Part shown: positions 1-42,052 of the stretch, piece after piece
Position numbering within the stretch: the stretch's first letter is position 1
Layout: each line of letters starts with the position of its first letter
DNA from: Chroococcidiopsidaceae cyanobacterium CP_BM_ER_R8_30
Lineage (GTDB): Bacteria; Cyanobacteriota; Cyanobacteriia; Cyanobacteriales; Chroococcidiopsidaceae
Reading direction: 5' to 3'
Length of the DNA stretch: 42,052 nucleotides
NCBI GenBank assembly: GCA_019244235.1
Contig: JAFASY010000260.1
Location: 1-42,052, forward strand
The notes under the pieces: model-generated
Seen by the model: the letters and a program-made list of their open reading frames with translations, nothing else
Told to the model about the DNA's origin: nothing
Database searches by the model: none
Position numbers and translations under genes: made by a program

Positions 1-2380
1 TGACTCGCTGGTCATTGGTTACGAGTGCAATCTCGGTTGCTGCTTTTGTCAGGACTAAACTTGCTAAAGCATCATTTCTGTTCGTAAACTGTAGCATTTG
101 AGTACCAATATCACCACGATTCGCCCGTCGCAGGATGCTAGCTGGGATGCGTTTTGCATATCCCATTTGGGAAACTAGCAACAGGTTACCGTCTGGCATA
201 TCCAGAGCTACACAGCCAATTAACTGTTCCTGCTTTCGCAACCGCGTTGCTTGTAGACCAACAGCTGTACGTCCTATAATCGGCAACTGCTCGTCATTGA
301 CTTCAAAGCGTAACAGTCTGCCGCCAGCAGTTGCTAAGATAATCTCCTGACCAGGTTGTGACATTTGCACAGCCTTTAACTGGTCGTCATCCTTGAGTTT
401 TACAATTATGAGACCGCGAGCAGTGAGGTTGTCCCAATCGGCAAGCGAGAGTCGCTTAATTCGCCCCAGTTTTGTTAGTAAGACTAGCTGGGTATCTGGT
501 TTTGGTAAAACGAATTGAGATATGACAGTTTCTGTTGTCCCCACAGTACTAGGTAGTAAGCTAATTAGCGGTGTCCCTCGTGATGAACGCCCAGTTGTTG
601 GCGGAATTTCTCCGACTTTGACCGGGTACACTTTGCCACTACTAGTTGCTACCACTAACTCTTGGTCGGTTCCAGCCAGCTCAGTTTTGATCGCTATATC
701 ATCACTGACTTTTGCTACTGATTTGGTCCCATTTTTTGGCAACCGTCGTACATACCCCCGTTGAGTGAACTCTAAGAGTTCGGTTGGCTGCAAGTTTAAG
801 GGACTCTTTTCTTCCTGAGAATCTTTACTTTTCCTTGGTTCTGACTCTGCTTTAGGCTGTTGTGCTGGTACAAAACTTTGTGCCCCAACAAGCTTAGTTC
901 GACGTGCATTGCCATACTTCCGCTTGAGCGATCTCAAATCCTTTTTTAGTGCCTTCAGTAGCTCTCGGCGATCGCTCAGCAATCGTTGCAACGCTTGAAT
1001 CTGCCCACTTAGTTGGTCAAACTCTGTCTGGAGGTTCTGCTGTTCCAAATTTGTCAGACGGCGCAGTGGCATAGCCAGAATGGCGTCGGCTTGTACCTCA
1101 CTCAACTCAAACTGGCTTTGAAGAGTCATCTTTGCCGTACTGCCATCGGCAGCCTGCCGCAGAATGGCAATCACCTCATCTAAATGAGATAAAGCTGTAA
1201 GCAACCCTTCAATGACATGCAGACGACTAGAAGCTTGGTTCAACTGGTGGGTGTAGCGCCGATTGAGAGTCTGTTCGCGGAACTGTAAAAACTCTTGCAA
1301 CAGTTGCCGTAAGGACAGTTGGCGCGGTTGCCCATCTACCAAGGCGAGAAGAATGGCACCAAAATTGGTAGAAAGTGCTGTCTGGTTGTATAGTTGCCGC
1401 AGCACCTCCTGTGGGTCAATATCCCGTTTGAGTTCAATCACGACTCGCATTCCTTCGCGATCACTCTCATCCCGAATATCAGAAATCCCTACAAGACGGC
1501 CTTGATTGACCAACTCTGCCATCTTTTCAATCCAGCCAGCTTTATTAACCTGGAAGGGCAACTCTGTCACCACAATTGCCATCCGCCGCTTGCTCCCCCG
1601 TCCTGAAGAAATTTCCTCTGGTCTAGCGACTCCCCGCAGCAGGATACTCCCCCGCCCTGTTGTATAAGCTTCCCGAATTCCAGAATCACCCACAATTTCG
1701 CCTCCAGTGGGAAAATCGGGTCCCGGAATCAGCTCAAATAATTTTTCCTCTGGTAGATCGGGCTGATCGATCAAAGCAATCAAACTATCGACGACCTCCT
1801 CCAGGTTATGAGGAGGGATATTAGTTGCCATGCCCACCGCGATTCCGGCACAGCCATTGAGCAACAGCAAAGGTAGCTGAGCTGGTAGTACAATCGGCTC
1901 TTCCTGGGAGTCATCAAAGTTGCCAGTAAATTCAACTGTCTCCTCACCGATTTCCGCCAGCATTGCCTCTTGACTAATGGGAGCGAGGCGCGTTTCTGTG
2001 TAGCGCATTGCTGCTGGTGGGTCATTATCTACTGAACCAAAGTTGCCATGACCATCAAGTAAGGGATAACGGCTAGAAAAGTCTTGTACTAGGCGCACCA
2101 AGGCTTCATAAACTGCCTGATCTCCGTGAGGGTGATATTTGCCTAGCACATCTCCCACTACACGCGCACACTTACGATATGGTCTATCAGGTGTCAGCCC
2201 CAGCTCGTGCATGGCATATAAAATTCGCCGATGCACAGGCTTTAATCCATCGCGTACGTCAGGCAGAGCCCGCCCAACTATTACACTCATGGCATATTCA
2301 AGATAAGACCGCTGCATTTCTGTATGCAATGCGGTGGTAACGACCTGTCCCGTTGAGAGAAGGTTTAACTGTTTTGCCAT
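1..2380 (-). CDS. gyrA: Type IIA DNA topoisomerase subunit A (GyrA/ParC family), 3' end outside window
   Basis: Catalytic, DNA-cleaving subunit of a type IIA topoisomerase (gyrase or topo IV), which passes duplex DNA through a double-strand break with an ATPase partner. The start ATG is at 2378-2380 and 793 codons are visible before the window edge. The winged-helix domain includes GKYHPHGD and the catalytic Tyr127 in AAMRYTE; tower and coiled-coil regions follow, then C-terminal beta-pinwheel blades with [16 protein letters not shown] and GYAKRIPA. The canonical GyrA box (QRRGGKG), expected just after the first blade motif, is absent: that place reads [12 protein letters not shown]. This points to a ParC-like or second GyrA paralogue. 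The quinolone-pocket Ser (E. coli GyrA Ser83) is Gln88, while Glu92 matches the acidic position. Family assignment is firm; gyrase versus topo IV is not settled. Confidence 0.93.
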
Positions 2381-2609
2381 GAGTTCTTCCTGATTCTAAT
2401 AATTGAAAAAGTTACTTGTTTGATGTTCATCCAGAGCATAACGGATGACTTGCTTTTCAGCATCTTGCAGCTATTAGCTTCAGCAGCAAGCTTGTGTTAA
2501 GAGAGATTTTGGCACTCCGAGTTGAGAGTACGATCTAAAGCAAAGGTAGTTCTCCCATGCCTTTGTGTGTCTCAACCAATTTAGACGGAGTTTCCAACGG
2601 AAAACTATC

Positions 2610-3077
2610 ATGAAGACTGTTTTGATTGTGGAAGACGATCTCATTAATGCTCGCGTTTTTTCCAAGATTCTGACCAAACGGGGCGGTTTAGAAGTTAAGC
2701 ATACAGAAAGTGTGGAAGATGTCATGGAAATGGCGCGCTCAGGAGCCGCCGATATGATTTTGATGGATGTTTCTCTATCTCGCAGTATGTACCAGGGTAG
2801 AGCAGTTGACGGCATCAAAATTACACAAATGTTAAAGGCTAACCCTCAAACAGCAAAATTACCGATAATTTTAGTCACTGCCCATGCCATGGAGGGTGAC
2901 CGCGAGAAATTTCTTAAGCAAAGCGGTGCCGATGGCTACATCTCAAAACCTGTTGTTGACCATCAACAGTTTGTTAATCAGATTCTGGCATTACTGCCGG
3001 AGGAGGGGAGAGCTGGGGGAGCAGAGGGAGCTGGGGAGGCAGGGGAAGCTGGGGGAGAGGTCAATGGAACTCCTTAG
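2610..3077 (+). CDS. Single-domain CheY/DivK-like response regulator with Gly/Ala/Glu-rich tail
   Basis: Receiver domain only (155 aa), so it would act by protein-protein contact in a phosphorelay, not by binding DNA. The acidic pocket is ED at 8-10, the phospho-acceptor is Asp53 in LMDVSL, followed by the switch Thr in VTAHA and the conserved Lys in ISKP. I chose the ATG at 2610 because the receiver fold begins there (MKTVLIVEDD); an in-frame upstream start at 2565 would add an unrelated N-terminus. The last ~20 residues are a low-complexity Gly/Ala/Glu tail encoded by a G-rich repeat that recurs elsewhere in the window, so the natural domain probably ends near residue 130. No kinase gene is adjacent. 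Confidence 0.9.
   Translation: MKTVLIVEDDLINARVFSKILTKRGGLEVKHTESVEDVMEMARSGAADMILMDVSLSRSMYQGRAVDGIKITQMLKANPQTAKLPIILVTAHAMEGDREKFLKQSGADGYISKPVVDHQQFVNQILALLPEEGRAGGAEGAGEAGEAGGEVNGTP
2998..3060 (+). repeat. G-rich short repeat at the 3' end of the response-regulator gene
   Basis: Degenerate units of the form GAGCTGGGGGAGCAG/GGGGAGGCAGGGGAAG. Related copies lie at 20755-20810, 30539-30604, 30744-30802 (inverted) and 34863-34892. Here it is translated as the regulator's Gly/Ala/Glu-rich tail. Confidence 0.75.
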
Positions 3078-3118
3078 TTTGTGAGTCTTTCTCTCGTATA
3101 GTATACATGTACTAGATT

Positions 3119-3612
3119 ATGGCAAACTTAGCTGAGAGAGATGGTCAGCAATTGGCGGCGAGTGTGGAGGAGATTTTAACGAAGTCAACGTTCTCCTGCC
3201 GTGTGACGGCGGTTCGAGTTCGTTGACCTTCTGGTTTGGTTTGCCCGGATACACCTGGCTATGGGAAGCCCTGTGCTTGTTGGTTTAGGAAAAAAACAAA
3301 GTTCGATCGGGAGGTACGCGACCGTTTCCTAGATGTCTATCAACAAGCAGTGACTGGGTATCTGAATGACTGGTATGCTTCAGCCCAGAGCTGTTTGGCA
3401 CTGATTCTTTTGTTTGATCAATTTCCCCGCAACATGTTTCGCGGTACAGCTCAGCCTTTGCCACCGCTCCTCAAGCGATCACTGCGGCTGAACATGCTAT
3501 CACTATGGGTTTTGACCTCGAACTCATGGCAGTACAGCGTTGGTTTGTCTACTTACCTTTTGAGCATAGTGAAAACCTTGCCCATCAGTATCGCTCAGTC
3601 GAGTTGTTTTCT
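3119..3612 (+). pseudogene. Decayed DUF924-family gene (frameshifts, hairpin insertion, truncated 3' end)
   Basis: Pieces of a DUF924 protein (function unknown) are spread over more than one frame. From ATG 3119 the reading is MANLAERDGQQLAASVEEILT; about 47 nt (3182-3228) that can fold into a hairpin, with an in-frame TGA at 3224, interrupt it before FWFG. The family segment PDTPGYGKPCACWFRKK, then FDREVRDRF and LDQFPRN-like LFDQFPRNMFRGT, continues to about 3454. A missing base there moves the reading to another frame, which continues AFATAPQ, MGFDLELMAVQRWFVYLPF, EHSENLAHQYRSVELF. Similarity stops near 3610, just before the convergent TPR gene's stop, so the usual C-terminus (around the family's FGRFPHRN motif) is lost. 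The open frame 3236-3748 is an artefact of the shift. The hairpin boundaries are inferred by comparison with the family pattern. Confidence 0.8.
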
Positions 3613-3616
3613 AATT

Positions 3617-4504
3617 CTATCGTGGTGCCTTCTGAGGCTGAACGGCTTGCTCTTGCCTCGCTTGCAACAAGGTTGCTTGAATCTGCGGCGCTTGTATGAG
3701 TTTCTTTGTGTCCGCCAGGAGGCGCTCACCCCAGAGATTTTGTCTTAAGAAGTCTATGTTACCGTAGCGGGGATCCAATTTTAGGGCTGCTTCTCCCATA
3801 GCTATACCGCGTTCGCGATCACCTTTAGCATAGAGCGCCACTGCTGTTGCCAGTTGGGGTTCTGCTGCCTGCTTCTCAATCGCGCTTGCTGCTTGCCACT
3901 GCTTAAGTGCTGCTGTAACGTTGCCCTGCTCATATCGGAGCAGACCTATATTATTAATTGCTGGCCAAAATTTTTTGTCCTGGGCAACGGCTTTACTGTA
4001 CTGATCGATTGCTGTTGATAACTGCCCCAGCTTGTAATAGGCGTTACCCAGATCAAACAGTCCTTCTGGATCATTAGGCTTGAGTTTCAAGCCAGATTGC
4101 AAGTTCTCAACTGCCGCTTTGTAATTTCCCTGCTGAAATTCTGCCGATCCCAAAGCAAACAAAATGTCACCATTTTTCGGAGCTAAAGAGTGTGCTTGCT
4201 CTAGAGCTGGAATTGCCTGTGCTGCCTTGTTACCTTGTAAATACAAGCCTCCTAGCAGGAACCATGACTGGTAGCTCTTGGGGGCAAGCTCAGTTGCCAG
4301 TTGTGCCCTCGGTAAGGCCAATTCATACTGCTGAAACTGTGCCAACTGTGCCGCTTCCTGCGCCAGACTCAGCCCTTGCTGCTCCAATTGCTTCGAATCG
4401 AGTTGCAAGGTGTGGGGTATAAGAGCCTGCCCTAGAGCAGGTGAAGATGTACTCCACAAACCACAGAGAATCAGGAGAGAAATTAAACGAATGCGATTAG
4501 GCAC
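3617..4504 (-). CDS. Secreted/periplasmic tetratricopeptide-repeat protein
   Basis: 295 aa, GTG start. A hydrophobic signal segment at residues 5-25 (RIRLISLLILCGLWSTSSPA, then LGQA) suggests Sec export or a membrane anchor. From about residue 40 to 240 there are 5-6 consecutive TPR units with typical spacing, for example WFLLGGLYLQGNKAAQAIPA, DILFALGSAEFQQGNYKAA, GLFDLGNAYYKLGQLSTAI and PAINNIGLLRYEQGNVTAA. TPRs are protein-binding scaffolds, so no enzymatic role can be assigned. The C-terminal segment (LWGERLLADTKKLIQAPQIQ) is a pattern I associate with cyanobacterial TPR proteins. It is divergent from the exporter operon at 4789 and convergent with the DUF924 remnant. Confidence 0.85.
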   Translation of the reverse strand: MPNRIRLISLLILCGLWSTSSPALGQALIPHTLQLDSKQLEQQGLSLAQEAAQLAQFQQYELALPRAQLATELAPKSYQSWFLLGGLYLQGNKAAQAIPALEQAHSLAPKNGDILFALGSAEFQQGNYKAAVENLQSGLKLKPNDPEGLFDLGNAYYKLGQLSTAIDQYSKAVAQDKKFWPAINNIGLLRYEQGNVTAALKQWQAASAIEKQAAEPQLATAVALYAKGDRERGIAMGEAALKLDPRYGNIDFLRQNLWGERLLADTKKLIQAPQIQATLLQARQEQAVQPQKAPR

Positions 4505-4709
4505 GGTACCGCCTTGGGCAAAACTCCAACCATACTCAGCTAGCTTAAACCATCTGGGGACAGATCGGGAGAAAATTCTCAGGAAATTACGGGCTAAGGA
4601 AAATGGGGTGGTAGGACAGGTGGCTTGTGACTAAAATTAAGGTACAGCGAGCCTTTATATATGCTGCCTACTTTATCTATTTCTGCGCAAGAGAGCCTCT
4701 GCTACGTCA

Positions 4710-4736
4710 GTTGCTCCCCTAAGCAACAGATTTTTT
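4710..4736 (+). terminator. Hairpin followed by T-run in the leader of the exporter operon
   Basis: GTTGCT (4710-4715) pairs with AGCAAC (4722-4727) across a 6-nt loop, and a run of six T (4731-4736) follows shortly. The form is that of an intrinsic terminator on the plus strand, but it stands only ~50 nt before the adaptor gene with no plus-strand gene upstream except the DUF924 remnant. It might be a leader attenuator or a boundary element. Confidence 0.4.
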
Positions 4737-4788
4737 GACTACTGAACGGTTGACGAAAATCTAACTACTTTATATTTTTTGCAAGATT

Positions 4789-6234
4789 ATGCAACTTACC
4801 CTGCTTGGTAAAGTAAAAAATCCGTCGCGCTGGTTTATTGGGTTAGTCACAGTTAGCGTCCTTGCTATTGGCTCTACGGTTTTCTTCATCACGAATCGGG
4901 CAACTCCTAAGTCAGATATTGCTGAATTGACTGTACCTGTACGACCGCAAAATGTGACTTTGCGGATTACTGCTAGTGGGACAGTTCAGCCAGTGCAAAG
5001 TGTCAATCTGAGCCCTAAACAGGCAGGGATACTGACGGCTTTATACGTCGATCAAGGGGACCGAGTTAAGCAAGGGCAAATCCTGGCTCGGATGGACAGC
5101 TCCGATATTCATGCACAACTCGTTCAGGCTCGTGGTGAGCTAGAGCAGGCTCAAGCACAACTAGATCTTGCCCGGGAAGGGAACCGAAAAGAGGATATAG
5201 CTCAAGCCCGAGCCCGTCTAGAACAAGCTCAAGCGCAACTGAACCTCGCTCGGGCAGGAAATCGCGTAGAAGACATAGCCCAAGCCCAAGCTCAAGTTGA
5301 GGCTGCTCAAGCTAAGGAGACACTAACACGCAAACGGGTAAAAAGCGGCCTGGACCTATACCAAGAGGGAGCCGTATCCCAGGACAAGCTAGATCAAGTA
5401 TTGTCGGATGAACACAGCGCTTTGGCTATCCTTCAACAGTCGCAACAACACTTTTTAGAAGTGCAACAAGGTAGCCGGAAAGAGGATGTTGTGCGCCTTA
5501 CCGCTCAAGTAGCAGAAGCGCGTGATGCACTAAAAGAGCTTGAAGCAGGTTCCCGTCCAGAAGAAATCGCCCAACGACAAGCAGCAGTTGTAACTGCTCA
5601 GGGTAAATTAATGGCAGCTCAAGCCCAACTGGAAGACACAATTATCCGCGCTCCCTTCTCCGGAACTGTAACACAGAAGTACGCAACGGTTGGGGCATTT
5701 GTAACTCCCACTACCTCAGCTTCCACTACAGCTTCTGCTACCTCGACTTCAATTGTTGCGGTTGCTAAGGGTCTAGAGATTTTGGCAACTGTGCCGGATG
5801 TCGATTTAGGACACATAAAACAGGGACAGACTGTGGAGATCGTGACCGAGGCATATCCCAACCAGGTTTTTAAGGGTCGCGTTTCATTAGTTGCACCAGA
5901 AGCTGTGGTGAAAGACAATGTCACTTCATTTCAGGTGCGCATAGCTCTCATAACAGGCAAAAACAAACTGCGATCGGGAATGAATGTAGATTTGACGTTT
6001 TTGGGTAACCAAATCCACAATGCCCTAGTTGTTCCCTCTGTGGCAATTGTGACCCGCAACGGTCAAACGGGTGTGCTTGTCCCTGATGCCAAGAATCAAG
6101 CGACATTTAAGCCAGTTACCATTGGTCCTACCTTTGATAGCAAAATCCAGATTCTTAAAGGGCTTGATTCAGGTGAACGGGTGTTTGTGGATCTACCCAA
6201 GAATCAAAATTTCCATGATTCATATCATTTTTAA
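4789..6234 (+). CDS. HlyD/MacA-type periplasmic adaptor of an ABC exporter
   Basis: Membrane-fusion protein linking an inner-membrane ABC transporter to an outer-membrane channel. 481 aa: an N-terminal membrane anchor at about residues 15-35 (WFIGLVTVSVLAIGSTVFFI), a lipoyl/barrel half-motif (ASGTVQPVQSVNLSPKQAGI, then LYVDQGDRVKQGQILARMD), a long Ala/Gln-rich alpha-hairpin from ~100 to 280, the second lipoyl half (IIRAPFSGTVTQKYATVGAF), then beta-barrel and membrane-proximal domains. The hairpin contains four repeats headed G(N/S)RxE(D/E)(I/V). It is followed by the permease 21 nt later and the ATPase: adaptor-permease-ATPase order, as in MacAB or DevBCA systems. No TolC-like gene is nearby, so the outer-membrane partner must be elsewhere. 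The substrate cannot be told from sequence. Confidence 0.9.
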   Translation: MQLTLLGKVKNPSRWFIGLVTVSVLAIGSTVFFITNRATPKSDIAELTVPVRPQNVTLRITASGTVQPVQSVNLSPKQAGILTALYVDQGDRVKQGQILARMDSSDIHAQLVQARGELEQAQAQLDLAREGNRKEDIAQARARLEQAQAQLNLARAGNRVEDIAQAQAQVEAAQAKETLTRKRVKSGLDLYQEGAVSQDKLDQVLSDEHSALAILQQSQQHFLEVQQGSRKEDVVRLTAQVAEARDALKELEAGSRPEEIAQRQAAVVTAQGKLMAAQAQLEDTIIRAPFSGTVTQKYATVGAFVTPTTSASTTASATSTSIVAVAKGLEILATVPDVDLGHIKQGQTVEIVTEAYPNQVFKGRVSLVAPEAVVKDNVTSFQVRIALITGKNKLRSGMNVDLTFLGNQIHNALVVPSVAIVTRNGQTGVLVPDAKNQATFKPVTIGPTFDSKIQILKGLDSGERVFVDLPKNQNFHDSYHF

Positions 6235-6255
6235 CCGAGGATTTGGGAAGGATTG

Positions 6256-7461
6256 ATGGATATTTTTGAAAGCGTCAAAATGGCGATCTCGACACTGGCA
6301 GCCAATCGATTGCGTAGTAGCCTGACAATGCTAGGCATTGTCATTGGCAATGCTTCTGTCATCGCCCTAGTCGGAGTGGGACAAGGTGTGCAGAATATGG
6401 CTAATAGACAGTTTGGCTCTCTGGGTACCAATGTGCTATTTGTTGTTCCCGGCAGCCGGAATGCTACAGAAAAGCCGAAAACTCTAGTTTTAAAAGACGC
6501 GGAAGCAATCGCTACCCAAGTACCTTCAGTAAAAGCTGTCGCTCCCGAGATTGACAGAAGAGAATTAGTAACTTACCGCGATAAAAGGACATATACTTCT
6601 GTGATTGGGGCAACGCCTCCTTACCCTTCAGTCCGGGACTTTGATGTTGCCCAAGGGCGTTTTTTGACAGATCTAGACCTGAAGCGGAATGCTGAGGTCA
6701 TTGTTATTGGTTCGGACCTAGATCAAAGGCTATTTGGTGACAGAAATCCTATTGGTCAGCAAGTATGGCTCAACAATCTGAGTTTTCAGGTTATTGGGGT
6801 AATGGCTTCCAAAGGCTCATCTCTAGGGACAAATCAGGATGATGCTGCTTACATTCCTATCACCACGATGTCAAATCGGATTGTCGGTTGGACATCTCCT
6901 TATGGCACTGAAGTGACATACATCTCTGTCTCTGCCAAGAACAAAGCAAGTATCGATTCTGCTCAGTTTCAGATTACGAACCTCCTGCGGTTGCGGCACA
7001 GAATTATTGGGGAGGATGACTTCACTGTTGATAGTCAGAAGAGTATGCTTGCTGTTGTAGATGCAATTACCGTGGGTTTGACTTTACTATTAGCCGCGAT
7101 CGCTGGCATCTCCCTACTCGTAGGCGGCATCGGCATCATGAATATTATGCTCGTCTCTGTAAGCGAGCGGACTCATGAGATTGGGCTGCGTAAAGCAATT
7201 GGTGCTACCCAGCAAGACATTCTCATTCAGTTCATCATTGAAGCCGTAATTCTCTCAAGCTTGGGAGGCTTACTGGGCACAATCTTTGGTGCTGGGGGAA
7301 TTTTACTTATCGGGGCAGTGACGCCACTGCAAGCTGCCGTTGCCCCCTTAGTTATTGTTGTAGCAGTCAGCGTTTCCGGCGGCATTGGACTATTTTTTGG
7401 CGTCGTGCCAGCCCGTCGTGCTGCTCAACTCGATCCAATAGTAGCTTTGCGGAGCGCGTAG
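6256..7461 (+). CDS. MacB/FtsX-type ABC transporter permease
   Basis: 401 aa inner-membrane protein with MacB topology: one N-terminal transmembrane helix (LTMLGIVIGNASVIALVGVG), a large periplasmic domain (~residues 50-260), and three C-terminal helices (around GLTLLLAAIAGISLLVGGIG, IIEAVILSSLGGLLGTIFGA and APLVIVVAVSVSGGIGLFFG). The signature SERTHEIGLRKAIGAT lies between helices 2 and 3 and the tail PARRAAQLDPIVALR is typical. I chose ATG 6256, with GGGAAGGA just upstream; a TTG one codon earlier is less likely. MacB-type transporters act by mechanotransmission on periplasmic substrates rather than moving them across the inner membrane (family knowledge). The ATPase gene starts one nt after its stop. 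Confidence 0.92.
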   Translation: MDIFESVKMAISTLAANRLRSSLTMLGIVIGNASVIALVGVGQGVQNMANRQFGSLGTNVLFVVPGSRNATEKPKTLVLKDAEAIATQVPSVKAVAPEIDRRELVTYRDKRTYTSVIGATPPYPSVRDFDVAQGRFLTDLDLKRNAEVIVIGSDLDQRLFGDRNPIGQQVWLNNLSFQVIGVMASKGSSLGTNQDDAAYIPITTMSNRIVGWTSPYGTEVTYISVSAKNKASIDSAQFQITNLLRLRHRIIGEDDFTVDSQKSMLAVVDAITVGLTLLLAAIAGISLLVGGIGIMNIMLVSVSERTHEIGLRKAIGATQQDILIQFIIEAVILSSLGGLLGTIFGAGGILLIGAVTPLQAAVAPLVIVVAVSVSGGIGLFFGVVPARRAAQLDPIVALRSA

Positions 7462-7462
7462 C

Positions 7463-8248
7463 ATGTCCAACCAAACTAGTCATCAGTTCCCAGTCTACTC
7501 GCACCCAAATGCAGCATCTACTGTTCATGAGCAAAAACCAGTGATTGTTCGACTGGAAAACGTGTGTAAGATCTATGGCTTTGGTGAAACAGCAGTCCAA
7601 GCGCTTGCAGATGTTAGCCTGATGGTGGAGCAAGGCGAGTACTGTGCCATTATGGGTGCGTCTGGCTCTGGCAAGTCTACAGGTATGAATATTATCGGTT
7701 GTCTAGACCGCCCGACAACTGGGCACTATTACTTAGATAACCTAGATGTGGCTCAGTTGGGTGATACAGAGTTAGCTCGGATTCGTAATCTAAAGTTGGG
7801 GTTTGTGTTTCAACAATTCCACCTATTGCCTCAACTCAGTGCTTTAGAAAATGTCATGCTACCAATGGTTTACGCTGGTGTTAAAACTGCCGAACGCCGT
7901 GAGCGCGCTGTCGCAGCACTAACAAGAGTCGGGTTGGAAAACCGACTGCACAACAAACCAAATCAACTATCAGGCGGACAGCAGCAACGGGTTGCGATCG
8001 CTCGTGCCATTGTCAACCGTCCAGTTCTACTACTTGCCGACGAACCCACTGGTGCACTCGACTCGCACACAACTCAAGAAGTCATGCAAATCTTTAAGGA
8101 ACTCAATGCTAGTGGCATCACAATTGTCATGGTCACCCACGAGTCAGAAGTAGCGCGTCAAACCCAGCGCATTGTCTGGTTTCGCGATGGTCAAGTCTTG
8201 CACTCCCATCTTTTACCTGAAGACATTGCTCAAGTTGCAAGCCTGTAG
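7463..8248 (+). CDS. MacB/LolD-type ABC transporter ATP-binding protein
   Basis: 261 aa cytoplasmic ATPase energising the permease encoded just upstream. Walker A is GASGSGKST at 65-73, Q-loop FQQFHLLP, signature [14 protein letters not shown], Walker B LLLADEP, D-loop GALDS and H-loop VTHE. About 30 residues precede the usual start of the domain ([20 protein letters not shown]), so a later start is possible, though the ATG at 7463 is tightly coupled to the permease. The last codons and stop are built into a perfect 26-bp palindrome shared with the convergent HCP gene. Confidence 0.93.
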
Positions 8249-8292
8249 AAGAGAGCTGGGGGAGCGCCCCCAGCTCTCTTCTACAGGCTTGC
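8237..8292. terminator. Perfect 26-bp palindrome, likely bidirectional terminator
   Basis: Arms 8237-8262 and 8267-8292 are exact reverse complements around the loop AGCG. The arms carry AGAAGAGAGCTGGGGG, the core of the window's G-rich repeat family. The outer part of each arm (GCAAGCCTGTAG) encodes Ala-Ser-Leu-stop for both convergent genes. Confidence 0.85.
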
Positions 8293-8811
8293 CGTTTTCC
8301 CTGTCTCAGCCTGAGTTGCAATGGGTTTCACATCAGTGTGACCCATGCGACTGGCTATTGTCCGCAGTGCAGAAATCTGCCCTTCAAATTCGAGTGCTTC
8401 AATTTGGGCGAGCGCATCCTTAATGGCTTGAGTTGCTTCATATTGCTTTGGCATATCAACTATGGTGTCACCCATACCCTGCGCCCAAGCATACCAAACT
8501 AATAACTGGTTGTTCTCTTTTAAAGCTCCATAGACGCGGGAGTATTCTGTGTCTTCCCGATTGACAATCTCTCGCATGATGGCTAGCTGTTGTTCGTCCG
8601 ATAATTCGTAATAGTCTCCTAGTAACTGGGGGGCTAGTTCTGGATCGGCAGCTGTAGGAGCAGCAGGGGTGATGGAATCTCCCATTTTTTCATAGATAAA
8701 ATAAAGCAGAGCCAATTTTGCATCGGTGTCTAAAGCTTCAAACGCTTGCACCTCTTTTTGAGCTTCACTACTAAGCGCTTGAGACTGATTCTTATCGTGG
8801 CTTGAAGTCAT
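8281..8811 (-). CDS. Helical carotenoid protein (HCP), homologue of the OCP N-terminal domain
   Basis: 176 aa, the size of a free-standing OCP N-terminal (Carot_N) domain. HCPs bind a keto-carotenoid and, depending on clade, quench singlet oxygen or phycobilisome excitation (family knowledge). The alignable core runs from LALLYFIYEKMGDSITPAAP to ISALRTIASRMG. Relative to OCP, Tyr44 is kept, Trp110 is kept in LLVWYAWAQGM, Arg155 is kept in ISALRTIAS, and Trp41 is replaced by Tyr. There is no C-terminal NTF2 domain. ATG 8811 has GGAG seven nt upstream. A CTDH gene, the other OCP half, lies 2.2 kb away at 11057. Which HCP clade it belongs to needs a tree. Confidence 0.9.
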   Translation of the reverse strand: MTSSHDKNQSQALSSEAQKEVQAFEALDTDAKLALLYFIYEKMGDSITPAAPTAADPELAPQLLGDYYELSDEQQLAIMREIVNREDTEYSRVYGALKENNQLLVWYAWAQGMGDTIVDMPKQYEATQAIKDALAQIEALEFEGQISALRTIASRMGHTDVKPIATQAETGKTASL

Positions 8812-8970
8812 AGTCTATCTCCAAAGCAGATAAATAGGTTAAGTTAAGAGCTATCAGAGTTCACAGCTTAAGGTCGCCCTCCAAGAGAGAGAGTTTGTTT
8901 AATTCTCTGAGAACGAAAAAAAGTAGAATATCTATCTTATTAGGGCTATATATACGGGGATCGCTTTTGA

Positions 8971-8976
8971 TATAAT
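8971..8976 (+). promoter_or_regulatory. Probable -10 element upstream of the small acidic protein gene
   Basis: A consensus TATAAT, 36 nt before the ATG at 9013, in an AT-rich stretch. No good -35 hexamer at 17 nt; the region upstream reads CTATATATACGGGG. Confidence 0.4.
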
Positions 8977-9012
8977 CACCTAATCCAGGGAAAAATCCAC
9001 TAGGAGTTACCT

Positions 9013-9201
9013 ATGCCTGATGAAGTGAAGCCCGATCCCAAGCAAGCTACAACTCAGGATGCAGAGCTAGCCGCCGAGGGTATGGCTAGCGGTAAAGAGC
9101 AAACGCCTAATGTTGATGTTAACGCAGATTACGAAGCCTCGAAGCAGTATAGTGTTAGCGACATAGACCGCCCGAAGCAACAAAAGAATAGTAAGGAGTA
9201 A
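9013..9201 (+). CDS. Small acidic hydrophilic protein, unknown function
   Basis: 62 aa, ATG preceded by TAGGAG with good spacing, and flanked by a TATAAT box and a hairpin terminator, so it reads as a stand-alone transcription unit. The sequence is rich in Lys, Asp, Glu, Gln and Ala, with no hydrophobic segment and no Cys or Trp; such composition is usually disordered. I do not recognise a domain. It lies divergent from the HCP gene (201 nt between starts). Expression is likely; function is unknown. Confidence 0.7.
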   Translation: MPDEVKPDPKQATTQDAELAAEGMASGKEQTPNVDVNADYEASKQYSVSDIDRPKQQKNSKE

Positions 9202-9212
9202 GACGAAGAATT

Positions 9213-9242
9213 AGGCTCTGTCTTCAGCTGAAGCCAGAGCCT
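9213..9242 (+). terminator. Hairpin terminator after the small acidic protein gene
   Basis: AGGCTCTG (9213-9220) pairs with CAGAGCCT (9235-9242), with an inner CTTCAGCTGAAG self-complementary segment. There is only a weak T-rich tail, and it could also serve the convergent HAD gene. Confidence 0.6.
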
Positions 9243-9294
9243 TACGAATTTTCAGGCTTGAGTATAAGGCAAGAAGTTTGTAACTGTCTTCTCT

Positions 9295-9948
9295 CTAGAT
9301 CTTTTTTAATGACTCTAAGTCTCTGACTGCCTTTATTAACTCACTAGGATGGTGAATCAAAAAATCTGGATTATACTTGGCTAAAACTTCTCTTGAACTG
9401 AATCCCCAGCTAACAGCAATTGCCTTTATATTTAGTTTTTTTGCAACTTCAATATCTCTGGTTTCGTCTCCAACATAAACAACCTCTGACAAAGCTAGTT
9501 TTTCTAAATTTAGAATACGCTTAATAACTTTGTCTTTGCCGAAAAGTGTTGAATTTGAATGAATAAAGTCAAATAAATCACATAAGTTATTTGACCTTAG
9601 AAAAGATGTAACATTTTTCTTGGAGTTAGATGTTACGATCCCTAGCCTCCTATCTTGAACCTTTAGCTCTGTTAAAGTAGCTTGCATGTCACGTATCGGT
9701 TTTAATACTTGAATTTCTCGGTTTAACTCAGCTTTGATTTTTCTCACAACAAAGGGGAGTTTAAAGTTTGAGATACCTGAGTATTGAAGGATTTGGTGAG
9801 AGTTCAAATTCTTGAGTTCAACTAGCTCGTCTGAAGTAATTGGTCTATAACCAAATTTTCCTGCCAAACTGTTAGTAATAGCTACAATTGTACTAATCGT
9901 GTCAGCAATCGTGCCGTCAAAATCAAAAATAATTACTTTTGCAGCCAT
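9295..9948 (-). CDS. HAD-superfamily hydrolase, phosphoglycolate-phosphatase-like
   Basis: 217 aa phosphohydrolase of the HAD subfamily with an alpha-helical cap. Motif I is DFDGTIAD at 9-16 (nucleophile Asp9, acid/base Asp11), motif II is IVTSNS, motif III Lys lies in STLFGKDKVI, and motif IV is VYVGDETRDI. A cap domain fits between motifs I and II (~residues 17-85). The substrate is unknown; phosphoglycolate or another small phosphate ester is plausible from family membership only. The gene is clearly more AT-rich than its neighbours, with many AAA/TTT/TTA codons, which hints at transfer or relaxed composition. It lies 17 nt after queG on the same strand and could be co-transcribed. Confidence 0.88.
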   Translation of the reverse strand: MAAKVIIFDFDGTIADTISTIVAITNSLAGKFGYRPITSDELVELKNLNSHQILQYSGISNFKLPFVVRKIKAELNREIQVLKPIRDMQATLTELKVQDRRLGIVTSNSKKNVTSFLRSNNLCDLFDFIHSNSTLFGKDKVIKRILNLEKLALSEVVYVGDETRDIEVAKKLNIKAIAVSWGFSSREVLAKYNPDFLIHHPSELIKAVRDLESLKKI

Positions 9949-9965
9949 CGAGTTATCAAGACTAT

Positions 9966-10913
9966 CTAGAAATTATCCAAGAGATTAGCACGGGCATTAC
10001 GCCGTAACATCTCTGGTTTGATTCGTCGCAAGGCTGAAGCGGGAAAGAGCTGCTGCCATTGCCCATCAGAGATTTCTGCTAGTTTTGCAAGCTCAGGTGC
10101 AACATTTCCTGGGTAGGGCTGAAACTCAGTTACATCAGTTGCTTTGGCAAAACGCTGATTCCAGGGGCAGACATCCTGACAAATATCACAGCCTGCGACC
10201 CAACCTTGAAGATGAGGCACAACCGCCTCTGGCAATTTCTCATCTCGATTCTCAATCGTGTGATAAGCGATACAGCGATTGGCGTCTATGACAAAAGGTT
10301 GGGTAATTGCCCCTGTAGGGCAGGCTGTAATACAGCGAGTACAGTTACCGCAGTGTTCTGTATGAGGAGGATCGGGTGGAATATCCAGATTTGTTAGAAC
10401 TTCTCCTAAAAATACCCAAGAGCCATACTGCCGTGCGATCACATTGCCATTCTTTGCCACCCAACCAATCCCAGCTCGCTGCGCCCAGGCTTTATCCTGG
10501 ATTGGACCTGTATCTGCGTAGTAGCGGGCTCGAATTCCTTCACCCTGGGAAAGTAACCAGTTCGTTAGTGCCTTTAGCTTTTTGTGCATAACTTTGTGAT
10601 AATCTCGTCCCCAGCCATAACGAGAAATTTTGGCATATTGGCTACCCTGCGGTCTTTGGTGATCTGTGTAGTAGTTAAGGGCAACACAAATGAGAGAGCG
10701 CACCTCTGGCATAACTAACCGAACATCCTGACGCTTGGGGTTCTTCATCCATGCCATCTGGGCTTGGTAGCCTTGAGCAAGCCACGCCTGTAATCGCTGC
10801 ACTTCCAAAGAGTCTCCCCCATCCACAGCCGCTATTCCAACCAGATGAAATCCCAAATCAAGTGCTTTTTGCTTGACTTCAGAACTGAGAAGTGTTGCCT
10901 CAATTGTTGACAT
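9966..10913 (-). CDS. queG: Epoxyqueuosine reductase QueG
   Basis: 315 aa. Reduces epoxyqueuosine to queuosine in the wobble position of certain tRNAs, using cobalamin and two [4Fe-4S] clusters. The N-terminal cobalamin-binding part includes SRYGWGRDYHKVMHKKL and RYYADTGPIQDKAWAQRAG, followed by the characteristic GIGWVAKNGNVI. The ferredoxin-like cluster motifs are CGNCTRCITACPTGAI and CDICQDVCPWN, and the final HEAT-like region is short (LRRIKPEMLRRNARANLLDN). Length and motif order match the family. The start at 10913 gives a normal N-terminus. Confidence 0.95.
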   Translation of the reverse strand: MSTIEATLLSSEVKQKALDLGFHLVGIAAVDGGDSLEVQRLQAWLAQGYQAQMAWMKNPKRQDVRLVMPEVRSLICVALNYYTDHQRPQGSQYAKISRYGWGRDYHKVMHKKLKALTNWLLSQGEGIRARYYADTGPIQDKAWAQRAGIGWVAKNGNVIARQYGSWVFLGEVLTNLDIPPDPPHTEHCGNCTRCITACPTGAITQPFVIDANRCIAYHTIENRDEKLPEAVVPHLQGWVAGCDICQDVCPWNQRFAKATDVTEFQPYPGNVAPELAKLAEISDGQWQQLFPASALRRIKPEMLRRNARANLLDNF

Positions 10914-11056
10914 GGAAGAATCTAGAATTAAGGGAATCTCTCTACAGAAGCAGATAAAAATCTGCTTTTTCGGTAATTTTGTAGCTAATGTCCTGGCTCA
11001 AGTCTATCTCTACTTTAGAGTTTAAGTCTATCTAACATTGCCCTGCGGAGAATGCT

Positions 11057-11497
11057 ATGCAAGCTGCTGATTCCTTATCTACAAATAATCAATCTGTTTC
11101 CACATCAAGCATTACAATTGAGGGAATTACAGAACCGAATATACTGAGCTACTTTGAAACCCTAAACGCAGGCGAGTTTGAAGCAACATCTGCCCTTTTT
11201 GCATCCAATGGAGTCATGTATCCACCATTCGAATCTGGAATCGTTGGACCAGAAATGATCGCGGCTTACCTTAAACAAGAAGCTATAGGTATGAAGTTAG
11301 AACCACGCCAAGGAGTCACTGAAACTCTAGATAACGAACAGCTTCAAGTTCAGGTTACAGGAAAAGTCCAAACATCCTGGTGCGGCGTCAACGTATCCTG
11401 GCTATTTGTACTCAACCCACAGCACGAAATCCTAACTGCCAAAATCAAGTTGTTAGCATCCCCCCAAGAGTTGTTGAGCTTGAAGAGGGAGTCGTAA
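11057..11497 (+). CDS. CTDH: homologue of the OCP C-terminal carotenoid-binding domain
   Basis: 146 aa NTF2-like protein closely matching the OCP C-terminal domain: EGITEPNILSYFETLNAGEF, VMYPPFESGIVGPE, VTGKVQTSWCGVNVSWLF, KLLASPQELLSL. Tyr32 and Trp115 correspond to the OCP Tyr201/Trp288 pair that hydrogen-bonds the carotenoid keto group, and Trp108 to the other conserved CTD tryptophan. The single Cys109 seems to be at the position of the cysteine used for disulphide dimerisation in characterised CTDHs (family knowledge; alignment by eye). CTDHs bind and deliver keto-carotenoids, including to HCPs. About 20 residues of Ser/Thr-rich N-terminus precede the domain. The ATG at 11057 has GGAG upstream. 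Confidence 0.92.
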   Translation: MQAADSLSTNNQSVSTSSITIEGITEPNILSYFETLNAGEFEATSALFASNGVMYPPFESGIVGPEMIAAYLKQEAIGMKLEPRQGVTETLDNEQLQVQVTGKVQTSWCGVNVSWLFVLNPQHEILTAKIKLLASPQELLSLKRES

Positions 11498-11525
11498 GAG
11501 GAGGGGGAACTCCCCCCTGCCTCTT
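11496..11525. terminator. Bidirectional hairpin between CTDH and NarL-type regulator
   Basis: AAGAGG/CCTCTT and AGGGGG/CCCCCT pair with a single bulged G and a 4-nt loop. The structure occupies exactly the gap between the two convergent stop codons. Confidence 0.75.
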
Positions 11526-12245
11526 CTACCCCACTAGGCCAGAACGCAGGGCGCGAACGGCAGCTTGGGTACGGTCATCGGCACAGAGCTTGTTTAATAT
11601 ATTTCGAACATGAGTTTTAACCGTTCCAACCGTGATGTAAAGCTTTTCGGCAATTACGGCATTGCTACATCCCTCAACAATCAACTGCAGAACTTCTAAC
11701 TCTCGTTCCGTTAGAGGATAGGCAGCAATCATTTGGTCGTACTCTGCATCGGCAGCGTTAATTGCAACGGTTTTCGCTTCTGGGGTTGTTTCAGCAGCTT
11801 GAGGTACTACATGTTGCGCTTGTTGCAGGACAATCCGAGCGATCGCTGGGTCGATCCAGGCGTTGCCGTCATAGGTGACACGCAACGCTTCAAGCAAATT
11901 ATCGAAGCTGATATCCTTCATGCAGTACGAGTCAGCTCCTGCTGCAAATGCTGCTAGCACTGCCTCCTTATTATCTCGTAACGTCAGGATGAGTACCTTA
12001 GTATGTGGCCCTTCTCCATCTTGAGTTGCCTTGATCTGCCGTGTCAGGTCAATTCCGTCTTGATCTGGTAGACCAATATCAACAATTGCTATATCTGGGT
12101 GAACTGTCCCCACCAGTTTCAACCCATCACTAGCATTAGCCGCTTCACCTACCACTTCTATCTCCTGCCGCTGCTGCAGCGCCGTCCGAATACCCACACG
12201 GGTGAGATCGTGGTCTTCAATCAGAGAAACGCGAATCTTACTCAT
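11526..12245 (-). CDS. NarL/FixJ-family response regulator (LuxR-type HTH)
   Basis: 239 aa DNA-binding regulator. The receiver domain has Asp11/Asp13 and phospho-acceptor Asp56 in AIVDIGLPDQDG, followed by LILTLRDN and the Lys in YCMKDIS. A linker rich in Ala/Glu leads to a LuxR HTH (PLTERELEVLQLIVEGCSNA, then VIAEKLYITVGTVKTHVRNI). I start at ATG 12245 (MSKIRVSLIEDHD) since the receiver begins there; an upstream start at 12308 would add 21 unrelated residues. It is divergent from the PAS kinase at 12694, so that kinase is a candidate partner, but this is only context. Confidence 0.93.
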   Translation of the reverse strand: MSKIRVSLIEDHDLTRVGIRTALQQRQEIEVVGEAANASDGLKLVGTVHPDIAIVDIGLPDQDGIDLTRQIKATQDGEGPHTKVLILTLRDNKEAVLAAFAAGADSYCMKDISFDNLLEALRVTYDGNAWIDPAIARIVLQQAQHVVPQAAETTPEAKTVAINAADAEYDQMIAAYPLTERELEVLQLIVEGCSNAVIAEKLYITVGTVKTHVRNILNKLCADDRTQAAVRALRSGLVG

Positions 12246-12693
12246 TGCCAACGTCCGCTGTTTACAGCCCTGTATCTTTAAAATCGAGTTTACGAAAGTT
12301 TCCAGCAAGGTTAAATTCGGAAGTACCCACTACCAGAGGTAGAGATTTCTCCAGTCTACCCAATTTATTCAATTTTAAGTTTTTTACTGCTCTTGAACAC
12401 CGCATCCAATCTAGAGATACCCAACTCTTCTTTTAGCTATCACTGCTTGAACAACTAAATTTTTCTGTAAGATTGTATTCTATGAACCTCCCATCGGATA
12501 GTTTTGACTTTCTTATAGCCGTCGTTCCTCTATCTATCAGGGGAACTAGAGTATATACATTTTAGTCAGCAGCGACTAGCAAATGACTTAGCATCCTGAT
12601 TGCTCCTCATTTAGGTATAAGTATACAGTTTTCAGCGCATCACAACCATTAGGCTAAGCTCTCGCTTAACACATTGAAGGAAAAGTTAACTCA
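12246..12693. other. Intergenic region between divergent signalling genes
   Basis: 448 nt between the NarL-type regulator (minus) and the PAS kinase (plus). It must hold both promoters. I see AT-rich patches (GTATATACATTTTAG near 12551; the near-palindrome GTATAAGTATAC near 12616) but no convincing -35/-10 pair, RNA gene or protein. AAGGA before 12694 is the kinase's ribosome-binding site. Confidence 0.5.
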
Positions 12694-13920
12694 ATGACCG
12701 ATCTCAAGCCAAAGACAGAAGAGCTACTTAGATGCGAACAAACAGCATGCGATGAAGCAGAGGTGTTGATGCGGACGCGCGATGAGTACTTAAAATCGTT
12801 GCGGGAAAGCGAGGAGCGCTATCGCTCTCTGGTCATTGCTACTTCACAAATCGTGTGGACTACAGATGCTGAAGGAAAAGTTGAGGACATACCTGGTTGG
12901 CGAGCTTTTACTGGTCAAAGTCAAAGTGAAGTTAGAGGTTGGGGTTGGATAGATGCTCTACACCCAGAGGATCGCGATCATACCGCCCAAATCTGGCGGC
13001 AGGCGGTGCAGACGAAAAGTCCCTACACGGCTGAATATCGTGTCCGGGCGAAGGATGGTAGTTACTGTTACTTCAGCGCTCGCGGAGTACCTGTGCTGGC
13101 AGCGGACGGTAGCATCCGGGAATGGGTTGGCACCTGCACCGATATTAGCGAACGCAAAGCATCGGAGGAAGCGCTAAAAGCCCGAGCAGATGAATTGACC
13201 TACCTCACAGCAGTCCTAGCACGGACCAATGCTATTTTGGAAAAACGCAATCAAGAACTCGACCAGTTTGCCTATGTGGCATCTCATGACCTAAAAGCAC
13301 CGCTACGGGCGATCGCCAATCTCTCTCAGTGGATAGAAGAAGACCTAAGTGAGCAACTAACCGACGACACCCGGCACCAAATGAATTTGCTGCGTGGGCG
13401 GGTTCATCGTCTGGAAGCACTGATCAATGGCTTGTTAGCTTATTCCCGTGTGGGGCGCCTGCGAACAGAAACGTCGAAGGTGTCTGTCACCGCCCTGCTA
13501 AACGAGATTATCGACTCCCTTGGCTTTCCACAAACCTTTACGATAGAAGTAGAACCATTACTACCAACACTGGTGACTGAACGGTTGCCCTTAGAGCAGG
13601 TGTTTACTAATCTCATTAGCAATGCCATCAAGCATCACCCGAGGGCGGATGGTAGAGTGCAAATTTCCGCTCGGGAGCAAGGTAAGTTCTATGAGTTTAC
13701 CGTAGCCGACAATGGCGCTGGTATTGCACCTCAGTATCATGAAAGAGTGTTCGGCATCTTTCAAACCCTAGAAGCCCGTGACGAAAGTGAAAACACAGGG
13801 ATCGGTCTTGCGATCGTTAAGAAAATTGTAGAAAGTCAAGGGGGCACTATCTGGATAAAATCTCAGGAAGGTGAAGGAGCAACATTTTACTTTACTTGGC
13901 CTAAGCAACCTACCAAATGA
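12694..13920 (+). CDS. PAS-domain sensor histidine kinase with phytochrome-type transmitter
   Basis: 408 aa, no membrane segment, so a soluble sensor. A short N-terminal helix is followed by one PAS/PAC module (~residues 40-155: SEERYRSLVIATSQIVWTTD to GTCTDISERK), a coiled coil (~160-190), the dimerisation/phosphoacceptor domain with His198 in YVASHDLKAPLRAI, and the ATPase domain (N box LISNAIKHH, G1 DNGAGIAP, F box FGIFQTL, G2 TGIGLAIVKKI). The transmitter resembles those of cyanobacterial phytochromes (Cph1). The next gene, 59 nt downstream, encodes an Rcp1-type regulator, as in cph1-rcp1 loci, but the phytochrome sensory part is replaced by a PAS domain here. The signal sensed is unknown. 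Confidence 0.92.
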   Translation: MTDLKPKTEELLRCEQTACDEAEVLMRTRDEYLKSLRESEERYRSLVIATSQIVWTTDAEGKVEDIPGWRAFTGQSQSEVRGWGWIDALHPEDRDHTAQIWRQAVQTKSPYTAEYRVRAKDGSYCYFSARGVPVLAADGSIREWVGTCTDISERKASEEALKARADELTYLTAVLARTNAILEKRNQELDQFAYVASHDLKAPLRAIANLSQWIEEDLSEQLTDDTRHQMNLLRGRVHRLEALINGLLAYSRVGRLRTETSKVSVTALLNEIIDSLGFPQTFTIEVEPLLPTLVTERLPLEQVFTNLISNAIKHHPRADGRVQISAREQGKFYEFTVADNGAGIAPQYHERVFGIFQTLEARDESENTGIGLAIVKKIVESQGGTIWIKSQEGEGATFYFTWPKQPTK

Positions 13921-13979
13921 ATGAGGCAAACGCTCAAACAAACTGTAACTATAGAATATATTAGGCTTAATAATACTTA

Positions 13980-14411
13980 ATGAGAGACACAAGGACAAAC
14001 ATCTTACTTGTTGAAGATGACGAAGTAGATGTCATGAACGTGAGGAGAGCGTTTAAGAAGAATAACATTGCTAATCCGCTGTATGTGGCAGGTAATGGGT
14101 TAGAGGCTTTAGATATGCTTCGAGGTTCTAATGGCTCCTATCCCTTGATTCCAATAGAGAGGAGGCTGATTTTACTTGATCTCAACATGCCGAAGATGAA
14201 TGGAATTGAGTTTCTTCGGGAATTGCGAGCAGATTTGGAACTTAGAGCGATTCCGGTGATCGTTCTCACTACTTCAAACGAAGATAGAGATAAGGTAGAA
14301 GCTTATCATCTAAATGTAGCCGGATATATTCTCAAGCCCGTTACATTTTCTCGATTTGTAGAAGCAGTAAGAACACTCGATCAATACTGGACATTAAGCG
14401 AAATGCCGTAG
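13980..14411 (+). CDS. Rcp1-type single-domain response regulator
   Basis: 143 aa receiver with no output domain. Acidic pocket EDDEVD at 12-17, phospho-acceptor Asp67 in LILLDLNMPKMNG, switch Thr in VLTTSNEDRDK, Lys in GYILKPV. The pattern (DEVDVMNVRRAFKKNNIANP, LNMPKMNGIEFLRELR) is that of Rcp1-like partners of phytochrome kinases. It lies between two kinases, each about 60 nt away on the same strand, so the three probably form one operon. It may take phosphate from the upstream PAS kinase, from the downstream hybrid kinase, or both. Confidence 0.92.
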   Translation: MRDTRTNILLVEDDEVDVMNVRRAFKKNNIANPLYVAGNGLEALDMLRGSNGSYPLIPIERRLILLDLNMPKMNGIEFLRELRADLELRAIPVIVLTTSNEDRDKVEAYHLNVAGYILKPVTFSRFVEAVRTLDQYWTLSEMP

Positions 14412-14471
14412 TCAAACATAAAGTTTTTAGATTTTGGATTAAATCTGAAAACTAAGATTGCACGATGGGTT

Positions 14472-17400
14472 ATGGAAACTGTCAAAATCTTGATAGTAGA
14501 CGATGATGAAGTTGATCGCATGGCAGTACGCCGCGCGCTGAAAGCCGCTGGCGTTCAAACTGAGATGGTGGAAGTTAGTGACTGCAAAGGAGCGCTTGCG
14601 GCGCTACAACAACCTTTTGACTGCGTCTTCCTCGATTATCGGCTACCAGATGGAAACGGTCTTAGCCTGGTTCAACAAATACGTGCTTCGAATATTACAG
14701 TACCCTTGGTCGTTCTGACTGGACAAGGAGACGAACAAGTTGCTGTCCAAGTGATGAAAGCTGGGGCTTACGATTACTTGTCCAAGGCCAAGGTAACACC
14801 TGACAGCCTCTATCAAACCCTGCGTCATGCCATTCGTGTTCGCGAAGCTGAGATCCAAACGGCGATTGCTAATCAGAAACTGAAGGAAAGCGAAGAGCGC
14901 TATCGGTTAGTTCTAGAAGGCGCTAACGATGGGATCTGGGATTGGTATTGTGCTACCGATGAAGTTTATTGTAATGAGCGGCTCCTAGAAATTATTGGCG
15001 TATCGCGCTCTGAATTTAGCCTGACTCCTGCCGCTTTCACAGAACTCATGCACCCTGATGACTTGCCACGAATCCATGCTGCGATCTCAGCTCATTTAAC
15101 TCGGAGTGAGAAATGTGAAGTGGAATTTCGGATCCGCCATGCTTCGGGTGAGTATCGCTACTGCATTGCTAGAGGAAAAGCCCAGCGTGACTCATTCGGC
15201 TGTCCTTTACGGATCTCAGGTGTTCTCACCGATATTACTGAGTCTAAGCGGTTAGAGCAGGCCCTTAGAGCAAGTGAATCCCGGTTTAGACGTCTAGCTG
15301 AATCCAGTGTTATTGGGTTGATGGTGGCGAGTTTTAGCGGCAATATCCTAGACGCCAATGACGCTTTCTTAGAAATTGTGGGCTATTCTCGCCAAGATTT
15401 AATCGCCGGAAGATTGAATTGGCGCGAAATAGTGGCGCGAGAATCCGCAAGCGTGCATGAGCGAATGACAGAAGAACTCATAAGATTGGGATTTTGCCGC
15501 CACATCGAGCAGGAATACATTCACAAAGATGGTAGTCGCATCCCTGTGCTACTGGGGGGAGCCTTGGTAGAAGGAATTGCGGAAACTGGTATATTCTTTG
15601 TCCTAGACTTGAGCGAACGCAAGCGCTCAGAGGCAGAAATTGTTAAACTGAATCGCGATTTGGAACGGCGGATCAACGAGTTAGAAACACTGCTGGATGT
15701 CATTCCGATTGGGATTGCGATTGCCCAAGATCCTGAATGCCAACACATCCGCATCAACCCTTCTCTAACAAAGTTATTAGGTTTATCACCTGATAGTGAT
15801 GCCTCCATGAAGACTGCTGAGGTAGAGCAATCATCTTACAAGTTTTACCGCCACGGCAAAGAATTGACAGATGCCGAACTCCCTATGAGGTCTGCCGCTA
15901 CAGGCGTTGAAGTCTTAGATGTGGAGCTTGATGTAGTCACGCATGAAGGTCGACAAGTTGCGAAGCTGCTGGGTAATGCGGCCCCACTGTTTGATGAACA
16001 GGGCAAATCTAGAGGCAGCGTTGGGGCATTTTGGGATATTACAGAACGCAAGCGGAGTGAGGGGCGAGAACGTTTCCTGGCTGAGGCTAGCGCTATATTA
16101 GCAGCCTCCCTAGAATACAAAACTACTCTGGAGAACCTAGCTCGCCTGACAGTACCTCGGCTGACTGACTGGTGTACTATCTATACAGTAGAAGCAGATC
16201 AATCTTTAACCCTAGTAGCTGTAGCTCATTCTAACCCTGCTAAAGAACGATGGGCAATTGAGCTACAGCGCCGCTACCCGGTCAACCCTAGCAGAGCATT
16301 TGGTGTTACTCAAGTCATCCGCAATGGTCAGTCAGCGTTGTATCCCCAAATTTCTGACTCAAACTTAGCAGAGGCTGCTGATGACGCTGAACATCATGAG
16401 CTTTTGCGTCAGCTTGACGCTAAGTCCTTAATCTGTGTGCCAATGAAAGCACGAGGGCGAACCTTAGGTGCAATCAGCTTGATTTCAGCAGAATCTGGTC
16501 GCACCTACAATCAAACCGATCTGGCTTTGGCAGAAGAGCTGGGTCGTCGAGCGGGACTGGCAGTTGATAATGCCAGACTCTACCAAGAGGCAACAGACAT
16601 CGGCGAAAATCTGCGTCAAGCCATCATTATTTTGGGTGAACAGCAGCAACAACTCCGGGCGCTACAGCGGATCTCCAACCTCCTAAACCAGCGATTGACT
16701 AACCTACCGAATCTACTGCAAGTCATGGTTGGGGCAGTCTGCGATGCGATAGGAGAAGCTCAATTCTGTTTGATCGAACTTCATAACCCCCAAACAAATC
16801 AACTAGATTTGACCGCTACAGCCGGAACTGGCATAGAAAAATTGCTGTCCCAAGATCCCCTTAATTCTAAAACCGGATTTTTAGCGCATGTGTTTTTAAC
16901 TGGCAAATCTCAATTGTTCAAACAGGAAGGGAGTTCATCCTATCTCCCTAACATACCTGATATGCCAGCCTCGATGTACGCCGTAGCTATCGAGTCAGCA
17001 CAAGCAGGACGGCTGGGAGTCCTGGCAATTGGGAATTGGGAAAATCCTAGAGCATTTGATGTGGAAGACCAAAACCTACTGATGGCGGTAGGCGAACAAG
17101 CTGCGATCGCGATTAACAATGCTCGACTGATCAACACATTAGAAGAACGAGAGGAACGCTTAGCCGTTCAAAACGAAACCCTAGCACGCCAAAATCATGA
17201 CTTGGAATTGAATCGGCAACAGATCGAGCAGCAGAACCTGCAACTACTAGAAGCTGCTCGATTGAAGTCCCAGTTTCTTGCTACCATGTCCCATGAACTG
17301 CGCACACCAATGAATTCTATCATTGGCTTTGCTCAAGTTTTACTGCGTCAACGCCTTGCACCTTTAGGTTCTGCCCAGGTAGAAATGGTAGAACGTATTC

Positions 17401-17981
17401 TCAACAATGGTAAAAACCTATTGGCACTGATTAACGATATTCTTGACTTTTCTAAAATCGAAGCTAGACGCTTGTCCCTAAAAACCGAAGAGTTTAATCT
17501 AACTCAATTAATATCAACAACAATTGCAGAACTCCAGCCTCTAGCCGATCAAAAGTCCTTGGATTTGATCGTTGATGTATCTCTTGACAATTCACAAGTC
17601 GTCAACGATAGCAATCGTTTGCGGCAGGTGCTTGTCAACTTACTCTCCAACGCGATTAAGTTCACTGAATCTGGCAGTGTAGAAGTGAAAGTGAGAGAAC
17701 TTACCCCGAATCGGCTATTGCTTATTGTCAAGGATACTGGCATTGGTATTGCAGCAGCCGAACTCAACCATATTTTTGAGGAATTTCGACAAGTCGACCA
17801 GACAACTACGCGTAAATATCCTGGAACTGGCTTGGGACTTGCGATCACTAAATCGTTAGTTCATATTATGAAAGGAACGATTACAGTTGAAAGTAAGTTA
17901 AATCAAGGCTCCACATTCCGCGTTGAGCTACCGCGTCGAGTAGAGGAAGTTGGAGAAAGCCAGAAAGAGTATGTAAGGTAG
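14472..17981 (+). CDS. Hybrid sensor kinase: [18 protein letters not shown]-HisKA-HATPase
   Basis: 1169 aa, soluble. An N-terminal receiver (1-120) has phospho-acceptor Asp55 in CVFLDYRLPDGNG. Three PAS modules follow (~142-260 starting GANDGIWDWY; ~268-390 with SSVIGLMVASFSGNILDAND; ~400-520 with LLDVIPIGIAIAQDP), then GAF-like domains (~530-690 around LARLTVPRLTDWCTIYTVEA; ~720-880 around LPNLLQVMVGAVCDAIGEAQ), a coiled coil, HisKA with His941 in ATMSHELRTPMNSI, and HATPase (LVNLLSNAIKFTESG, DTGIGI, PGTGLGLAI). The receiver at the N-terminus implies the kinase is itself controlled by phosphorylation, or passes phosphate in the reverse sense. No chromophore-binding cysteine context was recognised in the GAF domains. 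Confidence 0.92.
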   Translation: METVKILIVDDDEVDRMAVRRALKAAGVQTEMVEVSDCKGALAALQQPFDCVFLDYRLPDGNGLSLVQQIRASNITVPLVVLTGQGDEQVAVQVMKAGAYDYLSKAKVTPDSLYQTLRHAIRVREAEIQTAIANQKLKESEERYRLVLEGANDGIWDWYCATDEVYCNERLLEIIGVSRSEFSLTPAAFTELMHPDDLPRIHAAISAHLTRSEKCEVEFRIRHASGEYRYCIARGKAQRDSFGCPLRISGVLTDITESKRLEQALRASESRFRRLAESSVIGLMVASFSGNILDANDAFLEIVGYSRQDLIAGRLNWREIVARESASVHERMTEELIRLGFCRHIEQEYIHKDGSRIPVLLGGALVEGIAETGIFFVLDLSERKRSEAEIVKLNRDLERRINELETLLDVIPIGIAIAQDPECQHIRINPSLTKLLGLSPDSDASMKTAEVEQSSYKFYRHGKELTDAELPMRSAATGVEVLDVELDVVTHEGRQVAKLLGNAAPLFDEQGKSRGSVGAFWDITERKRSEGRERFLAEASAILAASLEYKTTLENLARLTVPRLTDWCTIYTVEADQSLTLVAVAHSNPAKERWAIELQRRYPVNPSRAFGVTQVIRNGQSALYPQISDSNLAEAADDAEHHELLRQLDAKSLICVPMKARGRTLGAISLISAESGRTYNQTDLALAEELGRRAGLAVDNARLYQEATDIGENLRQAIIILGEQQQQLRALQRISNLLNQRLTNLPNLLQVMVGAVCDAIGEAQFCLIELHNPQTNQLDLTATAGTGIEKLLSQDPLNSKTGFLAHVFLTGKSQLFKQEGSSSYLPNIPDMPASMYAVAIESAQAGRLGVLAIGNWENPRAFDVEDQNLLMAVGEQAAIAINNARLINTLEEREERLAVQNETLARQNHDLELNRQQIEQQNLQLLEAARLKSQFLATMSHELRTPMNSIIGFAQVLLRQRLAPLGSAQVEMVERILNNGKNLLALINDILDFSKIEARRLSLKTEEFNLTQLISTTIAELQPLADQKSLDLIVDVSLDNSQVVNDSNRLRQVLVNLLSNAIKFTESGSVEVKVRELTPNRLLLIVKDTGIGIAAAELNHIFEEFRQVDQTTTRKYPGTGLGLAITKSLVHIMKGTITVESKLNQGSTFRVELPRRVEEVGESQKEYVR

Positions 17982-18008
17982 CAGAATGAAAGGTACCAGT
18001 CAATAACA

Positions 18009-18118
18009 ATTCGCAATTCGCCGCAATTATAATCAGCGGGAGCTTGAACCCATCGCTGATTGAAGACGTTTCCTTAGCTTCGCGTGACTGCTGGGGCTTG
18101 TACCCATCAATTGCGAAT
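18009..18118. repeat. Small inverted/direct repeat element between the hybrid kinase and rsmH
   Basis: Terminal inverted repeats ATTCGCAATT (18009-18018) and AATTGCGAAT (18109-18118) enclose two near-identical direct repeats, GCTTGAACCCATC (18042) and GCTTGTACCCATC (18096). It has the look of a short non-coding mobile or interspersed element, but no second copy was found in the window. Confidence 0.45.
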
Positions 18119-18138
18119 CGTTTGGTCACGTAGAGTAG

Positions 18139-19041
18139 TTAGTTGATCCTCATTGCGATCCTTAGCTTGGCAGAGCGGGAGCGAGGATTTTGCTCTAGTT
18201 CATCTGCTTGCGGTGTTATTGGCTTTTTGGTTATCACTTGTAATATCGGTGAGGAGCGAAGTGCGTGCTTCACCAGTCGATCTTCAAGACTATGAAAACT
18301 GATAATCCCAATTCTACCACCAGGGGTTAAAGTGCTGGGCATCCGTGCCAGGAAGGTTTCTAGGGAGGTTAACTCATCGTTAACCACAATCCGTAGGGCT
18401 TGAAAGACACGAGTGGCAGGGTGAATTCTACCATAGCGGTACTGAGAGGGGACACAACGAGCGATCACATCGGCTAATTCTGTCGTTGTCTGGAATGGAC
18501 GTTGCTCGACTATACGTCTTGCAATTCTCCGCGACAGTCTTTCCTCCCCATACTTGAAGAAGATATCTGCTAATTGTGCTTCATCCCAATGGTTTATCAC
18601 CTCAGCAGCTGTTAGCGATTGCCGCTGATCCATTCGCATGTCCAATTTAGCTGAATGGCGAAAACTGAAACCTCGTTCAGGTGTATCCAGTTGGGCAGAA
18701 TTGACACCTAAATCAGCGACTACGCCATCAAAAACCCTGTCTGGCTTATAGAGCGCAAAATTTTCTCTCACAAACTGGATGCGATCACCATAAACTGCTA
18801 ATTGCTTTCTAGCAACCATAATTGCCTGTTCGTCCCGGTCAATTGCCGTTACCCGTACATCTGGTGCCGCTGCTAAGATGAGGCGGCTGTGACCACCGCC
18901 CCCCACTGTTGCATCTAAATAATGCCCACCAGGACGAACTGCTAACCCCTCAACTAACTCCCGGCTTAACACTGGCACATGCGCAAACGTTAGCCCTTCC
19001 GTCTGGTTGGGGATCGAAGTATTAGTATCTTTAACTTTCAT
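18139..19041 (-). CDS. rsmH: 16S rRNA (cytosine-1402-N4)-methyltransferase RsmH (MraW)
   Basis: 300 aa. Methylates N4 of C1402 in the decoding centre of 16S rRNA using S-adenosylmethionine. Recognisable pieces: the N-terminal [13 protein letters not shown], the SAM motif [12 protein letters not shown], the conserved [20 protein letters not shown], a helical insertion ([20 protein letters not shown]), [18 protein letters not shown], and the C-terminal [19 protein letters not shown]. Length and motif order are normal. In many bacteria the gene heads the division/cell-wall cluster; here it stands alone, divergent from ndhH by 112 nt. Confidence 0.96.
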
Positions 19042-19153
19042 GCTTAAATTATGACATTACACATTCTATTCCCCTTGTCCCCCCTGCCCCTTGTCCTCTT
19101 CTAGTCAGGGGTGAGATTACAATTGAAGCAATGCTACAAAACTAAAGATCGTC

Positions 19154-20338
19154 ATGGCAAGAATCGAAACCAGAACGGAGCCCATGGTCCTCAATATGGG
19201 TCCCCACCACCCTTCCATGCATGGGGTCATGCGGCTCATTGTTACCTTAGATGGCGAAGATGTCATAGATTGCGAGCCAGTGATCGGATACTTGCACCGT
19301 GGCATGGAAAAAATCGCCGAAAATCGTACCAATATTATGTTTGTCCCTTATGTTAGTCGCTGGGACTATGCAGAGGGGATGTTTAATGAAGCTGTCACCG
19401 TCAATGCCCCAGAAAAACTAGCTGACATTCCAGTCCCCAAACGTGCCAGTTATATCCGGGTCATCATGTTGGAATTGAACCGGATTGCCAATCATCTGTT
19501 ATGGCTAGGACCGTTTATGGCTGACGTTGGCGCTCAGACCCCCTTTTTCTACATCTTCCGCGAACGCGAGATGATTTATGATTTGTGGGAAGCTGCCTCG
19601 GGCTATCGCATGGTCAATAATAACTACTTCCGAATCGGGGGAGTAGCAGTAGATTTGCCCTATGGTTGGGTAGACAAATGTTCTGATTTTTGTGATTATT
19701 TCTTACCTAAGGTCGACGAGTACGAGCGCCTGATTACAAACAATCCCATCTTCCGACGACGGGTTGAAGGCGTTGGCACCATCAGCCGTGAGGAAGCCAT
19801 CAACTGGGGGCTCTCTGGTCCCATGTTACGTGCCTCTGGGGTGAAGTGGGATCTCAGGAAGGTAGACCATTACGAGTGCTATGACGACTTCGACTGGGAA
19901 GTACACTGGGAAACTGCTGGAGATTGCTTTGCTCGATATATAGTGCGAATTCGGGAGATGCGCGAATCTGTCAAGATCATCCGCCAAGCAATCGAGGGAC
20001 TTCCTGGTGGTCCTTATGAGAACCTAGAAGCCAAGCGTCTGGCAGCAGGTCCGAAATCTGAGTGGAGTGGGTTTGACTACCAGTACATTAGCAAGAAGGT
20101 TGCTCCTACCTTTAAAATTCCTAAAGGTGAACACTACGTTAGAGTTGAAAGCGGCAAAGGTGAACTGGGCATTTATCTGATCGGAGATGATAACGTTTTT
20201 CCCTGGCGCTGGAAGATTCGTGCAGCCGACTTTAACAACGTCCAGGTCTTACCTCAGTTGTTACGGGGCGTGAAAGTTGCCGATATTGTAACTATCTTGG
20301 GTAGTATTGACATTATCATGGGGTCGGTTGATCGCTAG
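19154..20338 (+). CDS. ndhH: NAD(P)H-quinone oxidoreductase subunit H (NdhH)
   Basis: 394 aa peripheral-arm subunit of the thylakoid NDH-1 complex (49-kDa/NuoD homologue), lining the quinone-binding site, used in respiration, cyclic electron flow and CO2 uptake. The N-terminal [42 protein letters not shown] and the C-terminal [14 protein letters not shown], with [14 protein letters not shown] at the end, match the family closely and length is standard. Its last 32 nt overlap the following methyltransferase gene, so the two are probably translationally coupled. Arg27 (HGVMR) corresponds to NDUFS2 Arg85, the residue that the mitochondrial homologue of that methyltransferase modifies. Confidence 0.97.
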
Positions 20339-21566
20339 TCACTCTCTTGCAGATGATTCTAATCCGGCACTATGTGGGGTGCTAGCTTGTCGTATTGCCG
20401 AGAGCCCTAATCAGCGCCTCACCTTTGCCGAGTATATGGATCTGGTACTGTATGAGCCTGAACACGGCTACTACGCTACCAGGGCTATCGATATTGGACC
20501 ACAAGGGGACTTTTTTACCTCCCCTCACCTTGGGGCAGACTTCGGTGAACTGTTGGCAGAGCAATTTCTCCAGATGTGGGAGATTCTAGACCAACCGACG
20601 CCCTTTACATTATTAGAACTAGGAGCTGGTCAAGGGCTTCTAGCAGCTGACATTCTGAGATATTTATACCGCCACCACTCAGATTTCTACGCAGCACTAG
20701 ACTACATGATTGTGGAACGGTCAGATGCTTTAAGGCATGAGCAGCAGCGGCTGTGGAGGAGAGAGCAGGGGGAGCAGGGGAGGCTGGGGAAGCTGGGGGA
20801 GAAAGAGAAAATCAAATGGGCAACGTTGGAGGAGATCCCGGTTGGCTCGATTGTTGGTTGCTGTTTTTCTAATGAGCTGGTGGACGCGCTGCCAGTCCAT
20901 CAGATTATTATCGACCAGGGAAAGCTGCGAGAAGTTTATGTCACGACGGGTTTGGTTGAGGTTATCGACAAACTCTCTACCCAATGGCTGGCAGAGTACT
21001 TTGATTTAGTTGGAATAGAGCTGCCCTCTAGGGCGTACCCTTCTGGCTACCGTAGCGAAGTTAACTTGGCAGCATTGGACTGGCTGAAAGCAGTTGGAGA
21101 GCGGCTACAGCGCGGGTATCTGCTAACTATTGATTATGGCTATCCGTCTGCTCGTTACTACAGCCCTGCTAGGCTACGCGGAACACTACAGTGCTACTAC
21201 CGCCATCAACATCATGACAACCCCTATATAAATATTGGGCGGCAAGATATTACCGCTCATGTAGACTTCACTGCCCTGGAGCTATGGGGTGAGCTGTGTG
21301 GGTTGCATAAGATCGGTTTTACACAGCAAGGGCTATTTCTGATGGCATTAGGACTGGGTGAACGCCTTGCCGCACTCTCTACTGGTGATGCAGTAAGTTC
21401 AAAACAAGGTCTCTCGTTCTTGCTGCGACAGCGTGAAGCGCTGCATCAGTTAATGAATCCTATGGGGCTGGGCGGCTTTGGTGTCCTAGTTCAGTGCCGA
21501 GGACTGACAGAGGCAGAGATAGCATACCCCCTTAAAGGTTTGAGTTTTCCAGGTAGCGGTAGGTAG
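20307..21566 (+). CDS. MidA/NDUFAF7-family SAM-dependent methyltransferase (DUF185)
   Basis: 419 aa if it starts at TTG 20307, inside ndhH; other in-frame candidates are TTG 20325 and GTG 20379, and no ATG precedes the domain. The family pattern is clear: [40 protein letters not shown], the SAM-binding [42 protein letters not shown] and [13 protein letters not shown]. In mitochondria NDUFAF7 symmetrically dimethylates Arg85 of NDUFS2, the NdhH homologue, and is needed for complex I assembly (established knowledge). The overlap with ndhH suggests the same enzyme-substrate relation here (inference). Residues ~150-168 ([15 protein letters not shown]) come from the G-rich repeat and sit between conserved blocks. 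Confidence 0.9.
20755..20810 (+). repeat. G-rich repeat inside the MidA-family gene
   Basis: AGGAGAGAGCAGGGGGAGCA and following GGGGAGG/CTGGGGA units, the same family as at 2998, 30539, 30744 (inverted) and 34863. It is read in frame as a Gly/Glu/Leu/Lys insert, presumably in a surface loop. Confidence 0.75.
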
Positions 21567-21649
21567 GCAACTTACTCAGTATCTCTCGGCTCCCCAACCT
21601 AATCAAAGATTGTTAAAGTTGGAACAAGACATTAGGTAAGGTGATAGTA

Positions 21650-21745
21650 ATGACCCCACATGACCTTTTGATGCTGATACTGCTGCTTGTCCCTGGGCTC
21701 TTGCTCTCAATTGTCATCATGGCAACATTTGCGGCTGGTGGCTAA
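21650..21745 (+). CDS. 31-residue single-span membrane peptide, unknown
   Basis: ATG at 21650 with AGGTAAGGTGATA just upstream; it reads MTPHDLLMLILLLVPGLLLS, then IVIMATFAAGG, and stops at TAA. It is one transmembrane helix with almost no soluble part, the size class of the small NDH-1, cytochrome b6f and photosystem subunits. I do not recognise it as a named one. It follows ndhH and the MidA-type gene on the same strand (83 nt after the latter), which makes a small NDH-1 subunit or assembly peptide possible but unproven. Its stop overlaps the stop of the convergent DUF1643 gene within the bases CTAA. Confidence 0.6.
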   Translation: MTPHDLLMLILLLVPGLLLSIVIMATFAAGG

Positions 21746-22254
21746 TTGTTCGAGAACGGGGCGTGGGAGAACGCAATTCTAGCGGCGTCTCTTTTAAGGT
21801 AGAGTGGGTGACGCGGGTGACCAGATTGCGTCATTCCTAGGCAGTAGACCCCTTGGTGATCGCTCAGTAGACGGCTAACTGTCTGACATCGTTGTAGATA
21901 GTGTCCATAATTTCCCCAAGCGACAACAATTTCCGGCGCTTGTTGACTCATGTCCAATATGTAACGGTCATTTTCAGAACCAATTGGGTCTGGGGTGAGA
22001 CGGAGTTGAGATGGTTGGGTTGCTCTGTAGCCAAACAAATTTACTACCTCAATTGCGCCGTAGCCCCAGGACTGGGCAAAGTTTATACAGCGGCGAATAG
22101 TGGCATCATCGCTCGTAGCGTCAGCAGTACTAGGATTAAGCATCACAAAGCCGATGCGAGGAGCAATTGCATTCCACTCTCGCTCTAAGGTGTAGCGATA
22201 AAGTCCGCTAGGAGCAATAGTCGCCCTCATCCTGCTGTAGATTAGACTACGCAT
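21742..22254 (-). CDS. DUF1643 domain protein
   Basis: 170 aa. The family pattern is plain: SGLYRYTLEREWN, IGFVMLNPSTADATSDDATI, RRCINFAQSWGYGAIEVVNL, a central IVVAWGNYG, and a C-terminal CLGMTQSGHPRHPLYL. DUF1643 proteins are widespread and of undetermined biochemical function; the conserved NPSTAD and GHPRHP motifs look like an active or binding site. The start could also be Met9 (22230), nearer the usual beginning of the domain. No operon partner. Confidence 0.85.
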   Translation of the reverse strand: MRSLIYSRMRATIAPSGLYRYTLEREWNAIAPRIGFVMLNPSTADATSDDATIRRCINFAQSWGYGAIEVVNLFGYRATQPSQLRLTPDPIGSENDRYILDMSQQAPEIVVAWGNYGHYLQRCQTVSRLLSDHQGVYCLGMTQSGHPRHPLYLKRDAARIAFSHAPFSNN

Positions 22255-22513
22255 TGTGTTAACGAAATATCAATGGCAATGTGTTAATTGAACGCGATCA
22301 GTTAAAAAAGCCAGAATATCCAGTAGAATCGGCTATTGTAAGCAATAAGTTGTTACTCTCTATCTTGGAGTCGATGAAGCAGGACTTGAGATTAACTATG
22401 GTTGAACAGTAGCCAAAACCGTTCTCTATTACTGACTGGCGGTGCGAAGCGCCAGGGTATCGCCAAGTTAACAGTCCTAGGTTGTCATTCTTAAAATAAC
22501 AACAGCAGAAACT

Positions 22514-22957
22514 ATGGAATCCCAAATGCAACAACCACCAGAATACACCGGTACTACTTCCCCTGAGGCAATAAAGCCATCGGACTCAGCGCCCATAGCA
22601 AAGCTACCGCCTGCATCGCAATCCAATCAGCAATGGGAGCGGATTGGCGAACAAGTCTCTGTTTTTCTGGCACAACTGCCTGATTACATCTTCCAGTTTT
22701 ATAACAAGTATAGACAGCCCCTGACCAGCATTGCTCTCATCATCGCCGCATTTATCGCAGTCAGGGTCGTCTTGGCAGTGCTAGATGCTCTAGATGACAT
22801 TCCATTGCTCTCACCGACTTTCCAGTTGATTGGCATTGGTTACTCTGTTTGGTTCATCAGCCGCTATTTATTGAAAGCTTCAACCCGCAAAGAGTTAGCC
22901 GAGGAGTTTGAAGCATACAAGCAACAGGTTGTTGGTAGTCAAAGACTTCCAGAATAG
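22514..22957 (+). CDS. CAAD-domain thylakoid membrane protein (CurT/CURT1-like)
   Basis: 147 aa. A Pro/Ser-rich N-terminus (~1-45) is followed by an amphipathic stretch (VSVFLAQLPDYIFQFYNKYR), two transmembrane helices (PLTSIALIIAAFIAVRVVLA and LLSPTFQLIGIGYSVWFISR) separated by DALDDIP, and a C-terminal amphipathic helix (STRKELAEEFEAYKQQV). This is the CAAD fold, found free in CurT/CURT1, which bends thylakoid membranes, or appended to some cyanobacterial aminoacyl-tRNA synthetases (family knowledge). The ValRS encoded at 27340 in this window carries no such appendage. Which of several CAAD paralogues this is cannot be told. Confidence 0.88.
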   Translation: MESQMQQPPEYTGTTSPEAIKPSDSAPIAKLPPASQSNQQWERIGEQVSVFLAQLPDYIFQFYNKYRQPLTSIALIIAAFIAVRVVLAVLDALDDIPLLSPTFQLIGIGYSVWFISRYLLKASTRKELAEEFEAYKQQVVGSQRLPE

Positions 22958-22984
22958 AAGAGCAGAGGGCTCCCCTGCCCTCTT
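22955..22984. terminator. Bidirectional hairpin between CAAD and hom genes
   Basis: GAAGA...GGGC pairs with GCCCTCTTC with a small left-side bulge and a short loop. It fills the space between the convergent stop codons and shows the same AGAAGAG(C)...GGG/CCC...CTCTTC design as the hairpins at 8237 and 11496. Confidence 0.65.
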
Positions 22985-24294
22985 CAGAGTACCCTCAGCA
23001 CGCTAGGAATGCTATCTACTGCTTCTAGGGTGCTAATTTCGTTGAGGGAAGAGCGGAAGTCGCCCTCACGTACATCATGAGTAACGACAACAATCTCTGC
23101 TAAATCTCCTTGGATACCAGTTTGTACAACAGATTCTAGACTGACGCCATGGCTACCAAAGCAGGTTCCCAACTTGCCGATGACGCCGGGATGATCTTGA
23201 GTGAGGAAGCGGGCGTAAAATCGAGTTACCAGATCTGCCATGGGGGCAACTCTACAGTAGTCTTGGTGAGAGCAGGTTAGAAGTGGATGGGCAGTAACAT
23301 TTGTTGCCGAAGCCTGGGCACGAGTTTTTAAGTCAGCAACAATGTTTAAAATATCCGAAACAACTGCACTAGCAGTTGCACCAGCACCAGCACCGGGACC
23401 AAAGAACATCACCTGTCCAATTGGTTCCCCCTCAATGAGAATGGCATTGTAGACACCATTAACGCTAGCCAAGGGATGCGATTGAGGCACCAGGGTGGGA
23501 TGAACCCTTACCTGTAGTTGATTGCTTGGATATGTTTGTTCTTGTCTGGCAATTGCCAATAATTTAATGACAAAGTTGAGCTTGCGGGCATAAGCAATAT
23601 CTGCCTGACTCACCTGGCGAATCCCCTCACGGTAGACTTCTGGCAATTTGATCCGTCCGCCAAAGGCTAATGATGCTAATATGGCAATCTTATCAGCTGC
23701 GTCTAAGCCGTCTACATCAGCGGTTGGATCTGCTTCCGCATAACCCAGGCGTTGAGCATCTGCTAAAACATCGTTAAAAGCCCTATCAGCAGCGTGCATT
23801 GCTGTGAGGATAAAGTTAGTGGTGCCATTAACGATACCAGTAACAGCCTGAATGCGGTTGACACCTAAGGATTGCTTCAAGGGTTGAATAACTGGAATAC
23901 CACCGCCTACAGCAGCTTCCAGCAAAACGTAGACCCTTGCTTGGTTTGCAGCAGTAAAGATTTCGTCACCATAGAGAGCAATGACAGCTTTGTTAGCAGT
24001 AACAATGTGCTTACCGTGGTTAATAGCTTTTAGGATGAGCGAACGCGCTGGTTCAAGTCCCCCCAAAACTTCTACCACAATATCAACCTCTGGATCAGAG
24101 ACAATCGCCTCTAAGTCAGTTGTCAAAACTTGCAATGGGAGGGAGACAGCGCGGGTTTTGTTGAGTGATCGCACTCCCACCCGACGGATTACCAACTCCT
24201 GTAACAACGGGTGACGTCCACTCTTGTCGAGCAATAGTTGAACTGCTCCTGTACCCACAGTCCCTAACCCCAGCAAACCGATATTGAAAGCCAC
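22984..24294 (-). CDS. hom: Homoserine dehydrogenase
   Basis: 436 aa. Reduces aspartate-semialdehyde to homoserine, in the aspartate pathway to Thr and Met. NAD(P)-binding GLLGLGTVGTGAVQLL at the N-terminus, VEVLGGLEPARSLILKAINH, ANKAVIALYG, EAAVGGGIPVIQPL, the family signature GYAEADPTADVDGLDAADK, and a C-terminal ACT domain (~residues 355-436, FYARFLTQDHPGVIGKLGTC), normally the site of feedback control. I chose GTG 24294 (VAFNIGLLG), with GGAGG four nt upstream; the longer frame from 24360 reads into a low-complexity pyrimidine-rich leader and adds a non-homologous N-terminus. Confidence 0.95.
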   Translation of the reverse strand: MAFNIGLLGLGTVGTGAVQLLLDKSGRHPLLQELVIRRVGVRSLNKTRAVSLPLQVLTTDLEAIVSDPEVDIVVEVLGGLEPARSLILKAINHGKHIVTANKAVIALYGDEIFTAANQARVYVLLEAAVGGGIPVIQPLKQSLGVNRIQAVTGIVNGTTNFILTAMHAADRAFNDVLADAQRLGYAEADPTADVDGLDAADKIAILASLAFGGRIKLPEVYREGIRQVSQADIAYARKLNFVIKLLAIARQEQTYPSNQLQVRVHPTLVPQSHPLASVNGVYNAILIEGEPIGQVMFFGPGAGAGATASAVVSDILNIVADLKTRAQASATNVTAHPLLTCSHQDYCRVAPMADLVTRFYARFLTQDHPGVIGKLGTCFGSHGVSLESVVQTGIQGDLAEIVVVTHDVREGDFRSSLNEISTLEAVDSIPSVLRVL

Positions 24295-24334
24295 AAACCC
24301 TCCATGTGAGGAACAGAGGGGAGTAAGGAAGAGA

Positions 24335-24380
24335 GGGAGTAGGGGAATTAGAGCTTCCAACCTTCTCTATCCCTACTCCC
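24335..24380 (-). terminator. Inverted repeat between petH and hom
   Basis: GGGAGTAGGG (24335-24344) and CCCTACTCCC (24371-24380) are perfect complements around a 26-nt loop, downstream of the petH stop and upstream of the hom start on the same strand. Probably ends petH transcripts; no T-run. Confidence 0.5.
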
Positions 24381-24431
24381 CACTCCCTTTATACCCGAAG
24401 TTTCGCGCTTCTTGTCTTCCTTTGCTACTCC

Positions 24432-26228
<1,797 letters not shown>

Positions 26229-27233
26229 ATGAGCAGTAAGCCGGACCGCGTGGTTCTAATTGGCGTTGCCGGAGATTCCGGATGTGGTAAATCTACTTTT
26301 TTGCGTCGGTTGTCCGACTTGTTTGGAGAGGAATTAATCACCGTCATTTGTCTAGATGACTACCACAGTTTGGACCGCAAACAGCGCAAAGAAACAGGGA
26401 TAACTGCACTTAACCCCAAAGCCAACAACTTTGACCTGATGTATGAGCAAATCAAAGCGCTCAAGAGCGGTCAGGCAATCGATAAGCCAATTTACAACCA
26501 CGAAACCGGCATGATTGACCCGCCAGAGCGGATAGAGCCGAATCACATTATTGTTATAGAAGGGCTGCATCCTTTATATGACGAGCGGGTGCGATCGCTC
26601 TTAGACTTCAGTGTCTATCTCGACATTAGCGACGAAGTTAAGATTGCTTGGAAAATTCAGCGAGATATGGCAGAGCGGGGTCACCGCTACGAAGACGTGC
26701 TAGCAGCAATCAATTCGCGTCGCCCTGACTTCAATGCTTACATCGATCCACAGAAGGAATTTGCTGACATCGTTATTCAGGTGTTACCTACGCAGCTAAT
26801 TAAAGAGGACAAGGAGCGTAGAGTGCTGCGAGTCCGGATGCTCCAGAAGGAGGACAAGGAAGGGTTAGAGCCAGTTTACCTATTCGATGAAGGTTCAACC
26901 ATTCATTGGACGCCCTGTGGGCGCAAGCTAACCTGTTCCTACCCTGGGATGCAAATGTTCTATGGAGCAGATGTGTACTACGGTCGTTATGTATCCGTCC
27001 TAGAAGTGGATGGTCAGTTCGATAACCTAGAGGAAGTGATTTACATCGAGACGCATTTGAGTAAGACCTCTACCAAGTACCAGGGTGAGATGACGCATTT
27101 GTTGCTCCAACATCGAGAGTATCCGGGTTCTAATAATGGGACTGGGCTGTTCCAGGTGCTGACGGGGCTAAAGATGCGGGAAACTTATGAGCGGCTGACG
27201 GCTAAAGAGGCAAAGATTGCGGCTAGGGTGTAG
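26229..27233 (+). CDS. prk: Phosphoribulokinase
   Basis: 334 aa. Makes ribulose-1,5-bisphosphate from ribulose-5-phosphate and ATP, in the Calvin-Benson cycle. P-loop GDSGCGKST at 15-23, the substrate-binding ICLDDYHSLDRK, PIYNHETG, IVIEGLHPLYDERVRSLLD and the C-terminal WTPCGRKLTCSYPG. Cys19 and Cys41 are at the positions of the thioredoxin/CP12-regulated pair of cyanobacterial PRK, and the two C-terminal cysteines of the second regulatory pair are also present. ATG 26229 has AGAGGATACCT before it. Divergent from petH, so reductant supply and CO2 acceptor regeneration share a control region. Confidence 0.97.
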   Translation: MSSKPDRVVLIGVAGDSGCGKSTFLRRLSDLFGEELITVICLDDYHSLDRKQRKETGITALNPKANNFDLMYEQIKALKSGQAIDKPIYNHETGMIDPPERIEPNHIIVIEGLHPLYDERVRSLLDFSVYLDISDEVKIAWKIQRDMAERGHRYEDVLAAINSRRPDFNAYIDPQKEFADIVIQVLPTQLIKEDKERRVLRVRMLQKEDKEGLEPVYLFDEGSTIHWTPCGRKLTCSYPGMQMFYGADVYYGRYVSVLEVDGQFDNLEEVIYIETHLSKTSTKYQGEMTHLLLQHREYPGSNNGTGLFQVLTGLKMRETYERLTAKEAKIAARV

Positions 27234-27256
27234 AGCGAGTTTTTGTGAGTTTTTGG

Positions 27257-27281
27257 GGGCGCGTTAGGCGTCCTTTTTTTT
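27257..27281 (+). terminator. Intrinsic terminator after prk
   Basis: GGGCGC (27257-27262) pairs with GCGTCC (27268-27273; one G-T pair), followed by eight T. It lies 24 nt beyond the prk stop. Confidence 0.8.
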
Positions 27282-27339
27282 GCCCCCTAGCCATGTGGCA
27301 AAATCGTAAATAACTCTGTCTTCAAATAGTTTTCCCTCC

Positions 27340-30069
27340 ATGACCGCAACAATCCCAACATTGCCCAGCCTCTATGACCCCTTCACCACTGAAGCCAAGT
27401 GGCAAAAATACTGGGAAGAAAACCAAGTCTACCAAGCCCATCCCGATCGTGGCGGTGAACCCTATTGCATCGTCATTCCCCCGCCTAATGTCACGGGTAG
27501 CCTACATATGGGGCATGCTTTCGAGAGTACGCTGATTGACGTGCTGATCCGCTACCACAGGATGAAGGGGTGCAACACCCTATGGTTGCCAGGTACAGAT
27601 CATGCTAGTATTGCCGTCCAAACCATCCTGGAAAAACAGCTCAAAACTGAGAGTAAAACCCGCTATGACTTGGGACGAGAGGCTTTTCTGACTAGAGCTT
27701 GGCAATGGAAGGCTGAATCTGGAGGTGCCATTGTTAATCAGCTCAGACGTTTAGGTGTCTCGGTGGATTGGTCGCGGGAGCGGTTCACGATGGATGAGGG
27801 ATTGTCTAGGGCTGTACTGGAAGCCTTTATCCAACTCTATGAGGAGAGGCTAATCTATCGGGGTAAGTATTTGGTGAATTGGTGCCCAGCCTCTCAGTCG
27901 GCAGTTTCTGACTTGGAGGTGGACAAACAGGAGGTCAATGGGCATCTATGGCACTTCCGCTATCCCCTCACAGATGACTCTGGTTATGTAGAGGTGGCGA
28001 CGACTCGACCAGAAACAATGCTGGGGGATACAGCTGTCGCGGTTAATCCTAACGATGACCGCTACCGACATTTGATTGGTAAGACGCTGAAGCTGCCAAT
28101 TATGGGACGGGAAATCCCAGTGATTACAGATGAGTTGGTCGATCCAGCTTTTGGCACGGGTTGTGTGAAGGTGACACCAGCTCACGACCCCAATGATTTC
28201 GAGATGGGTCAGCGTCATCAACTGCCATTCATCAACATAATGAACAAGGATGGCTCTTTGAATGAAAATGCTGGACCGTTTCAAGGGCAAGACAGATTTG
28301 TGGCTCGAAAAAATGTGGTGCAGCAGCTAGCGGCAGACGGGTTCTTGGTGAAGGTGGAGGATTATAAGCATACAGTGCCATACAGTGAGCGCGGCAAAGT
28401 CCCGGTCGAACCCTTGCTCTCAACTCAGTGGTTTGTGAAAATTCGCCCTCTAGCCGAACGAGCACTGGAATTCTTAGATCGGCAGAATTCTCCAGAGTTT
28501 GTGCCTCAGCGTTGGACTAAGGTCTATCGAGACTGGTTGGTAAAATTGGAAGACTGGTGTATCTCACGGCAGCTCTGGTGGGGACATCAAATCCCTGCTT
28601 GGTATGCAGTTAGTGAAACAGGTGGAGAGATTACGGACGAGACGCCGTTTGTTGTTGCTTACAATGCAACCGAGGCACAAGAAAAAGCCAAAACACAATT
28701 CGGTTCTGCTGTCAAATTAGAGCAAGACCCAGATGTGTTGGATACCTGGTTTTCTTCTGGTCTTTGGCCTTTTTCGACTCTGGGTTGGCCTAACCAAACT
28801 GAAGATCTCAACCGCTACTACCCAACATCAACTCTAGTGACTGGGTTTGACATTATCTTCTTCTGGGTAGCTCGGATGACGATGATGGCGGGACACTTTA
28901 CTGGTCAAATGCCTTTTAAAGACGTCTATATCCATGGGTTGGTACTGGATGAAAACGGCAAGAAGATGTCCAAGACAGCTGGCAATGGCATCGATCCGCT
29001 GTTGCTGATTGATAAGTACGGTACAGATGCTCTGCGCTACACGTTGGTGAAAGAAGTGGCTGGAGCAGGTCAGGATATTCGGCTGGAGTATAACCGCAAG
29101 ACTGATGAATCGCCTTCAGTAGAAGCGTCCCGCAATTTTGCCAATAAACTTTGGAATGCAGCCAGGTTTGTGATGATGAATCTGGATGGCAAAACTCCAC
29201 AACAGTTGGGTAAACCATCCGAACGCTTAGAAATGAGCGATCGCTGGATGCTCTCCCGCTTTCATCAGGTAGTGCGACAAACTCGTCACGATATTGATAA
29301 CTATGGTTTGGGGGAAGCAGCGAAGGGACTCTACGATTTTATCTGGGGTGACTTCTGCGACTGGTACATTGAACTGGTGAAATCTCGTTTACAGCAAGGG
29401 GGATCTACTCCATTGCGGCTAGTAGCTCAACAAACCCTTGGCTATGTACTGGAAGGAACGCTGAAATTACTCCATCCTTTTATGCCGCACATTACAGAGG
29501 AAATTTGGCAAACGCTGACGCAAGCAGCAGGGCAGCAAACCTTGGCATTGCAATCCTACCCAGAAGTGGATACCGCACTGATTGACTTGGAGCTAGAGCA
29601 GCAGTTTGAGCTACTATTTAACACAATCCGCACAATTCGTAACCTACGGGCTGAGGCAGATATCAAATCTGGTGTCAAGGTGCCAGTTGTTTTGCAAACC
29701 CAAAGCGATCGCGAACACCAAATTCTCTCAATTGGGCAGTCTTACATTCAGGATCTAGCAAAAGTGGAGTCATTGAGGCTTACTGTTGCAGATAATGTGG
29801 AAGTTAAATCAGCGATTGCTGGTGTTGTGGGCACAATACAGGTCCTGATTCCACTTGCTGGTGTTGTGGATATAGAGGCACTACGGACCAAAGTACAGAA
29901 AGACTTAGGTAAAGTAGAAGCTGAAATTAAATCGCTCTCTGGACGACTGAATAATCCTAATTTTGTCAGCAAAGCTCCAGCTGAGGTGGTAGAAGTAACG
30001 CGAGCGGCTCTGGAAGAAGCTGAAAAACAGGTTCAAATCCTACAGCAACGCCTCCGTCGTTTAGCGTAA
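27340..30069 (+). CDS. valS: Valyl-tRNA synthetase
   Basis: 909 aa class I synthetase charging tRNA-Val. HIGH motif as HMGH at 56-59 ([12 protein letters not shown]), KMSKS motif as KMSKT at 542-546, editing (CP1) domain with [18 protein letters not shown] and [20 protein letters not shown], zinc/catalytic segments [12 protein letters not shown] and [13 protein letters not shown], anticodon-binding domain (~630-790), and a C-terminal coiled-coil arm ([19 protein letters not shown] to [11 protein letters not shown]). Length is normal. It lacks the CAAD extension found in some cyanobacterial ValRS. No strong Shine-Dalgarno before the ATG. It follows the prk terminator, so it is its own unit. 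Confidence 0.97.
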
Positions 30070-30139
30070 CTATATAGTCTGGTCGCCGCCGTAAGTCCCC
30101 TACTCCCTAGTCACTCAACTAGGTAGATAACAAGAAGCT

Positions 30140-30610
30140 ATGCTACATCTAGCTCAAGTCCAAAAGCAAATACACTCGGGCGAAGGGGTTTTACGCTTAC
30201 TGGCGCGTCAGGAAGCTGAATATATCTGGGTAGTACTAGCTGAAGATGTGTTTGTTCCTACATCAATAGCACTTACATTAAGTAAGGATCTACTCGTGTT
30301 AGTAGAGATTTCTGCCACAGGTGAGGTTGAGCATTTTCAAGATGCTACTCCTTGGATTCTGGATTTGGTGCGAACCTACTTAACCCCCGGCATTACACCA
30401 ACCTTTTTGCAACAGGAGGCTGAGCGGGCTGAGCAGTGGCGGCAAAGTCTGACCTTGCAAAACCAAGATCTAGCACGTCGCTCCCTAGAGTTAGAAGCTC
30501 GTCGGGAACAGATTCAAGCGCTAGAAGAAAACCTAAAAAGAGAGCAGGGGGAGAAGAGAGCAGGGGGAGCAGGGGAGGCAGGGGAGGCAGGGGGAGAAAG
30601 AGAGTACTAG
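30140..30610 (+). CDS. Cyanobacterial hypothetical protein with C-terminal coiled coil and repeat-derived tail
   Basis: 156 aa. Residues ~1-95 look like a compact alpha/beta domain (VLRLLARQEAEYIWVVLAED, DLLVLVEISATGEVEHFQD, ILDLVRTYLTPGITPTFLQ); ~95-137 are a strongly predicted coiled coil (EAERAEQWRQSLTLQNQDLA and RREQIQALEENLKREQG); the last ~20 residues are a Gly/Ala/Glu tail from the G-rich repeat. I do not recognise a named family. It starts 70 nt after valS with only a weak ribosome-binding site, possibly in the same transcript, and converges on the ABC1 kinase gene. Confidence 0.8.
   Translation: MLHLAQVQKQIHSGEGVLRLLARQEAEYIWVVLAEDVFVPTSIALTLSKDLLVLVEISATGEVEHFQDATPWILDLVRTYLTPGITPTFLQQEAERAEQWRQSLTLQNQDLARRSLELEARREQIQALEENLKREQGEKRAGGAGEAGEAGGEREY
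30539..30604 (+). repeat. G-rich repeat, left arm of an inverted pair
   Basis: AGAGAGCAGGGGGAGAAGAG and following GCAGGGGGAG/GCAGGGGAG units. It encodes the tail of the upstream gene. An inverted copy lies at 30744-30802 across ~140 bp, at the end of the convergent gene. Confidence 0.8.
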
Positions 30611-30716
30611 TCCATTTTTTTGGTTTTTAGACAGAACTTCAGGAATCCCAATTTGAGGTCCTACCCTTCAATCCGGAATCAAGTTGAAACTTGACGAAAG
30701 CTCCCCTTTAACAGAA

Positions 30717-32981
30717 TTAAGGAACAAAGTCAGTAGTAGTCAGTCTTCTCGCTCCCCCTGCCTCCCCTGCTTCCCCAGCTTCCCCAGCTCTCTTCTTCTC
30801 TCCGGGTGAATCGGCAATCATTTCTCGGATTAGCCGTGCGACGGTTCTCTGAGCAAAGCGACCAGCGAGTTGCTGACCTAAGCGCTGTACTTCTGGTTTT
30901 AGCAGCAACTGAGGAAGCTGAGGTGCTAGCTGCATGGGGTCAAAGCCAGGAGTTTCCTGTAAAATATCCCAGATGCGTTTGATATGGTCTAAGGTTTGCT
31001 GCTGCTCTACTGTCAAACTGGGAGTTTCATTAACTGTCAATCCCACGGACTGCTTCGAGGGAACAGCCAGGAAGCGTTGGCGTAATTTATGTGTGACGTT
31101 GTCTATTGTATTTCGACCCAAAGTATCAACATTTTTCACAATCTCATCGATTAAGTGATTGCGAATAAAAGCTCCCCGTTCAGAAGATAGGAAGTCTAGC
31201 GCTTGATCGAGAACTTGATTAAAGTCATAATCTTGGCTACTACGAGCATTTCGCAGTAGGTTTTCCAACCGATTCCAGCGGAAACGCCCATCCTTAAACA
31301 GGAGATCGCGCAACGACGCTCGTAATTCTGGAGATGGATCGGTCAACAGCCGCTTAGATATGTAAGGGTAGGCAGCAGTGAGAACTTTAAAGTTAGGATC
31401 GATATGGATCGCAATCCCTTCTAGCGTCACAAGGGAGCGGATGATTAAGGCATAGAAAGCTGGTACCCGAAAGGGATACTCATACATCAGCTCCGATAAC
31501 TGATCGGTAATGCTTTTAATGTTGAGTTCTGCTACGCTTGCTCCTAAAGCATTACCAAAGACACGAGCGAAAGCCGGGATAATTGGGGTTAAGTCTGTGT
31601 CAGGTGTCAAAAATCCTAGCTTCACATAGTCATGTGCTAGACCTTCAAAGTCGCGATTGACCATGTGGACTACGGCTTCAATCAATCCGTACCGCTGATA
31701 AAGCTCGATCTCACTCATCATGCCAAAGTCCAGATATGCCAGTTTGCCATCTGGAGTTGCTAACAGATTACCTGGATGGGGGTCAGCATGAAAAAAACCA
31801 TATTCCAGTAGCTGCCTAAGGGAACAGTGGACGCCAACTTCTATAATGTGACGAGCGTTAATGCCTTGGTCACGGAGTGCCTCTACCTGAGTTAGCTTGG
31901 TGCCATTGATCCACTCCATTGTCAGGACTCGGCGGTTTGTGTATTCCCAGTAGATACGTGGTACATAAACATCTGGAATATGACCGTAAAGTCGGGCAAA
32001 TCGCTCAGCATTTTGCCCTTCCTGGATGTAGTCCATCTCTTCAAAAATACGGTAACCAAATTCATCCAAGATGGCTACTAAGTCACTTCGTATTTGCTTA
32101 AAAGTTTTCTGGACCCAGGCAGCAAGCCCACGCAAAACGTACAGGTCTACGGTGATACGTTCTCGTAAGTCTGGACGCTGAACTTTTACAGCAACTGTCT
32201 CCCCAGTTTTCAGCTTACCCTTGTACACTTGTCCCAAAGAAGCAGCAGCGATGGGCTGAGGCGATAGTTCAGCATAAATCTGGTCTGGGCGATCACCTAG
32301 TTCTTCTTCAATAAACTGGTAAGCAACTGCGTTAGGGAAGGGAGGTAGTTGGTCCTGCAGCTGGGTCAGTTCATTTAGGTAGAGAGAAGGCACTAGATCT
32401 GGTCTGGTGGATAGAGCCTGTCCAATCTTGATATAAGCTGGTCCCAAACTCGTTAACAATTCCCGTAACTGGATTGCTCGTTTTTGCTGATTTTGTGCAA
32501 TCCGACCCTGTTGCTTATCCCACCACAGACCTAATCCGAAGCCGAAGGCTAGCCAGAGGACACCTACGATTCGTCTCAAAACTTGCAGCCTTCTACTGCG
32601 GTAATGAGCGGCGATTGCTATTGGGTCATAACGCAGTCCTTGAGTAGCTGCTAGTTCGGGAGTAATTGTAGTTGCTGTTGGTTGCTCTCTTACGAAGTTC
32701 CGAGCTTCCTGCGGAAGAGCTCTGCTAACGGAGGAAACCTCCGCGCTTGATTCGCGCTCTCTTACGAAGTTCCGAGCTTCCTGCGGAAGAGCTCTGCTAA
32801 CGGAGGGAACCTCTCTTACGAAGTTCCGAGCTTCCTGCGAAAGAGCTCCGTTAGCGGAGTGTTCCTCTACTCCTAAATGCGGATCTGCTACCTTGACACC
32901 ATTTGGTGGCAGAACTGGTGTCGTCTTCATATACGTTGCTTCAAACCGATTGGAGGCAGGGGGGACAGTCTTATCTTTCAT
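30717..32981 (-). CDS. ABC1/UbiB/ADCK-family atypical protein kinase
   Basis: 754 aa. ABC1 kinases support prenylquinone (plastoquinone, tocopherol) metabolism and stress responses. Conserved order: HYRSRRLQVLRRIVGV, the KxGQ motif YIKIGQALSTRPDLVP, LQDQLPPFPN, the Ala-rich loop AAASLGQVYKGKL with VAVKVQRP, the catalytic region EYGFFHADPHPGNLL, and DFGMM, followed by a long helical C-terminus. The N-terminal ~120 residues are non-homologous, built largely of three copies of a repeat reading as (A/G)AL(P/S)QEARNFVRE. The C-terminus ([18 protein letters not shown]) derives from the G-rich repeat. One membrane stretch near WLAFGFGLGLWW is possible. Function in the family is sure; the specific substrate is not. 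Confidence 0.93.
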   Translation of the reverse strand: MKDKTVPPASNRFEATYMKTTPVLPPNGVKVADPHLGVEEHSANGALSQEARNFVREVPSVSRALPQEARNFVRERESSAEVSSVSRALPQEARNFVREQPTATTITPELAATQGLRYDPIAIAAHYRSRRLQVLRRIVGVLWLAFGFGLGLWWDKQQGRIAQNQQKRAIQLRELLTSLGPAYIKIGQALSTRPDLVPSLYLNELTQLQDQLPPFPNAVAYQFIEEELGDRPDQIYAELSPQPIAAASLGQVYKGKLKTGETVAVKVQRPDLRERITVDLYVLRGLAAWVQKTFKQIRSDLVAILDEFGYRIFEEMDYIQEGQNAERFARLYGHIPDVYVPRIYWEYTNRRVLTMEWINGTKLTQVEALRDQGINARHIIEVGVHCSLRQLLEYGFFHADPHPGNLLATPDGKLAYLDFGMMSEIELYQRYGLIEAVVHMVNRDFEGLAHDYVKLGFLTPDTDLTPIIPAFARVFGNALGASVAELNIKSITDQLSELMYEYPFRVPAFYALIIRSLVTLEGIAIHIDPNFKVLTAAYPYISKRLLTDPSPELRASLRDLLFKDGRFRWNRLENLLRNARSSQDYDFNQVLDQALDFLSSERGAFIRNHLIDEIVKNVDTLGRNTIDNVTHKLRQRFLAVPSKQSVGLTVNETPSLTVEQQQTLDHIKRIWDILQETPGFDPMQLAPQLPQLLLKPEVQRLGQQLAGRFAQRTVARLIREMIADSPGEKKRAGEAGEAGEAGGARRLTTTDFVP
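30744..30802 (-). repeat. G-rich repeat, right arm of an inverted pair
   Basis: Pyrimidine-rich on the plus strand (GCTCCCCCTGCCTCCCCTGC and on); on the minus strand it matches 30539-30604 and encodes the tail of the ABC1 kinase. Confidence 0.8.
32687..32859 (-). repeat. Three copies of a ~48-bp interspersed repeat within the ABC1 kinase N-terminus
   Basis: Copies at 32687-32734, 32759-32806 and 32813-32859, starting CTCTTACGAAGTTCCGAGCT on the plus strand and ending near GCTAACGGAG. Offsets of 72 and 54 nt keep frame. Each copy contains the near-palindrome GAGCTTCCTGCGGAAGAGCT. No copies were recognised elsewhere in the window. Confidence 0.85.
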
Positions 32982-33141
32982 GAATCTGGGACCGCATCGG
33001 AGTGATTATGTTAAGCATTGTAACAATTTATGATTTGATATATTCTTGTAGCCTGTTCAACGGCAGGTAGGATCATTAATGATGGCTAGTATCTACTAAG
33101 TTGGATGATTCTACATCTACCCTCACAGTAAACCTAGGTCC

Positions 33142-34926
33142 ATGTTACTCTCCCTGCGCATCGAAAATTTTGCCTTAATTGATCGACTAGAGCTGGAATT
33201 TGGTGCAGGGCTCAATGTTTTGACGGGCGAAACTGGTGCTGGCAAATCCATTATCTTAGACGCAATTGATGCGGTGTTAGGAGGTAAAGTTACGAGCCGC
33301 TCAATTCGCGTTGGTACAGAACGGGCAGTTGTCGAAGCAAGTTTTGGTTTGAATCCAACCTTGATAACTTGGTTAGCCAAGCAGGAAATTGAGCTGATAG
33401 ATGATACTTCGATAGTCTGTAGTCGGGAAGTGACAGCCTCCGGTGGCAACCTTCGTAGTCGGTCACGAGTCAACGGGGTGCTGGTCAATCGGCAACTGAT
33501 GCATGACCTGCGAGAGCATCTGGTAGAAATTACAGCTCAAGGTCAAACTGTTCAAGTGGGGCAGTCAGCCCAAGTGCGCGACTGGCTCGATCTTTATGGT
33601 GGTCTAGCTCATGCTGAGCAACGGGAGACTGTTGCCGCTAACTATGCCTGCTACCAAGAGGCACGCCTAGCTCTAGAGAAACGGCGGCAATCTGAGCGCC
33701 ACCGATTGCAGCAACTTGACTTACTAAAGTATCAAGTCCAAGAACTGCAAGCAGCGAATCTAAGCGATCCGGAAGAATTCTCCCAGCTTGAGCTTGAACG
33801 CCAGCGTCTAAGTCATGTTGTGGAGCTGCAACAACTGAGCTACAAAGTCTATCAAGCACTTTACCATAGCGATGCTGATGTACCAGCAGCAGCAGACTTA
33901 TTAGGACAGGCAGAGGTGACTCTTAGTCAGATGGTTGCCTATGATGCTCAGTTGCAAAGCGTATGGGATTTAGTGAACGATGCGCTGGCTGCTGTCGTAG
34001 AAGCAGGACGGCAGATTGGTACTTATGGTGAAGGATTGGAAGCTGACCCCCAAAGGCTTGTGGGAGTAGAAGAGCGGATTCTAGAACTCAAGCAAGTTTG
34101 TCGCAAATATGGTCCCACCCTCTCAGACGTGATTGCCCACTACCAGCACAGTTCTGCAGAACTTGAAGAATTCAGCGCTGAAGAACAATCACTGGAAGCC
34201 CTAGAAGAGCAAGAGCAGAGGTGCCAAACCCTGCTCACTCAAGCTTGCTCTAAACTGACTCATTTACGTCGTACAGCTGCTGTACAGCTGGAAGCACGGT
34301 TGGTGGCAGAACTTAAACCCCTAGCAATGGAGAAAGTGCAATTTCAAGTTGATATTACACCTTCTTCGCCAACTCCAGCAGGTGCAGACCGGATCGTTTT
34401 TCTCTTTAGTCCTAACCCTGGAGAGCCGCTGCAACCTCTAGCAGCAATTGCCTCTGGTGGTGAGATGAGCCGTTTTCTCCTAGCGCTCAAAGCCTGTTTT
34501 GCCAAGACGGATGCAACCGCAACCCTGGTGTTTGATGAAATTGATGTTGGGGTTTCAGGGCGGGTAGCACAGGCGATCGCAGAGAAGTTACAACAGTTGA
34601 GTCGATACCATCAGGTGCTTTGTGTTACTCACCAACCCCTAGTTGCAGCTATGGCAGACCGCCACTTCCGGGTGGAAAAACAGGTTATTACCTACCCTAA
34701 TGACACATCTAACGACCATTGTGCGGAACAGAGAACAGTTGTCCGGGTAACAACCCTCGACAACTTCACCACCCGTCGTGAAGAACTGGCTACCCTGGCT
34801 AGTGGCAAATCTGCTACAGACGCGATTGCCTTTGCTGAATCCCTCCTTGTGCAGGCTGACCAGAAGAAGAGAGCAGGGGAGGCAGGAGAAGCTGATAAGC
34901 CTAGAAAAAAGAAAGTTGCTCGTTAG
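33142..34926 (+). CDS. recN: DNA repair protein RecN
   Basis: 594 aa SMC-like ATPase acting in double-strand-break repair. N-terminal LRIENFALIDRLELEFGAGL and Walker A GETGAGKS at 29-36; two long coiled-coil arms (~150-350) around a hinge-like region; ABC signature ASGGEMSRFLLALK, Walker B TLVFDEIDVGVSG and the H-loop CVTHQP. The C-terminus gains ~20 residues with a repeat-derived piece (KKRAGEAGEADKPRKKK) beyond the normal family end near FAESLLVQA. Its stop lies 9 nt from the stop of the convergent tandem-repeat gene. Confidence 0.96.
   Translation: MLLSLRIENFALIDRLELEFGAGLNVLTGETGAGKSIILDAIDAVLGGKVTSRSIRVGTERAVVEASFGLNPTLITWLAKQEIELIDDTSIVCSREVTASGGNLRSRSRVNGVLVNRQLMHDLREHLVEITAQGQTVQVGQSAQVRDWLDLYGGLAHAEQRETVAANYACYQEARLALEKRRQSERHRLQQLDLLKYQVQELQAANLSDPEEFSQLELERQRLSHVVELQQLSYKVYQALYHSDADVPAAADLLGQAEVTLSQMVAYDAQLQSVWDLVNDALAAVVEAGRQIGTYGEGLEADPQRLVGVEERILELKQVCRKYGPTLSDVIAHYQHSSAELEEFSAEEQSLEALEEQEQRCQTLLTQACSKLTHLRRTAAVQLEARLVAELKPLAMEKVQFQVDITPSSPTPAGADRIVFLFSPNPGEPLQPLAAIASGGEMSRFLLALKACFAKTDATATLVFDEIDVGVSGRVAQAIAEKLQQLSRYHQVLCVTHQPLVAAMADRHFRVEKQVITYPNDTSNDHCAEQRTVVRVTTLDNFTTRREELATLASGKSATDAIAFAESLLVQADQKKRAGEAGEADKPRKKKVAR
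34863..34892 (+). repeat. G-rich repeat at the recN 3' end
   Basis: AGAAGAAGAGAGCAGGGGAG and GCAGGAGAAGC: a short member of the same repeat family as at 30539, translated as part of the RecN tail. Confidence 0.7.
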
Positions 34927-34935
34927 GAAGATGAA

Positions 34936-35373
34936 CTACCAACGGTTTTGCTGGTCCGCTGGATCTCCATAGGGATCTTCGCTAGCTGGACGGACGTTGC
35001 CGAACTGTTGGTCCGCTGGATCGCCATAAGGGTCTTCACTCGCGGGGCGGACGTTGCCGAACTGTTGGTCCGCTGGATCGCCATAAGGGTCTTCACTCGC
35101 GGGACGGACGTTGCCAAATTGGCCACCAAACTGCTGGTCTGCTGGGTCACCGTAAGGATCTTCGCTAGCTGGACGGACGTTGCCGAATTGCTGGTCTGCT
35201 GGGTCACCGTAAGGGTCTTCGCTCGCGGGACGGACGTTGCCGAATTGCTGGTCTGCTGGGTCACCGTAAGGGTCTTCACTCGCGGGACGGACGTTGCCGA
35301 ATTGCTGGTCCTGTGGCTCGTCAGTTGGTCCTAAGATAATATCCTTTGCTTTGCGTAAAAAATCATCTACCAT
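34936..35373 (-). CDS. Tandem-repeat protein (six 19-residue units), unknown function
   Basis: 145 aa. I start at ATG 35373, which has a perfect AAGGAGAG five nt upstream; a longer frame from 35421 ignores this site. A short head, MVDDFLRKAKDIILGPTDEP, is amphipathic and looks conserved-type; the rest is six nearly identical units DQQFGNVRPASEDPYGDPA, ending DQQNRW. The units are rich in Asp, Glu, Pro and Gln and probably disordered. One unit is extended by four residues (QFGG). There is no signal peptide or membrane segment. Similar heads occur in small cyanobacterial proteins sometimes mis-labelled as translation initiation factors, as I recall; I would not assign a function. Confidence 0.8.
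   Translation of the reverse strand: MVDDFLRKAKDIILGPTDEPQDQQFGNVRPASEDPYGDPADQQFGNVRPASEDPYGDPADQQFGNVRPASEDPYGDPADQQFGGQFGNVRPASEDPYGDPADQQFGNVRPASEDPYGDPADQQFGNVRPASEDPYGDPADQQNRW
34950..35310 (-). repeat. 57-bp coding tandem array, about six units
   Basis: Units of 57 bp, with two sub-variants differing at silent positions (for example GAACTG/GAATTG and CGCTGGATC/TGCTGGGTC on the plus strand). A 12-bp insertion interrupts the middle unit. Confidence 0.85.
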
Positions 35374-35490
35374 ATCTACTCTCCTTTTTGTGTCTGTATT
35401 GAAACTGAAGGAAAGACGCAAAAGCCGAACTTCTCTTTACCTGTAACGAACGGTCTTGATTGCGTCTAAAAACCATAAAGGCTTCCTAGC

Positions 35491-36015
35491 TTAATATGCT
35501 CCTTCACCCAACCTGCGACCCGTATTTCTACCGTTATAACCTTCGTATTGACTCAACTGTTGTGCTTCGGACGCGGGGACTTGAACCTGTATAGGCTGGC
35601 TTGGAGGTTTCACATAGACAGGGCGGCCTTGAGCGTCACGATAGTAGATACCACCATTTTTAGATTGGTAGTACTGCCCATTTTTTCCTGTCCCCTGCTT
35701 GTTCTGATGCTGCCTGTAAAGGTAGTAAAGTGCTGCAGCTCCGGCTAGGGTGATTGCTACCTTTTGCTTGTTATTCAAGCCCGACTTAGCCTGAGTGTGG
35801 TTAGCAGAAGTGTTAGAAATTGTTCCACCGCCAGTGTTGCCAGGTGCCTGATCGCTCGTCCTCGAACCACCACCACAGCCCGCAAACAGTGGCACTGATA
35901 GAAGTGCTGTAAGTAACCACGCCGCCATTGACTTATTCAACGCAGCTTTTGGGGGTTTCCTCAAGAAGAACCTTGACTGCATACGTCTTTCTGGTCTTGG
36001 GTATATCATGCTCAT
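35491..36015 (-). CDS. Probable lipoprotein, unknown function
   Basis: 174 aa. ATG 36015 has AGGAG seven nt upstream and is preferred over 36033. A charged N-terminus (RPERRMQSRFFLRKPPK) precedes a hydrophobic segment and a lipobox-like LFAGC (~residue 46) followed by GGGS, so the mature form would be lipid-anchored. Next comes a Ser/Thr/Gly-rich linker, then a second hydrophobic piece (VAITLAGAAALYYLY) and a Tyr/Gln/Gly-rich region (YYQSKNGGIYYRDAQGRPVY) reminiscent of small YXD-type modules. No catalytic motif. The n-region is long for a signal peptide, so Met12 (MQSRFF) might be the true start. Confidence 0.75.
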   Translation of the reverse strand: MSMIYPRPERRMQSRFFLRKPPKAALNKSMAAWLLTALLSVPLFAGCGGGSRTSDQAPGNTGGGTISNTSANHTQAKSGLNNKQKVAITLAGAAALYYLYRQHQNKQGTGKNGQYYQSKNGGIYYRDAQGRPVYVKPPSQPIQVQVPASEAQQLSQYEGYNGRNTGRRLGEGAY

Positions 36016-36194
36016 TCTTGATCTCCTCTCCACCTATAAGTTGTAGAGCAACATTCTAGTTAATTAATTTACCAGAGGTAGGCTTATGCTTAACCTGGGA
36101 CAGGTATTCCAAAGTTTCTATTTAACTACTGTCTCTGGAGAACAGGGAGATTTCAATCTATCTAGGTGTAGAGAAAACGGCTCCGGTCTTTTGC

Positions 36195-36764
36195 TTAGGG
36201 GAGTCCAAAAGGGAAACCAAATGGTCCTCCACCTTCATCGTAGAACTGAAGCCGACCATACCCTAAGAATTGACCGTGGGATTTTTCTCCGGCAGGAAAT
36301 GCGGTGACACCAAATAGGTAAACACCAGAAAATTCGGGATTTTGATCGGGGTGTAGACCAATCGTGATTGTTCTTCCAGGGGAGACTGGTGGATCAAACG
36401 TAATAGAGATTGTGGATGTGTTTTTATCTCTCGTGACTCCAAGCAGCGAAAGTGGCTGCTGTTTATTCCCTTCTGTCCCTACGAAAGCAGTGGTGCGTTT
36501 TAAGTCAAATCTGATTTGCTGCGTTCCATTCTTCTGAGTAATTTCTACCCTCTGGAGAGGTTCTCCTGCATTTTCTGGAATGTCGAGCGTGAAGTAGTAA
36601 GTTGCGTCCCATGCATTTACTGCTTTGAAAGTCGTCCTTGCCGTGATGAGTGTGGGAGGTTCGGCAAAGTAGACAGTGCCATCTGCTAGTTGAACAGCTA
36701 GGGTAGACTTGGCTGCAATTATAACTAAGGTTAGGATTGTAGCCAGTACAGTTGAAACACGCAT
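36195..36764 (-). CDS. DUF2808 secreted protein
   Basis: 189 aa with a clear signal peptide (VSTVLATILTLVIIAAKSTL, cleavage after LAV or nearby). The mature part matches DUF2808: VYFAEPPTLITARTTFKAVN, TYYFTLDIPENAGEPLQRVE, a central FDPPVSPGRTITIGLHPDQN and a C-terminal GVYLFGVTAFPAGEK. DUF2808 proteins are common in cyanobacteria, beta-rich, extracytoplasmic and of unknown role. Start ATG 36764, weak ribosome-binding site. Confidence 0.87.
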   Translation of the reverse strand: MRVSTVLATILTLVIIAAKSTLAVQLADGTVYFAEPPTLITARTTFKAVNAWDATYYFTLDIPENAGEPLQRVEITQKNGTQQIRFDLKRTTAFVGTEGNKQQPLSLLGVTRDKNTSTISITFDPPVSPGRTITIGLHPDQNPEFSGVYLFGVTAFPAGEKSHGQFLGYGRLQFYDEGGGPFGFPFGLP

Positions 36765-37117
36765 TCTGATTCACGCTTCTGTAGGCTCTACAGTAATTAT
36801 TTTCTGTGCTGAGGCGTTTAGCACCATCTCTCTCTGGCTTGACTACTCATGCATATGCTTTAAAATGCTTAACAGCAAAGATTTCCTAATAATCCAAGAC
36901 GCCAAAATTCAACTAAGGCATAAAAATAGCTAATAGAAGAATAAGCAATTTTACTTACCAGTAGATATAACATTGTTCTCTTTACAATTCTTAGTAAAAG
37001 CCATACTGTTGGTAACAACATTTGCTCTAATTTCAGGTGTTTTTAAAACATATTTCATATTTGCTGCCAGACAAATTCGTTAAGCTAAGAATTAGGAATA
37101 AGTCCAGAGGAACATAT
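36765..37117. other. Intergenic region between divergent genes
   Basis: 353 nt, AT-rich. No gene or RNA recognised; an ATG-started frame from 37037 simply runs into the membrane-protein gene. AGAGGAAC before 37118 is that gene's ribosome-binding site. Confidence 0.5.
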
Positions 37118-37621
37118 ATGACTGCTGCTTCTAGCATTCAATTAAAGCGACCAATTTGGTCAACCATTGTTATGTTGGCTGTGAGCTTCTGGCTCAGTGG
37201 CAGCCTGATTCTAGATGGGGTAATTATACCTAGTCTTTATGTTTCAGGCATGATGACCCAATCTGGATTTGCGACAGCAGGCTATCTACTCTTTTGGAAT
37301 TTCAATCGCATTGAATTAATAGCTGCCGCCTTGGTGGTGGCAGGAGTTTTAGCCGTCAGCACGCAAATGGGCAGAGTTCAATGGCGTCGAGGCGCTGTTA
37401 TTTTGTCTCTGTTGTTGCTAGGTGTATCTCTAACCGAGACCTATCTCTTAACACCACAAATGTGTGCTACTGGACTTCACCTCAATCTGTTTGAGTCTGC
37501 TGTTGAGGTGCCTACTACAATGAACCAGTTACACATAGCTTATTGGTTGCTGGAAGTCTTCAAGTTTGTTGCAGGCGGTATGCTGTTGAGCTGGTGCTTT
37601 AGACAACAAACTGCTAACTGA
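37118..37621 (+). CDS. Four-helix membrane protein, DUF4149-like
   Basis: 167 aa. ATG 37118 follows AGAGGAAC at the right distance; an upstream in-frame start at 37037 lacks one. Four hydrophobic segments: STIVMLAVSFWLSGSLILDG, FATAGYLLFWNFNRIELIAA with AALVVAGVLAV, GAVILSLLLLGVSLTETYLL, and a last one near WLLEVFKFVAGGMLLSW. The pattern (first helix with GSLILDGVIIPSLY, second with a FNRIE loop, and the HIAYWLLEVFK loop before the last) fits the DUF4149/TMEM205-like group. Function unknown. Confidence 0.75.
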   Translation: MTAASSIQLKRPIWSTIVMLAVSFWLSGSLILDGVIIPSLYVSGMMTQSGFATAGYLLFWNFNRIELIAAALVVAGVLAVSTQMGRVQWRRGAVILSLLLLGVSLTETYLLTPQMCATGLHLNLFESAVEVPTTMNQLHIAYWLLEVFKFVAGGMLLSWCFRQQTAN

Positions 37622-37630
37622 ATGGAAGAG

Positions 37631-37723
37631 GATGGGGGGACGACTTGGGGAATTTTATTCAAGCCTTTCTAGATTTTGCTCTCGTCTCTCCCTTCTTCTA
37701 TGCCCCAAGGTCGTCCCCCCATC
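37631..37723. repeat. 20-bp inverted repeat around a 52-nt loop, convergent gene ends
   Basis: GATGGGGGGACGACTTGGGG (37631-37650) is complementary to 37703-37723 with one bulged G. It lies between the membrane-protein stop and the convergent transporter gene; the right arm is inside the latter's C-terminal codons. Confidence 0.7.
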
Positions 37724-38014
37724 TCCTTGTCCCCTTGCCCTCCTCTCCTCCGGCCATAGAAGACGAACAGCAAGTATGGCAAATCCTACAGCGGCGATCG
37801 CCTTCACTAGGCGAACAGGTAATAGTGCAGATGCCCATCCTCCTGCTAAGGCACCCAGTAAACTCGTTAATAGGAGTGCTCCAGCTGCGCCCAAAAATAC
37901 CACGCGGGGAGATTGAGAACGACCACTTAGAGTGATCGCAGCGAGTTGGCTTTTGTCGCCTACTTCCGACAAGAAAACGGTGATAAAGCTCAATCCTAAA
38001 AGATGCCAGTTCAT
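37655..38014 (-). CDS. UPF0016 (Gdt1/Mnx-type) cation transporter, second half-size subunit
   Basis: 119 aa, ATG 38014. A single UPF0016 module of three helices with the cation motif ESEVGDKS-like SEVGDKS in helix 1 (LLGLSFITVFLSEVGDKSQL), then VVFLGAAGALLLTSLLGALA and LVKAIAAVGFAILAVRLLW. Full-length family members have two modules in one chain; here the other module is the gene just upstream (5 nt between stop and this ATG), so the two probably form a heterodimer. Cyanobacterial and chloroplast members (Mnx, PAM71) move Mn2+ (established knowledge). The tail from ~residue 90 (EERRARGQGDGG and on) is highly charged and encoded by low-complexity repeat sequence, so it is probably a late addition. 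Confidence 0.9.
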   Translation of the reverse strand: MNWHLLGLSFITVFLSEVGDKSQLAAITLSGRSQSPRVVFLGAAGALLLTSLLGALAGGWASALLPVRLVKAIAAVGFAILAVRLLWPEERRARGQGDGGTTLGHRRRERREQNLERLE

Positions 38015-38019
38015 AATCC

Positions 38020-38514
38020 CTAAAGCTGTACTACATCCCACAACAGCATCACTGATATCAGTAGCAAGCTTGCCCCAGCAGCTGTTTCCATAGTTCTCGG
38101 AGTGAGTTTTGTTGCTAACCACCGACCTAAGAGCACGCCTAGTAGGCTGGTGGCTATAAGTGCAGCAGCCGAGCCTAAAAATACCACCCAAGGTGACTGA
38201 GACTCTGCACTCATCAGTAGAGTTGATAGCTGGGTTTTGTCACCAAACTCTGCTAGAAAGATGGTTAAAAACGTAGAGCCAAACACCTCCGCTACTCCTT
38301 TTTTGGGCTGTTGAGCAGGACGCAAGCTGGAAAAAACTAATTCCTCCTGTGATTGCTGCCATTGACTGGCGGCAAGAATATTCCGAACCTGCTCATGTTC
38401 CATAGCAGACACAGGATTGATATCTTCTAGCTCTGACTCACTCGGTTGGCAATTCACCAAGAAGTGAGAAGAGTCTAGGGTAGGAGGGCTCGGATGTACG
38501 ACAGAAAGTTTCAT
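38020..38514 (-). CDS. UPF0016 (Gdt1/Mnx-type) cation transporter, first half-size subunit
   Basis: 164 aa from ATG 38514 (a GTG two codons earlier is an alternative). A ~75-residue soluble N-terminus precedes one UPF0016 module: FGSTFLTIFLAEFGDKTQLS with the motif EFGDKT, WVVFLGSAAALIATSLLGVL, and ETAAGASLLLISVMLLW. Together with the next gene it reconstitutes the two-motif transporter. The N-terminal part has no recognised domain; similar extensions in chloroplast homologues are targeting sequences, which cannot apply here. Likely role is Mn2+ (or Ca2+) movement across a membrane, relevant to photosystem II assembly; direction and membrane are not decided by the sequence. Confidence 0.9.
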   Translation of the reverse strand: MKLSVVHPSPPTLDSSHFLVNCQPSESELEDINPVSAMEHEQVRNILAASQWQQSQEELVFSSLRPAQQPKKGVAEVFGSTFLTIFLAEFGDKTQLSTLLMSAESQSPWVVFLGSAAALIATSLLGVLLGRWLATKLTPRTMETAAGASLLLISVMLLWDVVQL

Positions 38515-38615
38515 AGTCACAGGATTCTCATATTCTTTTCATTTTGTCAGATTCCTGTTACAACTATCAACCCTTTCCTGTATCAATTTTTTATATAGTA
38601 CAGAGCTAAGTACTT

Positions 38616-38978
38616 CTACTTACCACTACTGATGGAAATGGCTCTATTGAAGCGCTGCATTTCCAGACTGAGATTGCCATATACTCCGGCAATCTGCTGC
38701 TGACAACACTTAACTGCAAAGTCATTTAGATCGTTAGACTCAATCCCGTATAGATCCTGAAAAACCTCTGGCTCAACTCGACAGAAACGAGGTCGGCTAG
38801 AATAAATTTGGCATTCTCGTGTCAGGTGGTTAAAATTAATACACCAGCCATCCTCCCCAACTAAGCCAAGATATAGCTCTAATTCTTCTGGTGTTAAATA
38901 CTCTGCCAAATCTGGACGCTCAGTAGGGTCAAGATGACAGCAAGCTCCACATTGCTTTACACAGTGCCAATTCGCCAT
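38616..38978 (-). CDS. YkgJ-family cysteine-cluster protein
   Basis: 120 aa, ATG 38978. The pattern CVKQCGACCHLDPTERPDL, then GWCINFNHLTRECQIYSSRP, RFCRVEP and AVKCCQQQI gives the cysteine spacing of the YkgJ/CxxCxxCC family, thought to bind an Fe-S cluster or zinc. No partner gene adjacent (psb30 is divergent). The biochemical role is not established. Confidence 0.88.
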   Translation of the reverse strand: MANWHCVKQCGACCHLDPTERPDLAEYLTPEELELYLGLVGEDGWCINFNHLTRECQIYSSRPRFCRVEPEVFQDLYGIESNDLNDFAVKCCQQQIAGVYGNLSLEMQRFNRAISISSGK

Positions 38979-39090
38979 AGTTCAAAACAGAGGTGCTAAT
39001 TACGCTACCTTTGAGCTTAGCGATTTTTTCTAAAGAGCAGAGAGTCAATAGACTTTATAGTTAGATATACTTTATTTATATTTTTGTTAA

Positions 39091-39106
39091 GTTCATTAAA
39101 ATGAAC
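39091..39106. promoter_or_regulatory. Palindrome upstream of psb30, possible operator
   Basis: GTTCATTAAAATGAAC: perfect 6-bp arms around TAAA, 78 nt before the psb30 start and 20 nt after a TATACT (39066-39071) that could be a -10. No matching known operator recalled. Confidence 0.35.
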
Positions 39107-39183
39107 AGATGATTGCTAGGTATGATGAAGTGCGGATTTACCGGACGTATCATCTAATTGGTTGGGTCAATTTGGGAGGAAAG

Positions 39184-39324
39184 ATGGAATTTCTATCAGG
39201 AATTTTTGATGGGTTAGGCAACATCAACTGGGTAGTCATCGGTCAGCTAGTCTCTGTCAGTCTAATTATGCTCGCTGGACCTGTAGTCATCTTTGTCCTA
39301 GCGTTTCGCAACGGTGACCTTTAG
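39184..39324 (+). CDS. psb30: Photosystem II protein Psb30 (Ycf12)
   Basis: 46 aa, one transmembrane helix, a peripheral small subunit of the photosystem II core near cytochrome b559. It begins MEFLSGIFDGLGNINWVVIG and continues QLVSVSLIMLAGPVVIFVLA, ending FRNGDL: the INxxVI-Q-L, AGPxxIF-LA and R-G-L positions match Psb30 of other cyanobacteria. The start is set by GGAGG four nt before ATG 39184; a longer frame from 39109 would add 25 non-homologous residues. Confidence 0.93.
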   Translation: MEFLSGIFDGLGNINWVVIGQLVSVSLIMLAGPVVIFVLAFRNGDL

Positions 39325-39540
39325 CCTAGTTGCAAAATTCACTAATCCTTGAGGAAGGGGGAGGGGTAAACAAGTGCTACCATCCCCCGTTAATCTAATG
39401 TCCTTAGCTGTTTTAGAGATGCTGTAACACACCTCGCGTCGTTTTCCCATCAACTATTAGTGACCACAGCAACTTAAACTGCCAGAGATACATAGGCTCA
39501 GAGTGGGCTGCTTGATTGCGCAGAAATCTGATGCGGTCGA

Positions 39541-41727
39541 TTATGAAGAATAGAGTTTCACTATTCCCAAAGCACTGAGAGCAGCTTGAACTATGTTACA
39601 GAAGTCTGGTTGAGCAAGATCGACCTCTATCGCTTCTTCCCGCTTGCTGCCCAAAAGCCCAGTCGTTTGTCCTAGCTTAAAAGCAAGGACTTTACCTTCG
39701 GAGTTTTTGATCCTTAATTCTAGTAAAGAATCTACTTCAAAAATGCCGCAGATATATTGACGCTGTCCATAACAGAAAGTAGCTTTTGAGCAGGTAGACG
39801 AAGAGGATAAATTCTCCCTTCCTTTCCCCCCTCCTCCCTGCCCCCTAATCCCCAAAGGGGACCACGCCAGTCCGCTCAAGTCGGGGGACCCGCCCACGCG
39901 GCTGGCTCCCGAGTTCCCCCTCTCCTCCCCTCCTCTTTGAGTAGGAAGTCTAACGCCCACCAGCTCTAGCTCTAGAGTAACGTTGCCGTTCCAGATATTT
40001 TCTCGCAGTTTGTAAGCGATGTCGATTCGTGGTGGTAACGGTAAGTATTCGCGCCATCGCCAAGCGATCGCTTTGAGCTTGCAGGAAGACGTTGTCGGCA
40101 GGACCGTATGCATTCCGCTAAGTTTGAAGGGCTGCACCCAGCTATCTTGAAGCGTCAGCTTGAGGTGATCTTTACCAACAATCTGTTGCTCAACAACCTG
40201 AACATTAGGTGTCCAAAATATCGGATCTGGGTTCTCAATTCCGCAGGGGTGAAGAGCATCTACCTGAGTGTAGAGTTGATAATTTATTTGATTCAGATTT
40301 GTCTGAGCATCAATTTTTAGCAGTGGCTTAAGGTGTTCTACTTCAAGGCACTGGTGAGCAAAGCCGCTAAGACGCGATCGCAGAGCTGCTAAATTTGTGG
40401 CTAGCAGTGAAAACCCTCCAGCTGCTTTGTGTCCGCCAAATTTCTCTAATATTTCCCGACAGAACTCCAAAGCTTCAAACACATGAAACTCTGGAATACC
40501 ACGTGCTGAACCGCGAATCAAATGCTCATCTTCGTAAGTACCGATAAACACAGGTACACCGTAGCGCTCCACCAAGCGGGAAGCAACAATGCCAATGACG
40601 CCATGATGCCAATTGGGTTGGACAATCACCAGGACACGCTCTTGCTCTAAATCCAGTTGACTTTGTTCCACCCAAGCGATAGCTTCTCGTTCAATCTGCT
40701 CGCAGAGTTGCTGACGGCGTTGGTTGATTTGTTCGCACTGCATTGCCCGTTCTAGTGCTAGCCCTATATCATCTGTAGTCAGCAATTCAATCACAATTTG
40801 GGGGTCAGCAATCCGACCAACAGCATTAATCCGTGGACCAAGACGAAACCCAATATCCTCTGGCTTCAAAGATTTTGGATTGTTCTCCTGCCCCCCCACC
40901 TCTCTTCCCCGCACCCCTGCCACCTGAATTAGCGCCTGTATCCCAGGCAACTCTGAGTGGGGTAACTGCCGCAAGCCACGTTTGACCCAACGCCGATTCA
41001 CTCCTGTCAAGGGAGCTAAATCGGCAATAGTTCCCAACGTAAATAGTTCTAGCAATGGCTTTACTATGCCTTGAGCTTGACCTAGTTGTTGAGCGAGGGA
41101 AACAGCAAGGATATAAGCGACTCCCACACCAGCAAGACTGTAGTAAGGTGATGTTTTGGAAATTAGTTTAGGGTTGAGGATAGCGTCAGCTTCTGGCAGT
41201 TTTTGCGGGAGTTCGTGGTGATCTGTAACTATCACCTTTAGACCTAACTGTTTCGCTCTGGCGATCGGTTCTAGGGCTGAAATGCCATTATCCACAGTTA
41301 AAATCAGCTGGACGCCTTCTCGGTGAAACTCTTCAACAATCCTAATATTGATACCGTAGCCATCCTTCATTCGGCTAGGAATGGCGTAATCAATATCTGC
41401 GCCTAACCAACGGAACGCTCGCAGTAAGAGAGCAGTACTGGTCATGCCATCAGCATCGTAGTCGCCACAAATAGCAATCTTCTGCCTGCTTGTAATCGCT
41501 TCAGCTAACAACTCCAAACTGATTGCTAGATCGGGAAATTCCTCCAAGGGTGATGGTAAGACTTGGGACTCAGGATCTAAAAATGTTTGTGCTTGTTCTA
41601 GCGTTTCGATCCCACGATTGACCAGCAGTTGGCTAACTATAGGCGAGAGCTGGGTGATTTGTGCTAGTTGAGTCGCCCATTCTGCTTTAGCTGGGAAAAT
41701 CTGCCATCGATGATTGGGCAACCGCAT
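39541..41727 (-). CDS. recJ: Single-stranded-DNA-specific exonuclease RecJ
   Basis: 728 aa 5'-3' exonuclease of the DHH superfamily, acting in recombination and mismatch repair. N-terminal SQLLVNRGIETLEQAQTFLD, motif I AICGDYDADGMTSTALL, motif with LILTVDNGISA, DHH motif VTDHHELP, DILNPK-like DAILNPKLI, GVGVAYIL, and DHHA1 domain KFGGHKAAGGFSL; an OB-fold region follows. Near residue 595-640 a Gly-rich stretch (RGGEERGNSGASRVGGSPDL to GGGGKGREN), not expected in the family, is encoded by inserted GC-rich repeat sequence. The ATG overlaps the preceding permease stop as TAATG, so translation is likely coupled. Confidence 0.96.
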   Translation of the reverse strand: MRLPNHRWQIFPAKAEWATQLAQITQLSPIVSQLLVNRGIETLEQAQTFLDPESQVLPSPLEEFPDLAISLELLAEAITSRQKIAICGDYDADGMTSTALLLRAFRWLGADIDYAIPSRMKDGYGINIRIVEEFHREGVQLILTVDNGISALEPIARAKQLGLKVIVTDHHELPQKLPEADAILNPKLISKTSPYYSLAGVGVAYILAVSLAQQLGQAQGIVKPLLELFTLGTIADLAPLTGVNRRWVKRGLRQLPHSELPGIQALIQVAGVRGREVGGQENNPKSLKPEDIGFRLGPRINAVGRIADPQIVIELLTTDDIGLALERAMQCEQINQRRQQLCEQIEREAIAWVEQSQLDLEQERVLVIVQPNWHHGVIGIVASRLVERYGVPVFIGTYEDEHLIRGSARGIPEFHVFEALEFCREILEKFGGHKAAGGFSLLATNLAALRSRLSGFAHQCLEVEHLKPLLKIDAQTNLNQINYQLYTQVDALHPCGIENPDPIFWTPNVQVVEQQIVGKDHLKLTLQDSWVQPFKLSGMHTVLPTTSSCKLKAIAWRWREYLPLPPRIDIAYKLRENIWNGNVTLELELVGVRLPTQRGGEERGNSGASRVGGSPDLSGLAWSPLGIRGQGGGGKGRENLSSSSTCSKATFCYGQRQYICGIFEVDSLLELRIKNSEGKVLAFKLGQTTGLLGSKREEAIEVDLAQPDFCNIVQAALSALGIVKLYSS
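39820..39945 (-). repeat. GC-rich interspersed repeat inserted in frame in recJ
   Basis: A 120-bp stretch of C-runs, CCCCAAAGGGG and ACGCGGCTGGCTCCCGAG, quite unlike the surrounding gene, flanked by pyrimidine-rich tracts (TCCCTTCCTTTCCCC, CTCTCCTCCCCTCC). No stop codon is introduced. Confidence 0.65.
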
Positions 41728-42052
41728 TAGAGGTAATATCTCACAGTGGTTACAACTCGGCTTTTCTTAGCACGCAAGGCTCTCTTTAAGAAAAAGGCTG
41801 TTTGGTTGTGCAATAGACCCTCCCACCAGTTGCGCGTTACGAAAGCAGGAATAATGATTGTTGACAAAACACCTGGGTGATCCGCTTCGAACTGACTGAC
41901 AAATCTACAAATTGGAGCTATCAAAGAGCGATAGGGGGAGTCCAAAATTACCAGAGGAATATCCTGCTCTAACTCTTGCCACTGTTGCTGTAGCCTCTCT
42001 TTATCCGTCAGACCAATATCAACATGGATAGCAACAATCTCATCGGCAATGC
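41727..42052 (-). CDS. APC-family permease, C-terminal soluble domain (5' part outside window)
   Basis: 108 codons of a minus-strand gene that enters from the right edge. The visible part reads IADEIVAIHVDIG, then VILDSPYRSLIAPICRFVSQ, IIIPAFVTRNWWEGLLHNQT and KKSRVVTTVRYYL. This matches the USP-like cytoplasmic tail seen on APC-family amino-acid permease-like proteins (consensus as I know it: SPYRSL, VLPEF, WWxxLLHNQTA). No transmembrane part is in the window. The short ATG frame at 41945 is merely internal. Stop TAA overlaps the recJ ATG by one base. Confidence 0.85.
   Translation of the reverse strand, partial: IADEIVAIHVDIGLTDKERLQQQWQELEQDIPLVILDSPYRSLIAPICRFVSQFEADHPGVLSTIIIPAFVTRNWWEGLLHNQTAFFLKRALRAKKSRVVTTVRYYL

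Follow-up and report, generated by a model that had tools for sequence, protein, structure and literature searches.

When the gene for a methyltransferase directly adjoins ndhH, does its product act on the protein that ndhH encodes, and if so on which residue? The pair lies in a 42,052-nt stretch of cyanobacterial DNA, which was analysed as a whole and is called the window here (handles beginning with G, L or f are our own, for genomes, loci and families). The first-pass annotation had proposed the two products as an enzyme and its substrate, with Arg27 of NdhH as the target. We now consider it very likely that the encoded MidA/NDUFAF7-family enzyme methylates (by analogy, symmetrically dimethylates) NdhH at a different arginine, Arg49 of the HRGxE motif beside cluster N2, probably during NDH-1 assembly, helping to hold NdhH in place and tuning N2. 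What we observe are the gene identities, the fold, a recurrent adjacency of the two genes, their co-occurrence, and a tie between the presence of MidA and the glycine that follows Arg49. The features on which the argument draws are:

18139..19041, minus strand: rsmH (mraW), divergent neighbour of ndhH, from profile matches
19154..20338, plus strand: ndhH, NAD(P)H-quinone oxidoreductase subunit H (49 kDa / NuoD homologue), the proposed substrate (PF00346, 348.5 bits; NF005649)
19232..19234, plus strand: codon for Arg27, in HPSMHGVMR, the residue proposed earlier and not the homologue of bovine Arg-85 (alignment and PMC3750175)
19298..19300, plus strand: codon for Arg49, in the HRGxE motif (GYLHRGMEK), the proposed methylation site and equivalent of bovine Arg-85 (alignment and PMC3750175)
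19301..19303, plus strand: codon for Gly50, the residue after the proposed target (genome comparison)
20307..21566, plus strand: MidA/NDUFAF7-family (PF02636, COG1565) SAM-dependent methyltransferase, opening at a TTG, with a further TTG at 20328 as the other possible start
20616..20636, plus strand: ELGAGQG, residues 104-110 of the methyltransferase, which we take to be SAM-binding motif I (conservation in 17 sequences)
20751..20804, plus strand: low-complexity insert, methyltransferase residues about 149-166, in a loop that is predicted poorly (alignment and model)
20871..20894, plus strand: NELVDALP motif, residues 189-196 of the methyltransferase (conservation in 17 sequences)

The identities of the two genes are clear. 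The ndhH product is full length (394 aa) and scores 855.7 bits against the NdhH equivalog profile NF005649, while the downstream frame matches PF02636 (Methyltransf_28) over the entire profile, positions 1-249 of 249, at 239.7 bits against a curated cut-off of 23.3; a whole-genome profile search found it to be the sole PF02636 match in its own genome. An rsmH-like divergent gene, judged by eye, also stands upstream of ndhH in loci L051, L055, L056 and L060. Another contig of the same genome holds a NuoD-like fragment interrupted by an in-frame TAG (G000:C53:21763-22074, profile positions 174-277), apparently a decayed second ndhH-like copy. Counted from the first TTG, the two genes share 32 nt on the same strand (20307-20338), the overlap given in the first-pass annotation, and the gene pair itself is real; the start is unproven, and the second in-frame TTG at 20328 would cut the overlap to 11 nt. 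In three near relatives the candidate start is an ATG that shares 1 nt with the ndhH stop; at the other loci read, candidate midA starts come later, 13 nt to about 1 kb past that stop. Given the alternative TTG codons and the differing starts in relatives, the exact overlap is neither established nor general.

The methyltransferase belongs to the MidA/NDUFAF7 family by its full-length domain, its fold and its motifs. An AlphaFold model built on a 17-sequence alignment (mean pLDDT 84.4) matched solved COG1565/DUF185/MidA structures at Z 34.7-40.3 over 342-365 aligned residues, with TM scores by query of 0.69-0.75, and the next row fell to Z 15.4; Dictyostelium MidA (5ztz) was matched at Z 35.6. 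Invariant in all 17 sequences are E104, G106, G108 and G110 of a GxGxG motif and N189, E190, D193, A194 and P196 of an NE..DA.P motif, and alignments place a NELVDALP-like stretch in 4f3n, 1zkd and Dictyostelium MidA as well. The best matches by both sequence and fold are to the Burkholderia COG1565 protein (4f3n/4g67) rather than to NDUFAF7 itself. As a separate observation, relative L009 carries about four tandem KGGKTIPPTPLE-like units in the MidA loop that holds the insert at 20751-20804 in the window, as if short repeats were invading this loop and being tolerated there.

Which arginine such an enzyme would modify can be read from complexes in which the mark is known. In bovine complex I the modified Arg-85 lies within tryptic peptide 75-89, KCDPHIGLLHRGTEK, and Thermus has Thr in place of its equivalent (PMC3750175); in our alignment this Thr faces Arg49 of the window, while an Arg of Thermus faces Arg27. 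From the placement of KCDPHIGLLHRGTEK and the Thr opposite Arg49 it follows that Arg49, which is followed by glycine in HRGxE (GYLHRGMEK, Arg49-Gly50), is the equivalent site. The homologous arginine is symmetrically dimethylated in bovine, human, Pichia and Paracoccus (Arg-65) proteins and is unmodified in E. coli (PMC3750175), whose NuoCD retains HRG; in Yarrowia cluster N2 depends on the equivalent residue, at a distance of 3.7 A (PMC8042128). Arg49 is kept in 39 of 39 MidA-less Cyanobacteriia with a full NdhH, and the three chloroplast NdhH chains aligned keep HRGMEK.

Our first-pass annotation had placed NDUFS2 Arg85 in HPxxHGVxR. That motif is indeed intact in NdhH (HPSMHGVMR) and its last Arg is residue 27, but the assignment of Arg85 to it was mistaken, and methylation of Arg27 is scarcely tenable. 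Arg27 is present and conserved in the 55 MidA-bearing loci (some genomes being counted twice among them, so that the genome-level count is that of the 289-genome sample below) and in the 39 MidA-less genomes read; the known site, however, lies in HRGxE (PMC3750175; PMC8042128), Thermus lacks the Arg only at the Arg49 position and has one at that of Arg27, and it is Gly50, the neighbour of Arg49, that is strictly conserved yet changes in lineages lacking MidA. Arg27 was therefore rejected as the target, and the enzyme-substrate proposal survives in its pairing of MidA with NdhH, through adjacency, co-occurrence and the Gly50 tie, with Arg49 as the homologous residue.

Adjacency is not confined to this strain. 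In the survey of neighbours that the first-pass annotation had suggested, ndhH stands directly upstream of midA in the genome of the window and in 10 of 11 MidA-bearing relatives of the same family; adding one genome each from two other families gives 13 of 19 MidA-bearing genomes (1.5 kb flank read). Among 80 named cyanobacterial loci, some from the same genomes as those under G handles, ndhH lies within 6 kb of midA in 25, always upstream and on the same strand (25/25), and 10 of the other 55 hold less than 1.5 kb of upstream sequence and are hence uninformative. The same order appears in five f22 genomes and in G291, in regions picked for close coordinates. In family f44, genus code g95, the order is inverted, with midA directly upstream of ndhH in all four genomes (by sequence in three, by coordinates in G388), and in two f30 genomes, outside Cyanobacteriia, midA immediately precedes nuoA and other nuo genes, all on one strand (Pfam identifies chains A, C, D, F and G in each of the two, and in addition B and H in G056 and E in G037). 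Three same-strand arrangements thus recur: ndhH-midA in several families, midA-ndhH in f44, and midA heading nuo genes in f30. In genome G172 an Oxidored_q6 (NdhK-type) gene separates ndhH from midA, which is on the opposite strand. Adjacency is nonetheless absent in most Cyanobacteriia: of the 62 MidA-bearing ones in the phylum sample, 10 have the two genes within about 2 kb of each other.

Co-occurrence reaches further than adjacency. A strong PF02636 match was found in 68 of 146 genomes of the phylum (62 Cyanobacteriia and six outside the class; four others gave weak partial matches only), and all 68 also have a NuoD match, G002 by fragments only. Full-length NuoD matches (E < 1e-100) were obtained in 82 genomes of this sample and not in 64, and the only MidA-bearing genome among the 64 is G002, in which NdhH is split over contig ends; 15 genomes have full NuoD without strong MidA. 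We also noted G066, a single contig of 3.8 Mb in which NdhA is present and neither NdhH nor MidA is matched. It was rejected as independent evidence, because ndhH and midA are often neighbours in its family and both could vanish with a single missing or masked stretch.

These patterns bear on whether the main substrate of the enzyme lies elsewhere, in another protein, RNA or DNA, its nearness to ndhH being incidental, which we regard as improbable. Neighbours of midA do differ in three loci outside the phylum: on a Sinorhizobium replicon (L282) it is flanked by lgt and pgeF, on a Comamonas plasmid (L281) it adjoins genes for an SDR oxidoreductase and dihydroneopterin aldolase, and in a Paenibacillus its neighbours are unrelated genes, and a Wolbachia MidA is reported, in a result its authors call preliminary, to methylate DNA (PMC12455994). 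Such a substrate would leave unexplained the three same-strand arrangements with ndhH or nuo genes, the position of midA beside the HRG copy in f44, the presence of a NuoD match in every genome of the 146-genome phylum sample that has a strong MidA match, and the replacement of Gly50 in lineages that lack MidA. (In the plasmid collection, two Neisseria gonorrhoeae records, NZ_CP119142.1 and NZ_CP119140.1, are about 2.17 Mb long, a size that suggests chromosomes filed as plasmids.)

The tie with Gly50 was read in 289 Cyanobacteriia genomes of completeness 95 or more, 249 with PF02636 and 40 without. The pattern YLHRGMEK is matched in 250 of the 289, and 244 of these are among the 249 with MidA; with two HRGVEK sequences, HRG is found in 246 of 246 readable MidA-bearing genomes, the unread ones being G214 and G274 (no NdhH match) and G296 (a fragment). 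HRG presence was taken from a per-genome table in which the reversed-pattern control gave 0 in every row, and a match is genome-wide, not tied to ndhH in each genome. Full NdhH is available for 39 of the 40 MidA-less genomes (the remaining one is G066): 31 have HRS, two HRA and six HRG, so that Ser or Ala follows the target Arg in 33 of 39. All serine codons at position 50 are TCN, which differ from GGN at two positions and from GCN, the alanine codons also seen, at one. Outside Cyanobacteriia the six MidA-bearing genomes have HRG in 8 of 8 copies, and nine of the 10 MidA-less genomes read also retain it, a count that omits G030 (a distant match) and four weak-PF02636 genomes (best copies three HRG, one HRN); second NdhH copies in G023, G034 and G048 are HRN. 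Every MidA-bearing genome read therefore has an HRG NdhH, yet, because MidA-less genomes outside the class retain it as well, HRG does not need MidA.

NdhH columns were compared across 44 MidA-bearing rows and 24 of the 39 MidA-less ones (second copies, G315 and G367 left out). Of 152 columns invariant in the MidA-bearing rows, 11 vary in the MidA-less rows, and just two are altered in a majority of those rows, Gly50 (kept in 17%) and Pro120 (kept in 33%); ranked by plain frequency difference over all columns, Gly50 comes 15th, behind 14 that differ more. Pro120 (window numbering) is Thr in 16 of the 24 MidA-less rows.

The Fisher p value for MidA against Gly50 (1.9e-37) ignores ancestry. On an NdhH tree of 65 of 93 rows (15 outside-class and 13 near-duplicate or second-copy rows left out, columns 40-70 excluded) MidA changes five times, and well-supported branches yield four independent pairs, in two of which Gly50 changes the same way and in two of which it does not differ; second copies of f44 were counted in this test as belonging to an HRG genome. 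Two MidA-less genomes with HRG, G315 and G367, are nested among MidA-bearing relatives and are probable assembly gaps, though they are kept in the 39; without them two independent pairs remain, nearly always the same way (2 of 2). Since independent events are few (about 2-4), the pair counts cannot reach significance, and an AU test on the NdhH tree did not reject a single clade of HRS/HRA lineages (p 0.405).

Shared ancestry could account for the tie, if a few deep lineages with divergent NdhH happened to lose MidA with no causal link to Gly50. Families f23 and f48 hold 35 of the 40 MidA-less genomes, many other columns differ alongside Gly50, the 14 that exceed it included, few pairs are independent, one clade is not rejected, and six MidA-less Cyanobacteriia keep HRG. 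We nonetheless hold this account to be rather unlikely, as Gly50 leads the only two columns that are invariant in the 44 rows with MidA and changed in most of the 24 without, and as f44 presents the same split within one family and even between paralogues within one genome. Taken together, the genome comparison is strong circumstantial evidence for the pairing of MidA with NdhH, not proof.

The f44 paralogues deserve separate description. Four f44/g95 genomes have two NdhH proteins, one HRG and the other HRS (three genomes) or HRA (one), and the only PF02636 match of each stands next to its HRG copy, with the HRS copy of G170 about 7.5 kb distant. Another f44 draft, G389, has MidA and one NdhH (HRG), and G201 has no MidA and one NdhH (HRS), an absence of MidA and of a second copy that could be a gap, since this draft assembly comprises 200 contigs and is 95% complete. 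Over nine genomes of the order to which f44 belongs, an HRG NdhH is found in all seven with MidA, and G390 has neither match. Elsewhere there are second copies that keep HRG: L276 (G116), L275 (G083), L258 (G161), L254 (G182), L295 (G209) and L294 (G387). That MidA-bearing f44/g95 genomes also carry an HRS or HRA copy counts against methylation of Arg49 as we propose it. We tentatively suggest, as a possibility rather than an expectation, that cyanobacteria may have two kinds of NDH-1, one with an HRG NdhH methylated by MidA near N2 and one with an HRS or HRA NdhH without the mark, some lineages having the second kind only and f44/g95 keeping both. If this is true, one f44/g95 cell could make two forms of the complex that differ in their N2 or in their assembly.

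Methylation of Arg49 would proceed along the following lines. MidA would act on Arg49 before the N2 region is assembled or as it assembles, with Gly50 forming part of the site that it recognises; once MidA is lost, or an NdhH copy escapes it, Gly50 would be free to change. The mark itself may help to keep NdhH in contact with the N2-bearing subunit, and it may tune N2. In this scheme we infer the catalytic activity, the symmetric dimethylation, the timing and the effect of the enzyme. The product might instead be monomethylarginine or asymmetric dimethylarginine at the same Arg49; product type is unreadable from sequence, but the site of the human enzyme carries symmetric dimethylarginine (PMC3829151; PMC3750175), and we think these other products very improbable.

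The enzyme family and the mark are already known, and alphaproteobacterial homologues of NDUFAF7 have been inferred to make the complex I mark (PMC9006661). What appears to be new, not seen in our searches, is the pairing with ndhH and nuo genes, the Gly50 tie, the two-copy genomes and the mark predicted for cyanobacterial NDH-1: a literature search that missed most subscription journals found no earlier report of the first three or of NdhH methylation in cyanobacteria, in agreement with the first-pass annotation on the latter point, and a word search of the review PMC9283085 did not find 'methyl'. If our proposal is correct, a complex I modification known from mitochondria and one alphaproteobacterium would also belong to the photosynthetic complex I of easily engineered organisms. 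The role of the mark for N2 and assembly was left to future work in PMC8042128, and the MidA-less lineages and two-NdhH genomes are natural tests of that role. The HRGMEK of chloroplast NdhH raises the question of whether the plastid protein is methylated too.

Several known systems can be set beside this one. The complexes I of E. coli and Thermus contain homologues of NdhH (NuoCD/Nqo4), with the Arg unmodified in E. coli and replaced by Thr in Thermus thermophilus (PMC3750175); among 14 control genomes, profile searches found PF02636 in three (Caulobacter, Synechococcus elongatus and Haloferax) and not in those of E. coli and Thermus composti. Dimethylation of Nqo4 Arg-65 in Paracoccus denitrificans concerns a bacterial complex I and the same arginine as NdhH Arg49 (PMC3750175), but that organism is alphaproteobacterial, not cyanobacterial, and the midA neighbours differ in the one alphaproteobacterial locus read. 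The Burkholderia COG1565 protein (4f3n/4g67) is the closest solved structure by sequence and fold, and its PDB titles, an uncharacterized protein or likely methyl transferase, give no substrate. Dictyostelium MidA is 22-26% identical to the window enzyme by structural alignment. With the NDUFAF7/MidA system of human and Dictyostelium, acting on NDUFS2 Arg-85, the cyanobacterial pair shares the PF02636 family and fold, and the substrate homologue NdhH keeps HRG; it differs in that the enzyme would serve NDH-1, with an activity that is predicted, and in that its gene adjoins that of the presumed substrate.
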